NCBI GenBank assembly: GCA_014360645.1
Contig: JACIXD010000019.1
Coordinates: 1 to 62,073, forward strand
DNA: 62,073 nt
Source of the DNA: Actinomycetota bacterium
GTDB lineage: Bacteria > Actinomycetota > Geothermincolia > Geothermincolales > RBG-13-55-18
Direction: 5' to 3'
Positions within the stretch are counted from its first letter, which is position 1. Each line of letters starts with the position of its first letter. The notes under the pieces were generated by a model. That model searched no databases, was not told where the DNA came from, and was given only the letters and a program-made list of their open reading frames with translations. Both the position numbers and the translations under genes were made by a program. Shown here one piece after another: positions 1 through 62,073 of the stretch.

Positions 1-174
1 GAGCACGCGATCCGCAGCCTGGATCGTCTACAGGTGATCCCCTTGACCTGTGGGGACTACTCCTTCGAGCTTGCGGCGCGCCCCGATCCAGAGCAGAAGG
101 AGATCCTGGATGCCTTGAAGCTATCCCCTCCCATCTCCATAGATGCAATCGGGGTTGCTAAGAAGGCGGGCTGA
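1..174 (+). pseudogene. C-terminal fragment of a transposase (IS4/IS1634-like, tentative)
   Basis: Frame 1 is open from the window edge to TGA at 172-174 and gives a 57-residue tail. Its composition (a basic start, then a Pro/Asp/Glu segment reading PDPEQKEILDAL) resembles the C-terminal end of IS4/IS1634-type transposases. The body, including any DDE residues, lies outside the window, so it cannot be said whether the gene is intact. A short hairpin followed by TTTT sits 15 bases downstream and suits the end of this transcript. The family call rests on pattern recognition only. Confidence 0.35.
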
Positions 175-188
175 GTAAACGATCATGT

Positions 189-210
189 CTCCGGCTCTTG
201 CTGGAGTTTT
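189..210 (+). terminator. intrinsic terminator after the transposase fragment
   Basis: A 7-bp stem (CTCCGGC pairing with GCTGGAG, one G-T pair) encloses a TCTT loop and is followed directly by TTTT. Confidence 0.5.
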
Positions 211-331
211 ACTGAACTCAGTTTAAAATCAGCTCGGAAGTTCCGTTGCAGGCAGTGAACAAACACATGCCCGGAGCCGGGACGCCACTGGAGAAGCACC
301 CCGCGCTGCGCGCCAGATCAACACCGACCCC
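211..331. other. intergenic, nothing recognised
   Basis: No coding potential or motif was recognised between the terminator and the 3' end of the leftward selenoprotein gene. Confidence 0.5.
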
Positions 332-1174
332 TTAAGACCCGAAACCACACTCCTCGAAGCGATCGCGGCGCCAGCGGTAGGGGAGGTCGATGATGGTCCC
401 CGGCTCCTCCACCGTCTCCAGGGCCTGGAACATGTCCCTCAGGATGGCGCGCTGCTGGTTCACGTTTCCCGGTTCTCCCAGGGGAGCGCCATAGGGGTAG
501 CGCAGGTAAAGGGTGCGCGGAGCACCGATCTTCTCCGAGAGCTCGCGGTTTAGCGAGAGGGCCACCGTGCACATGCCGTAGGACTCCAACACGCGGGCGA
601 TCAGGCTCACGGCCCGGTTGCACATGGGTCAGCCGGGGGTGAGCAGCACCACGTCCACTCCGTCTTCCTTGAGGCGGCGCGCCACCTCGTGGGCGGTGCC
701 CATGGAGGGGTCGATGAGCTCCTTCACGTGCAGGTCGAAGCCGAAGGAATAATGGAAGGCGCCCACCGAGCCGATGGCTCCCTCCTCCTCCAGTTCCCGC
801 AGCCTGTCTATGGGGAAGATGACGTTGATGTCCTTCTCCGCCCGTTCATGGGAGTAGTGGGTGTGGGCGATGCGCAGGCGGGCGGGATCGGCATCCCGGG
901 GGATGGGGCGGAAGGAGGAATCGCCCAGGGAGGCGGCGGTGTCGAAGGGCTCCTGGTCGTCCAGGTGCACCCCGGTGGTGGTGATGAGGCTCACCCTGGC
1001 CTCGCGGAGTTCCTTCGCGAAGGGGGTGAGGGCTGGCCTCTCCTCGCACTTGCCGGCGGCCATGGGGCTCACGGCCTTCTCCATCAGCCCGCGGAAGGTC
1101 TCCTGGAACCACACGTACAGGGACGAGTTGGCGATCCTGTCGAACCGCGACCAGATGTTCAGCTTCTTGAGCAT
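332..1174 (-). CDS. selenoprotein B family protein (glycine/sarcosine/betaine/D-proline reductase-like), in-frame UGA = Sec
   Basis: Reading leftward from ATG at 1174, 181 codons end in ...VVLLTPG. A TGA (629-631) follows, and the same frame then continues PMCNRAV... for another 98 codons to a true stop at 332. The joined 280-residue product has the motif TPG-U-PMC (Sec182, Cys185), a UxxC redox pair. This matches the GrdB/PrdB-like family, in which a UxxC or CxxC sits in this position followed by an L/V-A-R-V-L-E helix. The frame is kept with no indel and family conservation continues on both sides, so readthrough as selenocysteine is much likelier than a nonsense mutation. Known family members take part in selenoprotein reductase complexes or act as stand-alone thiol oxidoreductases; the substrate here is unknown. 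No GrdA, GrdC or Sec-machinery gene is in the window. An AGGAGGG site lies upstream of the ATG with rather long spacing. Confidence 0.85.
594..616 (-). promoter_or_regulatory. candidate bacterial SECIS hairpin downstream of the UGA
   Basis: On the coding strand a CGGGC/GCCCG stem with a 13-base loop begins about 12 bases after the UGA codon. Bacterial SECIS elements sit in this position inside the reading frame. The loop composition was not matched to a consensus. Confidence 0.45.
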
Positions 1175-1375
1175 GTCCGTGGCAACCCTCCTTCTATCTC
1201 CCGCCGAGAAGACGCGCCGCGAAAGGCCTGCGCCCGGGCATGCGGCGCATCAATCCTTTCCCTCTCCACAACAAGAGGTTACATCAGGTGGATACCGACA
1301 GGCCCCACCCGCAAGATGCCTCTCCGTGCCTCCGCACCCGCCGAACATATCGCGGATCGCGAAAACGTCGCTGCC

Positions 1376-1939
1376 TTAGGATATCTTAAGAATCCTCTTC
1401 CAGGTACGGTGGGCGGGGCAGACGTTCTTCCATTCCTGGGTGGAATTGGCGGCGCAGTAGCGGCAGGCATGGAAGAACTGGCCCAGGAGCACCACGTTCA
1501 TGATCGCGAGGTACTGCGTGAGGAGTTTGCGGTTGTCCCGCAGGGCGATGGCCGGAGCCCAGAAGATGGTGCTCAGCGAGGCGACCTCCTGCACCAGGCC
1601 CAGGTAGCCGGGCTCCTTACCCTCCACGCGGGGGAAGACCATGGAGGTGTACTTCCCTATGTAATAGGAATAGCACATGTTGCCGTAGCCCTCGCAGCGG
1701 GAGCAGATAAGGTAACGGGGCCAGGTGAGGAACAAGGCCCATCCCGAAAGCCATACCGCAAGGTGCTTGAATCTGCGCTCTTTGATCATTCCCGCCAGGG
1801 CGACCAGGACACCCATGCCGAAGGCGGCGAAGCGCAGGGCCATGATGACGGGATTGGGGCGTGGACAGTTCTTGGCCTCGCAGGAAGCGCTCGCGAGGCA
1901 GCCGGAGTCCATCCCCTCGTGTTCGGTTCCGCAGCTCAT
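1376..1939 (-). CDS. cysteine-rich small membrane protein, unknown function
   Basis: This 187-residue protein has a Cys-containing N-terminus (C3, C14, C20, C25), then about four hydrophobic segments, with more Cys in CSRCEGYGNMC (a CxxC plus a further Cys) and CRYC near the third and fourth segments. The repeated CxxC-type pairs suggest metal or thiol chemistry at the membrane, but no family is recognised. The start at 1939 is preceded by AAGGAGGTTAAGG. The gene lies head-to-tail upstream of the selenoprotein with a 200-bp gap, so co-transcription is possible. A tandem repeat starts about 55 bases upstream of its start codon. Confidence 0.7.
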   Translation of the reverse strand: MSCGTEHEGMDSGCLASASCEAKNCPRPNPVIMALRFAAFGMGVLVALAGMIKERRFKHLAVWLSGWALFLTWPRYLICSRCEGYGNMCYSYYIGKYTSMVFPRVEGKEPGYLGLVQEVASLSTIFWAPAIALRDNRKLLTQYLAIMNVVLLGQFFHACRYCAANSTQEWKNVCPAHRTWKRILKIS

Positions 1940-1993
1940 CCTTAACCTCCTTTTCCGACTCCCTGTCGATTAGCAATTGAATTATATCACTTT

Positions 1994-2245
1994 TTTTGTC
2001 TGGAGTGGTAGCCGGGTTGCAGAGGCAACCCGTGGCCATGCGGCGCTTTCTCCAGGGGCTTTACCGACGCGCCGTCCATCTTTATCGTGGGATATGGCAC
2101 CGACCGCCAAGTAATCCCTTTTTGTCCGGAGCGATAGCCGGGTTGCAGAGGCAACCCGTGGCCATGCGGCGCTTTCTCCAGGGGCTTTACCGACGCGCCG
2201 TCCATCTTTATCGTGGGATATGGCACCGACCGCCAAGTAATCCCT
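1994..2245. repeat. tandem direct repeat, two copies of 126 bp
   Basis: Copy 1 (1994-2119) and copy 2 (2120-2245) differ at only a few bases near their left ends. Each copy contains a perfect inverted repeat, CGGGTTGC-agag-GCAACCCG. No open frame with family similarity crosses it. From 2246 to 2641 no further feature was recognised. Confidence 0.85.
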
Positions 2246-2641
2246 CCATACCGGGAGATGTGGCCTGAATGGGCCGCATCCAGAATCCTCCATCGCGGTC
2301 GGAAAGGAGTATCGCCATATCGGCGGGAAAACGTAAGGGCATGACGCAAGTGTAGGCTTACAAGGCAGAGGCGCGTTCGATAGAAGCGTGTCCGCTCGCC
2401 CGGGCGGCCGCCGGGCATGACGCGAGAGGGGATTCCCGACAGCGACGGCACGTAGCGGCTTTCGATATCGCCCAAAATCTACCAGCGAAGGGATTCCCCG
2501 GCAAAATGAAAGGGGGCTCGCGCGTTCACGGTTTGCCCCCTCGTATCGGCCAGCGCATTCGGAAGAGACTCCAGCGCGCTCAGCGTGCTCGCTGGTGTCG
2601 CCTCCGGCGATCCACCGACCCTGTTCAGGATCCCCAGGATC

Positions 2642-2914
2642 CTAGAAGCGGTAGCTGCGCTTCGGCTGCTCCGCCCTCGGCTTGGCCTCGTTCACGTTGA
2701 TGCTGCGCCCGTCCAGGTCCTTGCCGTTCAGGCCGCTGATGGCGGCCCTGGCCTCGGCGTCGTCGCTCATCTCGACGAAACCGAACCCGCGCGACCTGCC
2801 GGTGTTGCGGTCCACGATCACGTCCACGGAATCAACCGTGCCGAACTGGCTGAAGGCCGAACGGATGCCGTCCTCCGTCGTGGAGTAGCTGAGGTTACCC
2901 ACGTATATCTTCAC
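2642..2914 (-). CDS. RRM-domain RNA-binding protein
   Basis: This is a compact single RNA-recognition-motif protein of 90 residues. RNP2 is IYVGNL (residues 3-8) and RNP1 is RGFGFVEM near residue 43, followed by the usual alpha-2/beta-4 segment and a short basic tail ending KRSYRF. It is like the small cyanobacterial and bacterial Rbp proteins, which bind single-stranded RNA and are often cold- or stress-regulated. The GTG start is chosen because GGAGGTGG lies 5 bases upstream and the RRM fold begins immediately. It has its own promoter and a hairpin leader, and is not in an operon. Confidence 0.92.
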   Translation of the reverse strand: MKIYVGNLSYSTTEDGIRSAFSQFGTVDSVDVIVDRNTGRSRGFGFVEMSDDAEARAAISGLNGKDLDGRSINVNEAKPRAEQPKRSYRF

Positions 2915-2939
2915 TCTTCCACCTCCTTCACAAAATAAA

Positions 2940-2963
2940 TCCCCGAGAACCGCTCCTCGGGGA
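2940..2963 (-). promoter_or_regulatory. 5' UTR hairpin (attenuator-like) of the RRM gene
   Basis: On the leftward transcript an 8-bp perfect stem (TCCCCGAG/CTCGGGGA) is followed by ATTTATTTT and then, about 8 bases later, by the GGAGG ribosome site. The shape is that of a terminator or autoregulatory hairpin inside the leader. Confidence 0.55.
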
Positions 2964-2999
2964 TGTACCAACATCGACCTAGAGACTCTCGACATGACT

Positions 3000-3027
3000 A
3001 TTATAACAGTTTCGCAAGCTTTGCCAA
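3000..3027 (-). promoter_or_regulatory. promoter of the RRM gene
   Basis: On the minus strand TTGGCA (-35, 3022-3027), a 16-bp spacer and TGTTATAAT (extended -10, 3000-3005) predict a start near 2993. This gives an untranslated leader of about 79 nt. Confidence 0.65.
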
Positions 3028-3043
3028 GTGGTATTTTATGGAT

Positions 3044-3121
3044 GATGCTGTAACGTTTCGGTAGGCGGCTTTGGGTTGAAAAAGTTTGAGAGGCCACCCT
3101 ATCATCCTGACAAACCAAGCA
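3044..3121. repeat. dispersed intergenic repeat, copy 1
   Basis: About 78 bp nearly identical to 10239-10315 and related to 19841-19920. Here it abuts the decayed ISLre2 transposase; the other two copies continue into a different shared sequence. Confidence 0.75.
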
Positions 3122-4225
3122 GTCGAGACGGAGGCCCTGGAGATGGCCTCGGAGACCTCCTTCCGGCGGGCGGGCAAGCACCCCTCCTTCTTTCTGGCCG
3201 AGGAGGTAGGCCATTCCCTGCTGCACCGCAGAACGCAGAGGCGGGGTTCCGAGAGGGCGGAGGAGAAGAGGGCGCGGGCTCTGGACCTCTTCTCCTGCGG
3301 CGTGCTGCCCGAATCGGAGCGAAGGGAGGCGGAGAGAGGCTGTTTATGGAGGCGGACGGGTGCATGATCCCCCCGCAGCGGGAAGAGAGAAAAAAGCACG
3401 AGCTCAAGGTGGGCATCTCCTACGAGGGCTGGTCCCGGGCAGGCGAGGACAAGTGGAGGACTAAAAACAGGCGGGCCTGCCTCTCCGCAGCCGACGCAGG
3501 CACCTTCCTCTCCTGCCGGAGCGCCGATCTCGCCACCGTCTACGACCGCTCCAAGGTAGGCGAGGTCATCTGGTCCTCAGATGGGGCCTCCTCGCTTGTC
3601 CGCGGCCGACCTCTTCGCCTGCGCCCATGCTCAGCTGGACCGCTTCCACCTGGCGAGGTCGCTCACCCGGGCCCTGGGGTTCTCGCAGGAGGCCTTCCGT
3701 CTCTTTACCCCGGCCAAGGAGGGCAAGGCTGCGGAAGTCGTACAGGGCCTGGAGGGACACCTGGGAAAAGCCGGAGGCGAGGGGAAGAGGAAGCGGATCT
3801 CCGAGGCCATCGCTTACATCTCCTCCCTTGCGGCCTGGCTTTCGGACTGGAGGGACGTGCTCCCGGCGGCGGAGGACCACCGCTCGCCCGGGGCCGTCGA
3901 GGGCAACGTGGACAAGTGCGCCGCCGACCGCTTCAAGAAACGGGGCATGAGCTGGAGGCCCTGTGGCGCAGGTCACATGCGAAAGATCATCGAGCTTGAG
4001 GGAGAACGGGGAGCTCGGCAACTTTATCTCAAGGAGGAGGAGGGCAGACGAGAAGGCGGCCGAGGCGGCCATGGCCTCCTTGCGAAGGGAGGTGAGGAGG
4101 AACCCGGAGGCTTGGCTCAGAAAGAACATGCCGCCGCTCGAGACAAGAAGCGGTGACCCCTGGGTGAAAGATGTGCTTATGGGCCTGGCGGGCTACCCTA
4201 AGATGGCGTGTCGAGGCGTTGTCGG
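3110..4225 (+). pseudogene. ISLre2-family (UPF0236) transposase, frameshifted and N-terminally truncated
   Basis: Pieces in three frames line up in the family's order: MEADGCMIPPQREER...ELKVGISYEGW (about 3345-3590), SSDGAS near 3575, LDRFHLARSLTRAL (about 3630-3680), and GAVEGNVDKCAADRFKKRGM near 3890-3950. GAGHMRKIIEL and RENGELGNF then appear in two different frames around 3965-4020. Frame changes near 3340, 3595 and 3990-4005, and the missing N-terminal third, mean it cannot make an active transposase. The left side begins inside a dispersed repeat. No clean terminal repeats were found. It lies directly upstream of the GntR regulator promoter. Confidence 0.85.
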
Positions 4226-4272
4226 GATGGGGCGCCTACTTTTTTTGGACAGCAACCGCGACAGGCCGGGGG

Positions 4273-4303
4273 TTGCATTGGGAAGGCATATATGTATATA
4301 CAT
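4273..4303 (+). promoter_or_regulatory. promoter with GntR (HutC-type) operator
   Basis: A perfect 12-bp palindrome ATGTATATACAT (4292-4303) contains GTATATAC, matching the GTnTAnAC form described for HutC-subfamily GntR sites. TTGCAT (4273-4278) lies 16 bases before TATATA, so the operator covers the -10 region. It sits about 40 bp before the GntR start codon, which suggests autoregulation. Confidence 0.65.
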
Positions 4304-4344
4304 TTATTAATATAAGCGGCGCTTCGAGGGCAAAGACCATAGAG

Positions 4345-5085
4345 GTGAATGAAAAGAAGATAGACCCGGACGACTACGCCCCCGCCTATCACCAGCTGGC
4401 GCAGATCCTGCGCGAGAAGATAATGGGCGGCGAGTTGCGTCCTGGCGATCGCATCCCCAGCGAGGAGGAGTTGGGGGCGGAATACGGCCTCAGCCGCATG
4501 ACCGTGCGCAGGGCCATATCCACCCTCTCCGAGGAAGGGTTGCTGCGCGGCGAGAGGGGGCGGGGCACCTTCGTCGTCGAACCCAGGGTGGACGGCGGCC
4601 TCTTCCTCATCCCCGATTTCCACACGGAGATGCGCAACCGGGGCTTCTCCACCCGCGTCAGGTTGCTGGGCGTGAAGGCGGTCAAGGCCGGCGGCGTGCC
4701 GGCGGAGAAGCTGGGGGTTAGGAGGGGTAGGAAGGTCCTGTACCTGGAGCGGGTACTGGAGGGGAACAGGGAGCCCCTGGTGTTCGACCGTAAATATATC
4801 CTCTACGACAAGACCCAGCCACTGCTGGAGGAGGAGCTGGGGTACGGCTCCACTGCCGAGTTCTTCCCCGGGGGCTCGGGGCTGAAGCCGGTGCGGGCGG
4901 AGTTGAACCTCACCGCCACCGTCCTCTCGGCTCGCGAAGCGGAGCTCCTCGCGAGCAGGAAGGGGGCCCCTGCCTTCTGCATGGAGCAGCTCCTCTACGC
5001 CGCCAACGACCTGAGGGTGGTGTGGGGCTGGATGATCTACCGGGGCGACAGGTTCTCCTTCGCCTCGCTGAGCCGACCGCTGTGA
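4345..5085 (+). CDS. GntR-family transcriptional regulator, HutC/UTRA subfamily
   Basis: This 246-residue regulator has an N-terminal winged HTH (about residues 8-78: YHQLAQILREKI, IPSEEELGAEYGLSRMTVRRA, GERGRGTFV) and a C-terminal UTRA ligand domain. The GTG start is set by the start of the GntR domain; an ATG two codons later is out of frame. The ribosome site is weak. The gene overlaps no neighbour and is followed one base after its stop by a corrinoid protein gene, so it probably controls corrinoid methyltransferase genes. An operator palindrome lies in its own promoter and a near copy lies in the promoter of the leftward 7674 gene. Confidence 0.9.
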   Translation: MNEKKIDPDDYAPAYHQLAQILREKIMGGELRPGDRIPSEEELGAEYGLSRMTVRRAISTLSEEGLLRGERGRGTFVVEPRVDGGLFLIPDFHTEMRNRGFSTRVRLLGVKAVKAGGVPAEKLGVRRGRKVLYLERVLEGNREPLVFDRKYILYDKTQPLLEEELGYGSTAEFFPGGSGLKPVRAELNLTATVLSAREAELLASRKGAPAFCMEQLLYAANDLRVVWGWMIYRGDRFSFASLSRPL

Positions 5086-5086
5086 G

Positions 5087-5758
5087 GTGATGAGGGTGAC
5101 CGGGAACGATCTGGCCGAGGGACTTATCCAGGCCGTGGCGGACGTGGAGGAGGAGAAGGCGCTGGAGCTCGCGGCGGAGATGATCTCGCGCGGCGTGGAG
5201 CCCCTGCTCATCATCGACGCCTGCCAGAAGGGGCTGGACGTGGTGGGAAAGAGGTATGAGCGCAGGGAGTATTTCTTGAGCGCCCTGATCATGTCCGGCG
5301 AGATCTTCCGTGAGATTACGGTGCTGCTGGAAAAGGAAGGGTATTTTAAGCCTTCAGAGGACGAGGAAGCGCCGAAGGTGATCCTGGGCGCGCCGCTCGG
5401 AGACATCCACGACCTGGGGAAATATATCGTCTCGGTGCTCCTACGCCGTGCGGGATTCCGGGTTATCGACCTGGGAGTGAGCGTCGTCCCCGCGAGGTTC
5501 GTGGAGGCGGCCGCCGAGGAGGACGCCCGCCTGGTCGCCATGAGCGCCCTCATCACCGCCGCCTACGAGCCCATCCGGGAGACGGTCGCGGGATTCGAGA
5601 AGGCCGGCTTGCGGGAAAGGGTGAAGATAATGCTGGGTGGAGGCGCCATCAACCAGATGGTCTGCACCCACACCGGCGCGGACGCCTGGAGCAGGCAGGC
5701 CACGGACGCGGTGAAGTTCGCCCGGGAATTCCTGGGCGGGACGCCCGGCCAGTGTTAA
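5087..5758 (+). CDS. corrinoid (B12-binding) methyl-carrier protein 1
   Basis: A 223-residue MtaC/MtbC-type protein. It has an N-terminal helical cap (about residues 8-85) and a Rossmann-like cobalamin domain carrying D106-x-H108-x-x-G111 (GDIHDLGK), with H108 the lower axial cobalt ligand. It ends with the IMLGGGAINQ strand and GADAW segment. Such proteins carry a methyl group between a substrate methyltransferase and a second methyltransferase. GTG (5087) or ATG (5090) can start it, and GAGGTGATG suggests tight coupling to the GntR gene. It is paralogous to the protein at 7036-7674. The substrate is unknown. Confidence 0.92.
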   Translation: MMRVTGNDLAEGLIQAVADVEEEKALELAAEMISRGVEPLLIIDACQKGLDVVGKRYERREYFLSALIMSGEIFREITVLLEKEGYFKPSEDEEAPKVILGAPLGDIHDLGKYIVSVLLRRAGFRVIDLGVSVVPARFVEAAAEEDARLVAMSALITAAYEPIRETVAGFEKAGLRERVKIMLGGGAINQMVCTHTGADAWSRQATDAVKFAREFLGGTPGQC

Positions 5759-5807
5759 CCCCCGCCAGGCCTGAAGCCGCGCGTGGTCCCCAAACCCGAG
5801 GGCGGGC

Positions 5808-7010
5808 TCAACCCCTGTCGTAGTAGCCGTACTTGACCACCGAATTGAAGAAGACCTTCACGTTCTCCGGTTTTGCGTTGGCGTCCAGCTCGCAACCCGT
5901 GCCCAGGATGAAACCGCCGCCTTTGCCCACTTCCTCGATGAGGCGGTGGCAGTACTCGTCCACCTCGCTGGGCGAGCCCATGGCCATCATGGCCGGGTGC
6001 ACGTCCCCGTAGATGCACATGCGGTCCCCGAGCACCTCCTTGGCCTTGAAGATGTCGGAGGTCCCGTCGAACTGCACGACGCACTGGCCGGCCGGCAACA
6101 CCCTCAGCGCTTCCAGGTTGAGGTCCCAGTTCCCGTCCAGGTGCAGGATGCTGGTGATGCCGGCGTCCGCCAGGCGCTCCACCAGCATCTTCAATGACGG
6201 CAGGGAGTATTTCCTGAACTGCTCGGGGGAGATGAAGTCGTTGGACGAGCGGTGCAGAGTTATCTGGGCTCTCCTGATGCCAAAGAACTTCACCGCCAGC
6301 TTGATGGTCGCGGCAAAGGACTCCACCAGGGCTTCCGCCGCCCTCACGATCTCCTCGGGGCGCTGATAGAGGTCGTTGACGAAGGGGATCAGCCCGCGGG
6401 AGAGGGAGAAGGCATCGAAGGGGAGCATGCGGGGGCCCATGGAGTACCACATGGTGACGCCCCTCTCCACCCACTCCCGGAGTTCCCATACGTAATGGGC
6501 CATCTGCGCCACGAAGCGGGAGATCACGAAGGGGTAGACCCGCCAGCTGTCCTCGATATGATCGTATATCCTCGGCAGCAGCATCCTGGCCATGCGGTCC
6601 CAGGCGAGCGCAGGGGTCTTCCTGCCCAACTCGGCGATCACCCGGTAGTCCTCCGGTTTCATGATCTCCGTCTCGATGAACTGGTGAACGTAGTCCGCCG
6701 GCAGCTCGAAACCCGGCTCGAGGGTCTTCATGGGTATGTAATACGAGGCGAGTTCCCGGTAGTAGTAGTGAAACATGTAATACGCATCCCAGGGTCCGAG
6801 CTCGTCGAAGACCCTGAGCACGGCTTTCGGATAGAGCTTGCGGTCGAACAGGTCCGCGTAGGTTATGCCGGTATAGTTGGAGATGAAGTAGTAGACCGAC
6901 GGGACCACCGGCACCCGGTCCGGTATCTGGAGGCGGCAGGCCGCCTGGATGCGCTCCTCCGTGGTCATGGTGTCACGGGGATGGATCTTCCTGGTCACCT
7001 TGATCATCAT
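5808..7010 (-). CDS. UroD-family methyltransferase (MtaA/MtbA-like)
   Basis: This protein of about 400 residues has the uroporphyrinogen-decarboxylase fold used by corrinoid-dependent methyltransferases. Visible blocks include MTTEERIQAACRLQIPDRVP (N-terminal), LHLDGNWD with its His, DVHPAMMAMGSPSEVDEYC, and GGGFILGTGCELDANAKPEN. The His and Cys in LHLDGN and GTGCELD fit the zinc-ligand positions of this group. It is not haem UroD. The ATG at 7010 is chosen because GGGAGGAG lies 6-13 bases upstream. It follows the corrinoid protein 2 gene by 25 bp, forming a two-gene leftward operon, and converges on corrinoid protein 1. It most likely moves a methyl group to or from the corrinoid proteins; the substrate is not deducible. 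Confidence 0.88.
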   Translation of the reverse strand: MMIKVTRKIHPRDTMTTEERIQAACRLQIPDRVPVVPSVYYFISNYTGITYADLFDRKLYPKAVLRVFDELGPWDAYYMFHYYYRELASYYIPMKTLEPGFELPADYVHQFIETEIMKPEDYRVIAELGRKTPALAWDRMARMLLPRIYDHIEDSWRVYPFVISRFVAQMAHYVWELREWVERGVTMWYSMGPRMLPFDAFSLSRGLIPFVNDLYQRPEEIVRAAEALVESFAATIKLAVKFFGIRRAQITLHRSSNDFISPEQFRKYSLPSLKMLVERLADAGITSILHLDGNWDLNLEALRVLPAGQCVVQFDGTSDIFKAKEVLGDRMCIYGDVHPAMMAMGSPSEVDEYCHRLIEEVGKGGGFILGTGCELDANAKPENVKVFFNSVVKYGYYDRG

Positions 7011-7035
7011 CACCACTCCTCCCGTCGCCCGGCCC

Positions 7036-7674
7036 CTACTGTCCCGCGGAAGGGGGGATGAACCTCTCGGCCAGCCTCAGGGCTTCGGCGGGGTTCAAGC
7101 CGAAGCCGTCGGCGCCGGTATGGTCCACCACCCTCTCGTTGACCGGGCCTCCCCCGATAATCACCTTTATACCATCCCTGAGGCCGGCCTCGGTGAGTGC
7201 GTCCACGGTGTTCTTGATGGAATCGAAGGAGGTGGTCAGCAGGGCGGACATGGCCACCAGGGTGGCTCCGGTCTCCCTGGTCTTGTCCACGAAGGCCTGG
7301 GGAGGGACGTCCACCCCCAGGTCGTGCACCTCGTAGCCGGCGCAGCGCAGCATGGTGGCGACGAGGTTCTTGCCGATGTCGTGGATGTCGCCCTGCACGG
7401 TGCCGATGACGATGCTTCCCTTGCTCGCGGCCGCGTTTCCCTTGAGATGGGGCTCGATCAGCCCCACAGCTTTCTTGAAGATCTCCGCGGACATGATCAG
7501 GTCGGGAAGGAAGTATTCCCGGGCCTCGAACTTCTCGCCCACCACCGACATGCCCTCCCGCAGCGACTCGATCACCGCGAGCGGCTCCGCGCCTCCGGAA
7601 AGAGCCGCCCGCACCTCCCGCAGGGTCTCCTCCTCTTTTATCTGCGCCAGGAGGACTGCGATGCTCTCGTTCAT
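7036..7674 (-). CDS. corrinoid (B12-binding) methyl-carrier protein 2
   Basis: A 212-residue protein with the same two-domain layout as the 5087 gene: a helical cap (LREGMSVVGEKFEAREYFLPDLIMS-type) and a cobalamin domain with GDIHDIGK (D96, H98, G101), then IIGGGPVNE and GADGFGLN. It is first in a leftward operon with the UroD-type methyltransferase. A GntR-type operator overlaps its promoter about 245 bp upstream. The start at 7674 is preceded by GGAAAGGAGAAGAGCCC. Confidence 0.93.
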   Translation of the reverse strand: MNESIAVLLAQIKEEETLREVRAALSGGAEPLAVIESLREGMSVVGEKFEAREYFLPDLIMSAEIFKKAVGLIEPHLKGNAAASKGSIVIGTVQGDIHDIGKNLVATMLRCAGYEVHDLGVDVPPQAFVDKTRETGATLVAMSALLTTSFDSIKNTVDALTEAGLRDGIKVIIGGGPVNERVVDHTGADGFGLNPAEALRLAERFIPPSAGQ

Positions 7675-7917
7675 GGGCTCTTCTCCTTTCCCGTAGGGTT
7701 GACTGCCTTTCTTCCCGTCCTGGCTCCGGGGTCAGGCCCCGCAGCCCGCAACGTCCTGCCGTTGGGTTTGGCCGCCGGTATTGGGGGCAGAATCGACATG
7801 AAAACCGGCAGCGGCTTCTTCCCGCATCGGTATCGGCGTTGGGTGGCGTCCTGGCTCGGAGATATGCGTGCCTCCTTTCCGGCGGAGAAGCGTTGCATCC
7901 GATGCCTATTTGATATA
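7675..7917. other. long 5' leader of the corrinoid protein 2 gene, no element recognised
   Basis: This GC-rich stretch lies between the predicted promoter and the start codon at 7674. I looked for a cobalamin riboswitch and saw no B12-box-like conserved core. Confidence 0.4.
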
Positions 7918-7950
7918 ATGTATATACAACTATACTAATAATGTCGTCAA
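7918..7950 (-). promoter_or_regulatory. promoter with second GntR operator
   Basis: ATGTATATACAA (7918-7929) repeats 11 of 12 bases of the palindrome at 4292-4303, including GTATATAC. On the minus strand TTGACG (7945-7950) lies about 17-18 bases from GTATAT/TATATA, so the site again covers the -10 box. Confidence 0.6.
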
Positions 7951-8112
7951 GGGCCGGGTCTGTCAAGGCGCTCGAGGGTTCGCAGGGCCCAGGGCAGAGG
8001 TCGGTCAAGGGGGGAGGTGTGATGCCCGTTTCCATCTGCCGTGTCTATCCAGTGCCAGTGCCGCATGGACAGGTCCTGCGGGAAGTACAAGGGATAAGCG
8101 AAGGAGGCTGTC

Positions 8113-9300
8113 ATGACTGAAGGGACGTTTGCTCCGGATCTCGTGGATCCCCGCGAGGTGGGCATGGACGCGGAACGCCTGCAGCGCCTGAAGCAGGCGG
8201 TGGAAGAAGACACGGCGAGGGGCGTCTACGACGGCGCCGTCTTCGTGGTGGCCCGCCACGGCAAGGTGGTCATGCACGAGGCGGTGGGGAAGACCGACCT
8301 CGAGAAGGGGCGCCGGGCCGCTCTCGACGACGTCTTCTTCATCATGTCCATCACCAAGAAGATCACCGCCGTGCGCGTGCTCATGGACGTGGAGAAGGGC
8401 AAGTTCCAGCTCAACACGCCCGTGGCCGAGGTCATCCCGGAGTTCGGCATGAAGGGAAAGCAGCGGGTTACCGTGCACCACATCCTCACCCATACCAGCG
8501 GCCTCAACACCGAGCTGCCCTACGGCATACCCGTGGACCAGCTGGGCGACATCGAGGCGGTCGTAGCCGCCATGGCCAACGAGCGCGTGCTGTATACCCC
8601 GGGGACCTCGGTCTCCTACAACCCCATATGCGCCCACTCCGTCCTGGCGGTGATGGTGACGCGCCTGGACGAGGCGGGCCGCCCCTTCCGCCGCATCCTG
8701 GCCGAGGACCTCTTCGACCCCCTGGGCATGGACTCCACCGCCCTGGGGGTGCCGGACCGCCTGCGGGACAGGCTGGTGCCGGTGGTGGTCAGGGACCGCA
8801 CCCCGGGCCTCTTCGAGCCGCTGCTGCTGGAGGCCCTCAACTTCCTGGCGCAGGAGGATACCGAGCTCCCGGCGGGGGGAGGCATCTCCACCGCCATGGA
8901 CATCTGCCGCTTCGCGGAGATGCTCAGGCGGGGCGGCGAGCTAAACGGCACTCGCATCCTCGCGCCGGAGACGGTCAGGCTGGCCACCTCCAACCAGACC
9001 GGGGACATGGTCAACCACCTCTGGGACTACGCGCGGGAGATGTACGGCTGGCCGGTCTTCCCCGCCTACCTCGGGCTCACCTTCTTCCTGCGCGGCGAGG
9101 GCGTCTTCCCCACCCCGCTGGGCCTGACCGCTTCGCCGGGGACCTTCGCGGGCCTGGGTGCCGGGTCCACCATGTTCTGGGTGGACCCGGAGCGGGACCT
9201 CACCTTCGTCCTGCTCACCGCCGGCCTGCTGGAGGAGGGCCCGAGCGTCCTGCGCCACCAGCGCCTCTCGGACCTGGTGATCGCGGCGGTGTCGGACTGA
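8113..9300 (+). CDS. serine hydrolase, beta-lactamase/class C fold
   Basis: A 395-residue protein of the beta-lactamase/transpeptidase-like (EstB, class C) family. The SxxK nucleophile motif is S79-I-T-K82 after FFIM, a Tyr/Asn pair (Y169-N170) sits where the YxN motif falls, and HHILTHTSGL is the typical conserved block after SxxK. No signal peptide is visible, so a cytoplasmic esterase or amidase is likelier than a secreted beta-lactamase. AAGGAGG precedes the ATG by 6 bases. It is followed after 105 bp by an SDR gene on the same strand; no shared pathway is evident. Confidence 0.85.
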   Translation: MTEGTFAPDLVDPREVGMDAERLQRLKQAVEEDTARGVYDGAVFVVARHGKVVMHEAVGKTDLEKGRRAALDDVFFIMSITKKITAVRVLMDVEKGKFQLNTPVAEVIPEFGMKGKQRVTVHHILTHTSGLNTELPYGIPVDQLGDIEAVVAAMANERVLYTPGTSVSYNPICAHSVLAVMVTRLDEAGRPFRRILAEDLFDPLGMDSTALGVPDRLRDRLVPVVVRDRTPGLFEPLLLEALNFLAQEDTELPAGGGISTAMDICRFAEMLRRGGELNGTRILAPETVRLATSNQTGDMVNHLWDYAREMYGWPVFPAYLGLTFFLRGEGVFPTPLGLTASPGTFAGLGAGSTMFWVDPERDLTFVLLTAGLLEEGPSVLRHQRLSDLVIAAVSD

Positions 9301-9405
9301 GGGAAGCGCGGGCCGGGCACGGCTCCGCGCCCGGTCCCGGTTCGATGATCGGAGTCGACGGAAGAGCCACGCACGGTGGCTCCGGGAAGGGAGAGGAGGT
9401 ATGAC

Positions 9406-10182
9406 ATGTACCCGGAATTCGAGGGCTTCGTGGTCATGGTCACCGGTGCCGCCTCGGGCATCGGCCTGGGCACCGCCGGGCAGTTCATCGCGGAGGGCGC
9501 CACGGTCATCTCGCCCGACATCGACGAGGAAGGGCTGGGCAGGGCGGCGGCCGAGCTGGGGGAGAAGTACGTCCCCCGGGTCTGCGACATCTCCAAGGCG
9601 GACCAGGTATCCGCGCTGGCCGATTTCGTGCGGGAGAAATACGGCCGGCTGGACGTGCTGGTGAACAACGCCGCCAAGGGCAAGCTCGCCGCCGTGGACG
9701 CCATGACCGAGGATGACTTCTACTACCATTACGAGGTGGACGTGAAGGGGACCATGCTCATGGTCACCGCCTTCCTCCCCCTGCTGCGGGAGTCGTCCTA
9801 TCCCTCCATCGTCAACATCTCGTCCAGCGCCGCCCTGGTGGAGCACGTAAACCACCACTTCCTCTACTCGAGCGCCAAGGCGGCGGTGCTCAAGTACACC
9901 AGGCACCTGGCCAGGGACCTTCCCGGCATCAGGGCCAACTGCATCCTCCCGGGGTGGGTGGACACCCCCATCTACGAGCGCGCGGGCTTCGAGCGCTCCT
10001 TTGTGGAGCAGGTGTACGAGAAGGCCGTCAAGCATATACCCGCCGGGCGCGTGGCGGAGCCGGAGGACATCGCCAACTGCATCCTTTTCCTGTGTTCGAA
10101 GAAGGCGGGCTACGTCAATGGCGCGGCCCTGAGCGTGGACGGGGGCTACCTCACCGGCGCCGACTGGGGGTTCCCCTTCTAG
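9406..10182 (+). CDS. short-chain dehydrogenase/reductase
   Basis: A classical SDR of 258 residues: TGAASGIG (13-20) cofactor loop, NNAA (87-90), catalytic Ser in NISSSAA (about 139-141), Y154-SSA-K158, and the C-terminal GYVNGAALSVDGG. The acidic residue after beta-2 (SPDID) favours NAD(H). The ATG at 9406 is in frame with the Rossmann start; an ATG five bases earlier is out of frame. GGGAGAGGAGG lies upstream. The substrate is unknown. Confidence 0.9.
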   Translation: MYPEFEGFVVMVTGAASGIGLGTAGQFIAEGATVISPDIDEEGLGRAAAELGEKYVPRVCDISKADQVSALADFVREKYGRLDVLVNNAAKGKLAAVDAMTEDDFYYHYEVDVKGTMLMVTAFLPLLRESSYPSIVNISSSAALVEHVNHHFLYSSAKAAVLKYTRHLARDLPGIRANCILPGWVDTPIYERAGFERSFVEQVYEKAVKHIPAGRVAEPEDIANCILFLCSKKAGYVNGAALSVDGGYLTGADWGFPF

Positions 10183-10238
10183 CTCGCTCCACCCTTCGCC
10201 CCGGACGGCGGGGCGGTTATCGAGCTGCCCCGACCGGC

Positions 10239-10382
10239 GATGCTGTAACGTTTCGGTAGGCGCTTTGGGTTGAAAAAGTTTGAGAGGCCACCCTATCATC
10301 CTGACAAACCAAGCAAGTTCGACAAGGGGAAAGGGGTGATCTCCCAAATGTTCGATCCGGGGACCATGGTACTGCGTCTGGT
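10239..10382. repeat. dispersed intergenic repeat, copy 2
   Basis: Positions 10239-10315 match 3044-3121 almost exactly. The continuing part to about 10382 matches 19920-19996 in copy 3 at lower identity. Confidence 0.75.
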
Positions 10383-10422
10383 GTGGTAGATACTTGTAGC
10401 GGTTCCAACCGAGCCCTTTATT

Positions 10423-10477
10423 TGGACACCTCCTTGCTCTGCTTTTCTTACTACACGGCAAGTATAGGGGGTGTCCA
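10423..10477. repeat. 55-bp inverted-repeat element with TGGACACC ends
   Basis: Perfect 8-bp terminal inverted repeats, TGGACACC and GGTGTCCA, with further internal pairing (TTGC/GCAA). The ends resemble those of IS3/IS481-type elements, so this may be a solo-end or MITE-like relic. The rest of 10383-11007 shows no gene I would support. Confidence 0.4.
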
Positions 10478-11007
10478 CCATGTTTCTGAACCTAGGCAGT
10501 GGTATTTTATGGATTGCCGTCAATGATGTCGCCCACTCCCGGTTTCTAATACGTGCGTCCGTCCCGGACATGCGGGGTCGGGTACGTCCCGGTGAACAAG
10601 CATCCCTCTCCAGCGCCTCAAGCACAGACCTCCGACGGTCCCGCTTCTGCGGTTACTATGGAAATCGATCCCATGCGGTAAACCCCGACCGTGCAAGGTC
10701 CGTCGACAGCTCGCCTGGAGGAGGCGTGCGGGCGACTTCCGCGCGTGGATAGCTCCATGCCGCCTTGGACCTGCTGCCCCACTCAGTATATCATGGTGTT
10801 TGGCGATGGAGGGCTGCCCGCCCGAGCATGGAAGAGCCACGGCCTTGATGCGTCATGGAAAACGGCGTATCGCACGAAGTACCGGGGCGCGAGCGGGGTC
10901 ATCGAGGCCGGAAGCGGAAACTTGACGCAGGGCGCATGCCGCAGACCGTCGCTTCGGAGGGTGACCGCGTGCGCGCAGCCAGGCCGGCGGAAAGGAGGTC
11001 GCAGGGG

Positions 11008-11493
11008 ATGATAGAGAAGGTGCTGATTCCCACCGACGGCTCGGAGACCGCGGAGAAAGCCGTCGCCTTCGCGGTGAAGCTTCTCCAGGGCACCGCCTGC
11101 GGCGTCACCCTGTTGTCTGTGGTGGAGGAGCCGGTGTATTCCGCCTTCTGGTCTGACGGCCTCATCGCCCCCGAGGTCATCATGCCGCCTCCCGAGGAAC
11201 TGAGGGAGGAGCTGGACAAGCGCGCTGAGGAGATGCTGGCTGAGAGCGCCGCTCCCCTGCGCGCCGCTGGTCTGGAGGTGACGCCAAAGGTGCGCTTCGG
11301 CAACACCGCGGCGGAGATTCTCCAGGAGGCCGAGGAGGGCGGCTATGACATGATCATCATGGGCAGCCACGGTCGCGGTATGCTGAGCGGGTTCCTCCTT
11401 GGATCGGTGAGCAACCGCGTCGTGCACCACGCCGGTTGCCCCGTGCTCATCGTGCGCCATGGGGTCAGATCTTCGATCTTCGATCGGGCTTGA
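11008..11493 (+). CDS. universal stress protein, UspA family (ATP-binding type)
   Basis: A 161-residue UspA-like protein starting IEKVLIPTDGS with the ATP-loop signature GSHGRGMLSGFLLGS (the G-2x-G-9x-GS form), so it belongs to the nucleotide-binding group. AAAGGAGG lies upstream of the ATG. The family normally ends soon after CPVLIVR; here the last residues (HGVRSSIFDRA) and the stop come from a 55-bp tandem repeat that starts inside the gene, so the original C-terminus has been overwritten. Confidence 0.93.
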   Translation: MIEKVLIPTDGSETAEKAVAFAVKLLQGTACGVTLLSVVEEPVYSAFWSDGLIAPEVIMPPPEELREELDKRAEEMLAESAAPLRAAGLEVTPKVRFGNTAAEILQEAEEGGYDMIIMGSHGRGMLSGFLLGSVSNRVVHHAGCPVLIVRHGVRSSIFDRA

Positions 11494-11561
11494 GAGACCC
11501 CGTTGAGTGCGCCATGGGGTCAGATCTTCGATCTTCGATCGGGCTTGAGAGACCCCGTTGA
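11452..11561. repeat. tandem repeat 2 x 55 bp containing GGGGTCAGATCTTCGATC
   Basis: Copies 11452-11506 and 11507-11561 are practically identical and the first overlaps the end of the UspA gene. An inverted partner of the core (GATCGAAGATCTGACCCC) lies at about 11660-11677, giving a REP/BIME-like arrangement. Confidence 0.85.
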
Positions 11562-11892
11562 GAATGCCCTGAGTCATGGCAACTGAAGACCGAAGATCGT
11601 TTCATATGGCTTTTCCCTTATGGGTGATCGAGTAGTTGACGGCCCCTTTTGCGTTTGAAGATCGAAGATCTGACCCCACGTGCACGACTTCCTCACCCCC
11701 TCGGGACATACGTTATCCGAGGGGATTTTCGGCGCCTCGCTTCGAGTAGATTTTTATTTTTTAGGCAACGAAACCTTTTCGTGTTGATTTATTATGAGTC
11801 AATTCGCGCGATTGACACCGCGGGTGACGGCGGCTATCATGTTGCCTATCCCCTCTGGGGATAATTGACAACTGGATATCCACCGCGAAAGG

Positions 11893-12137
11893 CGATGAAG
11901 GGGAGGAGTAAGCCCGCGGGTAGCGCTACAGAGAGCCGGGCCGAGGTTGAGAACCGGTGCGCGAAGCGGGCCGAAGATGGCCCCGGAGCTTCCCGCTGAA
12001 AGCGTGAGCGAGTAGGCGAGGACGGATGCCTCCGTTACCACAGGCGAGGGTATCGCGCCGGCGGGCGCCGTACCCGGGGCGGGACGAACGGCTTTCCTGG
12101 CCGCCGTGCACCCTCGCCGGCGGCCGTTTCGTTGTCC
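11893..12137 (+). promoter_or_regulatory. T-box leader, probable Met specifier
   Basis: Stem I landmarks appear in order: GGGGAGGAGTA at the 5' base, CAGAGAGCCGGG (11929-11940), GGTTGAGAACCGG forming the distal AG-bulge/loop region, and then a specifier loop reading CCGAAGATGG followed by CCCCGGAGC. The codon in register is ATG at 11977-11979. A long 3' hairpin (GGAC 12082-12085 pairing with GTCC 12134-12137; inner stem GGCCGCCG/CGGCGGCC) fits the antiterminator/terminator region and contains an unpaired CCTGG able to meet a tRNA CCA end. It precedes homocysteine-synthesis genes, which matches a methionine specifier. The classical T-box consensus core is only partly recognisable. Confidence 0.75.
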
Positions 12138-12174
12138 GCGGTGGGAGCGGGAAGGATGCTGGGCAGGAGATACC

Positions 12175-12258
12175 ATGAGATACGAGATAATCGGCTCGGG
12201 ACGAGGAGAAAGGACGGTGGTGGCGCTGGTATGGGTCATGCCCGGCCTTCCCCGGTGA
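12175..12258 (+). CDS. 27-codon leader ORF, copy 1 (putative)
   Basis: An ATG with a good GGCAGGAGA site 5 bases upstream opens a 27-residue frame (MRYEIIGSGRGER...) ending TGA at 12258. The whole ORF recurs at 12316-12399. It lies between the T-box and the sulfurtransferase gene. It is too short for a family call and could be a coincidence of the repeat. Confidence 0.35.
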   Translation: MRYEIIGSGRGERTVVALVWVMPGLPR

Positions 12259-12315
12259 CGCGTTGAAATCTTGCTGTGTTGGCGAATCAGGCATTTGGAT
12301 TGACGGGTGGTCTTG

Positions 12316-12399
12316 ATGAGATACGAGATAATCGGCTCGGGACGAGGAGAAAGGACGGTGGTGGCGCTGGTATGGGTCATGCCCGGCCTTCCCCGGTGA
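12316..12399 (+). CDS. 27-codon leader ORF, copy 2 (putative)
   Basis: Identical coding sequence to 12175-12258 but without a recognisable ribosome site. It ends 41 bases before the sulfurtransferase start. Confidence 0.2.
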   Translation: MRYEIIGSGRGERTVVALVWVMPGLPR

Positions 12400-12440
12400 C
12401 GTGCTTTTTGCTGAACGACGTGTAGATACGGAGGAAGGAA

Positions 12441-13616
12441 ATGGGCAAGACCATAGCGGAGATAAACGAGAGGATCAAGCGGGGAGAGGCGGTGGTGGTG
12501 ACCGCGGAGGAGGTCATCGGTATCGTAGAGGAGAAGGGCACCGCGCAGGCGGCGCGAGAGGTGGACGTGGTGACCACCGGCACCTTCGGGCCCATGTGCT
12601 CGTCGGGCGCGTTCGTCAACCTCGGGCATGCCCAGCCCCGCATGAAGATACACCGCGCGTGGCTGAACGAGGTCCCGGTGTTCTGCGGCATCGCCGCCGT
12701 GGACATCTACATCGGGGCCACGGAGATGGCGGAGCACGATCCCCTGAACGAGGTCTTCCCGGGCGAGTTCCGCTACGGGGGAGGTCACCTCATCGAGGAC
12801 CTGGTGGCGGGAAAGAGCGTCCGCCTGCGGGCCACCTCCTACGGCACCGACTGCTACCCCAACCGCTCCTGGGAGCGTGACCTCACCCTGGCAGACGTCA
12901 AGGAGGCGTGGCTATTCAACCCGCGCAACGCCTACCAGAACTACAACGTTGCCGTCAACCTGTCGGACAGGGTCATCTACACCTACATGGGGGTACTGCG
13001 TCCCAACCTGGGCAACGCCAACTACTGCAGCGCGGGGCAGCTCTCACCCCTGCTCAACGACCCCCTGTTCCGCACCATAGGCATAGGAACGCGCATATTC
13101 CTAGGCGGCGGGGTCGGATACGTTGTCTGGCACGGCACTCAGCACAACACCGCGGTGCCGCGCGGTCCCGGGGGAGCGCCCACCCGGCCAGCGGGCACCA
13201 TCTCGGTCATCGGCGACCTCAAGGGGATGAACCCGCGTTACCTCACCGGATATTCCATCCTGGGATACGGCGCCAGCCTGGCGGTGGGGATCGGCATCCC
13301 CATTCCCGTTCTGGACGAGGAGGTCATCAGGGCGGCGGCGGTGCGCGACGAGGACCTTGTGGCTCCTGTGGTAGATTATTCCATCGATTACCCGCAGGGC
13401 ACGGGGAGGGTGCTGGGCGAGGTCACCTACGCCCAGCTCAAGAGCGGCAGCATCGACCTGGAGGGAAAGGAGATCCCCACCGCGCCGCTGTCCAGCTACA
13501 GCCGCGCGCGGGAGATCGCGGAGACGCTCAAGGACTGGATAGCGCGGGGGCGCTTCCTCCTCGGCGAGCCGGTGGAGCTCCTGCCCTGCGAGGCGCGCGA
13601 GGAGGGGGTGGTCTAG
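12441..13616 (+). CDS. L-aspartate-semialdehyde sulfurtransferase, DUF39 (homocysteine biosynthesis)
   Basis: A 391-residue DUF39 protein. The family converts aspartate semialdehyde plus sulfide to homocysteine in anaerobes and methanogens lacking the usual homoserine route. The conserved cysteines lie in FGPMCSSGAF (C53) and SYGTDCYPNRSWERD (C138), the positions where the family keeps its two functional Cys. Other family blocks are GGGHLIEDLVAGKSV, LGGGVGYVVWHGTQHN and GDLKGMNPRYL. GGAGGAAGGAA precedes the ATG. The stop abuts the start of the NIL-ferredoxin partner, and a T-box leader stands upstream, so expression probably rises when charged methionyl-tRNA is scarce. Confidence 0.92.
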   Translation: MGKTIAEINERIKRGEAVVVTAEEVIGIVEEKGTAQAAREVDVVTTGTFGPMCSSGAFVNLGHAQPRMKIHRAWLNEVPVFCGIAAVDIYIGATEMAEHDPLNEVFPGEFRYGGGHLIEDLVAGKSVRLRATSYGTDCYPNRSWERDLTLADVKEAWLFNPRNAYQNYNVAVNLSDRVIYTYMGVLRPNLGNANYCSAGQLSPLLNDPLFRTIGIGTRIFLGGGVGYVVWHGTQHNTAVPRGPGGAPTRPAGTISVIGDLKGMNPRYLTGYSILGYGASLAVGIGIPIPVLDEEVIRAAAVRDEDLVAPVVDYSIDYPQGTGRVLGEVTYAQLKSGSIDLEGKEIPTAPLSSYSRAREIAETLKDWIARGRFLLGEPVELLPCEAREEGVV

Positions 13617-14024
13617 ATGGTGCGGCACAAGGTGGTGCTCCACTTCCCCCACGAGCAGGTGGACAAGCCCATCGTGAGTAAGCTGGTGCGCGATTACAAC
13701 CTGGACTTCAACATCCTCAAGGCCTCCATCACCCCGCGGGAGGAGGGCTTGCTGGTGCTGGAGATCACCGGCGAGGAGGCGGACTACGATAGGGGCATGG
13801 AATACATCCGCGGCTGCGGGGTCTCCGTGCAGCCCCTCTCCCAGGACATCCGGCGCAACGAGGAGAGGTGCACCCACTGCGGCGCCTGCCTGGCCGTCTG
13901 CCCCACCGATGCCCTAAGCGCGGACCGCACGACCATGGAGGTGCGCTTCGACGACGAGGAGTGCGTGGCCTGCGAGCTCTGCGTCAAGGTATGCCCGCCG
14001 CGCGCCATGGAGATCCATTACTGA
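13617..14024 (+). CDS. NIL domain plus 2x[4Fe-4S] ferredoxin, partner of the sulfurtransferase
   Basis: A 135-residue protein with an N-terminal NIL (ACT-like) domain (about residues 1-78) and two [4Fe-4S] motifs, CTHCGACLAVCP and CVACELCVKVCP. In methanogens and other anaerobes this protein is encoded beside DUF39 and is needed with it for homocysteine synthesis, supplying reducing equivalents or sulfur transfer. The ATG begins at the base after the upstream TAG, so the genes are co-translated. Length and architecture are typical of the family. Confidence 0.93.
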   Translation: MVRHKVVLHFPHEQVDKPIVSKLVRDYNLDFNILKASITPREEGLLVLEITGEEADYDRGMEYIRGCGVSVQPLSQDIRRNEERCTHCGACLAVCPTDALSADRTTMEVRFDDEECVACELCVKVCPPRAMEIHY

Positions 14025-14061
14025 CGGCGGGTTGCGTCCGCGGAACATCCGGGAGCCGGGA

Positions 14062-14211
14062 GACATCGCCGCGCACGGTGGATATCCGGGACCGCGGGCG
14101 AGGGACTGGGGAGAAGAGCCACGTATCCCCGCGCGCGGGGGAGATCCTTGGCGGTAAGCTGCAGGCTTCCGCAACCAGGATATACATCCCCGCGCACGGT
14201 GCTTATCCATC
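14062..14211. CRISPR. degenerate CRISPR-like repeats (type I-E-like spacing), no cas genes
   Basis: Three related segments begin at about 14062, 14122 and 14183 (period 60-61), each of about 29 bp with core ATCcCCGCGCrCGG...ATCC, separated by about 31-32 bp of unrelated sequence. Core similarity is high between the first and third; the second has a longer GCGCGCGGGGG palindrome. The size and the CCCCGCGC core are those of type I-E arrays, but the repeats are imperfect and few. A chance origin or a dead array is possible. Confidence 0.35.
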
Positions 14212-14244
14212 GCCGACAGCGGGTTGTGCCCCGAGGGGGTTACG

Positions 14245-14282
14245 GCAAGCCCTGGCGATCCGCCGGGGCTTGCTCTGTCTTT
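14245..14282 (+). terminator. terminator between the NIL-ferredoxin and FHA genes
   Basis: An 8-bp stem, GCAAGCCC/GGGCTTGC, is followed by TCTGTCTTT. Confidence 0.55.
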
Positions 14283-14314
14283 ACCGCTGGTCCGAATACT
14301 GTTAATAATAAGGT

Positions 14315-14635
14315 ATGGCTTACCTGGAGTTAGAAGGCAGCGGGCAGAAGTTCGACCTCGACGAAAAGGCCGAATATACCCTGGGGAGGACGGACCCCGC
14401 CACCCATTCCTTCCCGGACATCGACCTCACCCCCTTCAACGGGGTGGAGGCCGGGGTCTCCAGGCGACATGCCAAGATAACGCGCTTGGGGGAGGACCGC
14501 TACTACATCATGGACCTCTCCAGCACCAACTACACCCACGTGAGCGGGGAAAGACTCGAGGCCTTCGAGCCCCGCGTGCTGGCGGACGGCGACGAGATCT
14601 TCCTGGGCACCCTCAAGCTCACCTTCCACTCTTAA
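14315..14635 (+). CDS. FHA-domain protein
   Basis: A 106-residue protein made of one forkhead-associated domain: YTLGR (Arg for phosphothreonine binding), GVSRRHAKI (Ser-Arg and His), DLSSTNYTHV (Asn of the STN turn), then LADGDEIFLGTLKLTF. Such single-domain proteins bind phosphothreonine peptides. A Ser/Thr kinase lies 3.3 kb downstream and may be its partner, though this is unproven. The stop falls five bases before a REP-like repeat. The ribosome site is weak. Confidence 0.92.
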   Translation: MAYLELEGSGQKFDLDEKAEYTLGRTDPATHSFPDIDLTPFNGVEAGVSRRHAKITRLGEDRYYIMDLSSTNYTHVSGERLEAFEPRVLADGDEIFLGTLKLTFHS

Positions 14636-14639
14636 AACC

Positions 14640-14666
14640 ATGGGGTCAGCCCCGGACATGGGACAT
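14640..14666 (-). repeat. REP-like 27-bp repeat, copy 1 (inverted)
   Basis: This is the reverse complement of the 27-bp sequence at 17933-17959 and 24987-25013 (core GTCCGGGGCTGACCCCAT). It lies just after the FHA stop codon. Confidence 0.85.
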
Positions 14667-15106
14667 CTTGCATGTGGGGAAGCTTCCCACCCCTCCAGCA
14701 GCAACCGACCGCCAGGTCGATCCCGACGCGCGATTCACTCATGGGGCGCCTCCTTTCGGTTGGGACGGCTTCCTTGCCGGCACATGGGTCTGTTTGCCTG
14801 ATCGTTCGGGGGCGTGCGTTCTCTATCTCGTTCCAGTCCCGGATTTGAGACAATTTGCACTTCAAGGAAAGTCAGGAAGGCCCCGCGGGAGTATTGCTTG
14901 TGTCGTATACCGAAGCCGAGAACCTCCGGCGCCCGTCAGTCGCCATCCCATCACCGCGAAGCGCTCGTGCGTGTCCGTTCCCGCGTGCGGCACGGATATC
15001 AACCTCCTTTCACAACCATCTCTTTTCCCGCCAGGAAGAGAGCATCACGGGAGGCTGCCTTTTCATGAGATGGGATTACTCCCTTTGGGGATTCATATAT
15101 ATATAT
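14667..15106. other. intergenic, no gene recognised
   Basis: No supported coding region. An AT-rich patch with (AT)n lies at about 15093-15108. Confidence 0.5.
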
Positions 15107-15216
15107 ATTGGCAATAGCATACAACCGATAAGGGATCGCCCAGTCGTATTAATCTGAGAAAAACGACACCGGCATGACAATTGGCAATAGCATACAACCG
15201 ATAAGGGATCGCCCAG
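15107..15216. repeat. paired 37-bp direct repeat, period 73
   Basis: Identical 37-bp units at 15107-15143 and 15180-15216 are separated by 36 bp of unrelated sequence. Only two copies are present. Confidence 0.85.
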
Positions 15217-15248
15217 AGCTTTTCCAGACTTTCTGGGACTTGACCGGA

Positions 15249-16586
15249 TCACGAGCCCCGCGGCAGGGCTCTGGCAACCCGGGAGCGCCATTCCTCCAGG
15301 AGGACGGGATCCCAGCGCTGCGGGTATGCTTCGTAAGCCCTCTTGAGCGCGATGGCGGATGCGGCGTGGAAGGCGAAGCGCGCGGTGAACAGGGGATGAC
15401 GCAGGCTGCGCGCGCGGCGCAGGGCATCTTTGAGGTCGAGGCCCAGGGGCTCGGCCTTGAGGCCCGCCTCCACGTCCCCCGGGGTCATGACGTATCCGAT
15501 GAGCCTGTCCATGTCCTCGGGCTTGAAGTCGGCGGTGAGAGAACGCGTCACCTCGAAGTAGGCCATCAGCGCCCCGCGTCCCCGCTGGTAACGGACGGCG
15601 TATTCCCAGAGGTTCTCCCGGCCGGTGTCGCCCTCGCGCAGGCAGCGGGCGAAGGTCCGCGCCGCGAGGTCTCCGGCGATCATGGACGAGGCCACGCCTG
15701 ACCCGTGGGCGGGTATGACCATGCAGGCCGCGTCTCCGGCAAGCATGAACCCGTGGTCCACCAGGACGTCCAGGGACCGGCGCACCGGAATAAGCCCCCC
15801 CCCCCCGTAATGGCGCCGCCCGCCCACCCCCTTTTCCTCCAGGAAACGGCGCACGAACTCGCCCGCGGGCTCCTCGCTCTTGTTGCGGTCGTATCCGACC
15901 AAGATGTCCAGCTCGTTCTCGCGCGGGTCCCAGTGCAGCATGAGCACGGAATACCCTCCCCTCCAGCCGACGCGCGATACGTTGACATCGGGGGGGATGC
16001 CCAGGAGGGTGGGAACGTCCGGGGCATCCCCGGGGTCGAAGCGCCGCTGTTCCCTCCAGGCGGTGACCATGCAGCTCTCATCGATCTCGCGAGGCACGGG
16101 CGAGGACTCGGGAAGGCCTCGGCGCAGCACCGCCTCCCAACCCGAGGCGTCCAGCACCCCACGGGCCTCGATCTCCTCCCCGGCCTCGGTGCGCACCCCC
16201 GCCACGCGCTCGCCGTCCAGGAGAGGACCGGATACCCTCACCCCACCCCTGAACTCCGCCCCGGCCTCCACGGCGTCGCGGAGCAGCCGGCGGGCGAAGA
16301 AACTCATGCGCACCTCCACGGTGGGGTTGGAGGTGGTCTCTATGAAATGTCTTCCGGAGGGGGATAACAGGCGCGACGAGAGCGGCGAGGGCATGGTCTC
16401 CTCTCCCGCGGGCATGGCTATCCCCAGGCGGCCGAACACGGAACGCTCCACCCCGTTCACCCAGGGATGCCCCAGGTTATCCTGCTCCTGGCGGTCCAGA
16501 AGTAGCACGCGGTGCCCTTCCGCCGCTGTCCTGGCGGCCGCCACGCAGCCTGCGCATCCCGCTCCCACCACCACGAGGTCATACAT
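15249..16586 (-). CDS. FAD-dependent oxidoreductase, geranylgeranyl-reductase/halogenase-like
   Basis: A 446-residue flavoprotein: N-terminal dinucleotide motif VVGAGCAGCVAA (about residues 5-16), second FAD motif MLAGDAACMVIPAHGSG near residue 290, and a C-terminal helical part. The layout is that of the geranylgeranyl reductase / FixC-like family. The ATG at 16586 is chosen because AAAGGAGC lies 5 bases upstream and the Rossmann strand starts at once. The coding strand contains a run of 12 G (15795-15806) within HYGGGGLIPV, a slip-prone site, but the frame is intact. The substrate is unknown. Confidence 0.82.
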   Translation of the reverse strand: MYDLVVVGAGCAGCVAAARTAAEGHRVLLLDRQEQDNLGHPWVNGVERSVFGRLGIAMPAGEETMPSPLSSRLLSPSGRHFIETTSNPTVEVRMSFFARRLLRDAVEAGAEFRGGVRVSGPLLDGERVAGVRTEAGEEIEARGVLDASGWEAVLRRGLPESSPVPREIDESCMVTAWREQRRFDPGDAPDVPTLLGIPPDVNVSRVGWRGGYSVLMLHWDPRENELDILVGYDRNKSEEPAGEFVRRFLEEKGVGGRRHYGGGGLIPVRRSLDVLVDHGFMLAGDAACMVIPAHGSGVASSMIAGDLAARTFARCLREGDTGRENLWEYAVRYQRGRGALMAYFEVTRSLTADFKPEDMDRLIGYVMTPGDVEAGLKAEPLGLDLKDALRRARSLRHPLFTARFAFHAASAIALKRAYEAYPQRWDPVLLEEWRSRVARALPRGS

Positions 16587-16766
16587 GCGGTGCTCCTTTC
16601 GACTGAACGTGCCCAAAGGCTGGCGGTCAAACTCTCCGGCCCGCTTCTTCCTCCTTCCCCGCGGGATGTCCGAGTGCGATGAATCCTGCGGCTTTATCGC
16701 CGGCTGCCCGTGCCGGTACGGAAAGACTCGATCCCGCCTTCCCCCTTGCCCCCCTTGAGTGTGGGT

Positions 16767-17627
16767 TCAGAACTCGCCCGATCCCAGCAGCCAGTCCACG
16801 TACTCCTTCAGGGGCTCCAGGTAATGCCGCGCGGGCGGGAACCCCTGCAGGCGCAGGTTGAGGTTGTCCAGGGGAGAATAGGGAGGGCGCGGGCAGGGCA
16901 GGCCGAGATCCGCGTAGACGATGGGCTCCACGGGGATATCGGTCAACCCCGCCGTCTCCACGATCTGGCGCGCGAACTCATAGCGCGAGCAGACCCCGGA
17001 GTTGGTGGCGTGATAGAGGCCGTATTTCCCGGACAGGCAGACGTCGCGTATGATGCGCGCCAGGTCGCCGGTGTAGGTGGGCGTCCCCACCTCGTCGGTG
17101 ACCACGCGCAGGGAGCCCTTCTCCCTGGCGTTGCGGAGGATGCTTTTCACGAAGTTTCGCTTGCCGTGCCTGCCGAACAGCCACTGGGTGCGGAAGACGA
17201 ACCAGCGCGGCAGCAGCGAGGCGGTATAGCGCTCCGAGGCCAGTTTCGCCTTGCCGTAAACCCCCTGGGGGTTGGGCTCGTCGAACTCGTTGTAGGCCGA
17301 CCCCTTCCTTCCGTCGAACACGTAGTCGGAGCTCACGAAGGCCAGGGGGCAGTCCACCTGCTGGCAGGCCAGTACCAGGTTTTGGTTGCCGGCGAAGTTC
17401 ACGCGCAGGGAGGGTTCCGGGTCGAGCTCGGCGCCGTCGGCGTCCAGGTCAGCGGCGGTGTTCACGAGGAGGTCCGGCTTTAGGGAGGGGATCTTTTCCA
17501 TCACCAGCGCGTGGTCGGTGATGTCCAGGTCGAGGTCGAAGCCGAGCACCTCCGCGCCTATCTCACGGAAGGCCTCCACCAAGTCCCTGCCGAGTTGTCC
17601 TTCCGCCCCGCATATCACCACGCGCAT
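16767..17627 (-). CDS. rmlD: dTDP-4-dehydrorhamnose reductase (RmlD) family
   Basis: A 286-residue NAD(P)-dependent reductase of the extended SDR family. GAEGQLGRDL near residue 7 is the nucleotide loop, SSDYVFDG is the RmlD hallmark with the catalytic Ser/Thr region, and VYGKAKLASE carries the Y-x-x-x-K pair. FRTQWLFG and EVGTPTYTGDLAR are also family blocks. The ATG at 17627 is chosen because AGGGGAGGACGCG precedes it. It would make dTDP-L-rhamnose for surface polysaccharide; an RmlC-like epimerase lies 2.4 kb away but not in the same operon. Confidence 0.85.
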   Translation of the reverse strand: MRVVICGAEGQLGRDLVEAFREIGAEVLGFDLDLDITDHALVMEKIPSLKPDLLVNTAADLDADGAELDPEPSLRVNFAGNQNLVLACQQVDCPLAFVSSDYVFDGRKGSAYNEFDEPNPQGVYGKAKLASERYTASLLPRWFVFRTQWLFGRHGKRNFVKSILRNAREKGSLRVVTDEVGTPTYTGDLARIIRDVCLSGKYGLYHATNSGVCSRYEFARQIVETAGLTDIPVEPIVYADLGLPCPRPPYSPLDNLNLRLQGFPPARHYLEPLKEYVDWLLGSGEF

Positions 17628-17930
17628 CGCGTCCTCCCCTTGACTTCTCACGCAGACCGGGATCCGTCGCGCAACACGGGAGCGGAGCTCTTGACAAGCC
17701 TGCGCCGCTTCGCCCGTTGAGCACGAGCCCCGCATCAGCTTTCCGCGTTACGTAAACATATTATCAGCATCGGCTCTTCTCCCGTAAGCACGACGAACGG
17801 GGAAGAAGGCTTCGGTGGTTATGAAGCCGGGCGCTCCGCCGGGGTCCGCCGACGGGAACGTGAGACGCTCCTCCGTTTCGACCATGCGCTGTGAGCAGGA
17901 ACCGGAAAACGGCTGGGTGTGTTCGGCGCG
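17628..17930. other. intergenic between the kinase and rmlD, no gene recognised
   Basis: On the minus strand GATAAT near 17760 could be a -10 box for rmlD; no convincing -35 was seen. Confidence 0.35.
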
Positions 17931-19685
17931 TTATGTCCCATGTCCGGGGCTGACCCCATGGCGTTTGATGTGCATGCAGGCGGAGTAGGTGAAGAGGGAC
18001 GAGACCAGCGCCAGCCAGTAGCCCCATCCCACCCCCGCGAGGGTCCCGGCGAAGTTGAGGCCGGCGGCCTTCTGGTAACCGATGCCCCCGAACACCCTCA
18101 AGCCCAGGAAGAGGAGCACCAGGAGTACGCACAGCAGACACAGGGCGCGCATCAAGCCCTCCCATATGCGCGACTTTCCCGCCCCCAGCAGCAACAGGGC
18201 GTTCGCTCCCCAGGCCAGGGCCACCAGCGCCGCCACCGCCATGCCCTCCGGAAAGGTGATGCCCAGCAGGGCACGGGAGGGGTTGAGTCCTTTCCCTATC
18301 CACGGGAACATGGCCGAGGCCATGAGAACGGCGCCCGCGGCGAGGAGCGCCCCGCTCCAGCGTAGCGCTTCGGGAGGTCCGAGGGAGGCGATCCCGCTTC
18401 CCCCACCCTCCCGCGTTACGGTCGAGGGAAGCGGGTGCGTCCGGAGGTCGGCGGAGGGACGCCACGCGGCGGAGCGCGGCGCGGCCTCCTCCCCAGCCTC
18501 CGCGGCCAATCTCCTCTCCACGTGCTCCAGGGAGGCGGGAGGGACGTCGGTGCGGTAGCGCCGTTCCAGTTCCTGCCATGAACTCTCCGCCGCTGCCCTG
18601 CCCCCCGGACCACCTCCGCCCGGACCGCCGCCGTGTCCCGGTACGGGTCTATGCCCCACGGCGGACCTTTCCGCCCCTTCCCGGTCTTCCTCGCCGTGAT
18701 AGATGCGTGCGATGAGTTCTCTCCATTCCCTGTCCCGGCGAAAGTCCGGCCCCGCCGCTTCTCCGCTCGCCTGCATCTCCTGCAGGTCCAGCCCCCTGGC
18801 GGCCTCCAACTCGCTGCGCAGGGCTTCCCGCTTGTCGAACCTCTCCTCGCCCTCGGGGGCCGTGGCCATCCCCAGCTCGGAACGTACCCGCATGAGGTCG
18901 TCCTTGAACTCCCCCATGTCCTTGTAACGCCGTTCCGGGTCTTTCTCCAGAGCGCGGTTGATGATGTGCACCAGGCTCATGGGAACGTCGTCCCGGTACT
19001 CCAACAGCGACACGGGATCCTCGCCCGCCACGCGGTAGATGATGGCGTAGTCGTTCTCGGCGTCGAAAGGCCGTTTCCCGGCGAGGGCCTCGTAGAGGGT
19101 TACGCCCAGCGAGAAGATATCCACGCGGTGGTCGTAGGGCATCCCCCTGACCATCTCCGGCGCTATGTAGTTGGGGGTGCCCATGATCACGTCGGTATGG
19201 GTACGGTCGCTCACCTTGAGCATCTTGGCGATGCCGAAGTCCGCCACCTTGACGTTGCCGTTCTCGAGCACGAAGATGTTGTCCGGCTTGATGTCCCGGT
19301 GGACGATGCCGTGGGAATGCGCATAGTGGAGGGCGTCTCCGATCATGGGGGCCATGCTCAGCACCTCCTCCACGGAGAGCGAGCGCTCCGCGAGGACGTC
19401 CCGCAGCGTCTTGCCTTCCAGGTATTCCATGACGATGAACTGCCGCTCCCCCGCGGAGATGATGTCGTGCACGGTAAGGATGTGGGGATGGGAGAGGCGG
19501 GCCGCAGCCCTGGCCTCGAGGCGGAACCGCTCCCTCAGCTCCTCCTTTTCCTTTTCGTCGAGATATTCGGGAACGGCGAGCTCCTTCAGGGCTACGTCCC
19601 TGTCCAGCAGGTCATCATGGGCCAGGTATACCCGCCCCATGGCGCCGCGCCCAGTCTCCCTGACGATACGGTATCTCGCCGCCAT
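17931..19685 (-). CDS. Ser/Thr protein kinase with C-terminal membrane domain
   Basis: This protein is 584 residues long. The kinase domain (about 5-265) has GRGAMGRVY (P-loop), VALKE (Lys), HRDIKPDN (catalytic loop), DFGIAK and GTPNYIAPE, so it is predicted to be active. A Gly/Pro-rich linker follows (about 300-450), then about four transmembrane helices. No PASTA or other sensor domain is seen. The last eight residues (GVSPGHGT) and the stop are encoded by a REP-like repeat. The ATG at 19685 is preferred over one eleven codons upstream because the kinase fold starts directly after it and GGGAGAG is nearby. Confidence 0.9.
   Translation of the reverse strand: MAARYRIVRETGRGAMGRVYLAHDDLLDRDVALKELAVPEYLDEKEKEELRERFRLEARAAARLSHPHILTVHDIISAGERQFIVMEYLEGKTLRDVLAERSLSVEEVLSMAPMIGDALHYAHSHGIVHRDIKPDNIFVLENGNVKVADFGIAKMLKVSDRTHTDVIMGTPNYIAPEMVRGMPYDHRVDIFSLGVTLYEALAGKRPFDAENDYAIIYRVAGEDPVSLLEYRDDVPMSLVHIINRALEKDPERRYKDMGEFKDDLMRVRSELGMATAPEGEERFDKREALRSELEAARGLDLQEMQASGEAAGPDFRRDREWRELIARIYHGEEDREGAERSAVGHRPVPGHGGGPGGGGPGGRAAAESSWQELERRYRTDVPPASLEHVERRLAAEAGEEAAPRSAAWRPSADLRTHPLPSTVTREGGGSGIASLGPPEALRWSGALLAAGAVLMASAMFPWIGKGLNPSRALLGITFPEGMAVAALVALAWGANALLLLGAGKSRIWEGLMRALCLLCVLLVLLFLGLRVFGGIGYQKAAGLNFAGTLAGVGWGYWLALVSSLFTYSACMHIKRHGVSPGHGT
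17933..17959 (+). repeat. REP-like 27-bp repeat, copy 2
   Basis: Same 27-bp sequence as 24987-25013 and inverse of 14640-14666. It overlaps the 3' end of the kinase gene. Confidence 0.85.
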
Positions 19686-19840
19686 CTTTCTCTCCCGCCC
19701 ACGATAACTCGCGTTCACCCCGCTTTATCGGACGCGGCGGCGATGAACATGAGCGGAACCGCGCTCGCATTCTCCCGCGAACTCGCCTCGCCCGTTCCGC
19801 GAAATCCGGGACACGGCGGAAGCATGCCGCATCGTCTCGA

Positions 19841-19996
19841 CAGGCGCTTTCGCGGTTGAAAAAACCGGTAGGCCGCCCTGTCATTCAGACAGACCAAGCA
19901 ATTACGACAAGAAGAAAAGAGGGGTTATCTCCCGGATGTTCGAGCAAGGGGCGATCTCCCAGATCTTCGACCTTGGAACCATGATACTGCGTCCGG
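19841..19996. repeat. dispersed intergenic repeat, copy 3 (diverged)
   Basis: Shares blocks in the same order with 10261-10382, including GGTTGAAAAA, GACAGACCAAGCA, ATCTCCC and TACTGCGTC. The rest of 19686-20074 shows no gene. Confidence 0.65.
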
Positions 19997-20074
19997 TCTC
20001 CGGAGGCGCACTCCGGAGGCGAAAGGTTGCCGCTGGGCGTCATCCACGCTAACCTAGACGGGAGGTGATGCTCG

Positions 20075-20566
20075 ATGGAAGAGACGTATCCTGAAGCGAT
20101 AGAGGGAGTGGTCGTAAAACCCCTGGTACGCCACTGCGACGAGCGGGGATACCTCCTGGAGGTGGCCAGGGACGACGACGGGCTGCTGGAACGCTTCGGG
20201 CAGAGCACCTTCACCCTCACCTATCCCGGGGTGATCAAAGCCTTCCACTGGCACCGCAAACAGCACGACCTCTGGTTCGTGTCCCAGGGCGAAGCCCGGG
20301 TGGTGCTACACGACCTACGGGAGGATTCTCCCACCTACCGGCGCACCCAGGTCATCTTCACGGGAGAGCACCTGCCCCTGGTCATCCTCATCCCGCCCGG
20401 GGTGGCACACGGCTACCAGGTCCTGGGGGACCGTCCCGTGGGCCTTTTCTACCACACCACCCGCTCCTACGATCCCTCCAGCCCCGACGAGGAGCGCATC
20501 CCCTACGACGACCCCTCCATCGGCTTCGACTGGAGTGAGGGGTCGGTTTATCGATCTGGTAATTAA
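20075..20566 (+). CDS. dTDP-4-dehydrorhamnose 3,5-epimerase (RmlC)-like cupin
   Basis: A 163-residue double-stranded beta-helix protein of the RmlC family: VVKPLVRHCDERGYLLEV, then TYPGVIKAFHWHRKQHDLWFVSQG (the His-rich core), LIPPGVAHGYQVLGD and FYHTTRSYDP. It is a little shorter than standard RmlC. It would epimerise dTDP-4-keto sugars, or be a related sugar-nucleotide cupin. GGGAGGTGATGCTCG lies before the ATG. The gene stands alone and ends at a strong palindrome. Confidence 0.82.
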   Translation: MEETYPEAIEGVVVKPLVRHCDERGYLLEVARDDDGLLERFGQSTFTLTYPGVIKAFHWHRKQHDLWFVSQGEARVVLHDLREDSPTYRRTQVIFTGEHLPLVILIPPGVAHGYQVLGDRPVGLFYHTTRSYDPSSPDEERIPYDDPSIGFDWSEGSVYRSGN

Positions 20567-20632
20567 CCCCATGATTGTCCATCTGATCCTGCATACCGTC
20601 GAGGATTCTGGATCAGCTACCTGACCCAACTG

Positions 20633-20660
20633 GAAAGGGCCCCCGGAGGGGCCCTTTCCG
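20633..20660. terminator. bidirectional terminator between convergent genes
   Basis: A perfect 12-bp stem, GGAAAGGGCCCC/GGGGCCCTTTCC, with a CGGA loop lies between the RmlC-like gene and the leftward SdrD-like gene. T-tracts are short. Confidence 0.6.
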
Positions 20661-20746
20661 CAGCGGTGTGACGTTACATCCTCATGTCACGGCGGCCGCG
20701 CGAACGCTCCCGTTGCCGCCGCGCCCTTTACATTACCTTTACATTA

Positions 20747-23700
20747 TTAACGCTTACCCAGTTGCTCCTGGCGCCTGGGGCGCAGCCCAAGGGCCAGGAA
20801 GGCCAGCCCGAGCATCATGAGCGCCGCGGCCGAGACCAGCAGGGGATACTGTTCCAGGCCGGTCCTGGGAAGGGTGCCGGTGGCACCCCCGGTCTCGGGA
20901 CTCTCGGGCGTGACCACCTCGCCTCCCACCTCCACCTCGGCGTTGAGGAAGTCGATGCCCGTCTTCTCCTCGCCGGGAACCAGTTTCACCGCCACGCTCT
21001 CGTCGCTTATGGAGCTCATCTTCTCGGGATCGAACTCCTCGGTCACCGTATAGTCGCCCGCCTCAAGGAGCAGGAAGGCGTAGCTGCCGTCGGCCCCGGT
21101 GACGGTCTGTATGCTTACGGCGTCCCCGCCGAGGGTCTTGCCGTCGAGCTTGACGGTCACCCCGGCTCCCGGCTTGTCCTTGGTCTCATCGATGAGGCCG
21201 TCGCCGTCGTCCAGCCACTTGTTGCCCTCGATGCTGCCGTAGGGGGCGTTGGCGAAGATCACCGCGATGCTCTCGCCCGGTCCCACCACCACGGGGTCTA
21301 TGGCCGTGGGGCGGGTGGCGTAATATCCCGCCGGGACCTTCTCCTCCACCCGGTATTCCCCAGGCAGCAGGTTCCGGAAGAGGAAGGCGCCGTCCTCGCC
21401 GCTCACCGTCTTCGCCAGGGCTTCCGTCTCTCCCAGGCCGGTGAGGGTTATCTCCACGCCCTCAAGCCCGGGCTCGCCCTCATCCCGCGCTCCGTCGCCG
21501 TCCAGGTCGAGGAACTTGAGGCCTTCGATGCGCCCGTAGGGGCAGTTCCCGAAGTCCACCACCGCTCCCTCTCCGGCCGAGAGCTCCACGGCCACGCTGA
21601 CGGGAGTGCAGGCGAAGTAGCCTTCCATACCCTCCTCCATCACCGTATAGGCACCGGGCTTGAGGTCAGTGAAGGAGTAGGCACCGTCCTCGCCGGTGAC
21701 CGCGGTTCCTACCAGCTCCACGGGCGGATTGCCCTCGAAGAGCTTAATGGTGACGCCGGCTATCATCACCGTCTCAGATTCGCCCCAGATGCCGTCGGCG
21801 TTGGCGTCAAGCCATTTCTTTCCGGAGATGGACCCGAAGGGAGCGTTCCCGAAGAAGACCTCCTCGGTCTCGCCGGGATCCACTTCGACCACGATGGACA
21901 CCGGGCCCGTGGGGTAGTACCCGGGGGCCGTGGACTCGTCCACCGCCACCACGTAGATCCCCGGCACCAGATCCTGGAAGCAGAACCTGCCTCCGCCGGC
22001 GGTAACCGTGCTATACGCGCCGCCGTTGAGCTTGATGGTCACCCCGTCCAGGCCTTCCTCGCCCTCGTCCATGGCTCCGTTCTGGTTCATGTCCAGGTAC
22101 TTGACGCCGCAGATGGCGCCGTAGCGGCAGTTGAGGAAGTCCAGTCCCTCCACGGGAACACCGCCCTTGAGGTCCACGTAGTCGTGGGCACCGTCATCGG
22201 GATTGGTGGGAAACCACCCCGCGGGCAGCACCTCCACCACCCGGTACTCTCCGGGGAGCAGACCGGTGAAGGAGTAGGAGCCGTCCTCGGCGGTTTCGGC
22301 GGTGGCTTTCAAGACGTCGCCCTGCCAGAGCTGGATGGTCACCCCCGCCAGCGGGGACTCGCCATCGTCCAGTTTACCGTTGTGGTTCAGGTCTTCCCAC
22401 TTACTGCCGGAGATGGAGAGGTAGCGGCTGTTGAGGAAGTCCAGTCCCTCCACGTTGTCCCCGCAGCCCACCTCGATGCCTTCGTATATGCCGCCGGCGG
22501 GGCTGGTGGGATACCAGCCATCGGGGAGCACCTCCTTCACGGTATAGACGCCGTCCAGGAGGTCTTCAAAGAAATAGCTGCCGTCCTCGGCGGTTTCGGC
22601 GGTGGCTTTCAAGACGTCGCCCTGCCAGAGCTGGATGGTCACCCCCGCCACCGGGGGCTCCAGGGCTTCCTTCTTGCCGTTGTGGTTCAGGTCCTCGTAC
22701 TTGTGGCCCGAGATATGGAAGTTACGGGCGATGGGGATCTCCACCTGCTTCCACCAGCAGAAGGGGCAGCGCAGGTAGAGCTGGTCGCGCACCGTGCCCG
22801 CGGTGGCGTGCCATCCCTCGGGTACGGTTATCTCCACCGCGTATTCGGACCATCCCATTCCCGAGTAGTTCAAAGGAAGGTTCATCCAGCCCGCCCATCC
22901 CGCGGGATAGGGGGGCATGATGAAGCCGAAAGGCGCGAATATGCCGTAGGCTCCCGGCCCCGAGTACTTCTGGTAAGGGCCGTCGTAGCCGTTGGCGGGG
23001 ATCCATTCTCCACCCGAGACATGGTAGAGGCTCACCGGCACCCCGCTCACCAGCGGCTCGCCCTGGTCGGCCACGCCGTTGCAGTTGACGTCCTCGACCA
23101 CCAGCACTTCCACTACACCGTAGGAGCAGGGCGGCCTGCCGGGCTTGTTGCAGAAGTCCACCCCGGTGACGTCCTGTCCCTCGGGCACCGTCACGCAGAC
23201 GCTGGTGGGGGAGCAGGGCTCGGTGTTGTCGGGCTCGATCTCCTTGACGGTGTACTCCCCGGGCTCGAGGTCCGCGAAGGAATAGCTGCCGTCCGCGGCG
23301 GTGGTAGTGGTGCCCTTCTTCGTGCCGCCCTGCCAGAGCTCGATGGTCACCCCGCCGAGGCCCTGCTTGTCCGAGAGGTCACCGTCGCCGTCGGGGTCCA
23401 GCCACTTGTGCCCGGAGATGGAGCCCTTGAGCGCCACGTTGGGGGCGTTGCCGAAGTACTTGGTGACCTTCTGCCCTAAGCATATATCGAAGGTGTAGGA
23501 GGCTGGAGTGGTCGCGTGGTAGCCATCGGGGATCACTTCGCTCACCGTGTGGCTTCCGACCGGCACTTCACTGTAGATTACCTTGCCGTCCGTGCCGGTC
23601 ACCTTGGGGTTGCCGCCGTCGAGGAGGATGGTGACGCCCTGCATACCCGTCTCCCCGGTATCTTTCTTGCCGTTCGCGTTGGCATCCAGGAACTTGATGA

Positions 23701-24091
23701 CCTCCAGCCTTCCGTAGCACAGGATGTCGGCTCCCGTCTCAGGATAGGCCGTGGCCTGAGGGGCGGCATGCGTTCCCTCCGCGCCGGCCTCCTCCAGGTC
23801 GGCCGGACCCGCCTGGTCCCCGAGCTCTTCTCCCTCCGGCAGGTCCGCCGTCGCGGAAGCCTCTTTCTCTCCGGGTTCCGCGTCAGCCTCTTCCTCCGCT
23901 ATCTGCTCTCCCGGAGCGCCCTCCGTGAGCTCGGCGGTGGTCGGCTCCGCCGCCCCCGTCATCACGCTGCGACCCATCGCGGAAGTCAGCCTGCCGCCTC
24001 CCGCGAGCGCGGATACGATCCCTCCCAGGAGCGTAACCAGGACCAGAGCGGTGATGGATGCGAGGGCCAAAAACCTTCTCGACCTGTCCAT
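20747..24091 (-). CDS. SdrD-type B-repeat surface protein with LPRTG sortase anchor
   Basis: A protein of 1,114 residues. A signal sequence (RRFLALASITALVLVTLLGG) is followed by an acidic stretch and then about nine SdrD B-like/prealbumin-type repeats. Each opens with a G-x-I-x-G-x-K-[WFY]-x-D-x-[DN]-x-[DN]-G calcium-loop pattern and continues GVTIxLxxG...DGSYxFxxLxPGxYTVxE. One repeat (near 22720-23130 in DNA) is diverged and longer. The C-terminus has LPRTG, a hydrophobic helix and RPRRQEQLGKR, a complete sortase signal. It is predicted to be a wall-anchored adhesin or stalk. GGAGGTGACG precedes ATG 24091. A structured leader lies 260 bp upstream. No sortase gene is in the window. Confidence 0.93.
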   Translation of the reverse strand: MDRSRRFLALASITALVLVTLLGGIVSALAGGGRLTSAMGRSVMTGAAEPTTAELTEGAPGEQIAEEEADAEPGEKEASATADLPEGEELGDQAGPADLEEAGAEGTHAAPQATAYPETGADILCYGRLEVIKFLDANANGKKDTGETGMQGVTILLDGGNPKVTGTDGKVIYSEVPVGSHTVSEVIPDGYHATTPASYTFDICLGQKVTKYFGNAPNVALKGSISGHKWLDPDGDGDLSDKQGLGGVTIELWQGGTKKGTTTTAADGSYSFADLEPGEYTVKEIEPDNTEPCSPTSVCVTVPEGQDVTGVDFCNKPGRPPCSYGVVEVLVVEDVNCNGVADQGEPLVSGVPVSLYHVSGGEWIPANGYDGPYQKYSGPGAYGIFAPFGFIMPPYPAGWAGWMNLPLNYSGMGWSEYAVEITVPEGWHATAGTVRDQLYLRCPFCWWKQVEIPIARNFHISGHKYEDLNHNGKKEALEPPVAGVTIQLWQGDVLKATAETAEDGSYFFEDLLDGVYTVKEVLPDGWYPTSPAGGIYEGIEVGCGDNVEGLDFLNSRYLSISGSKWEDLNHNGKLDDGESPLAGVTIQLWQGDVLKATAETAEDGSYSFTGLLPGEYRVVEVLPAGWFPTNPDDGAHDYVDLKGGVPVEGLDFLNCRYGAICGVKYLDMNQNGAMDEGEEGLDGVTIKLNGGAYSTVTAGGGRFCFQDLVPGIYVVAVDESTAPGYYPTGPVSIVVEVDPGETEEVFFGNAPFGSISGKKWLDANADGIWGESETVMIAGVTIKLFEGNPPVELVGTAVTGEDGAYSFTDLKPGAYTVMEEGMEGYFACTPVSVAVELSAGEGAVVDFGNCPYGRIEGLKFLDLDGDGARDEGEPGLEGVEITLTGLGETEALAKTVSGEDGAFLFRNLLPGEYRVEEKVPAGYYATRPTAIDPVVVGPGESIAVIFANAPYGSIEGNKWLDDGDGLIDETKDKPGAGVTVKLDGKTLGGDAVSIQTVTGADGSYAFLLLEAGDYTVTEEFDPEKMSSISDESVAVKLVPGEEKTGIDFLNAEVEVGGEVVTPESPETGGATGTLPRTGLEQYPLLVSAAALMMLGLAFLALGLRPRRQEQLGKR

Positions 24092-24351
24092 GAACGTCAC
24101 CTCCGCTTTCCTGCTCTCTCGTCTGCAGGGACGCTTTCTTCGCGCCTCTCCGCGCGGCACGAATGGGGATCGAGGTGAGGGATCTCCGGATGATCCCCGG
24201 AGTCAGGGAAGGCTTCTGCCCTGTGGTCTGCCAACGCTTATGCCGAGTCAGTCTTGGTCGCGACCGGAAAGCCTGCCCCTTTTCCAGCCCCTCTAGCCCC
24301 TTTTGCGTCCTCCCTTTTGCCTCACCTCTTTTTGCATCCGTCACTTGTATG

Positions 24352-24475
24352 AAAAAACCCGACCGCCTGAGACGATCGGGCCGGTTTCACCACTAGCTCC
24401 CCGCAACCCAGGTGACCACGTCACGCGCTGCGGATCATCGCTTCCCTATCGTGAGCAAGTATTCTTTTGTCTTCT
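24352..24475 (-). ncRNA. structured leader RNA or small RNA upstream of the SdrD-like gene
   Basis: On the minus strand a promoter (24483-24509) is followed by about 124 nt. This contains a nested hairpin (24401-24433: outer CCGCA/TGCGG, inner GTGAC-gtg-GTCAC) and a terminator with an 8-bp CCCGAtCG/CGgTCGGG stem (24358-24380) plus TTTTTT (24352-24357). It could be a riboswitch or attenuator for the surface protein, or a separate small RNA. I could not match a known riboswitch class. Confidence 0.55.
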
Positions 24476-24482
24476 CTTGATC

Positions 24483-24509
24483 ATTATACCAGAAAAAACC
24501 GTATTGCAA
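24483..24509 (-). promoter_or_regulatory. promoter of the leader RNA / SdrD-like gene
   Basis: TTGCAA (24504-24509), a 15-bp spacer and TGGTATAAT (extended -10; TATAAT at 24483-24488). Confidence 0.65.
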
Positions 24510-24558
24510 ACCTCCTTCTGTATGATTGCGTTGTTACTATATTGTTACAAATCCGGCG

Positions 24559-24663
24559 TGCGTTGAGCGCTCCGCAAGGCGATGCGGGGCCTCGCCCTCG
24601 GTGAAGCGATATTCGGATCATCTCATCCAGGTGTGCGTTGAGCGCTCCGCAAGGCGATGCGGG
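24559..24663. repeat. paired direct repeat of about 31 bp, period 74
   Basis: Units at 24559-24589 and 24633-24663 are identical (core TTGAGCGCTCCGCAAGGCG), separated by 43 bp. Confidence 0.85.
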
Positions 24664-24768
24664 ACGGGACGGAAGGATCTTGCCGCCGCTCGCGGAACCC
24701 GCCGCTTCAGGTTCCCGCTCACCACTCAAGAGTCCTCCGTGACACCGGTCCACGGACAGCGGTGGGGG

Positions 24769-24876
24769 CTGAGGCCGGCGTGGTCCGCGTCAGGCCACCG
24801 TGTCTCCATGCAGCTGGGTATGGTGGCTTGCCCCTGTATCGCTGAGGCCGGTATGGTCCGCGTCAGGCCACTGTGT
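24769..24876. repeat. paired direct repeat of 35 bp, period 73
   Basis: Units at 24769-24803 and 24842-24876 differ at three positions (core TGGTCCGCGTCAGGCCAC), separated by 38 bp. No gene is recognised elsewhere in 24510-24963. Confidence 0.85.
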
Positions 24877-24963
24877 GACCGCGCTGGATAAGCTCCGCGC
24901 CGCGCGGAAAACTGGGCCCGCCGGGCCGGTATCATGCGAAGAGTCGGGCAGGCGCCTCTCTCT

Positions 24964-26574
24964 TCAGCGGGCAGGAGGGAAGTGATATGTCCCATGTCCG
25001 GGGCTGACCCCATACAGGAGGATGGGGCGTTTCGCCTCCTTCACCGGGACCACCTCGTCCCGGTAGATATTGTAAAGGCTCCCGGCCATGCCCATGTAGA
25101 ACCAGAAGAGGGTGACCATGGGGATGGCGAAGAGCAGCCAAGCCCCGAAGAGGTTGGCCACCGCGTACCCCACCATGCCCAGCACGAGGGCCTCGGAGTA
25201 GAAATAGATGAAGGGGTCGTCGCGGGAGCCGTGCCGCGCCTTCAGCAGCAGCCCCCAGTAGAGGATGAAGAGGAGCAGGAAGGCGGAAAAGCCCACCAGG
25301 CCGTGGGAGACAAGGTAGGTCAGGAAGGCGTTCTCCACCGCCGCCCAGGTGTAGCGCAGGTTGTTCTCCACGATGCGCTGTCCCTCCATGCCCATGCCCA
25401 CGCCGAAGACGGGGTGTTCCAGGAAGAAGTCCAGGGCCAGGCTGTACTGGTAGATGCGGGCCTGCGCCGCCTCCTTGGCGCTCAGGCTGACGAAACGCTT
25501 CTTGATGAACTCCGGGGGATTGAGCATCACGAAGACCAGGGCGATGATGAGGAGCACCGTGAGCGCCGTCAGGAACACGCGCCGGTCGAAGAACCCGAAC
25601 AGCCCGTAGGCGAGGGCGATGCAGCCGGCCCCCGTCCAGGCGGCCCGGGAGCCGGTATAGAACAGGGCCACCACGTTCATCCCCAGGCCCAGAAGGAGCA
25701 GGCAGCGCTGCCACCACCGCCTGTAGAGCCAGAGGAGGCTTATGAAGAAGGGGAGGGCGAAGACGAGGTAACCCCCGAACACGTTCGGGTGCATGAAGGT
25801 GGAGTTGATGCGGTATGCCTGCGCGCTGCTCTCGCCCGCCACGTAGTTGACGCTCTCGGGAAAGCCCAGCTTTGCCAGGTACCGCTCCGCGAATTCCCTC
25901 GACCAGACCTCCCCCTTCACCTTCTGCACCAGCCCGAAGCCGGCCACCACGCTGCTGCAGACCAGCATGGTGACCAGGAGCACCTGCAACTGGCGGCGCG
26001 ACCTCACCAGGTAGATCAACGTGAAGAAGATGTAGCAGAAGAAGACGGTGCGCACGAAGCGGAAGAGCCCCACGTACCACTTGGCGCCGTTGAGCAGGCC
26101 CACGAAACAGGCCAGGATGGAGGTCAGGACGTAGAGGGCCACGGCTATGGTGAGGGGGCTCCTGAAGACCTCCTCCACCTCCTGCCAGTCCTTCTCGATG
26201 ACGGCGCGGAACATCCTCACCAGGATCGTGACCAGGACCATGGCCATGACGATCTCGTGCACGTTGAAGTGGATGCCCCGCGTCTCTCCCACCATGGCGA
26301 TCTGGATGCCCAGGTTCCAACTGGGGCCGGCCTGGGGGAGCACGAGGTTGAACACGAAGGCGATCCATATCCCGACGAAGGGGTTGCGGTAGACGACGAC
26401 GAAGAGCGCCAGCCCGCCCAGCACCCCGAAGACGATGAGCACCGGCAGGCGCGAGACCAGCGCCCCCGCCAGGAGACCCAGGAGGGACACCGCCATAAGG
26501 ACCGCCGCCACCTTCACGTAGGCGGGAGAGGCGGCGATGCCGACACCCGGACTGCGCTCCCTTATCCGGACCAC
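24964..26574 (-). CDS. O-antigen ligase/polymerase-like membrane protein (Wzy/WaaL superfamily)
   Basis: This 536-residue protein has about twelve hydrophobic segments and a large external loop (about residues 215-260). The Wzy_C-type signature is spread through HPNVFGGYLVF, YTGSRAAWTG and EHPVFGVGMG. It is predicted to polymerise or ligate undecaprenol-linked glycan at the outer face of the membrane. Its GTG start overlaps the end of the upstream glycosyltransferase gene by 13 bases. It is the last gene of the leftward polysaccharide operon. Its C-terminal residues (GVSPGHGTYHFPPAR) read through a REP-like repeat, as the kinase C-terminus does. Confidence 0.88.
   Translation of the reverse strand: MVRIRERSPGVGIAASPAYVKVAAVLMAVSLLGLLAGALVSRLPVLIVFGVLGGLALFVVVYRNPFVGIWIAFVFNLVLPQAGPSWNLGIQIAMVGETRGIHFNVHEIVMAMVLVTILVRMFRAVIEKDWQEVEEVFRSPLTIAVALYVLTSILACFVGLLNGAKWYVGLFRFVRTVFFCYIFFTLIYLVRSRRQLQVLLVTMLVCSSVVAGFGLVQKVKGEVWSREFAERYLAKLGFPESVNYVAGESSAQAYRINSTFMHPNVFGGYLVFALPFFISLLWLYRRWWQRCLLLLGLGMNVVALFYTGSRAAWTGAGCIALAYGLFGFFDRRVFLTALTVLLIIALVFVMLNPPEFIKKRFVSLSAKEAAQARIYQYSLALDFFLEHPVFGVGMGMEGQRIVENNLRYTWAAVENAFLTYLVSHGLVGFSAFLLLFILYWGLLLKARHGSRDDPFIYFYSEALVLGMVGYAVANLFGAWLLFAIPMVTLFWFYMGMAGSLYNIYRDEVVPVKEAKRPILLYGVSPGHGTYHFPPAR
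24987..25013 (+). repeat. REP-like 27-bp repeat, copy 3
   Basis: Identical to 17933-17959. It lies inside the 3' end of the ligase-like gene. Confidence 0.85.
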
Positions 26575-27716
26575 CTCCCCTCAAGGACGCCACGGTACAG
26601 CTCCATGATACTATGCGCCGCCCGCTCCCAGGTGAAGCGGCGCGCGCGCTCCCTCCCCCTCGCGGCCGCCTCCCGCGCCCAGGAACGGTCCGCGGTCAGC
26701 CTGCGCAGCCCCGCGGCGATCTCCCTCGGCTCCAGGGGATCCACCAGCAGGCCGGCGTCTCCCACCACCTCGGGGATGGAGGAGGCGCGCGAGGCCAGCA
26801 CCGGCACCCCGCAGGCCATGGCCTCCAGGAGAGGCAGGCCGAAGCCCTCGTAGAGGGAGAGGCATAGAAAGGCGTCGGCGCCGGAATAGAGGGCCGGGAG
26901 GTCTTCCTCAGGGACGAACCCCGTGAGCACCACCCGCTCTTCGAGACCCAGCTCCTCGACGAGATCGTAGATATAGCCCTCGAAACCCAGGTGATCGCCG
27001 CACAGCGCCAGCCGGTGGTCGCCGCCGCCCGAGAGGAGGAAGCGCTTGAAGCCCAGGAGCATGTTGTGGAGGTTCTTCCTGGGATCGAACCCTCCCAGAT
27101 AGAGGAAATATGGTCTCGAGAGCCCGTATCTGGTACATGTTTCCAGCACCTTCTTTTCCTCCGAGGGTCGGTACAGGGGAGAGACGCCCTCGTACACCAC
27201 GGCGATACGCTCGCGCGGTATGCCCCAGATGCGCTCCACGTCCCGCCTCGTGTTCTCCGACACCGCCACCACCACCCGCGCCCGACGCGCCGCGTGCCTG
27301 TGGGCCAGCATCCACCTCCAGGAAGTGGGGCCCAGGTAAGGTCCCCGCAGCACCAGCAGAATGAGGTCGTGCACGGTGACCAGGCTGGGGGTGCGCAGGA
27401 ACGGGGTCATGTCGTGGTCGATGGCGTGGAAGAGGTCCAGCCCCGCTCCGTCGATCTCTTTCGCCATGGCCAGGTAAGGCCCCAGCGGCCCGGCGAAGGC
27501 GTACCCGTCCAGGCGCATGGGGCGCCATTCCAGCCGCGCCGCCGCCTGTGGGGAGAGGAGGCCGGGTGGAAGCCGCTCGAGGGTGCCGAAGAGCACGAGC
27601 CTGTGCTCGGGTTCCGCCTGCGCCGCCAGGGCTTCCAGAAGGCGCGCCGTATAGCGCCCGATGCCGCGCGTGCGGTTGACGTTGCAGAGACCCCGGCCGT
27701 CAAGCCCTATCCTCAC
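26562..27716 (-). CDS. glycosyltransferase family 4
   Basis: A 384-residue GT-B enzyme. The N-terminal half contains GIGRYTARLLEAL and FHAIDHDMTPFL, then VTVHDLILL and VAVSENTRRDV. The C-terminal nucleotide-sugar domain has YLGGFDPRKN and the E-x7-E motif in LYEGFGLPLLEAMACG. It is the mannosyl/rhamnosyl-type GT4 used in surface polysaccharides; the donor is unknown. The GTG start has GGGAGGT 6 bases upstream. It is followed by an overlapping ligase gene and preceded by a double methyltransferase. Confidence 0.9.
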   Translation of the reverse strand: MRIGLDGRGLCNVNRTRGIGRYTARLLEALAAQAEPEHRLVLFGTLERLPPGLLSPQAAARLEWRPMRLDGYAFAGPLGPYLAMAKEIDGAGLDLFHAIDHDMTPFLRTPSLVTVHDLILLVLRGPYLGPTSWRWMLAHRHAARRARVVVAVSENTRRDVERIWGIPRERIAVVYEGVSPLYRPSEEKKVLETCTRYGLSRPYFLYLGGFDPRKNLHNMLLGFKRFLLSGGGDHRLALCGDHLGFEGYIYDLVEELGLEERVVLTGFVPEEDLPALYSGADAFLCLSLYEGFGLPLLEAMACGVPVLASRASSIPEVVGDAGLLVDPLEPREIAAGLRRLTADRSWAREAAARGRERARRFTWERAAHSIMELYRGVLEGRWSG

Positions 27717-27749
27717 CGCGATACCTCCCGGAAGGCCTCGCGGTCTCCC

Positions 27750-29375
27750 TCAGTCAGCGGCACCCTCTCCGCACCCCCTTCCGCCTGCGCTCGGCTTGAC
27801 CGCGCGCAGGAAGAGCAGCCTTCCTCGCCCGGATAGAAAGGGTATATTTTCCATACGCGTGAAGGCCTCCAGGTCGCCGCGGTAGAGAGCGGGCAGTTTG
27901 AGGTCCGGCAGCAGGGTGGCGGCTTGTATCTCCGTCAACCCGGCCTTTACCGCCATGCTCATCAGCTCCCGGGGGGCGTGAGTATGCCGCGGCCGGGCTA
28001 CGGGCCTGGGATCCGAACCTCGGAAGAGGGCGTTGCGCGCCGCCAGTGCCAGCACGCCGCCCGGCTTGAGCACCCTCGCCAGCTCCGCCAGCACAGCCGC
28101 GGGGTCTTCCGCCCGGTCGAGCAGGAACTGGGAGGCAACGGCATCGAAGGTCCCGTCCGGGAAGGGCATGCGGCAGGGATCGCCGACCAGGCGCTCGCAG
28201 GCGCGCGCGCCGCCCGCCGCTCCGGGCGGCGTGGCCGGCCCTCCCCCGCACGGAGGCGCCGTGAGGGGAGACCTCCCCCTCGCTTCCGTCCCCTCCAGCG
28301 CGGCTCCGGGAGCCGGCTCTTCACCCTCCTCCGCATGTCCCTCTTCGCTGCGGGCAACGGAACGGAGGTCCGCGCCGGCGGGAATTCCCCGGGCCTCGTG
28401 CCCTCCCTCCTCCAGAACGTCCAGCCAGGTGACCTCGATGCCCTCCAATCCCGCGAGGAGGTTCGCCAGGGCTCCCTCTGCCTCACCCACCAGGAGCACC
28501 CTGCTCCCGCGCACGGGAGCGAGCATGCGCGCCATCCTTCCCGCGCGCAGTTGCGCTTCCCTTCCCCCCTCGCGCGGGCGTGCCGTGGCCATGAGGCTGG
28601 TACAAAAGAGATATCCCAGGGGTCGGGCGAAGAGCATCTTCATGGCCGCTTTCTCCCAGCGTTTGGGCTGGATGCCCACGAAGAAAGAGCGCGGGATCAC
28701 CCGGGGGCGGAAACCGCCCGCGGAGAGCCCGCGGTGGAGGGAAAGGGGACTCTGCTCGTTCACGTGCATGACGTCGTCGTACTGGCCCCGCAGGTCCTCG
28801 GGCAGCTCGCGTCGGAGCAGCAGGCGCGCCGCCGCGCGCACCAGCGGGTATCCGAACCGGTAGAACCAGGTGTTGGGCCCGGTATGCACCACCAGCATAC
28901 CCCAGGGCCGCAGCACGCGCGCGATCTCGCCCAGGGTGTGCTCTATCTCGTAGTCATGCAGGTGTTCGTAGACGTCGATCAGGAACACCACGTCGAAGGA
29001 GCCGTCGCGGAAATCCAGCCCCTTGGCGTCCGCGAGACGGAACTCTACCCGCTCGCGCTCCGCGGCGCTCATCGCCGCGCGTCGTTCCAATGAGAGCTCG
29101 ATGGCGGCGGGCGCGTAATCGATGCCCACGGCGTGGGCGCCGCGCCGGGCCGCCTCGCAGGCCAGCTCCCCCCTACCACACCCCACGTCCAACACCCACC
29201 TGCCCTCGAGGTCCCCCGCGGCAGCCAGGGCCTCCCGGATGCGCTCGGGGAGCGCCTCGCAGCCGCTTTCCAGAAGATGGTATCCCTCGCAATCGCTGGT
29301 GAAGTACTCCCGCGTGTAGAGCTCGGGCGACACCGGTCGGGGCCTGGCCCTTCCCTCATCCCGCATGTCCATCAC
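27750..29375 (-). CDS. two-domain SAM-dependent methyltransferase fusion
   Basis: This 541-residue protein holds two class I methyltransferase modules. The first (about 55-250) has VLDVGCGRGELACEAARRG, DAKGLDFRDGSFDVVFLIDVYEHLHD and VLRPWGMLVVHTGP. The second (about 290-520) has a weaker glycine motif, VLLVGEAEGALANLL, but a normal GDPCRMPFPDGTFDAV and VLKPGGVLAL. A Gly/Pro/Glu-rich insert of about 60 residues separates its strands. The degenerate second SAM loop may bind SAM poorly. Sugar or lipid-linked glycan methylation is likely from the locus context. Confidence 0.85.
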   Translation of the reverse strand: MMDMRDEGRARPRPVSPELYTREYFTSDCEGYHLLESGCEALPERIREALAAAGDLEGRWVLDVGCGRGELACEAARRGAHAVGIDYAPAAIELSLERRAAMSAAERERVEFRLADAKGLDFRDGSFDVVFLIDVYEHLHDYEIEHTLGEIARVLRPWGMLVVHTGPNTWFYRFGYPLVRAAARLLLRRELPEDLRGQYDDVMHVNEQSPLSLHRGLSAGGFRPRVIPRSFFVGIQPKRWEKAAMKMLFARPLGYLFCTSLMATARPREGGREAQLRAGRMARMLAPVRGSRVLLVGEAEGALANLLAGLEGIEVTWLDVLEEGGHEARGIPAGADLRSVARSEEGHAEEGEEPAPGAALEGTEARGRSPLTAPPCGGGPATPPGAAGGARACERLVGDPCRMPFPDGTFDAVASQFLLDRAEDPAAVLAELARVLKPGGVLALAARNALFRGSDPRPVARPRHTHAPRELMSMAVKAGLTEIQAATLLPDLKLPALYRGDLEAFTRMENIPFLSGRGRLLFLRAVKPSAGGRGCGEGAAD

Positions 29376-29493
29376 CGTCCACGCGTCCGGGCATCTCTTT
29401 CCGTCGCGGCGGGGCGAGGCCGCCTTCGCCGCCGGGTATCCTCCGCCGCAACCGTTTCATGACCACATCCGCCCGCCCCCGACTCCACTCACC

Positions 29494-30546
29494 CTAAAGG
29501 TACCTCTCAAACCACGCGAACATGAGCTCCCAGACCTCGAGGCGCCCGGCGGGGGCGTTGATGCAGTGCGCCTCCTCCGGATAGATCTTGAGCTCCGCCG
29601 TCTTTCCTTTTTCCAACATGGCCTGGTAGAGACGGCGGGCCTGGTCCACGGGGCAGAGGGGGTCCTTCTCGCCGTGGATGATGAGCACCGCCGCCTGGAT
29701 GCCGTCGACGTAGTTGAGGGCGGAGCGTACCGCGTACTCCTGAGGGACCTGCTCCGGCGTGCCGCCCACCATGGGGAGGAGCTCGTTCTTCAAGGCCTCC
29801 GCCGCGGGGTCCGTGGACGAGGCGATGTTCCGGTACAGGTCCACGGCATCGTAGAAGCCAGCCTCGGCCACCACCGCCTTGATGCGAGGGTCGCGCGCGG
29901 CGGCGAGCACGGATACCGCGGCGCCGTGGCTCTGGCCGTACATGCCCACGCGCTCGCCTTCCACCAGCCCTTCCCTCTGGAGGTAATCCACCGCCGCGAT
30001 GACGTCGTCCACCTCTCCCTTGGCCCCCTCATGGGAACCCTGCGACATGCCGCTGCCTCGGAAATCCGGGTTGAAGACCAGGTACCCGCGATCCCTGATC
30101 ATCAGGGCGACCTCGCTGAAGTCGCCCGCAGTACCGAAACCGGCGTGGTTGACGATGACGGTGGGCCAGGGCCCTCTCCCCTCCGGCGGACGGAAGAGCA
30201 GGCCGGATACGGTGAGGCCCCCGCTGCTCGGGTAGAACACTCGCTCCGCCACCTTCTCCATAACCGCCATGGCCTCGTAGGCCTGGTCTATCAGGCGGTC
30301 GGCGCTTCTGAAGTCCCCCTGGTTGTATGCATCCAGCGCCTCCAGCCACTTGGCGCGCGCCTCGCGCACGTCGTATCCCTCGCCCGCCTTCCGGGAGATC
30401 TCGTTGGCGCAGGCCAGTCCACGCACCGTCACGCCCGCCTGGTCGATGATCCTGCCCAGCGTGCAACCACAGCCTCCGACGAGGATCCCCGCCGCCAGGA
30501 TCACCGCCGTGATCGCCACTGCCTTGAGCGTATTCCTCAAACCCAT
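29494..30546 (-). CDS. lipoprotein alpha/beta hydrolase (dienelactone/prolyl-oligopeptidase type)
   Basis: A protein of about 350 residues. The N-terminus is a lipoprotein signal, with a hydrophobic helix ending ILVGGC (Cys27 as lipid site). After a helical segment comes an alpha/beta hydrolase: VNHAGFGTAGDF (oxyanion loop), GMYGQSHGAAVS (G-x-S-x-G nucleophile), GEKDPLCP (Asp) and EEAHCI (His). All triad members are present. The ATG at 30546 follows GGAGAAGG; a TTG four codons upstream is less likely. It sits inside the polysaccharide operon between the flippase and methyltransferase genes, so it may deacylate the polymer at the cell surface. Confidence 0.87.
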   Translation of the reverse strand: MGLRNTLKAVAITAVILAAGILVGGCGCTLGRIIDQAGVTVRGLACANEISRKAGEGYDVREARAKWLEALDAYNQGDFRSADRLIDQAYEAMAVMEKVAERVFYPSSGGLTVSGLLFRPPEGRGPWPTVIVNHAGFGTAGDFSEVALMIRDRGYLVFNPDFRGSGMSQGSHEGAKGEVDDVIAAVDYLQREGLVEGERVGMYGQSHGAAVSVLAAARDPRIKAVVAEAGFYDAVDLYRNIASSTDPAAEALKNELLPMVGGTPEQVPQEYAVRSALNYVDGIQAAVLIIHGEKDPLCPVDQARRLYQAMLEKGKTAELKIYPEEAHCINAPAGRLEVWELMFAWFERYL

Positions 30547-30652
30547 GACCTTCTCCAAACCTGCTCTTGACCAACCGCCGCGGCTCGACCCGTCGCATGG
30601 AACGTCTCCCCGGCCCCGCCCGTTCGCGCCGGGCCGCGCCGCGGGCTCGTGC

Positions 30653-32371
30653 CTATACCGTAAGCCACTCGTTCAACTCCCGCAAACCCGACCGCGAGAG
30701 CGCCCTGCCTCCGAAGGCCAGTGCCAGATAGAGCATCGTCAGCACGGCGGCCGAGATGAAGGCGTATTGGGTGGCGGCGATGAAGGTGTCCTTCCCCGCC
30801 ACCAGCACCCGGTGCAGGAGGAAGGCGGCGGCGTAGAGCGCTCCCAGGATAACCACCGGGGGCCCCGCGAAACCTGGGAGGTGGACACGGTGGTCCAGCG
30901 CGCGCGCGAGGCGCCGGGAGAGAAGCAGGAAGACCACCGCCTCGCTGAGGAGCACCGCAAGAGCCGCCCCCGTGTATCCCCAGAGGGAGATGGCCAAAGC
31001 GCCCACCGCCGCTTTGAAGGGGAGGCCGATTAGCACCACCGCGGTGACCGTCTTCTGGCGGTCGATGACCACAAAGAAGGGGAAGCTCACCGCGGTCATG
31101 AAAGTGAAGCACATGGCCCCCATGGTCATCCAGGTGGCGTGCCAGGCGGTGATGAACTCGTGCTTCTGCAGCACCAGCACCGGCCGCGCCAGCACCGGCA
31201 CCACCACCGCCAGGGGCACCACCAGCATCCAGGCATAATAGATAAGGCGTTCCCATAATTTTCCAAGCCGTTCTGGATGCTTTCCCCCCACCTTGGACAC
31301 CGCCGGGAGCACCGCCATGTTGAGCGCCAGGGTGAGGAAGACGAAGGCCTTGGCGAACATGCCCGCAGCGCTGTAGAGGCCCACCTCCGTGTCGCCTCGC
31401 AGCCAGGAGAGGATGGGGATGTCTATCCCCGCGTAAACCGTGACCCCCGCCGCCACCACAGCCAGAGGCCAGGCGCTGGTCAGGAGGTACCTCCACAGGG
31501 GCCTGTCCATGGTGAAGGGGCCGAGCCTGAAGACGGAGGAGGGATCCTCCTCCGGAGGGGAGACCGGCCCTCCACCCCCTTCCTCACCCTTCTCCTCCAG
31601 CGCCTGCGCGCCCTCCCCCTCCGCCAGTTCTGCATAGGAACAGTCGGCCAGCAGGGCCTCCCCGGCCGCCTCTCCCGAGACCTCGGGCACGTGGGTCACC
31701 GCTTCCGCCACCGCCATCTCGTCGATACCGGCCCTCTCTCTGCCCTTGCCCCGCAGCACCCGGCGGTAGGCTATGTAGAGGTGAAATATGGAATAGAGGA
31801 TGGTGATGATGTAGATCAACACCAGGTATACCAGCACGCCCGGCAGTCCCGCCACCACCACGTAAACGGACATCCCCACCTTCATCATCCCCATGATCAG
31901 GTAGACCAGGGCCACCGTCCCCAGGCGCTCCAGGGCGATGAAGTTCTCGCACAGGGAGTTGGAGAAGGGCTGCTCGATGAGGAGGCAGAAGGCGACGGTG
32001 AAGACCACCCAGAACTTCTCCCCCGCCAGCTCTCCCCCGCCCTGCAGGGCCAGGCTTGCCACGTTGGTCACCATGAGCAGGGCGAAAGCCGCCATACCCA
32101 GCAGGAAGCGGAGGGAAGCCACGTTGGAGAAATAACGCGGCAGCCTGGAATCGTCCTGCGAGGCGTCGCGGATGGAGATGTTGCCGAGACCGAAATCCGG
32201 TATCACCTGGAAGATTGTGTAAAGAGAGAACGCGTAGGTGTAGATGCCCGCCTTCTCCGGCCCCAGATTGCGGTTGATGATGATGGCGAGTATGAAGGTC
32301 AGCCCGGAGGTGACCACCCTGGCGCCCACCAGCGCGGCGGTGTTCCTGGAAAGGCGGCCCACTCGCTCCAC
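30653..32371 (-). CDS. polysaccharide flippase (Wzx-like, MOP superfamily)
   Basis: A 572-residue membrane protein with about 14 helices. The N-terminal block NTAALVGARVVTSGLTFILAI with RNLGPEKAGIYTYAFSL and the GLGNISIRDASQD segment are typical of RfbX/Wzx flippases. It has an unusual charged cytoplasmic insertion of about 60-70 residues (near residues 215-285) between helices 6 and 7. It would move the lipid-linked repeat unit across the membrane. The GTG start has GGGAGGCG upstream. Confidence 0.9.
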   Translation of the reverse strand: MERVGRLSRNTAALVGARVVTSGLTFILAIIINRNLGPEKAGIYTYAFSLYTIFQVIPDFGLGNISIRDASQDDSRLPRYFSNVASLRFLLGMAAFALLMVTNVASLALQGGGELAGEKFWVVFTVAFCLLIEQPFSNSLCENFIALERLGTVALVYLIMGMMKVGMSVYVVVAGLPGVLVYLVLIYIITILYSIFHLYIAYRRVLRGKGRERAGIDEMAVAEAVTHVPEVSGEAAGEALLADCSYAELAEGEGAQALEEKGEEGGGGPVSPPEEDPSSVFRLGPFTMDRPLWRYLLTSAWPLAVVAAGVTVYAGIDIPILSWLRGDTEVGLYSAAGMFAKAFVFLTLALNMAVLPAVSKVGGKHPERLGKLWERLIYYAWMLVVPLAVVVPVLARPVLVLQKHEFITAWHATWMTMGAMCFTFMTAVSFPFFVVIDRQKTVTAVVLIGLPFKAAVGALAISLWGYTGAALAVLLSEAVVFLLLSRRLARALDHRVHLPGFAGPPVVILGALYAAAFLLHRVLVAGKDTFIAATQYAFISAAVLTMLYLALAFGGRALSRSGLRELNEWLTV

Positions 32372-32456
32372 TTTCGCCTCCCTGGTCAGGTCGAGCCGCG
32401 AGGGACAACTGCCCGCGCGGCCTGCCCGGGAGCGGAAAGCGGACCGTACGGCTCCT

Positions 32457-34892
32457 CTACTCCCAGTCCACGCCCTCTTCGCCCTCGCCGGAGCTCCTCG
32501 CTCCCCTGTTCCGCCCTCTCCGCGCGAGCTTCCCGGCGCCCGCCCCTGGCGCCAGGCGGAAACGCTTCTTCTCGGGAAGCCTGAACTCCTCGGGCGGCGC
32601 GGCGCTCTTCACATCCCCGCCCTCGGAGCCCGCCCTATCCGCGGCGGGCGCCACCAACTCCGGAGCCGCGGGGACGTTCTCCGCCGCGGCCGCGGCGCCA
32701 GCGGCCTGCTCCCCGGCGGCCTCGACCCCTTCTCCGGTGGGCTTGCCGGCGAGCCTGGCGCCCGCCTCCGCCAGCATACGCCGCAGGTGGTCCTGGGCCT
32801 CCGCCTCCCCCATGCTCTCGAACTCCCCCTCACGGCGCATCATCCTGATGATGGTCTCGGTTATCTCCCGTACGTTCTCCTCGCCGATGGCATAACGGTG
32901 CAGGAACGCATGGTAGTAGGCGGTTATGGCCGCCGTGGCCGATTCCCTCACGTCCTGCTTATCGGAGGTGAGCCCCCTCAACCAGGTCTTGGGGATGGGC
33001 TCCCCCCTCTCCCCCTTGCGGCGGAACTCCTCCATCACCCTCTCCCTGGCGCGCGCTTCCTCGCCGCCCGCCGCCGGGATGGTCCTCTCCGGCGCGGGGC
33101 GTAAAGCTTCCTTCCCTTCCGACGCCGCCCTGTCCCGCGCGACCGGCCTCCACGTCCGCCGGGCGGCGGGGGGCGTTTCCTCCCCGCCGCTCTCCGCTGC
33201 CGTTCTTTCCGGCGTACCGTATGACACCGTACCGGCAGCCGTGCCCCCGGCATGCGCCGCAGCGGCCCCTTTCGCCGAGGGCGCGGTAGGCTCCGGGGCC
33301 GGCTCCGGCGCGGGAGCGACCGCCACCCTCCCGCGCCGCGCCTCTTTTTTCGGCGTCGGCGGCGCCTCGGGAGCCGCCTTCACCCCGGACGCATGCATCT
33401 CCACCGCCGCGGACATCTCCCTTCGGGGAGTACGGGGCGGGGCGGGGCGCGCCGACGGAGGCGCTGCCGCGGTCGCCGCCTTCCCGGCCTTTCCCGACTT
33501 CCGCGCCGCTTCCGCTCCGCTCTCCTTCTCCGTCCCCGCCCCGGCGCGCCCGCGCTCCTTTACCTTGACGTTCACGAGCGCCACCCCCATGGGTTCGATG
33601 CCCACGCGCTCGACGTTGCGCAGGGCCTCCTCCGCCGCCTTGCGCGTGCAGCGCTCCGCGTCGATCACCGCCAGGAAGTTCCCTGCCGCCGAGGAGAGCA
33701 CTGCGGCGTCGACGGACCCCTGCAGTGAGGGCGCGCATACCACAACCTGGTCGAAGACCTCTTCCTGCTCGCGCAGTTCCTCGGTGAAGGCCGGGCTGGA
33801 CAGGAGGTCGGTGGACCTCTCGGTCCGCGCCCCCGCGGGGAGGAAGAAGAGATTGGCGATGCCGGTCTCCACCATCTTCGTGCGCGGGTCCTCGCCCTTC
33901 TCCAGCGCCTCGTGGAGGCCGGCGCGCCCCTCCGCGCCCAGCAGCCGCGAGAGAGCGCGCTCCCTCAGGTCGGCGTCGACGAGCAGCGTCTTACGGCCGG
34001 TGTTGGCGATACTCGCGGCCAGGTTGGCGGCCACGGCGGGGGCGGCCGGGAAGGGCACGGCCGGCGCCACCACCAGGGAGGCATGGTCCTCGCGGTGGGA
34101 GAGCATCACCCCGGAACGAAGCTCCGCGTATGCCTCCCAGGTGAGCGAGCCCTCGCCGAAGTCGGGCAGCAGATCCCCCGGTCCGGCTCCCTTGACCTTG
34201 GGCAGCACGCCCAACACCGGCAAGCCCAGGGATTCCTCCGCCTCGCGCGTGGAGCGGAAATGGGGGTCGAAATACTCGATGAGCACCACCAGGACCAAGC
34301 CCAGCACCAGGCCCACGAAGACCCCGAGTCCCAGGTAGGCCATGGGCTTGGGCTGGGTGGGCTTCTGCGGGACCACGGCGCGATTGGTCAGGACGATGTT
34401 CCCGTTGAGCAGAAGGTTCTTGAAGCTCTCGTCGTAATATTCGTTGGCCTCGCTCTTCAGGGTCATGAGCTCCATGGTCTCGCCCCAGGTATTGGCGATG
34501 TCCGTCACCCGGGTGGGGCTCCTGTCGGTGAAGGTGATCTTCACCGAGGTGGAGTTGGCCTCGGGCATCGCCCCGACCTTCTTCACCAGCTCCTCGGGGC
34601 TCAGGTCTATCCCCTGGTTGGCAAGCCTCCGGCTGACCCTCTCCGCCACCTGGACGCTCTCCGCAAAATTGGAGATGGACGGGGTCAGCGCCACGTAAGC
34701 CCCCTGGGTCATGGCGTCGGGAAGCCCGGTGGTGCGGTTGATGGGAGCGGTCGCCGAGATGGCGATCTCCACCTTGTACACGGGGCTCTGTACCTGGGCC
34801 ACAATGGCCGCCGCCAGCGCGGAGACCAGCAGGAGGGCGATGACCATCCACAGTCGCTTGATAATGGCCGGCCCGATATCCTGTAAGCGCAT
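32457..34892 (-). CDS. Wzz chain-length protein fused to a degenerate CpsD-like BY-kinase domain with a long disordered tail
   Basis: This 811-residue protein begins with a Wzz domain: TM1 at about 13-32, a periplasmic part, the Pro-rich PQKPTQPKP before TM2 (about 186-206). A MinD/CpsD-like domain (about 225-450) follows. The Walker A loop, normally GEGKS/T, reads PFPAAPA (about 280-286). Walker A' LLVDAD (303-308) is kept, but the Walker B Asp is replaced (VVVCAPS, about 383-389), so ATP hydrolysis is unlikely. The tail (about 450-620, then 700-811) is Ala/Pro/Glu-rich with a short helical module (about 625-710), and there is no C-terminal Tyr cluster. It is the first gene of the leftward polysaccharide operon. 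Confidence 0.85.
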   Translation of the reverse strand: MRLQDIGPAIIKRLWMVIALLLVSALAAAIVAQVQSPVYKVEIAISATAPINRTTGLPDAMTQGAYVALTPSISNFAESVQVAERVSRRLANQGIDLSPEELVKKVGAMPEANSTSVKITFTDRSPTRVTDIANTWGETMELMTLKSEANEYYDESFKNLLLNGNIVLTNRAVVPQKPTQPKPMAYLGLGVFVGLVLGLVLVVLIEYFDPHFRSTREAEESLGLPVLGVLPKVKGAGPGDLLPDFGEGSLTWEAYAELRSGVMLSHREDHASLVVAPAVPFPAAPAVAANLAASIANTGRKTLLVDADLRERALSRLLGAEGRAGLHEALEKGEDPRTKMVETGIANLFFLPAGARTERSTDLLSSPAFTEELREQEEVFDQVVVCAPSLQGSVDAAVLSSAAGNFLAVIDAERCTRKAAEEALRNVERVGIEPMGVALVNVKVKERGRAGAGTEKESGAEAARKSGKAGKAATAAAPPSARPAPPRTPRREMSAAVEMHASGVKAAPEAPPTPKKEARRGRVAVAPAPEPAPEPTAPSAKGAAAAHAGGTAAGTVSYGTPERTAAESGGEETPPAARRTWRPVARDRAASEGKEALRPAPERTIPAAGGEEARARERVMEEFRRKGERGEPIPKTWLRGLTSDKQDVRESATAAITAYYHAFLHRYAIGEENVREITETIIRMMRREGEFESMGEAEAQDHLRRMLAEAGARLAGKPTGEGVEAAGEQAAGAAAAAENVPAAPELVAPAADRAGSEGGDVKSAAPPEEFRLPEKKRFRLAPGAGAGKLARRGRNRGARSSGEGEEGVDWE

Positions 34893-34985
34893 GTTTCAAC
34901 CTTTCCTCGACCCTCGCGGAATGCCCTTCCGCCCCTCGCCTGCGCAAGCGCCGAAGCCGGGGCACCCCTTCAGCCAGCAGGCTCC

Positions 34986-34994
34986 ATTATAGCA
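34986..34994 (-). promoter_or_regulatory. extended -10 promoter of the leftward polysaccharide operon
   Basis: TGCTATAAT on the minus strand, about 95 bp before the Wzz start. No good -35 is seen, as expected for an extended -10 promoter. Confidence 0.55.
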
Positions 34995-35189
34995 GTTATA
35001 TCGGTGACTCCCCGGCGGAGGTAAAGCCGGCTCTCCCGTCCGGCGCGTGCGGGGATGTGCGTCCGACGAAGGACCCGCGGGGCCTTTCCCGCGGCCCCAT
35101 GAAAAAGGCCGGACGAGGGGGGCGTTCCCGAGCCGGCGCGGCCTCGTGCCCCCGACGCCGCTCCCCGCTCCGGAGCGAGGGGAACCCCC

Positions 35190-35858
35190 ATGTCAAGCTG
35201 GCGGAGTTCCCGATTCAGCCGCCCCCGCACCTCTAACGAGAGGGTCAAGCGGCTGTGGTATCCGGCCTACGTGACCCTATGCCTCGTCCTGGTGCTCTTT
35301 TTCACCCTTCCCGCCGTGGTCCTCACCAACGGCGACCAGTTGCAGAACGAATGGAAGCCCCTGGCGGAAAGGGTGGTGGAGGTGAGCGAGGAGATGGGGA
35401 GCGGAAAACCCTACCTGGCCAGCCCCTATTACTTCGCCCCGGCCGAGATCGCCTACTACGCCAAGGACGCCCTGGCGGGATACACGGTGGCCTTTCTGGT
35501 ATACGAGCACAGCGTCCTGGGTTCCGGGGGGAGCAAGTACGCTCCCTGGATCCCCGTCGACAGCGTGGTAGGAGAGGATCTGGTCTTCGTGGACTGCGAG
35601 ACCAATCCCGACAACTTCGACACCCCCATCGCCTACTGGGAGCGCAAGCTGCCCGCCTATTTCGAGCACGTCGACCCGCCGGAGACGTTCTCCTACACCA
35701 AACGGGGAAAGGACGTGCGCGATTTCTACATCTTCAAGTGTTACGGCTTCAAGGGCTCCGACGGGGAGATGGACCGCAGGGGAGAGGTGCGTGACTTCGT
35801 GGACGGGAAGATATCCCGGGCGCCGGGCGCCGGTCGGAGCCTCTCCCGCCTGCCCTGA
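35190..35858 (+). pseudogene. orphan C-terminal part of a GT39/ArnT-like membrane glycosyltransferase
   Basis: A 222-residue product with one hydrophobic helix (about 27-48), then a soluble domain with SPYYFAPAEIAYYA, FVDCET and FSYTKRGKDVRDFYIF. These resemble the periplasmic C-terminal part of polyprenyl-phosphate-sugar transferases of the GT39/GT83 type. The ten or so N-terminal helices and catalytic loop are absent upstream, so this is a truncated relic or a stand-alone derivative. It could still be expressed as first gene of the rightward operon. The ribosome site is poor. Confidence 0.55.
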
Positions 35859-36190
35859 GGGAGGAGTAGCGAAGGCCGCCGCCGGGAGGAAGGGAAACCG
35901 CCTCCCTTTCGCATCCGGTCGGCGTGTAACCTTGGACCCCGCCGGGACATGCAAGTATCGGGGGGAGGGATATCCCTGACGGGATGCCCGCTCGGTCGCC
36001 TGAGCCCGCCCTTCTCGGAGCTCCGCCGGGGTCATGCCCGAGACGATGGAACGGGCACTCGTCTTCGCCGTGCGCCCCGCGCCCGGACCCGGGACCCTCA
36101 ACCCGCGGCCCTGCCGGCCGATTAAAGCATTATAGTGGTGTACGGCGGCGCGAGCGGCCGGCGCGATCTTCCGGAAAGGAGTGGTGGAGG
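35859..36190. other. intergenic upstream of the acyltransferase, no gene recognised
   Basis: ATTAAAGCATTATAGTGG (36121-36138) is the only AT-rich patch and may hold a promoter. GTGGTGGAGG at 36181-36190 is the ribosome site of the next gene. Confidence 0.4.
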
Positions 36191-36922
36191 ATGGATAGCG
36201 AGCATATCCTCAAGCTCGTCAAGGGGTATTCCTTCCTGGCGCGAAACGTCCTGGCGGGGAAGGTCACCAATGCCGTTCTCGACCTCCTCGCCTTCCTCGA
36301 CTACCGCCTGCTCATGATCCTCTCCATGTGGCACCCCGACCAGGCCACGCGCCTGAAGCTGCTGCGCAAGCGCGGGGTCAACATATCCGAGAAGGCCTGG
36401 GTGGACCTGGGGGTGTGGATAGAGATGACCACCCCCCAGTCGGTGGTCATCAAGGATTACGCCAAGCTGGCCTACGGGGTGGTGGTCTATGCCCACGACG
36501 CGGCGGTGAACTCCGTGGCCGACCTGCCCATGCGCGTGCAGACCACCACCATCGGCTACAACTCCGCCATCGGGGCCCGCTCCATCATCATGCCCGGGGT
36601 GACCATCGGGGAGCACTGCGGGGTGGTGCCGGGATCGGTGGTGACCAAGGACGTCCCCGACCACACGGTGGTGGGCGGGGTGCCTGCGGAGAAGCTCTTC
36701 ACCTCCGAGGAGCTCGGCCTGGCCTGGCAGGCCGACGTCCTGGCCCGTCCCCACCTCTACTACGACCACCCCAATCCGGGACGAGCGCCCTCCACCCCCT
36801 TCGACCACCTTCTGAACTGGCGTGAGAGCGGGGTCAAGATACACGATTACACCGAGCTGCGCACCGGGACCCCCTTCGACTACATACTAGACGCCAAGCA
36901 GGCCAGGAAGAAGCGGAGCTGA
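36191..36922 (+). CDS. hexapeptide-repeat (LbH) acyltransferase, WbbJ/maltose-acetyltransferase-like
   Basis: A 243-residue acyltransferase with left-handed beta-helix hexapeptides in VNISEKAWVDLGVWIEM, TTIGYNSAIGARSIIMPGVTIGEHCGVVPGSVVTKDVPDHTVVGGVPAEKL. The typical catalytic His is replaced or moved (AHDAAVN), so the donor/acceptor is uncertain. A C-terminal extension of about 60 residues follows. The ATG at 36191 is chosen over an earlier in-frame ATG because GGTGGAGG abuts it. The last 106 bases are repeated immediately downstream. Confidence 0.85.
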   Translation: MDSEHILKLVKGYSFLARNVLAGKVTNAVLDLLAFLDYRLLMILSMWHPDQATRLKLLRKRGVNISEKAWVDLGVWIEMTTPQSVVIKDYAKLAYGVVVYAHDAAVNSVADLPMRVQTTTIGYNSAIGARSIIMPGVTIGEHCGVVPGSVVTKDVPDHTVVGGVPAEKLFTSEELGLAWQADVLARPHLYYDHPNPGRAPSTPFDHLLNWRESGVKIHDYTELRTGTPFDYILDAKQARKKRS

Positions 36923-37071
36923 GGGGAGAAGACGGAAGGAGGGACTGGCGCGAGAGCGGGGTCAAGATACACGATCACACCGAGCTGCGCACCGGGACCC
37001 CCTTCGACTACATACTAGACGCCAAGCAGGCCAGGAAGAAGCGGAGCTGAGGGGAGAAGACGGAAGGAAGG
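36816..37071. repeat. tandem duplication 2 x 128 bp covering the acyltransferase 3' end
   Basis: Copies 36816-36943 and 36944-37071 differ at only a few bases. The second copy is a non-coding echo of the last codons and stop. Confidence 0.9.
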
Positions 37072-37074
37072 GCC

Positions 37075-37713
37075 TTGTACGACGAGGGTTATTACCTTTA
37101 TCGGGAATCCACCAGGGATTTCAGGCTGGAGGCGGAGCTGCTCTACCGCTTACTCGCTCCCCGGCCCGGCTGCCGCATCCTGGAGGTGGGTTGCGGAGGC
37201 GGCGCGCTGCTCGCCTTCCTGGAATCAAGAGGCTACGAGGCGGTGGGGGTGGACATCTCTGAGGAGGCGGTCAGGCTGGCGGCGCGTGCGGCGCCTCACT
37301 GCACCGTGGTAAGGGCCGACGCCTGCGACCTCCCCTTCGGGGACGCCTCCTTTGACCGCCTGGTGAGCCACCACCTGGTGGAACACCTGCCCGACCTGCC
37401 CGCCGCGCTGGCGGAATGGCGGCGGGTCCTGGCGACGGGGGGGCGCCTGGCGCTGTGCACCCCGAACCGGCTCTACCCCAGCCCGCATATCTTCGAGGAC
37501 CCGGGCCACGTGCACATATTCGAGCGCCGCGAGCTGGAGGAGGAGCTTTCCGGGACGGGTTTCAGGGTGGAGGGATCGATGACCGTCTTCCCCCACCTGT
37601 GGCGGGACCGCATCAGCGTGGCCGTGGGGGTACCCCTGTATCGCCTCTTCGCGCCCCTGCCGTTTTTTCGCGACCGGGGGCGGAGCATACTGGTGGCGGC
37701 CACGGCGTCCTGA
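37075..37713 (+). CDS. class I SAM-dependent methyltransferase
   Basis: A 212-residue methyltransferase: ILEVGCGGGALLAFLESRG (motif I), VGVDISEEAV (acidic loop), DACDLPFGDASFD (motif II), VLATGGRLALCTPN (motif III). The start is TTG with GGAAGGAAGG upstream and the sequence begins MYDEGYYLYR, as in polysaccharide-locus methyltransferases. It follows the duplicated acyltransferase end by 4 bp, so its ribosome site was itself duplicated. The acceptor is unknown. Confidence 0.87.
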   Translation: MYDEGYYLYRESTRDFRLEAELLYRLLAPRPGCRILEVGCGGGALLAFLESRGYEAVGVDISEEAVRLAARAAPHCTVVRADACDLPFGDASFDRLVSHHLVEHLPDLPAALAEWRRVLATGGRLALCTPNRLYPSPHIFEDPGHVHIFERRELEEELSGTGFRVEGSMTVFPHLWRDRISVAVGVPLYRLFAPLPFFRDRGRSILVAATAS

Positions 37714-37905
37714 GCGGGCGGCCAGGGCGCACCGGGCGCGGCGGACCGAGCGGCCTGACCGGGAAGGCCCGCGTTCAAGGAGCGCCTTGACGCGGAGTAC
37801 CGGCCCGCGGGTAAAACGGGGACGGAGACGATCGAGGAGCGCTCGCCAGAGAGACGTCGCGCGCCGCGCGGACCGGGCGAACGAGGCGGATAGAAGGAGA
37901 CCGGG

Positions 37906-39126
37906 GTGGCCGGATTCAAGGTCCTGATAGTAAACCACGCGGTGGAGATGGGAGGCGCGGAGAGGGTGCTGCTGCGTTTCCTCGACACTCTGGACCGCGG
38001 CCTCTTCGAGCCCGCCCTCGCCTGCCCCCACCGCGGCCCCCTGGTGGAGGCGGCGGAAGAGCGTGGGCTCAAGGTACACCTGGGATACCCCGTCCCCCGC
38101 CTCCTGGAGATACGCAGGAAATCACTGGGAGGGAGCCCTCTCTCCCGGCTGGCATATCCTTACGATATGGCGCGCACGGTGACCGCGCTGGCCCGCCTCG
38201 TACGCGACGAGGGCTACGACCTCGTCCTCACCAACAGCGCCAAGGCGGACATCTATGGCAGCCTGGCGGGCCGCCTGGCGGCAAGGCCGGTGGTATGGCG
38301 CCTCCACGACATCGTGGACTACGACGCCTTCAGCGTCCTCAACGTCCTGCTCTTCACGACCTTCGCAGGCCTTTTCGCCGCCAGGGTGCTGGCGGTCTCG
38401 GGGGCGGCGCGCGACGCCCTCACGGCGCGCGGGGTGCGCGCGAGCAAGGTGGCGGTGGTCCATAACGGCATCGACGTCAGGAGGCTGGCTTCCTCGTACC
38501 GGCGCTCGCTCTCCCGTGAGAAGCTGGCGGAGGAGTTCGGCATCGCTCCGGAAGCGCCGCTGGCCGGGCTGGTGGGAAGACTGGTGGACTGGAAGGGGCC
38601 CGACCGCTTCATCGCCGCGGCGGCCGGGGTGGCGCGCGAACTCCCGGCGGCTCGTTTCCTGCTGGTGGGAGACGCCATCTTCGGGGAGGCCTCCTACGTG
38701 GACGAGCTGAGGGCGCAGACGCGGCGCCTGGGGCTGGAGGAGCGGGTGGTCTTCACCGGTTTCCGCGAGGACGCGCTGGAGATCACGGCGGGCCTGGACG
38801 TCTTGGTGCACGCCTCCCTCCTCCCCGATCCCCTGCCCACGGTGCTCATCGAGGCCATGGCCATGGGGGTGCCGGTGGTGGCGGCCGATGCCGGGGGGGT
38901 GCGCGAGATAGTGGAGGACGGGGTGACCGGCAGGCTGGTGCCTCCGGGCGAGGTGGAGGACATGGCGCGGGCCATGATCGCCTTGCTCTCCGACTCCGGG
39001 ACGGCAACGGCCATGGGAGAGCGGGGCCGCGAGCGCGCCCTGCGCCTTTTCGAGATCGAGCGCCAGTGCCGCCTTTTCGAGGAGGAGCTGCTGTCGGTGC
39101 TGCGGGAGCGGGGAAGGAGGGGTTGA
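37906..39126 (+). CDS. glycosyltransferase family 4 (second)
   Basis: A 406-residue GT-B enzyme: VNHAVEMGGAERVLLRFLDTL (N-terminal GT4 start), VVHNGIDVRRL, LVGRLVDWKGPDRFI, and a C-terminal block LPDPLPTVLIEAMAMGVPVVAADAGGVREIV in which the first Glu of E-x7-E is replaced by Asp/Pro. The start is GTG with GAAGGAGA upstream. It overlaps nothing and is 6 bp from the next GT4. Confidence 0.9.
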   Translation: MAGFKVLIVNHAVEMGGAERVLLRFLDTLDRGLFEPALACPHRGPLVEAAEERGLKVHLGYPVPRLLEIRRKSLGGSPLSRLAYPYDMARTVTALARLVRDEGYDLVLTNSAKADIYGSLAGRLAARPVVWRLHDIVDYDAFSVLNVLLFTTFAGLFAARVLAVSGAARDALTARGVRASKVAVVHNGIDVRRLASSYRRSLSREKLAEEFGIAPEAPLAGLVGRLVDWKGPDRFIAAAAGVARELPAARFLLVGDAIFGEASYVDELRAQTRRLGLEERVVFTGFREDALEITAGLDVLVHASLLPDPLPTVLIEAMAMGVPVVAADAGGVREIVEDGVTGRLVPPGEVEDMARAMIALLSDSGTATAMGERGRERALRLFEIERQCRLFEEELLSVLRERGRRG

Positions 39127-39132
39127 GCGGAG

Positions 39133-40248
39133 ATGAGGGTGGGGGTCGAGGGGCGGACGCTGCAGGGCGAGAGGTACGGGGTGGCCCGCTACCTCGTGAA
39201 CCTGTTGCGCCACCTGGTGGAGCTGGAAGAGGACGACGAGTACCTGGTCTATCTCTCACGCCCCACGCGGCCGCTGGGATTCGAGTCCGCTCGCCTGAAG
39301 ATGAAGGTGCTGGGGCGTGCCCCCGGGCTTACCTGGCGGCACCTGCGCCTGCCCCTGGCCATGCACCGGGACGGGGTGGACCTGCACTTCTCGCCCTCCT
39401 ACTTCCTCCCCCTCCTCAAGGTGTGCCCCTCGGTGGTGGTGGTTCACGACATAACCTTCAAGGTGCACCCCGAGTGGTTCGCGGCCGACAAGCGCTTCCG
39501 CTTCGACGACCTCTTCTGGCGCGAGGTGAGGCGGGCGGAGCGCATCGTCACCGTGAGCGAGCATTCCAGGGGCGACATCGTGCGCCTCCTGGAGGTGGAG
39601 CCCTCGCGGGTGACGGTCATCCCCGAGGCCGCCGACCCCTTCTTCCGCCCCGTGCGCGACGAGGCGCTTTTGGAGGAGGTCCGCTCCAGGTACGGGCTCG
39701 GGCGGGAGTTCCTCTTCACCGCCGGCGCCATCCACACCAGGAGGAACCTGGAGCGGCTCATCGAGGCGGTCTCGCTGGCCTCGCGGGAGCTGGGGCGGGA
39801 GCTGGAGCTGCTCATCCTGGGCATGCCCGCGCCCTTCACCCCACCCGTGGACATCTGGGGCACCGCGCGCCGTTGCGGCATGGAGGGCAGGCTCAAACAC
39901 CTGGAATACGTCTCCGACGAGGACCTGCTCCTGCTCTACAACGCATGCGGGGCTTTCGTCTATCCTTCCCTTTACGAAGGCTTCGGGCTTCCGGTGATCG
40001 AGGCCATGGCCTGCGGCGCACCCGTGGCCTGCTCGAAGGTCACCTCCCTGCCGGAGGTGGCGGGCGAGGCGGCCCTCTATTTCGATCCCGAGAACGTGGA
40101 GGACATGGCCCGGGCCGTCTCCCGTCTGGCGGGCGACGCCGCCCTGCGCGAGGACCTATCCCGGGCGGGGATGAGCCGGGCGGCCTCCTTCTCGTGGCGG
40201 CGAGCGGCGGAGGAGACGCGAAGGGTGTTCGCGGAGGTGCTGGGATGA
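39133..40248 (+). CDS. glycosyltransferase family 4 (third)
   Basis: A 371-residue GT-B protein: GVEGRTLQGERYGVARYLVNLL (N-terminal), VVVHDITFKVHP, VTVSEHSRGDIVRLL, TAGAIHTRRNLERLIEA and YEGFGLPVIEAMACGAPVACS with an intact E-x7-E pair. Closest in type to the GT4 at 26562, so the two may share donor chemistry. GGTTGAGCGGAG precedes the ATG. Its stop overlaps a small ORF by ATGA. Confidence 0.9.
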   Translation: MRVGVEGRTLQGERYGVARYLVNLLRHLVELEEDDEYLVYLSRPTRPLGFESARLKMKVLGRAPGLTWRHLRLPLAMHRDGVDLHFSPSYFLPLLKVCPSVVVVHDITFKVHPEWFAADKRFRFDDLFWREVRRAERIVTVSEHSRGDIVRLLEVEPSRVTVIPEAADPFFRPVRDEALLEEVRSRYGLGREFLFTAGAIHTRRNLERLIEAVSLASRELGRELELLILGMPAPFTPPVDIWGTARRCGMEGRLKHLEYVSDEDLLLLYNACGAFVYPSLYEGFGLPVIEAMACGAPVACSKVTSLPEVAGEAALYFDPENVEDMARAVSRLAGDAALREDLSRAGMSRAASFSWRRAAEETRRVFAEVLG

Positions 40249-40502
40249 CTGAAGAGCCGGGCGCGGCCGTCAGCCTCGCGGAGAGCCCGCTGCCAGGGCC
40301 AGGCACGGCCCCGCGGCGAGGGGCGCGGGCGGCGTGGGAGCATGAGGCGGGGGAGGAGGGGCCGGCCTCGCTTTCCCTGCGTCTGCGCGGCGACGGGGAT
40401 ATCCCGTTTATCCGTCACCCCTCAGTTGACGATAATGCTGGTGTGGACGGGGCGACCCGGCTTGGGACGGCGGTCATGAGAGAAGAAAGGCGATGCGCAT
40501 GA
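40245..40502 (+). CDS. hypothetical 85-residue ORF between two glycosyltransferases
   Basis: It begins with ATGA overlapping the GT4 stop and ends with ATGA overlapping the GT2 start region, which is how translationally coupled genes look. The product is Gly/Ala/Arg/Glu-rich with no recognised family, so it may be only an open gap. Confidence 0.3.
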   Translation: MTEEPGAAVSLAESPLPGPGTAPRRGARAAWEHEAGEEGPASLSLRLRGDGDIPFIRHPSVDDNAGVDGATRLGTAVMREERRCA

Positions 40503-41482
40503 CGGGAGGAGACGGAAACGCGGCTTACCGGCCTCGGGTGAGCGCGGTAATCCCCAACTGGCACCGCAAGAACGACCTGCGGGAGGCGCTGCTGGCCATC
40601 AAGGCGCAGACCTATCCCGTGGAGGAGATCATCGTGGTTGACAACAATTCCCAGGACGGCACGCGGGAGATGATCGAGGAGGAGTTCCCGGAGGTGATGT
40701 TCATCCAGTCCCCGCACAACATCGTCATCCAAGCCCTGAACATCGGGGCCAAGACCGCATCCGGAGACATCATCCTCCACCAGGACAACGACGGAGTGCT
40801 CGCCCCCGACGCCGTGGAGCGCATGGTCAGGGTCTTCGCGTCCGACCCCGCCATCGCGGTGGTGCACTCCAAGAATCTCTACTACGACACCGGCGAGGTC
40901 TTCGACCCCATGCGCTGGTTCACCCCCGAGGAGCACGCCTCGGAGGGGGTGTTCGACGTGCCCAGCTTCCACGGCAACGGGGCCATGATACGCCGCGACG
41001 TGCTGGAGGAGATCGGTTACATCGAGCCGGAGATCCAGCTCTACCAGTTCGAGCGCAACATCTCCGCCAAGGCCATCGACCGCGGCTACCGCATCGTCTA
41101 CCACCCCGGGTCAGTGATCCGCCATAAGATATCGCGCGAAGTGCGCAACCCGGGACATCGCCTCTACATCACCATGACCGGAGGATGGTGGTACCTGGCG
41201 CGCTTCTATCCCGTGGGGAAAGCCCTGGAAAAATCCCTCTATTACCTGGTGTTCTTCGTGCTATACTCCATCAAGCACCGCACGTGGCGGGATTTCTTCC
41301 GCGGCATCTTCGATACCCTGTTGGGACTTCCGCAGGTGCTGCGCGGGAGAAAGGTGGTGTCGCGCGAGACGGTACGTAAGCTGGAGAGCAAGCCCTACGA
41401 GACCTCCATGATCCTCTACGGGTCCCGGGACACGGTGCGCAAGTGGCTGGCCTCCAGACGCAGTGGAAAGAAAACCAGATAA
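40493..41482 (+). CDS. glycosyltransferase family 2
   Basis: A 329-residue GT-A enzyme: SAVIPNWHRKNDLREALLAI, IIVVDNNSQDGT, and a D-x-D-type motif in HQDNDG. SFHGNGAMIRRDVLEEIG is the acceptor-side block. The C-terminal part has a short amphipathic/hydrophobic stretch. It is rhamnosyltransferase-like (WbbL family) by general appearance. Starts at 40493 (AGAAAGGCG upstream) or 40499 are both possible. Confidence 0.9.
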   Translation: MRMTGGDGNAAYRPRVSAVIPNWHRKNDLREALLAIKAQTYPVEEIIVVDNNSQDGTREMIEEEFPEVMFIQSPHNIVIQALNIGAKTASGDIILHQDNDGVLAPDAVERMVRVFASDPAIAVVHSKNLYYDTGEVFDPMRWFTPEEHASEGVFDVPSFHGNGAMIRRDVLEEIGYIEPEIQLYQFERNISAKAIDRGYRIVYHPGSVIRHKISREVRNPGHRLYITMTGGWWYLARFYPVGKALEKSLYYLVFFVLYSIKHRTWRDFFRGIFDTLLGLPQVLRGRKVVSRETVRKLESKPYETSMILYGSRDTVRKWLASRRSGKKTR

Positions 41483-41564
41483 TGCCATGATATAAGAAAG
41501 GCACGGCTGGCCCGCAGGGGGCGGGCGAAAGGCCGGGGAAAGAGCGGACGAGGAGGTGTAGGGA

Positions 41565-42233
41565 TTGAGTGAAGGCGCCGCGATGCATCTACTCGAGGAC
41601 CTCCGGCTGGCGGTCAAGCGCAAGGGGATCGGAGGCCTGTTCCGGGACATCTTCCTGCATCCCGGCAACCAGGCCATCGCCCTCTACCGCATCTACCGCA
41701 TGCTCTACCTCAAAGGCCATATCAACCTGGCCTTTCTCGGGTATCGCCTGAATTACTTCCTCTGCGGGGTGGAGATCCATCCCGACGCCGACATAGGCCC
41801 AGACTTCCACCTCGACCACCCCGTGGCCACCCTCATCGGGAGGCAGACCCGTATCGGCAGGGGGGTGCGCATCTATTCCCACGTGGCGGTGGGGGCGGTG
41901 GGACTGCCGGAGAACAAGCCCTTCATGGACATAAGGGATTACGTTCAGATATATCACGGGGCCATGGTGGGAGGGAGCGCCACCATCGGGGAGTATGCCC
42001 AGATCGGCCTCAACGCCGTGGTCTGGGACATGGACGTGCCGCCCTACTCGGTGGTGGTGGGCAACCCGGCGCGCGTCATCCGCGTGGAGGGCAAGCGGGT
42101 AAACCCCGACGATTACAAGGGCTACAAGTACGACCCCTCACATTTCCACGGACCGCCTCCCGAACACGACCCCGACAGGGAGCCGGAGCGCACCGAATCC
42201 TGGATCGATCCCGCATCCTTCCTCAAGAAATAG
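41565..42233 (+). CDS. serine-acetyltransferase-like hexapeptide acyltransferase
   Basis: A 222-residue protein with an N-terminal helical part (HLLEDLRLAVKRKGIGG...HPGNQAIALYRIYRML) like CysE-type enzymes and a beta-helix: GVEIHPDADIGPDFHLDHP (the HPxAxIG... His block), GRQTRIGRGVRIYSHVAVGAVG, VGGSATIGEYAQIGLNAVVWDMDVPPYSVVVGNPARVI. Being at the end of a polysaccharide operon it is likelier to act on a sugar than on serine. It starts at TTG with GGAGGTG 7 bases upstream. Confidence 0.85.
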   Translation: MSEGAAMHLLEDLRLAVKRKGIGGLFRDIFLHPGNQAIALYRIYRMLYLKGHINLAFLGYRLNYFLCGVEIHPDADIGPDFHLDHPVATLIGRQTRIGRGVRIYSHVAVGAVGLPENKPFMDIRDYVQIYHGAMVGGSATIGEYAQIGLNAVVWDMDVPPYSVVVGNPARVIRVEGKRVNPDDYKGYKYDPSHFHGPPPEHDPDREPERTESWIDPASFLKK

Positions 42234-42236
42234 GAG

Positions 42237-42259
42237 GGACCCCTTCTCTGACCGGGTCC
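42237..42259. terminator. weak bidirectional terminator between convergent clusters
   Basis: GGACCC/GGGTCC stem with an 11-base loop, in the 33-bp gap between the acyltransferase and the ferredoxin gene. Confidence 0.4.
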
Positions 42260-42266
42260 TCTCGGT

Positions 42267-42722
42267 TCAGCCGCGGCCTCCGTGCCAGCGGTGCCTTCCC
42301 GCGCCCGCCCGCCCCGCCGGGCCGCGCGTCCCGGCGCTCCCGCCCCGGGAACGCGGTGTTTTCGCGGCGCCCGCGGAGATCCGGCCCGCCAGCCTCAACA
42401 GGGCCCGCGAGAGCACGGGCAGGAGCGCCACCGCGGCCGCCGCCTTCTCCCTCGGGGTGAGGGAGAGGGCCTTCGGCCTCACGGCCAACCGCGATCCCCG
42501 CGGGGCGGACGCAGCCGGCTCCCCTCCGCGCTCCCGGGTCGCGGGCAGGACCTCGTACTCGTAGACGGCGCCCTGTGGGCACTCGTCGCCGCATGCGCCG
42601 CAGGAGGTGCATGAACCTTCGTCTATCACCGCTGCCCGGCCCCGGATGGATATGGCCCCGGCGGGACAGCGCTCGATGCAGAGGCCGCAGCCCGTGCAGG
42701 CGTCCTCGTCCACCGCGTACAT
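42267..42722 (-). CDS. 2x[4Fe-4S] ferredoxin with long basic tail
   Basis: A 151-residue protein. Residues 1-55 form a bacterial ferredoxin with CTGCGLCIERCPAGAI and CTSCGACGDECPQGAV. The remaining 95 residues are Ala/Arg/Gly-rich without a known fold, containing one hydrophobic stretch (about 88-106). It is last in the leftward part of the NifX/ATPase cluster, 30 bp after the NBP35-like gene. Confidence 0.85.
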   Translation of the reverse strand: MYAVDEDACTGCGLCIERCPAGAISIRGRAAVIDEGSCTSCGACGDECPQGAVYEYEVLPATRERGGEPAASAPRGSRLAVRPKALSLTPREKAAAAVALLPVLSRALLRLAGRISAGAAKTPRSRGGSAGTRGPAGRAGAGRHRWHGGRG

Positions 42723-42752
42723 CGCAGCCGCACTCTCTCCCGCCGCCGGCGC

Positions 42753-44003
42753 TCAGTGGTCGCAGACGTTGTCGCCCAGCTCCAGGGTGCCCGACAGGTA
42801 GTCCCTGACCAGCCGCAGCGGCTCGGCCTGCGGCGCCCCGCAGAGCACCCTGACCCCGCTCTCGGCGAAGATCTGCTGCGCCCTAGCGCCCATGCCCCCG
42901 GCGATGACCGTCTTCACGCCCTTCTCCGCCAGCCAGCGCGGCAGCAGGCCGGGCTCGTGGGGCGGCGCCTCGCATACCTCCCTCACCGCGGGCTCGCCGT
43001 TTTCCCCCACTTCCACCAGCGTGAACCGCTCGCAATGCCCGAAGTGAGCGCAGAGCAGCCCGTTCTCCGTCGGTATGGCAAATATATCCATCTCTCCCTC
43101 CTTGCCTTCCGCCTTATCCTCGCCACGCGCATCCGCCCGCCCGACCACCGCGGACTCGACCCCGCCGCCCTCCGCCTCCGCGGCGGAGGTCAGGGCGACC
43201 ACCCTGTCCACCATCTCGTCGAGCGCGCCCGCCACTCCCTCCAGGTCGCGGTAGAAACCCTTCTTCGCGCCCCCGCGGTCCGCCCAGGCCGCGAACTCGC
43301 CGTCCAGGGGGAGCGAAGCCAGCAGCTCCACGCCCATCCTCTCGGCCATGCCCTTCGCCCCGTCCCGCCCGAAGACGTCGATGCGCCCGCCGCAGTGGGG
43401 GCAGACCAGGCCGCTCATGTTCTCCACCACGCCGAGCATGCGCATGCCGATGCGCCGGCAGAAGGCGATGGACTTGCGCACGTCGGCCATGGCCAGCTCC
43501 TGCGGGGTGGTGACGATGAGCCCGAAGGCGTCGGGTATGAGCTGGGCCACGCTCAGGGGCTCGTCGCCCGTCCCGGGGGGCGAGTCTATGACCAGGTAAT
43601 CGAGGTCCCCCCAGTGGATGTCCTCCATGAACTGGCGGATGGCGGTCATCTTCAGGGGCCCCCTCCAGATCACGGCGCCGTCCCGGTCCTCCAAAAAGAG
43701 GCCGATGGAGATGACCTTGAGGTTGAAGGCGATCTCGGCGGGGAAGATGCCCGTCTCGTCGCCCATGACCCGCTGGCCCTCGATGCCGAAGATCACCGGT
43801 ATGCTGGGACCGTGGAAATCCACGTCCATGACCCCCACCCGGAAACCCCGCTCCGCCAGACCCAGGGCCAGGGCGGCGGCGATGGAGCTCTTGCCCACCC
43901 CGCCTTTGCCGCTTAGCACCATGATCTTTTTCTTCACGCCGGCGAAGTTGGGGTGCTGCCCGGGCATCACCTTCTCTCCGCAATCGCCTTTACATGTCGC
44001 CAC
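42753..44003 (-). CDS. Mrp/NBP35-type P-loop ATPase fused to a NifX/NifB-type domain
   Basis: This 416-residue fusion has an N-terminal Mrp/ApbC-like ATPase (about 20-265) with GKGGVGKSS (deviant Walker A), VMDVDFHGPS, VIDSPPGTGDEPL and the cluster-binding CPHCGG. After a charged linker comes a dinitrogenase iron-molybdenum cofactor domain (about 310-400: GLLCAHFGHCERF, ..GGMGARAQQIF). The first part carries Fe-S clusters between scaffold and target; the second binds metal clusters in NifX/NafY. The fusion suggests delivery of a bound metal-sulfur unit. GTG start, first-strand family start SKGKGGVG fits. It lies 78 bp after the NifX-like gene and shares its promoter. Confidence 0.92.
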   Translation of the reverse strand: MATCKGDCGEKVMPGQHPNFAGVKKKIMVLSGKGGVGKSSIAAALALGLAERGFRVGVMDVDFHGPSIPVIFGIEGQRVMGDETGIFPAEIAFNLKVISIGLFLEDRDGAVIWRGPLKMTAIRQFMEDIHWGDLDYLVIDSPPGTGDEPLSVAQLIPDAFGLIVTTPQELAMADVRKSIAFCRRIGMRMLGVVENMSGLVCPHCGGRIDVFGRDGAKGMAERMGVELLASLPLDGEFAAWADRGGAKKGFYRDLEGVAGALDEMVDRVVALTSAAEAEGGGVESAVVGRADARGEDKAEGKEGEMDIFAIPTENGLLCAHFGHCERFTLVEVGENGEPAVREVCEAPPHEPGLLPRWLAEKGVKTVIAGGMGARAQQIFAESGVRVLCGAPQAEPLRLVRDYLSGTLELGDNVCDH

Positions 44004-44081
44004 TGTCCTTCACTGCTCCTTTCCTGAATCTCCGGCCGGATCAGGCAGGCGCAGGACCTCGCATGCCTTTCCGGCCGTCGC

Positions 44082-44510
44082 TCAACGCTCCGCCCCCGCC
44101 TCCGTCTTCTCCGCGGCGGGACCCTCGCGGCGCGGCGGATGCACCCGGCCGGGGTCGTCCACGAGGCGGCCCTTCAGGTATGCCTCCACCGCCGCCTCCA
44201 CCTCCTCCTCGGGCGTGGTCACGGGCAGCACGTCCCGCCTCAGCAGCCCCACGTACGCGTTCTCTCCCATCCCCCGGCAAATGACCACGCGCACATCCGG
44301 AAGCAGGCGCTCCATGAGCTCCCAGCATCCCGCCTGGGTATCGTCCTCCTCCCGTGAGCATCCTTCGCGGTTCGCCCTCATCTCCCAGTCGAGCACCCTC
44401 CCCTTCGCCACCGTGTACACGGCGAAAAGGGGGGCGGAGCCGAAATGGCCGGCTATCCTCTTTCCGTCCGTGGTGGCCACGGCCACCTTGTGCTCGCGAT
44501 CGACGATCAT
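44082..44510 (-). CDS. NifX/NifB-family (dinitrogenase iron-molybdenum cofactor) protein 1
   Basis: A 142-residue protein starting IVDREHKVAVATTDGKRIAGHFGSAPLFAVYTV and continuing to VICRGMGENAYVGLLRRDVLPVTT, the NifX/MTH1175-like fold. A charged C-terminal tail follows. The ATG at 44510 is chosen because the fold starts directly after it; AAGGAGAGGAAG lies about 13 bases upstream. It is the first gene of the leftward arm, divergent from the zinc-ribbon gene. Confidence 0.85.
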   Translation of the reverse strand: MIVDREHKVAVATTDGKRIAGHFGSAPLFAVYTVAKGRVLDWEMRANREGCSREEDDTQAGCWELMERLLPDVRVVICRGMGENAYVGLLRRDVLPVTTPEEEVEAAVEAYLKGRLVDDPGRVHPPRREGPAAEKTEAGAER

Positions 44511-44710
44511 CGCCCGACGCTTCCTCTCCTTCTCCGCCCGCGCCGTCCCGGGTCCCGCCCCGGCCCGGCGCCGAGGCCCGCCGTAAGCGGCGCGGGATGG
44601 AAATGCGGCCTTCTCGGCCGCTTCCTCCCCGGCGCCTCGACCTCGCATCGGGGTCTTGCTCGCGGGCGGATCCGTGCCTTCTCGCTCACGGTTAGATTAT
44701 ATAGCATTAT

Positions 44711-44825
44711 TGGCATATGTCCAGTATCTTTTCGCGCCGGGCGGCCTGACTCACGCTTCCCCCGTCAAATAGTGCTTTACATATGCCCGTAATCATATTA
44801 TCATCGGTTATGGGCATATGCCTTA
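44711..44825. promoter_or_regulatory. divergent promoter region with three CATATG-centred sites
   Basis: Sites TGGCATATGTCCA (44711-44723), TTTACATATGCCCGT (44777-44791) and ATGGGCATATGCCTTA (44810-44825) share a GGCATATGCC-like palindrome. An AT-rich patch AATCATATTATCATC lies between. A related site TTGGCATATATATTAGG stands before the DUF134 gene (47859-47875). Confidence 0.6.
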
Positions 44826-44869
44826 TTAGGTCCGCGAGCGGGATGCGCGGAGACATGGAGGTGAGGATA

Positions 44870-45049
44870 TTGGCCGGATTCGGAAGAGGACGCGGAGGCG
44901 GCAGGCCCGCAGGCGGGCGCGGCCTCGGGGGCACCAAGGTCTGCCGCTGTCCGAGATGCGGCTACACCGAGCCGCACACGCGGGGCATACCCTGCTTCAC
45001 CAGGAGCTGCCCCAAGTGCGGCGCCCGCATGGCGGGAGCCAATTGCTGA
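44870..45049 (+). CDS. small zinc-ribbon protein
   Basis: A 59-residue protein: a Gly/Arg-rich N-terminus and CRCPRCGYTEPHTRGIPCFTRSCPKCGARM, with CxxC pairs for one zinc ribbon. The TTG at 44870 is preferred because GGAGGTGAGGATA precedes it; in-frame starts further upstream have no ribosome site. Small proteins of this type accompany NifX-like and DUF5320 genes in many anaerobes. Function unknown; metal sensing or scaffold roles are possible. Confidence 0.72.
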   Translation: MAGFGRGRGGGRPAGGRGLGGTKVCRCPRCGYTEPHTRGIPCFTRSCPKCGARMAGANC

Positions 45050-45106
45050 GAGACGGTTCATACGGCGCCCCCCCGGGGCGCGGAAAGAGAAAAGGAGGGA
45101 ACGGAC

Positions 45107-45394
45107 ATGGGATACGGACACCGGAACATGTATTACCTCACCGGGCAGCCGGGCTGGATGAGGCTCGGCTACAGCCCCGGCTGGGCCGGGAGGAGCCGCA
45201 GCGGCCTGGGGCCCTGCGCGGAGTACATCCTCACCGGCAGGTGGCCGGCCCCGGCGGCGCCCTTCGCGCCCCCGACGGCCCAGGCCGGGTTCGCGGGCGA
45301 GCTGGAGCTGCTCAAAGCCCAGGCGGAGAGGATGGAGCAGACCCTGGCACAGATCCGCGAGCGCATCGACAAGCTGGAGAAGGAAGGGGCCTGA
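45107..45394 (+). CDS. DUF5320-type small protein
   Basis: A 95-residue protein with Gly/Tyr/Trp/Arg-rich N-terminal half (YYLTGQPGWMRLGYSPGW) and C-terminal coiled coil (ELELLKAQAERMEQTLAQIRERIDKLEKE). This is the DUF5320 pattern. AAAGGAGG precedes the ATG. It sits in the rightward arm of the NifX cluster, one base before the next NifX-like gene. Confidence 0.8.
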   Translation: MGYGHRNMYYLTGQPGWMRLGYSPGWAGRSRSGLGPCAEYILTGRWPAPAAPFAPPTAQAGFAGELELLKAQAERMEQTLAQIRERIDKLEKEGA

Positions 45395-45395
45395 G

Positions 45396-45929
45396 ATGAA
45401 GGCCGCCATATCCAGCGCCGGGCCCGGCCTCGACAGCGGGGTGGATCCCCGCTTCGGGCGCTGCGCCTACCTCATCCTCTACGACCTGGACAGCGGGGAA
45501 TGGGAGGCCGTGCCCAACGCCAACCGGGACGCGGGCGGAGGGGCCGGCATCCGCACCGCCCAGCTCGTGATCGACCGGGGGGCCGGCGCGGTGGTCACCG
45601 GCAACATCGGCCCCAACGCCATGCAGGTCCTTTCCGGCCAGGTCAAGGTGCATACCGGCTTCCAGGGCACCGTCAGCGAGGCCGTGCAGGCCTTGAAGGA
45701 AGGCAGGCTGTCCGAGACCGCCTCCGCCACCGTGAGGGACCATGCCGGCATGGCCGGCGGCCCCGCGGCGGGCGGCGGTCCCGCGACCGGCCCGGGACCC
45801 GCGGCTCCGGGCGGCATGGGCATGGGCGGGATGCCCGGCCCGGGCGGCGGCCACGGAGGCACCTGGCGCGGGGGGAGAGGCCGCGGCGGCTGCGGCAGGG
45901 GTGGCGGCAGGGGAGCGGGCCGTTGGTGA
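45396..45929 (+). CDS. NifX/NifB-family protein 2 with Gly-rich tail
   Basis: A 177-residue protein. Residues 1-115 are the dinitrogenase iron-molybdenum cofactor fold (AISSAGPGLDSGVDPRFGRCAYLILYD, GAGIRTAQLVIDRGAGAVVTGNIGPNAM). The rest is a Gly/Met/Pro/Arg-rich low-complexity tail. It overlaps the following ATPase start (TGGTGA), so the pair is translationally coupled. Confidence 0.9.
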   Translation: MKAAISSAGPGLDSGVDPRFGRCAYLILYDLDSGEWEAVPNANRDAGGGAGIRTAQLVIDRGAGAVVTGNIGPNAMQVLSGQVKVHTGFQGTVSEAVQALKEGRLSETASATVRDHAGMAGGPAAGGGPATGPGPAAPGGMGMGGMPGPGGGHGGTWRGGRGRGGCGRGGGRGAGRW

Positions 45930-46783
45930 TCACCGTCGCCGCCGGCAAGGGCGGCACCGGCAAGACGCTGGTGGCGGTGAACCTGGCCCTTTCTCTGCAG
46001 CGGTCCGGGATCGAGACCACCCTGGTGGACGCGGACGTCGAGGAGCCCAACGACCACCTCTTCGTCAAGCCGGCCATATCCGGCCGCAGGGAGGTCACCG
46101 TGGCCATACCCCGCGTCGACGAGGGCCTCTGCGACCGCTGCGGCGAATGCTCGTCCTTCTGCGCCTACGGGGCCTTGGCCACCACCCCGGACCGCGTGAT
46201 CGTCTTCGACGACCTCTGCCACGGCTGCGGAGGGTGCGCCCTCATCTGCCCGGCGGGGGCGATAAGTGAGGTGGAGCGGGTCATCGGGACGGTGGAGGAA
46301 GGCCGCACCGGCGAGGGCATGGGCTTCATGCAGGGCCTGCTGGAGATCGGCGAGCCCAAGGCCACCCCCATCATCTCCTCCATGAAGGAAGGCCTCGACC
46401 CCCACAGGGTGAACGTGGTGGACTGCGGGCCCGGCACGGGCTGCGCGGTCATGGGCACCGTGCACGGGTCCGACGTCTGCGTCATGGTCACCGAGCCCAC
46501 CCCCTTCGGGCTGCACGACCTGGACATGGCGGTGAGGATGGCCGCGGCCCTGGGGGTCCCGTCGCTGGTGGTGGTGAACAAGGACATCCCCGGGGAGACG
46601 GAGGTGAGGCGCTTCTGCGCCGAGCGCGGCCTGGAGATCGCTCTCTCCATACCCTTCTCCCTGGAGATCGCGCGCCTGACCTCCAGCGGCGTCAACCTCG
46701 CGGACTCGGGTGAGGAATGGCGCCGCCTCTTCCTCTCCCTCTACGAGCGCACGGCGTCCCTGGCGCGCAGCGGGGGTGACTGA
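45926..46783 (+). CDS. MinD-like P-loop ATPase with inserted ferredoxin, copy 1
   Basis: A 285-residue protein: GKGGTGKT (Walker A), TLVDADVEEPN, an inserted two-cluster ferredoxin (CDRCGECSSFCAYGAL, CHGCGGCALICPAGAI; about residues 65-110), VVDCGPGTGC, and VVNKDIPGETEV. This is the 'MinD superfamily ATPase with inserted ferredoxin' family, which is always found with NifX-like proteins. ATP hydrolysis may drive cluster transfer or low-potential electron gating. The start is GTG (45926) or TTG (45923), overlapping the upstream stop. Confidence 0.93.
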   Translation: MITVAAGKGGTGKTLVAVNLALSLQRSGIETTLVDADVEEPNDHLFVKPAISGRREVTVAIPRVDEGLCDRCGECSSFCAYGALATTPDRVIVFDDLCHGCGGCALICPAGAISEVERVIGTVEEGRTGEGMGFMQGLLEIGEPKATPIISSMKEGLDPHRVNVVDCGPGTGCAVMGTVHGSDVCVMVTEPTPFGLHDLDMAVRMAAALGVPSLVVVNKDIPGETEVRRFCAERGLEIALSIPFSLEIARLTSSGVNLADSGEEWRRLFLSLYERTASLARSGGD

Positions 46784-46784
46784 G

Positions 46785-46928
46785 ATGAGGCCCCTCTACA
46801 CATGCAGAGGGAACACCGCCGATCCCCGACATCTCAGAGGGGAACGGGGAGCGCCATGGGTGGGATATGACCTGAGCGGCACATCGACCGTCGACGGACC
46901 TTTTTTGAACGGCGCGGAGCGGAGGTAA
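46785..46928 (+). CDS. putative 47-residue ORF between the two ATPases
   Basis: Starts one base after the upstream stop and ends 5 bases before the next start. No family is recognised and no clear ribosome site other than the upstream gene end. A CCCTCT/AGAGGG hairpin is near its start (about 46794-46813). Confidence 0.3.
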   Translation: MRPLYTCRGNTADPRHLRGERGAPWVGYDLSGTSTVDGPFLNGAERR

Positions 46929-46933
46929 CGGGG

Positions 46934-47833
46934 ATGAAACAGCTGATCGTACTGAGCGGCAAGGGAGGGACGGGCAAGACCACGGTCACCGCCTCCCTGG
47001 CGCAGCTCCTCCAACCGGTGGTGCTCGCGGACTGCGACGTCGAGGCGCCCAACCTCCACCTCCTGCTCTCGCCGCGGGTGGAGAGGTCTTTCCGGCTGAG
47101 CGTCTCGCGCAAGGCGAGCATCGACCCCCGGGCCTGCGACGGCTGCGGCGCCTGCGCGGAGAGCTGCCGCTACGGGGCCATAGCCGGCTCCGAGACCCCT
47201 TCCGTGGATGCCTTCCGCTGCGAGGGATGCGGCGTCTGCGCGCGGGTCTGCCCCCGGGAAGCCGTCTTCTTCCTCGAGCCCGAGGGAGCGGAGGTATACG
47301 TCGGCTCCACCCCCTACGGCCCCATGGTAGGGGCGGAGCTGGCGGTGGGCGAGGAGGCCTCGGGCAAGGTTGTGAGCAGGGTGCGCATGGAGGCGCAGCT
47401 GCTGGCCCTGGACGCCGCCCTGCCCCTGGTGGTGGTGGACGGCTCTCCCGGCACCGGTTGCCCGGTGATCGCCTCCATGAGCGGAGCGGACCTCACCCTC
47501 ATCGTCACCGAGCCCTCGCTCTCGGGGCTGCACGACCTGGAGCGCATCCTGGGGGTGGCGCGGCACTTCGGCGTGCCGGCCCTGGTGTGCGTGAACAAGA
47601 GCGACCTCGTGCCCGAGCTGGCGCGCGGGATAAGGGAGAGATGCGGCTCCCTGGGCATAGAGGTGGCTGCCGAGGTCCCCTTCAGCGAGGCGGTGGTGGA
47701 GTCGCTGCGCCGCGGCCTGCCCCCGGTGGGCAACGTGCCCCGCGAGGTGGAGGAGCCCCTGCGGGCTCTCGCCGTGGCGGCGGCCGGGCGCCTGGGGGTG
47801 GCGGTGTCCGGAACGGCCGCGCGGCAGGAGTGA
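46934..47833 (+). CDS. MinD-like P-loop ATPase with inserted ferredoxin, copy 2
   Basis: A 299-residue paralogue of the upstream ATPase: GKGGTGKTT, DCDVEAPN, inserted ferredoxin (CDGCGACAESCRYGAI, CEGCGVCARVCPREAV), VVDGSPGTGC and VCVNKSDLVPE. GCGGAGGTAACGGGG precedes the ATG. The two paralogues probably form a heterodimer, as adjacent members of this family usually do (inference). Confidence 0.93.
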   Translation: MKQLIVLSGKGGTGKTTVTASLAQLLQPVVLADCDVEAPNLHLLLSPRVERSFRLSVSRKASIDPRACDGCGACAESCRYGAIAGSETPSVDAFRCEGCGVCARVCPREAVFFLEPEGAEVYVGSTPYGPMVGAELAVGEEASGKVVSRVRMEAQLLALDAALPLVVVDGSPGTGCPVIASMSGADLTLIVTEPSLSGLHDLERILGVARHFGVPALVCVNKSDLVPELARGIRERCGSLGIEVAAEVPFSEAVVESLRRGLPPVGNVPREVEEPLRALAVAAAGRLGVAVSGTAARQE

Positions 47834-47858
47834 CGGGCGAGATGACAAAGCGGCCGCG

Positions 47859-47875
47859 TTGGCATATATATTAGG
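47859..47875 (+). promoter_or_regulatory. CATAT-type site before the DUF134 regulator
   Basis: TTGGCATATATATTAGG shares TGGCATAT...TTAGG spacing with ATGGGCATATGCCTTATTAGG-like sequence at 44810-44830, 36 bp before the DUF134 start. Confidence 0.5.
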
Positions 47876-47910
47876 TAACGCGGCGGCGGCAAAGGCAAGG
47901 GAGTGATGGT

Positions 47911-48309
47911 TTGGCCAGACCGGTGAAGCCCAAACTGGTAGGGGAAGCGCCCCGGGCGGACTACTTCAAGCCCCGCGGCATCCCCATGGCCCAGCTCGAG
48001 GAGGTGAACCTCACCGTCGAGGAGCTGGAGGCCCTGCGCCTGGTGGACCTGGAGGGGATGTACCAGGAGGACGCCGCCAGGGAGATGGGGGTGTCCCGCC
48101 AGACCATCCAGCGCATGATCACCGAGGCCAGGGCGAAGGTCATCGAGGCCTTGGTGTCCGGCAAGGCCCTGCGCATCGAGGGCGGGAGCTACATCCTCAA
48201 GGAAGGCCCCGGCCGGTACCGCTGCGGCCGCTGCGGCGACGAGTTCCCCTCCCGGCACGGCCGGAAGGGCCGGGGGTGGGCGTGCCCCTCCTGCGACTCC
48301 AGGGAATGA
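47911..48309 (+). CDS. DUF134-family HTH regulator with zinc ribbon
   Basis: A 132-residue protein: N-terminal ARPVKPKLVGEAPRADYFKPRGIP, HTH-type LTVEELEALRLVDLEGMYQEDAAREMGVSRQTIQRMI, then C-terminal CGRCGDEF...ACPSC zinc ribbon. DUF134 proteins are typical partners of NifX-like genes in anaerobes and are thought to be DNA-binding. The start is TTG, at a poor ribosome site (AAGGGAGTGATGG). It likely controls the CATATG sites in the divergent promoter (inference). Confidence 0.9.
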   Translation: MARPVKPKLVGEAPRADYFKPRGIPMAQLEEVNLTVEELEALRLVDLEGMYQEDAAREMGVSRQTIQRMITEARAKVIEALVSGKALRIEGGSYILKEGPGRYRCGRCGDEFPSRHGRKGRGWACPSCDSRE

Positions 48310-48389
48310 GCCGCTTTCCCCGGCCGGTTCTTACAGGTTCTCATAAATCCATCACGCGGGCGAAGTCGGCTGCGGCGCCCATCGCGCAT

Positions 48390-48500
48390 CCGCCGAAAAA
48401 GGATGCCGCCGCATCGCGCGCGGCATCCCGGTCACGTCCCCGTCCACGTCCTCACTCCTCACCCCGCCGCAAAAAGGATGCCCCCGCATCGCGCGCGGCA
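48390..48500. repeat. paired direct repeat of about 36 bp, period 75
   Basis: Units at about 48390-48425 and 48464-48500 share AAAAAGGATGCC and GCATCGCGCGCGGCA; the stretch between is unrelated. Near-terminator features, no gene recognised in 48310-48531. Confidence 0.8.
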
Positions 48501-48531
48501 CCGGCCACAGCGCCGGGGCGGCCTTCGCCGG

Positions 48532-49722
48532 TTAGGGGATAAACCTCCTGAAGGGCACGTCCACGGGGACCTTTCCCCTGCGCAGGGTGAGGATGATATG
48601 CTCGGTTATGGTCTCGCCTTCCAGCTCCACCCTCTCGCCCTCGAAATCTACGTACCCGGAGTAGGCGGCCTCGAAGCGGTAGTAGCACGGCTGCGACAGC
48701 CTGGCGAGGGGACCCCTCGCAAAGGCCGGGACACCCATGTTCTCCAGCAGGTCAATGTGTTCGGGGACGTTGTCCACCCTGAACTCCACCTCGCCCGTGA
48801 TCCCCCGCTCCCCGAAGCGGAAGCCGTAACGGTGCGGGTAGGCCTGGATGCCGAAGGCGTCCATGGCATAGTCCTGGTAATGCCATTCCACGCGCAAGGT
48901 CTCCAGCACCAGCCGGTCGCCCCTGGCCACCAGCAGCATGGGGATATGGGCACCTCCACAGGAGCGGCCGCAGATGACGTCGGCGAAGAGCGTGGTGATG
49001 CCGCTTTCGCGGTGCATCAGCCTCCCCCAATGCCAGCGCTCTATCATGAGCGAAGGTGGAAGATTGCCCCAGTTATGGTCGTGATAACCCTCTCCCCTCA
49101 CCTCTACCGTTCCTCCCGGAAAGGAGAGCGTCCCCTTTACCTCCGCCCGCGGCTGGGGCACCAGCCAGCCGAATACCAGGGGGTAGGACGGATATCCGAA
49201 CATCATCTGTCCGTTTCCCAACGCCCATCCCGGAAGCAGGCTCTTGAAAACGAGGTGCGCGGCGAACTCGCCGTGCTCGAGGTCCACCCGGTACTCGGGG
49301 TATCCCCCGCGTATGCGGTTTTCCGCCAGTTCCACGTCGCATTCCAGCGAGGAGGCCCTGAAGCGCGAGCGCGGGATGTCGATATGGTTGTTGTAGAAGG
49401 TGCCGTCGGGCAGATAGACGTGCAGCCACATCAAGGCCTTGGTTGCGCTGAACTTCCAGGTGTCGGGGTCCATAAGCCCGCAGACCACGGCGTGTCCGTC
49501 CTCGAATTTCGCGTCGAAATACCACCACTCGAAACCGAACCTGCCGCCGGGTCGGTGCGCGGCGTCGAAATGATCCGGGATGCCACGGTTGAGGTCCTCG
49601 GGGTGACGCCCCGCCGGCAGGCCTTGGAAAAACACCGGCACCTTTCGCTTTCCCGGCAGTGCCGCCGCCAGCATATGCCGCAGAGGCGCTCCCGCCACCG
49701 CTTTTGCCTCGCGTTCCCTCAT
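48532..49722 (-). CDS. CrtC-like carotenoid/isoprenoid hydratase (lipocalin-like AttH fold)
   Basis: A 396-residue protein with FGFEWWYFDA near residue 63 and EGYHDHNWGNLPPSL near 213, the two hallmark blocks of CrtC hydroxyneurosporene synthase/AttH-like proteins. CrtC hydrates a terminal double bond of acyclic carotenoids. Adjacent CrtI-like flavoproteins support an isoprenoid substrate, though a true carotenoid pathway (crtB/crtE) is not in the window. It starts 4 bases after the stop of the flavoprotein pseudogene, so they were co-translated. Confidence 0.8.
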   Translation of the reverse strand: MREREAKAVAGAPLRHMLAAALPGKRKVPVFFQGLPAGRHPEDLNRGIPDHFDAAHRPGGRFGFEWWYFDAKFEDGHAVVCGLMDPDTWKFSATKALMWLHVYLPDGTFYNNHIDIPRSRFRASSLECDVELAENRIRGGYPEYRVDLEHGEFAAHLVFKSLLPGWALGNGQMMFGYPSYPLVFGWLVPQPRAEVKGTLSFPGGTVEVRGEGYHDHNWGNLPPSLMIERWHWGRLMHRESGITTLFADVICGRSCGGAHIPMLLVARGDRLVLETLRVEWHYQDYAMDAFGIQAYPHRYGFRFGERGITGEVEFRVDNVPEHIDLLENMGVPAFARGPLARLSQPCYYRFEAAYSGYVDFEGERVELEGETITEHIILTLRRGKVPVDVPFRRFIP

Positions 49723-49726
49723 CCTC

Positions 49727-50819
49727 TCACCCCCCGCGCAAAGAGACCTGCCCCGCTTCCACCTGACGGAAGCCGGGTATCTGGTAGGACATTATTTTCG
49801 CGTAGAGCCCGGGCCGGGAGCGCGAGATGCCCAGGAAGGCGCGCATCGCGTGCCTGCGCATGGCCATGGGGGTCGCGTCCATGAGCCGCCTCAAGGCCTA
49901 GGCCTTGCGGTAGAAGGAGAGCACGCCACGGAAGAGCCCGTATGCCTTCGCCTTGTCGTCCACCGCCGTGGCCGCGATCTTTCCGCTCAGCAGGGAAGCG
50001 TGCACCCCGAAGAGGAACAGGGGGTCGTTCATGGAGGCCAGCGTGCCTGCGATGATCTTGTCTCCCACGAAGAGCCTGGGGTTGTCGAGGGCCCTCACCG
50101 CCACCGCGCCCTGGAAGAGACGCCATTCCCTGAACTCCACTCCCTCGTCCCGCTTCAGCATCTCCGCCCATCGGTCCACCAGCTCGCGCCTCACCGGCCC
50201 CCCGCGGTCGAAGAAGAGGGCGTAGGCGATGCCGTTGGCATTGGCGAGATAGCAGTAGTCGCGGGTCAGGTCGCCGAAGTAAGCCACCGCCTTCGGCTCC
50301 CCCTCGTACCTTGTGGTGGAGGTGTAACCGTAGACCTGCCGGAAGGGAATGTCCAGGGCCAGAAAGGACTCGAGATGCAGGCCGGTGGCGATGATGCTGT
50401 TGGGCGGAAGCTCCTCGAGGTCCGCCTGGGAGCGCAGGCGCCAGCCGAACTCGAACGACACGCCCGCCTCCAAGGCCGATCCATACAGGTAGTTCTCTAT
50501 GGAGGTCGAACGCGCTCCCCTCTCCACCGCGTGAAGGTGCAGTAGGCCGCCGTCTATATCGTACTTATCGCCGTAAGCATAGGAGCGCATGGTGCGCGTC
50601 GGGGTCACCTGCGGGGGATTTCAGCTCCACCCCTATGTACGATCCCAGGCGGTCGGGCAGCATGGGTGTGGAGTCCACCGAGGGATGGTTTTCGGGCTCT
50701 CCCCCTACTCTGTCGTATTTTTCCAGCACCGTCACCTTATGGCCCGCGCGGGCGCAGTTTATCGCCGCCACCAAGCCCGATAGACCGGCGCCTACCACGG
50801 CTATCTCCGCCATCCCCAT
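49727..50819 (-). pseudogene. FAD-dependent amine-oxidase/prolycopene-isomerase-like gene, frameshifted and with an internal TAG
   Basis: The N-terminal [31 protein letters not shown] (FAD loop) runs to about residue 70, GVELKSP, where the frame changes (near 50600-50625). The next frame carries [14 protein letters not shown] through LFVGDKIIAGTLASMNDPLFLFGVHASLLSGKIAA to YRKA, then TAG at 49898-49900. The same frame runs on another 56 codons to TGA at 49727, with RRLMDATPMAMRRHAMRAF, which ends 4 bases before the CrtC-like ATG. One indel and one stop therefore break an otherwise full-length gene. Confidence 0.8.
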
Positions 50820-51271
50820 CACCCCTTCCCTAAACAAGCCGATCCCTGCCGAACACAGGCGATATACCCGCGATGCAGTCCGCAACCATCGGCGCTCGTC
50901 TCAAACCCTGTTTTACCATCGATACGGGAAACCGGCCCCATACCGCCCCCGCAAGAGAGAACCTCCGCCCGGAACCCGGTATCCACTTACCAGGCGTTCC
51001 TCGCCTTTTTCCGCCACGGGTGGCTCGGACAAGGCTTCGGCATCGGATCCCCCGCTCTCCTCCATGGTCACCGCCATAACGATTCCCATCCCTTGTACGA
51101 CAAGCGACCTTGGGACGCCGCTCGTGCTCCCGCGCCTCCCTCCGCGCAAGCAGCGGCAGATCACGGCTCGTATCCCCTTCGCCACGCAAGTCACCGTCTC
51201 GCCAAGACCGCTCCCTTCCAGGCGGCGCCCTGCAAGCCCGCTCCCGCGCGGCAAAGGCGCCGCGTCTGCGA
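50820..51271. other. intergenic region, no gene recognised
   Basis: A 450-bp gap between two leftward flavoprotein genes of the same cluster. Nothing I could support was seen. Confidence 0.5.
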
Positions 51272-52783
51272 TCAGGTCAACAAGCCCGAGAGGTAGAGGG
51301 CGCTCGCCGCCGCCTGTTCCGTCCCCACGCCCCGCGCCCCCGCGTCCGTGCCCACCAGCCACAGGCCCTCCACCGGGGTGCGGCAGGAGGGCTTGGCGAT
51401 GCCGGTCTGCCCCACGCACTGGGCGAGGCCGATGCATTCCCCCGTGGGCTTACCGGTGATGGCCGCGGTGTGGGCGATGTGGGTGCGCATGATCCATTCC
51501 GCGCCGTCCTTCACCGCGGGGAAGAGCTCGCACAGCCTCTCCTCCGCGCGGTCCAGGATGCGCTCGCACTGCTCCACCCTCTCCGGTGTGACCTCGCTGG
51601 GGCCGGGGACGCCCATGATGAGGAGCTGCTTTCCCACCGGGGCCACGCGAGGATCCCATTCCGAGGGCATGGGCACGAAGAGCAGGGGGTCCTCCGGCAC
51701 CCCGCCCTCCTCCATATCCTCCTCTATATAATCGAACATATGGTCGGGGTGGACGTGGGGCTTGTTGAAGAAGCTCGGCGCCCCCACATCCACCACCCGG
51801 CGCGCCAAGCCGTATTTGGCGGTGATGAAGGAGTAGGAGTAGCGCAGCCCCCGCACGTAGGCCGCGTATTCCGGGGGGAAGTTCTCCTCCCCCGCCAACT
51901 CCAGGGTGCGCTTGATCCCCGCGTTGGAGACCACCAGCTCGGCGGGGAAGAACTCCCCTTCCCGGCTCTCCACTCCCCGCGCCCTGCCGTTCTCCACCCT
52001 GATACGGGCGGCCTCGCATCCCAGGCGGAGGTCGCCTCCCGCGCGCAGGAAGGCGCGCATAAAGGAGCCGGGTATCTCGCGCGCCGAGCCGCGCGGCACC
52101 CCCAGGCTGCGGTTGCGGTAGATGGATGCGTAGCACCACAGGAACTCCCCCGCCGCGGCCTCGGAGTAGGGCACCACCAGGAGCACCATGCACAGGGTGG
52201 CGAGAGTGCCCAGGAAACCGAGGTCGTCGGTGACGCGGTGGGCGAACTCCTGCAGGGTGATGCCGTCGAGCTCGGTCAGCAGGGCCTCGTCGCGCCTCGC
52301 GATGCGCACCACGGCGTCGAGCACCTCGCGGGGGCGCATGCGCTTCGCGGCCCGATAGGTCTCCTTCTCCAGCAGGCGCATGCGCCTGGCCGCGTCCCGC
52401 CGCCCCTCCCTGGCGACGCGCCGATCCATGGCCACCGCCTTGAGGTTCTCCAACAGCCCCCGGGGGTCGAACTGGTTCTGGTAGGCCAGCATGTGCACGC
52501 GCCCGCTGCTGATGATGTCGGACATGGGATCGGCCACGCACCATTCCAGGTCCCCGCCCACCCGGCGGTCCAGCTCCGCGTGCGGGCCGCGCGGCCCCAT
52601 GGAATACATGTGCACGCCGGAATCCACCACGTAGCCGTCCCTGACGAAGGAGGAGCATTTACCACCGTAATAGCCGTTTTTTTCCAGCAGGGTGACCTGG
52701 TGCCCCCGGGTCTGCAGCAGGGCCGCTATCCCCGCTCCCCCGATACCGGAGCCGATGACCACCACTTTCCTGCTCCGCTCCAT
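51272..52783 (-). CDS. CrtI-like FAD oxidoreductase (phytoene-desaturase/carotenoid-isomerase family)
   Basis: A 503-residue flavoprotein: VVVIGSGIGGAGIAALLQTRGHQVTLLEKNGYYGGKC (dinucleotide-binding motif), SGVHMYSMGPRG, VVSNAGIKRTL, and the C-terminal GLWLVGTDAGARGVGTEQAAASALYL. The fold is CrtI/CrtISO/amine oxidase. It is the only full-length intact CrtI-like gene of the three in the cluster. AAGGAGG precedes the ATG at 52783. The substrate is probably a polyisoprenoid (inference from CrtC and FixC-like neighbours). Confidence 0.87.
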   Translation of the reverse strand: MERSRKVVVIGSGIGGAGIAALLQTRGHQVTLLEKNGYYGGKCSSFVRDGYVVDSGVHMYSMGPRGPHAELDRRVGGDLEWCVADPMSDIISSGRVHMLAYQNQFDPRGLLENLKAVAMDRRVAREGRRDAARRMRLLEKETYRAAKRMRPREVLDAVVRIARRDEALLTELDGITLQEFAHRVTDDLGFLGTLATLCMVLLVVPYSEAAAGEFLWCYASIYRNRSLGVPRGSAREIPGSFMRAFLRAGGDLRLGCEAARIRVENGRARGVESREGEFFPAELVVSNAGIKRTLELAGEENFPPEYAAYVRGLRYSYSFITAKYGLARRVVDVGAPSFFNKPHVHPDHMFDYIEEDMEEGGVPEDPLLFVPMPSEWDPRVAPVGKQLLIMGVPGPSEVTPERVEQCERILDRAEERLCELFPAVKDGAEWIMRTHIAHTAAITGKPTGECIGLAQCVGQTGIAKPSCRTPVEGLWLVGTDAGARGVGTEQAAASALYLSGLLT

Positions 52784-52831
52784 GGTCTCCCTCCTTCCCG
52801 ACCGCGCCAGCATCCTTCCCCGCGCCGGGGC

Positions 52832-54291
52832 TTAACGCCTTTTTCTTCCATACAGGGAGCGCGCCGCCAGCGCCGCCCCCGCCAGCGCCGCCCCCGCCGC
52901 CAGCCCTCCCCGGAGGTAGGCATTGTAGGCGGTAAGGCGCGAGAACAGCGTGACCTCCCTGCCCGCGTGCTCGTAAAGTGCGTGCCCCACCGCCAGGTGC
53001 GCGGAGGCGCAGGCGTTCTCCATACCCGCGGAGATGAAGGTCTTGGTGTAGTCGCCGCAGAGATAGAGGTTGGGGTAGGGGGTGCGCTGGGGCGGGCGGA
53101 AGCGGTCCGCTCCCGGCCTCTGGGCGAAGATGCCCTGGCGCTCCCGGGTCACCACCCATTTTTTCACCTCCGCCTCGCGCGCCGCGGGCATGATGCGCCT
53201 GAACTCCTCCAGGACCTTGGAGTAGATGCGCTCCGCCGGCAGGCCCCGGAGGTGAAAGGCGGGGGTGAGGACGAACTCCAACATGGAGCCCGTGGCCGTG
53301 GAGGCGAACCTGGGCACGATGGTGTGCATGTCCGCGAAACAGTTGAAGGTCCCCTGCATCTGGGCTGCGATGTTGCGCATGCTGGTGACGAAACGGTCGA
53401 ACCAGATCTGCACCGACACCGAGGGGGCCTCCTCGAGGCGCCAGAGGTCCAGGAAAAACGGGTAGTCCAGGGCGCTTTCCGGCAGCACGCGCCGCAGCTC
53501 GTAATAGGGCATGGCGCTGATATAGACGTCGGCGGTGAGGGTCTCGCCGTCCTCGGTGCTCGCGCCCACCACCTCGTTCCCCCGCACCACCAGTCCGGTC
53601 ACCCTACGCCCCGTCTCCACCCGGCCGCCGCGTGCCTCGATGTAGCGCCTTGCCGGCTCCACGTAGATCTCCCCCAGCCCGCCGTTGGCGAAACCGATCC
53701 CCGGATTGGAGATGTATTCCCGGTTGATGAAGGACGAGGTCCAGTATAGAAGGGCCTTGGCCGAGACCTGGTTGAGCTCCAGGAAGGTCAGCCCGGCCCC
53801 CCCCCGGGACGGAAGTGGACGATGGCGTTGCGGGTTACCCCGTGGCGCTTGAACCATTCCAGGAGGGTGATCTCGTCGCACGCGTCCAGCCTCTCCCTGG
53901 ACATGAGCGCCGAGACGAGGACGGCCAGCCCCAGGCTGGCCTGGTCGATCATGGACATGGTGGGGGAGCGCATGGCCTGGAGGACGGTGCGCAGCCCGCC
54001 GCCTATGGGCAGCAGCCCGCTCCTGCCCTGCGCGTCGTAGTTGGTGATGCCCTGGGTCCAGTGCAGGGGCTCCGCCCCCACCTTGGCAAGAAATCCCAGG
54101 CAATTGCTGTAGTGGGGCATGAAGATGTGCAGCGCGTTGTCCACTGTATCCCCGTCATCGTCCACCCAAGAGGTCGCCCTGCCGCCCAGGATGGGCGTGG
54201 CCTCCAGCAGGTGTACCTCCACCTCGAAGTCGCAGAGGTCGGCGGCGGCGCACAGCCCCGCCATGCCCCCTCCCATGACCAGTGCCTTCAT
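52832..54291 (-). pseudogene. CrtI/amine-oxidase-like flavoprotein, frameshift at a G9 run
   Basis: KALVMGGGMAGLCAAADLCDFEVEVHLLEATPILGGRATSW opens the FAD fold; the frame reads to FRPGGGPG-stop at 53788. At a run of nine G on the coding strand (53797-53805) the continuing frame (LTFLELNQVSAKALLYWTSSF...CGDYTKTFISAGMENACASAH) is +1/-2. Ten or seven G would restore it. The C-terminal part adds a hydrophobic helix (AAGAALAGAALAARSLY). Phase variation, mutation or a consensus-basecalling error are all possible. Confidence 0.8.
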
Positions 54292-54399
54292 CGTTCCTCC
54301 TTGGCCTCCCTTTTCCTCCCTCCGCGCACGCCCCGGCACCGCCCCTAAGTCCGCGGCGCCCTCTTCCTCCGTACGGCGGGCTCCGCCCCCGGTCCCGCG

Positions 54400-55728
54400 C
54401 TATCCGTTCGCCAGCACCGCCCCGGCGGCGTTCAGCCCGCTGCGCAGCGCCGCCTCCGCCGAGGGCATGTACATGTACTCGCCGGCGAGGTGGAGCCCTT
54501 CACCTCCGCCGCGACCTTCCCCCGCAGGCCCGCCACCGCTCCCAGCATGCCCGGCGGCGAGAGGCAGACCGCCTCGCGCCACTGGCGCACCTCGGCGAAG
54601 AGAGGGGCCTCGGTCATGTCCGGGAAATAGCGCCGGATCTCCTCCGTCACCCTCTTGAGCACCTCCCCGTCTTCCAGCGCCAGAAGCTCGTGGGAGTGGC
54701 GCCCGTAGGTGAAGCAGTGGATGAGCGAGCACCCCTCGGGAGCGTAGTAGGGAGATTTCACGGCTTTGTCGCAGACGTTCATGAACGAGCCCTCGCGGCG
54801 CGGGAAACCGACCCCGTACCACCCGTCGGGAAAGAGGCGCCGGCGCAGGGCAAAAATGACGTGGCAGCAGGCGCTATAGCGCACCCTCTCCAGCGGGCCC
54901 CGCAGGGAAGCGGGCAGGTCCGGCATGAGCTCGAGGGCGGTGGTGGCGGTGGTGGCGCAGACCACCGCGTCCGCGTCCACAAAGCCCTCGTCCGTCTCCA
55001 CCCCCCGGACCCTGCCGCCCTCGACCACGATGCGCCTGGCAGGGGTTCCAGTCCTCAACCTCCCCCGGTGCTCGTCCGCGAGGCGCGAGGCCAAGGTCCC
55101 CCAGGCCGCGTCGGAAGGTGAAGACCCCGTGCAGGATGTTCCACAGCAGCGTGAGGGCATAGCCCGCCGCCACCTCCTCCGGCTCCCCTAGGGTGAGGTT
55201 GGTGACCACCGGCTGCACCAGCCCCTCCAGCACCTCCTCCCCCCCGCGGCGCAGGGCGAAATCCGCCGCGCTCTCGCCGTCCAGGTCCAGGGTCTTCTCC
55301 GGGGCCAGCAGGTCATAGTCCCTTCTGCGCTTAAGGAAGGCGGGCATGAACCTCGCCATCTGCGCCAGCCCCGCCGGCGTGAACCCCTGGGAGTTCATGA
55401 GCAGGCGGCGGTGGCGCCACAGCACCCTCGGGTCGCTGTCTATGACCCCGGTGTAGAACCTGCCGCGCTTGTAGTTGGCGGCCTTGAAAAGGTAGCCGCG
55501 CAGCTCGCCCTCCAGGCCGAGGTCGCGGGCGAGCTCCGCGGCGGCCGGGCTTTCCCGGAAAAAGAACTGCGCCCCCAGATCGAGGGCATACCCGTTCCTC
55601 CACGCGCCGGCGATGCGTCCGCCCGCCGCACTCTCCCTCTCCGGCGCCGTGACCTCCACTCCCGCCCTGTCCAGTGCGTGCAGGGCCGCGAGCCCCGCGG
55701 TCCCAGCTCCCACGACGATGGCCTTCAT
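54400..55728 (-). pseudogene. protoporphyrinogen-oxidase/amine-oxidase-like flavoprotein with two frameshifts
   Basis: KAIVVGAGTAGLAALHALDRAGVEV to VFTFR in one frame, then from about 55100 WGTLASRLADEHRGRLRTGTPARRIVVEGGRV...CHVIFALRRRLFPDGWYGVGFPRR in a second, then from about 54500 EGLHLAGEYMYMPSAEAALRSGLNAAGAVLANG in a third. Joined, the pieces make a complete HemG/FAD amine-oxidase-like protein of about 440 residues. GGGAGGAAGGAG precedes the ATG. Confidence 0.8.
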
Positions 55729-55751
55729 CTCCTTCCTCCCGCCTGGCTCCG

Positions 55752-56045
55752 TCACGCGAACCTGTACACCACCCCCGACCCGCCTGGCGGATAGGTGAAA
55801 TCGATGGCCCCGGACTCGCAGGCGATGAAGCAGCTCCCGCACTCCATGCACTTCTCGCGGTAATCCGGCTCCAGCCGGGCGCGGCCCTCGCGCATCTTCC
55901 ACAGGTCCATGGGGCAGATGACCACGCAGCCCGTGCAGCCCGTGCACTTCTCGGCGTCGAAGAAGATGAAGTCGTGCGGCGCGGGGACGATCTCGCTGAG
56001 GGCGAACTTGTCCAGCTCCCCGCCCCGGTCTTTCTTCCGGCTCAT
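55752..56045 (-). CDS. FixX-like ferredoxin, copy 2
   Basis: A 97-residue protein with ferredoxin motifs CTGCTGCVVICPMDLW and CMECGSCFIACESGAI. The layout (after an N-terminal DKFALSE lead, DAEKCTGC) resembles the FixX/ETF-QO associated ferredoxin. Its ATG overlaps the upstream FixC-like stop (ATGA). It probably delivers electrons to the FixC-like flavoprotein; the paralogous ferredoxin at 59278 has the same job in the other copy of the triad. GGAGGTGGAAGT precedes the start. Confidence 0.9.
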   Translation of the reverse strand: MSRKKDRGGELDKFALSEIVPAPHDFIFFDAEKCTGCTGCVVICPMDLWKMREGRARLEPDYREKCMECGSCFIACESGAIDFTYPPGGSGVVYRFA

Positions 56046-57439
56046 ACTTCCACCTCCCCTCCCGTCATCTGCGAGACCATGGCCGCGACCCCTTTGACCA
56101 TCTCTATACACTTGCGCAGGCTATCCCCTCCCGTCTCCAGGAGGATGGGGGCGTAAACCCTCAACATGCCCATGAGCAGGGGCAGGTTCTCCAGGAGGAT
56201 GGGGAAGAGCCGATTGATGCTCACCGCCTTGGGCTCCTGGCAGTTCCAGAGCATGTTGTTGCTCAGGTCCACCAGCAGGTCGGTGGCCTCGTCGAAGATC
56301 ACCGGGTCCCCCAGCATCTCGAAGAGCTGGCGCAGCTGCACCCCGGCGATGAACTCCTGCCCCACCGGGCTCTCCTCCAGGCGGTCGCAGTAGCGCTGCA
56401 GGGAGGAGGCGGAGGTGTCGCCCTCTTGCAGGGCCTCGTGGGCCACCTCCGCCGCCAGGCGCCCCGAGTACATGGCCTGCCACACCCCCTCCGCCCACAG
56501 GGGCTCGGGCACCCCCGCCGCGTCTCCCACCAGCATGAAACCGCCGGTGTAGATGCGCCGGTTGAACTGGTCCATCCAGGGCAGCATGTGGGCCTGCCAT
56601 TCCCGGGGACGGGCGTCGAGGGCGGTGTACTGCCTCTGGATGGGAGGGCAGTTTATCATCTGCAGTACCTCCTTGGCGGGATTGATGCGTTTGCGCACCG
56701 CCCTGGACACCAGGCTGTTGGTCACCCCGGGTCCCCCCACGTGCACGCCGTCGGCCATGACGATGAGGTAGAGCCCGCCGAAGCCGGGGGCGAAGTAGGT
56801 CTGGAAGCAGTTCTCGTGGATGACCGCGTCCGCCCTCTCCCTGGGCACGGCGTAGTCCACGGTGCACAGCGAGACCACCTCGTCGCGCCCGAACTTCTCC
56901 CGCAGGCCCGCCAGGCGTGCGGTCATGGACATCACCCCGTCCGCCCCGATGACCACCGGGGCGCGGTACTCCTCGCCCCCCTCGGTACGCACGCCGCAGA
57001 TCTTTCCTCCCTCCCGGACCATCCCCGTCACCAGGGTCTTGAGCTTGAGCTCCGCCCCCTTCTGCACCGCGCGCTCCGCCAAGTAGCGGTCCAGCTCGGG
57101 CCGGTACATGGTCTTCACGAAGTAGTCGCGTCCCTCGGGATAGCTTATGCGCCGCGAGGTGGTGGTGATCATGCTGAACTTCTCCTCCATCTCCGGAGGC
57201 GGGGAGAGGAAATGCGCTTGGGTCCTCCAACCGATGCGCATGGAAGGATATTCCACTTCCTTGAGGAAGGGGAAGTCCCTCTCTCCCTTGGAGGAAAAGG
57301 CGAAGCCCGAGGCGTTCTTCTCCCCCGGTTAGTTGGCCCGCTCCAGCATCAGCGCTTTCATGCCCAGCTCCGCGCCGGTCATGGCCGCCACGCTTCCCCC
57401 CGGGCCAGCGCCCACCACGATGAGGTCGTAGCTCTCCAT
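56042..57439 (-). pseudogene. FixC/geranylgeranyl-reductase-like flavoprotein, copy 2, internal TAA at codon 37
   Basis: SYDLIVVGAGPGGSVAAMTGAELGMKALMLERAN, then TAA (57329-57331), then PGEKNASGFAFSSKG and the whole remaining family in the same frame to 56042, with VIGADGVMS, GGFMLVGDAAGVPEP (second FAD motif). The paralogue at 59564 has ERGRHPGEKN in this place, so the stop replaces a His/Tyr-type residue, a one-base change from TAC or TAT. No frameshift is present. The upstream first 36 codons are read only to the stop. Confidence 0.8.
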
Positions 57440-57495
57440 CCTGCACCCCCTGTCTTCTTACTTCTGGCTCTCTCCATCTCTCTCCCTCTTGCGAC

Positions 57496-59127
57496 TCAGC
57501 CTTGTTCCCCGCTTCTCCGCTTCCAGTCCCTCTCCTTCACCAACCTCTCCAGCTCCGCGACTTTGCGCGGGTCGTTGCCGGAGAGGTCCATATCCTCCTC
57601 GCCCACGTACAGCCACGCGTCGGCGGCGGAGCCCGGGTCAAAGACCCGGGAGAGCTCCCTCTGCCAACGGTTGAAGTCCCCCTGCAGGGGAGAGATGAGC
57701 CTGCGCTGCTCTGGAAAGATGTTCCATGGCTGGTCGGTACACTGCTCCATGGCGGTGAGCAGGAAGTCGAAGGCCATGCCCTTGAGCGCTTCCACGTGTG
57801 CCTCGTTCCTGGGATCGTAGTACCAGAGCTCCTCGCTGTGGTTGATGGTCCCGTCCTCCCAGAGCATGTCCACGCAGGCGTCCGCGAAGTCGTCCACGCA
57901 GCCTCCCCTGCCTATCCACTGACGCTTGATCTCCTCGCCCGCCGCGTCCCAGGCCACCGCGGTATCCCAAGTGTCATCGGGGCCCAGCCCCGACTGCATC
58001 TGGCCGCCGGCCCGGAAGGACATGGGGGGCACCGCGCCGCTGATCACCGACCACCAGAAGGTCCCCCCGAGGGCTATGGCGCCGAAGTCGAGGACCATCC
58101 CGCCGTGAACGAGCACTATCTCCCGCAGCGCCGCGTCGCGGTATTCCATCTCCCACGGGGAATGCGCCGCCATGATGAGCATGGTGCCGTGCTGGATGGA
58201 GGAAAGGGCGGCGCGCAGGTTCAGCAGGCGCGCCAGCTTCCGGGTGAGGCGCGGCGCCACGATCACCGGCACCACCCTGATGGGGCTCTTCATGATGTTG
58301 TAGTCCAGCCCCTCGCGGCAGACGCAGTAGGTGGCCTCCGCCCAGCTCTCGCGGTCGGGGAAGATAAGCAGGTACAGGCGGAAGTTCCAGGGCAGTTCCA
58401 GCTCCATATCATAGAAGAGTCCTTTGACCTCCGGCCGGGGAGGCCCCGGCCAGGGGAAGAGCTTGAGGGCGCAGGCGGTGAATATACCGTTGCCAGAAAG
58501 GCCTCCCGCCTTCCCGCGCATCACCCCGCGCAGCGAAGGCCCGGGGCCGTCGGCGCAGAACCAGCCCAAGCCCGAGCCCGCGGTGCCCAGGCGCAGCACC
58601 TCTCCGTCCGGCAGCACCCACTCCACTCCCATGAGATTGCGGGGGCTGTAAGTGCCGTCCCAGCCGGGACCGAAGGCGGCGCAGGCGCTGGCCAGGGGAG
58701 ACACCCCCGCCCCCGCCGCGATCATGTGCGTGTTCAGGCCCACCTTCATGGCCTCCGCCCTGATCTGCCCGCCCACGGCGTAGGGCTCCACCACCGCGAT
58801 CATGTTCTTTTCGTCGATATCCAGGATGCGGTCCATGCGGCGCAGGTCCACCTGCACCACGCCCTCGCCGGAAGGCCCCGCCCACGCCCCCCACCCGGTG
58901 GAGAAGGCCTTGAAGCGCAGCCCGTGCCGGTTGCAGGCCCTAACCACCGCCTGCACCTCCGCCGTGCACCCGGGCATCACCACCGCCTCCGGGCGCGCCA
59001 CCCAGGGCTCCGGGCGGTTGTTGAAGGTGGGCTGCCAGGCGTAGGAGTCGAGCACCGCGGGCTCGCGCGAGGCGTTCTCCGGCCCCACCGCCTCTAGAAG
59101 CTCCTCGAAGGCCCCTTCGCTTATCAT
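57496..59127 (-). CDS. FAD-linked oxidase (VAO/GlcD-type), copy 2
   Basis: A 543-residue flavoprotein: N-terminal AWQPTFNNRPEPWVARPEAVVMPGCTAEVQAVVRACNRHGLRFKAFSTGWG (FAD-binding type 4, PCMH fold), PRNLMGVEWVLPDGEVLRLG (FAD-domain hallmark), and a C-terminal cap with RWQRELSRVFDPG. It is a paralogue of the 60270 gene, sharing about two-thirds of the visible blocks. The ATG at 59127 is chosen because the conserved N-terminus begins there. Probably a dehydrogenase passing electrons to the ferredoxin/FixC partners; substrate unknown. Confidence 0.88.
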   Translation of the reverse strand: MISEGAFEELLEAVGPENASREPAVLDSYAWQPTFNNRPEPWVARPEAVVMPGCTAEVQAVVRACNRHGLRFKAFSTGWGAWAGPSGEGVVQVDLRRMDRILDIDEKNMIAVVEPYAVGGQIRAEAMKVGLNTHMIAAGAGVSPLASACAAFGPGWDGTYSPRNLMGVEWVLPDGEVLRLGTAGSGLGWFCADGPGPSLRGVMRGKAGGLSGNGIFTACALKLFPWPGPPRPEVKGLFYDMELELPWNFRLYLLIFPDRESWAEATYCVCREGLDYNIMKSPIRVVPVIVAPRLTRKLARLLNLRAALSSIQHGTMLIMAAHSPWEMEYRDAALREIVLVHGGMVLDFGAIALGGTFWWSVISGAVPPMSFRAGGQMQSGLGPDDTWDTAVAWDAAGEEIKRQWIGRGGCVDDFADACVDMLWEDGTINHSEELWYYDPRNEAHVEALKGMAFDFLLTAMEQCTDQPWNIFPEQRRLISPLQGDFNRWQRELSRVFDPGSAADAWLYVGEEDMDLSGNDPRKVAELERLVKERDWKRRSGEQG

Positions 59128-59277
59128 CGCCGTTGCCCCCTTCCCGGCCCCGCCCCGCTCGCCGGCGGGGCCGCGTCCGTCCCCTCTCCGCCGACCCCCG
59201 TCGCCGGAGGTCATTTACCGTCCCTCCCCGGGGAATGTGCGGCCGCTTCCCGCGCACCGGGACGCTGCGGGCCGCGT

Positions 59278-59559
59278 TTATCCGTAGCGTATGGTCACCC
59301 CGGTACCGCCTGCCGGGTAGGAGAAGTCGATGGCCTCGCGAGCGCATATCTCCCAGCAGGCGGCGCACTCCAGGCACAGCTCGCGGTAGCGCGGCGCCAG
59401 CCTGGCCTTTCCCTCCTTCAGGGACCACAGCCCGGCCGAGCACACCCTGGCACAGAGCCCGCACCCGTCGCAGCGTCTGGGGTCGAAGGAGATGAAGTCG
59501 CCGGTGTCTCCCTCGCTGCGATAGACGAGCTCCTTGACCTCGAAGTCCATCTCCTCCAC
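59278..59559 (-). CDS. FixX-like ferredoxin, copy 1
   Basis: A 93-residue ferredoxin: CDGCGLCARVCSAGLWSL and CLECAACWEICAREAIDFSYPAGGTGVTIRYG. It is closely related to the protein at 55752 (same DFxYPxGGxGVxxR tail). It starts 5 bases before the end of the truncated FixC-like gene region. Confidence 0.9.
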   Translation of the reverse strand: MEEMDFEVKELVYRSEGDTGDFISFDPRRCDGCGLCARVCSAGLWSLKEGKARLAPRYRELCLECAACWEICAREAIDFSYPAGGTGVTIRYG

Positions 59560-59563
59560 GGCC

Positions 59564-60097
59564 TTACCTCCCGGATCGACCCGCGCGGCTCATGTTACGT
59601 CTCTCCCACGCCCCGCGGTCGTTCTTCTCTTTCGCCACCCCCCTGACCACCCCGTCCTCCTCGATCACCCCGGTCACGAGGGTGGAGGTGCGCAGCTCGG
59701 CGCCGGCGGCCACGGCGAGGTCGGCGATGAGGGGGTCGAGATCGGCGCGGTATATGGAAGCTCCTGCCATCCCCTTGTCGAGGGAGCCGGACCACCTGCT
59801 GCCGTCGCGATCCGAGCCCGTGGTGCCCTGCACCAGCCGCAGGCGGTTCTCCTCGTCCACCACCTTGATGACGATCATGTCTATGCGCCGGTAAGAGGAG
59901 AGATAAGGCAGCTTGCCCATGATCTCCGGGAAATCGCGCCACCACCTCGTGCCCAGCCCCGCGCCGGAGGAGTTCTTCTCGCCCGGATGCCTGCCCCGCT
60001 CCAGGAAGACCGTCCTCAGGCCGAGTTCCGCCGCCGTCTTGGCGGCGTAGGAGCCGCCCGGACCGGCTCCAACCACCACCACGTCCCACTTCTCCAT
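59564..60097 (-). pseudogene. FixC/geranylgeranyl-reductase-like flavoprotein, copy 1, truncated
   Basis: EKWDVVVVGAGPGGSYAAKTAAELGLRTVFLERGRHPGEKNSSG and an intact FAD-domain run to GVIEEDGVVRGVAKEKNDRGAWERR, then stop at 59564 after 178 residues. The paralogue is about 430 residues, so the C-terminal 60% is missing. The deletion seems clean to the ferredoxin start. Non-functional or a domain fragment. Confidence 0.8.
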
Positions 60098-60284
60098 GGC
60101 GCCACCCCCTACACGCCCGATCGGCAGTTTCCCCCTCAGTCCCGAGGCCGCAGGCCGAGTTCCGCCGCCGTCTTGGCGGCGTAGGAGCCGCCCGGACCGG
60201 CTCCAACCACCACCACGTCCCACTTCTCCATGGCGCCACCCCCTACACGCCCGACCGGCAGTTTCCCCCTCAGTCCCGAGGCCG
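60017..60284. repeat. tandem duplication 2 x 134 bp at the FixC-like start
   Basis: Copies 60017-60150 and 60151-60284 contain the first codons of the FixC-like gene, its ribosome region and the last codons of the upstream oxidase. The second copy opens a 31-codon frame (60136-60231) ending LRPRD, the same residues as the upstream oxidase C-terminus. Confidence 0.9.
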
Positions 60285-61931
60285 CAGTTTCTCCGTCAAC
60301 GCGTTCAGCCTTTCCACCTTCGTGGGATCCGCCGCGGAGAGGTCGAAGGAGCCCTCGCCGCAGTAAAGGGTGGAGTCGGCCGCCTCCCCCGGGTCCAGCG
60401 TCCTGGACACCTCCTTCTGCCAGCGGTTGAAACCCCACGCCAGGGGGCCGATGATGGCGCGCACGCGCGGGTCGGAGGAGAACATGGGCTCCATGCACTG
60501 CTCCAGAGCGGCGATGGTGAAGTCCAGGAAGATGGGCTCCAGCGCTGCGCGGTGCTCCGGCTTGCGCGGGTCGAACTGGTAGACCACCTCGCAGTGCGCC
60601 CAGGTGTTGTTCTCGTAGGGCACGTAATAGGGGTTGTCGCCCATGTCGTCGATGATGCCGCCCCTGGCGATCCATTCCTCCTTCACCGCCAGGCAGGCGT
60701 CCCTCCAGTTCTCCTGGGTGTCCAGGGCATCGTTGCGATCCAGGGCGGTGTTGAAGGAGCCGCCGATCCTGAACACCAGCGCCGGAAGGGTCGCGCGCAC
60801 GAACCCCATGAGAGCCATGCTCACGAAGGGTCTCTGGGTACCCATGTCCAGGGCGATGCCGCCGTTCTTCTCCACGATGGAGAGGAGCACCCCCGACTGG
60901 TATGCCAGCTCCTCCTCGGAATCCGCCGCCAGCACCATCATCAGGACGTACTCGAGGGTCTTTCCCAGCAGGGACCTCACGGCCCTGGTGCCCGCCAGCT
61001 TCTTGAAGAGGCGCGGGGTCATGATGTTCAGGTAGGCGGCGGTGGCGGTGCGCAGGGCGTTGTACCCGATCTCCGCCTCGCCGATCTTGAGCACCGCCTC
61101 CAGGAAGGCGGAACGGTCGGGGAAGGCGCAGAGGTAGAAACCCATGTTCTCGGGGATCTCGGAGCGCGCGTCGAGGAGACACCCCTCGGTCTCTATGCGC
61201 GGCGGCCCCGGCCAGTGGTAGAGCTTGAGGGCGCACTTGGTAAAGATACCCAGACCGGAAAGGGCGCCCGCGGAGCCGCGCATGATCCCCCGCAGGGAGG
61301 GACCGGGGCCGTCACCCGAGAACCAGCCCAGCCCGCATCCCGGCGCTCCCAGCCGCAGCACCTCGCCGTCGGGGAGCACCCACTCCGCGCCCAGCACGTT
61401 GCGGGGGCTGTAGCTCATGTAGATGCTGTCGTGCCCCACGCCCCATCCCGAGGTGGCGCTGGCCAGGGGGGAGCAGTTTGGCCCCGAGCCGTGGATGTGC
61501 AGGTTGAGACCCTTCTTCATCGCCTCCGCCTGGATCTGGGCGGCGATGGCATAGGGCTCCACCACGGCGTACATGTTCTTCTCGTCGATCTCCAGGATGC
61601 GGTTCATGCGGCGCAGGTCCACCTGCACCACGTTGTCGTAGGTGGGGCCGCACCACACGCCCCAGCCGGTGGAGAAGGCCTTGAACCTGAGGCCGTGCCG
61701 GTTGCAGGCCCGCACCACCGCCTGCACCTCCTCGGTGGAGGCGGGAAGCACCACCGCCACGGGGCGCTTCACCCAGCGCTCCGTGGGATGGTCGTTATTG
61801 GTGGGCTGCCAGGCGTAGCCGTCCAGCACCCCGGGCTCCCGGGAGACGTTCTCCGGCCCCACCGCCTCCTCGAGGGCGCGGTAGGCCTCCTCGCTTATGG
61901 TCTTAAAGGTAAGGGTCCCGGTCTCGCTCAT
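60270..61931 (-). CDS. FAD-linked oxidase (VAO/GlcD-type), copy 1
   Basis: A 553-residue flavoprotein, closely related to 57496-59127: AWQPTNNDHPTERWVKRPVAVVLPASTEEVQAVVRACNRHGLRFKAFSTGWG, PRNVLGAEWVLPDGEVLRLG and RWQKEVSRTLDPGEAADSTLYCGEGSFDLS. It starts 13 bases after an HdrB-like gene end and ends inside a tandem duplication, at LRPRD. It probably oxidises a small organic substrate with electrons passed to the ferredoxin/FixC/HdrB partners. Function inferred. Confidence 0.88.
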   Translation of the reverse strand: MSETGTLTFKTISEEAYRALEEAVGPENVSREPGVLDGYAWQPTNNDHPTERWVKRPVAVVLPASTEEVQAVVRACNRHGLRFKAFSTGWGVWCGPTYDNVVQVDLRRMNRILEIDEKNMYAVVEPYAIAAQIQAEAMKKGLNLHIHGSGPNCSPLASATSGWGVGHDSIYMSYSPRNVLGAEWVLPDGEVLRLGAPGCGLGWFSGDGPGPSLRGIMRGSAGALSGLGIFTKCALKLYHWPGPPRIETEGCLLDARSEIPENMGFYLCAFPDRSAFLEAVLKIGEAEIGYNALRTATAAYLNIMTPRLFKKLAGTRAVRSLLGKTLEYVLMMVLAADSEEELAYQSGVLLSIVEKNGGIALDMGTQRPFVSMALMGFVRATLPALVFRIGGSFNTALDRNDALDTQENWRDACLAVKEEWIARGGIIDDMGDNPYYVPYENNTWAHCEVVYQFDPRKPEHRAALEPIFLDFTIAALEQCMEPMFSSDPRVRAIIGPLAWGFNRWQKEVSRTLDPGEAADSTLYCGEGSFDLSAADPTKVERLNALTEKLRPRD

Positions 61932-61944
61932 CTCCCATCCCTCC

Positions 61945-62073
61945 TCAGGTCCCCGCCGGCACCTTGATCCCTGCGGACAGGGCCACCAGGTCGATGAGGT
62001 CGTAGACGGGCAGGTCGGCGCCGCATTCCTGCGCGGCGTCCCGGAAGGCGCGCACGCACCAGGGGCAGGCGGT
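61945..62073 (-). CDS. HdrB-like (CCG-domain) Fe-S oxidoreductase, C-terminal end (partial)
   Basis: Open from the right window edge to TGA at 61945. The 42 visible residues begin TACPWCVRAF, the Cys motif at the end of CCG domains of heterodisulfide-reductase B/GlpC-type proteins, followed by the LPVYDLIDLVALSAG tail. The rest is outside the window. It is first of the visible leftward redox cluster; such subunits accept electrons from FAD-linked oxidases. Confidence 0.65.
   Translation of the reverse strand, partial: TACPWCVRAFRDAAQECGADLPVYDLIDLVALSAGIKVPAGT

Follow-up and report, generated by a model that had tools for sequence, protein, structure and literature searches.

Locus and gene neighbourhood

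At one end of the window, by which we mean the whole stretch of 62,073 nucleotides that was analysed and that forms the start of contig 19 of the host genome, the minus strand carries a continuous frame of 280 codons (1174-332) whose sole interruption is a TGA at 631-629 (Table 1). As the initial annotation had anticipated for automated callers, a standard caller splits this frame into two ORFs, one of 181 aa (1174-629) and one of 97 aa beginning at an internal ATG (625-332). Its proposal that an in-frame UGA joins the two was borne out, as a single frame runs through both and only the TGA separates them; the strand, which had not been given, is the minus strand. The readthrough translation around residue 182 is VVLLTPG-U-PMCNRAV, which puts the selenocysteine (Sec) within the sequence TPG-U-PMC, where it had been predicted. 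Both halves match the NCBIfam model TIGR04483 separately, the first over model positions 17-147 and the second over 151-236, and this is the look expected of a single interrupted protein.

Table 1. Features of the PrdB-like locus in the window and of the Sec machinery on contig 8 (C8) of the host genome.
Feature	Position	Strand	Remarks
PrdB-like selenoprotein gene	332..1174	minus	280 residues including Sec182; coordinates cover the stop codon
UGA read as selenocysteine (Sec182, predicted)	629..631	minus	Starts the UPMC (UxxC) redox motif; basis: TGA/TGC conservation and Sec machinery
Cys185 codon	620..622	minus	Presumed to be the resolving Cys in UxxC; UPMC in translation
SECIS hairpin core	602..616	minus	Stem CGGGC 616-612 / GCCUG 606-602, 5 bp; loop CGUGA 611-607
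Cys-rich membrane-protein-like ORF, 187 aa	1376..1939	minus	Upstream; neighbour conserved within the family
tRNA-Sec (anticodon UCA)	C8 133630-133721		Rfam 81.8 bits and ARAGORN
selB	C8 134033-135910		Above curated cut-off
selA	C8 135972-137345		Above curated cut-off
selD	C8 138353-139273		Above curated cut-off

The Cys-rich ORF upstream matched no Pfam family above cut-off, and homologues 62-88% identical to it lie near the PrdB-like gene in three relatives (L058, L059 and L060). Gene neighbours vary between clades and outline no clear pathway. In three loci a metallo-beta-lactamase (MBL)-fold gene is found directly upstream of the PrdB-like gene (L059:7412-8758, L060:7775-9016 and L061:5072-6325), with a TetR-type gene adjoining. 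We considered this MBL-fold/PrdB-like pair as a functional clue and rejected it, because neither the host nor its congener, which likewise carries the PrdB-like gene, has the MBL gene. In another clade the PrdB-like gene comes after a YchF GTPase gene, which is little informative.

A crude scan of the remaining window for ORFs split by TGA gave no convincing second selenoprotein. Between the Cys-rich ORF and an RRM gene there is a tandem duplication (1993-2244) with a 126-bp unit and copies 98% identical, and further on a UPF0236-family gene extends across two frames (3076-4156), apparently as a decayed copy. The adjoining genes at 4174-7016, for a GntR/UTRA regulator, a B12-binding corrinoid protein and a URO-D-family (methyltransferase-like) protein, are likely a corrinoid methyl-transfer cluster.

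Family affiliation and the missing pyruvoyl partner

The protein had initially been described as GrdB/PrdB-like, and at the superfamily level this description stands. Its C-terminal part matches PF07355 (GRDB) with 41.3 bits (E 1.6e-10), above the gathering cut-off of 22, and its best NCBIfam model, TIGR04483, is that of the D-proline reductase subunit PrdB. However, the score of 178.5 bits is below the equivalog cut-off of 300, and with this model the true PrdBs of Enterococcus, Ligilactobacillus, Terrisporobacter and Peptoclostridium reach 310-425 bits, against 87-187 for the stand-alone relatives. The two GrdB models gave 52.5 bits (TIGR01917, cut-off 602.2) and 61.5 bits (TIGR01918, just under its cut-off of 65.45). 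In the tree, the 11 GrdB rows and the 6 PrdB rows each form one group (SH-aLRT 100) apart from 74 stand-alone rows; a second tree, built with care on a smaller number of PrdB rows, shows the same grouping. What does not stand is an assignment to PrdB proper, given this score and a genome with neither PrdA nor GrdE.

D-proline reductase requires the pyruvoyl protein PrdA, according to the passage of PMC13188914 that cites Kabisch et al. (1999). A profile search with PF09338, the PrdA/GrdE family, found no member in the host genome or in seven relatives, while in the positive controls NZ_CP154629 and NZ_CP007453 the same search finds PrdA adjoining prdB. Across the sample of the phylum, PF09338 is present in 15 genomes, 14 of which are exactly those that have only a weak GrdB-type match (E > 1e-12). 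It is absent in 62 of the 63 remaining genomes with a PrdB-like gene, the exception (G289) having it beside a GrdB-type gene, so that the name "proline reductase" predicts for these 62 a pathway that is absent. Since the window protein scores below the PrdB cut-off and PrdA/GrdE is absent, we think that this label should not be transferred to it.

The homology to PrdB and GrdB could suggest that a stand-alone Sec protein still cleaves a C-N bond, the substrate being cyclic or N-containing and the place of PrdA being taken by some unrecognised partner, a reading that shares the Sec recoding with the one we prefer. Along similar lines, a relative with a UxxU motif (L076, see below) has an ornithine cyclodeaminase-family gene as its next gene, and the MBL-fold and TetR genes beside the three relatives mentioned above could be taken in the same sense. 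However, no neighbour is conserved across the stand-alone branch, and the MBL-fold protein is found neither in the host genome nor in its congener; we consider C-N cleavage of this kind unlikely, if worth keeping in mind. Considerably less credible is that the product is PrdB in the strict sense, the Sec-bearing subunit of a D-proline reductase, acting with PrdA in a Stickland-type metabolism. It is true that TIGR04483 is the best NCBIfam model and that such genes go under "proline reductase PrdB" in the literature, but to the deficit in score and to a host without PF09338, where the controls have PrdA next to prdB, one has to add a UPMC motif instead of UGTC and the absence of the SHGGYDN and MGGGG motifs. 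Judging from the sequences, the window protein is probably a stand-alone UxxC redox selenoprotein and not a D-proline reductase.

Predicted recoding of the UGA codon

The initial annotation had predicted SelA, SelB, SelD and tRNA-Sec in the same genome. We searched the rest of the host genome (an Actinomycetota, 3.38 Mb, 98% complete) by family and by protein, and all four were found, adjoining on one strand of contig 8 (C8:133630-139273). The SelD of this host is itself a UGA selenoprotein, in which readthrough of one TGA gives SSKSG-U-AAKVG. With the full Sec machinery in the host, recoding cannot be disputed on the grounds that the machinery is absent.

Relatives of the gene were detected in 77 of the 396 genomes of the same phylum that were searched, nearly all with at least one in-frame TGA. 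Codon 182 is TGA in every close relative, at 77, 70, 69, 63 and 46% identity and belonging to several genera and families, and also in homologues from the Chloroflexota (Dehalococcoidia) and the Alphaproteobacteria. Eight diverged homologues have TGC instead, Cys being the only substitute found, and the Sec/Cys state switches at least five times on the tree. The prediction that homologues would show U or C at this position without a frameshift is thus what the alignment displays, and the claimed absence of indels held as well, with 0 internal indels against the three nearest relatives. The dN/dS downstream of the UGA is ca. 0.15-0.22 (against four relatives), below the value upstream, so that the part after the UGA is under purifying selection.

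These observations leave very little probability to the UGA being a true stop, whether by a nonsense mutation, a sequencing error or the existence of two separate short proteins. The codon is literally TGA and an ATG follows shortly after, but the same TGA recurs across many genera and three phyla with TGC as the sole substitute, the downstream part is under purifying selection, the hairpin described below is missing from every homologue with TGC, and the Sec system is complete. Least probable of all is that the UGA is decoded as some residue other than Sec or is subject to ordinary readthrough, for although UGA is reassigned in some bacteria, the tRNA with a UCA anticodon is a tRNA-Sec by both Rfam (81.8 bits) and ARAGORN, and the position alternates with Cys, not with Trp or Gly. 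The predicted recoding of UGA to Sec is supported by the machinery, by conservation and by the covariation in the hairpin.

The motif itself varies within the family. Cys185 is kept in most homologues, but three alphaproteobacterial proteins (L019, L020 and L021) retain Sec with the resolving Cys changed to Asp (U-P-L-D-H), so that the UxxC pair is not universal across the stand-alone branch. Two other loci, L076:6694-7350 and L107 (genomes G114 and G081), have a second TGA, so that the motif reads U-P-I-U; to judge from the codons, this is probably a UxxU motif with two selenocysteines within the PrdB-like family. A UxxU motif was reported for a Prx-like family in the relevant part of PMC2398784.

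The SECIS hairpin

A hairpin had been proposed at 594-616, 8-12 bases downstream of the UGA. Its core could be placed at 616-602, with the stem beginning at 12 nt and the loop at 17 nt from the UGA. The bSECIS rules (PMC13188914) ask for a loop of 3-9 nt with a G in the first two positions, a stem of 4-16 bp, a distance of 16-37 nt from the UGA and a minimum free energy of -7.5 kcal/mol or lower. The window hairpin agrees with these rules in the size of its loop, the place of the G, the length of its stem and its distance from the UGA, and reaches the energy limit only with a lower helix included (-11.3 kcal/mol; -7.0 for the 25-nt core and -5.5 for the 5 bp alone). On the window sequence by itself the structure does not stand out: the 72-nt stretch does not fold more strongly than its shuffled versions (z = +0.58), and in an unconstrained 42-nt model a competing fold wins, leaving the hairpin a pair probability of about 0.02.

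The relatives give a very different picture. Of the 68 Sec homologues, 60 preserve all four pairs of the core, and none of the 8 Cys homologues does (Fisher 7e-7, a value that overstates the significance because the homologue rows are related). When synonymous codons were redrawn for the same proteins (1000 draws), the hairpin was expected intact in 9.8±2.7 of the 68 Sec homologues, with a maximum of 22, vs the 60 observed. Several pair types are seen at most stem positions, for example UG, UA, AU and GC at one of them and GC, UA and CG at the next. The eight Sec rows that do not have the hairpin include two true PrdBs, in which the sequence downstream is different, and also two UxxU proteins. 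It is by the comparison with relatives alone that we judge the hairpin to be real, folding of the single sequence being uninformative. An Rfam scan of window positions 300-1400 found no SECIS family; to our knowledge Rfam contains few bacterial SECIS models, and for this reason the result carries no weight against a SECIS.

Proposed role of the protein

We propose that the locus is one selenoprotein gene, encoding a stand-alone PrdB-like, thiol/selenol-dependent reductase rather than a D-proline reductase, and we would put the probability of this reading at nearly 90%. SelB carrying Sec-tRNA-Sec would bind the 616-602 hairpin and insert selenocysteine at the UGA (631-629), yielding a 280-residue PrdB-like protein with the active-site pair U182-P-M-C185. 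The protein, placed in the stand-alone branch of the GrdB/PrdB superfamily, would work without a pyruvoyl subunit (PrdA/GrdE). Sec182 may then attack an electrophilic substrate, Cys185 would resolve the resulting selenyl-sulfide, and cellular thiols or thioredoxin could regenerate the enzyme. The protein most likely serves as a thiol-dependent reductase in which no pyruvoyl group takes part.

The AlphaFold model (pLDDT 69) puts residue 182 after a strand (175-179) and just ahead of a helix (183-198), a predicted placement that would resemble that of many thiol oxidoreductases. Compared with the PDB, the model gave no match at E < 0.001, and a PDB sequence search returned only weak, unrelated or glutaredoxin-like matches. 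Because the model is weak and has no significant PDB match, we infer the catalytic geometry and claim no fold.

For this genome the outcome is a well-supported selenoprotein in a place where an ordinary ORF caller gives two fragments.

Comparison with known systems

Genes of this kind have been catalogued as "PrdB" since 2005, and the window gene is a further example. The relevant passages of the Sargasso Sea survey (PMC1088965) give 42 "proline reductase PrdB" genes with UxxC and those of the Global Ocean Sampling (GOS) survey (PMC2398784) 235, while an excerpt of a bacterial-genome selenoprotein survey lists 131 genes as "Proline reductase". As described in those marine passages, the metagenomic PrdB selenoproteins have Sec in UxxC and are among the commonest marine selenoprotein families, and our likening of the window protein to them is by that description. 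The alphaproteobacterial homologues fetched here fall in the same stand-alone branch as the window protein. It seems to be little appreciated that the majority of these "PrdB" genes, at least in this phylum, come without PrdA, a protein that the passages on marine PrdB in PMC1088965 and PMC2398784 do not mention. We lean towards the view, with some reserve, that the "PrdB" genes of this phylum and of marine alphaproteobacteria make up a selenoenzyme family of their own, which has a substrate specific to it, works without a pyruvoyl subunit and has been misnamed since 2005. If the substrate were identified, a function could be assigned to a selenoprotein family reported as among the commonest in seawater surveys.

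With true PrdB (TIGR04483) the window protein shares homology over residues 46-270, an in-frame UGA and a Sec in UxxC at the same place. They differ in the motifs, TAG-U-GTCHR, SHGGYDN and MGGGG in true PrdB and UPMC, HTHYSHE and SFGFD here, and in the genomic context, as the true prdB loci of Enterococcus, Ligilactobacillus and Terrisporobacter have prdA adjacent and the host genome has none. The likeness to GrdB (PF07355, TIGR01917/TIGR01918) consists of the UxxC motif and the PF07355 match, but GrdB is a protein of about 430 aa (280 aa here), forms a separate clade and has a GrdE partner that is absent here. The "Glycine/sarcosine/betaine reductase selenoprotein B family protein" found on Roseomonas and Haematobacter plasmids is also stand-alone, with no GrdE or PrdA annotated nearby; it is about 30% identical to the window protein and has CPxC where the latter has UPxC.
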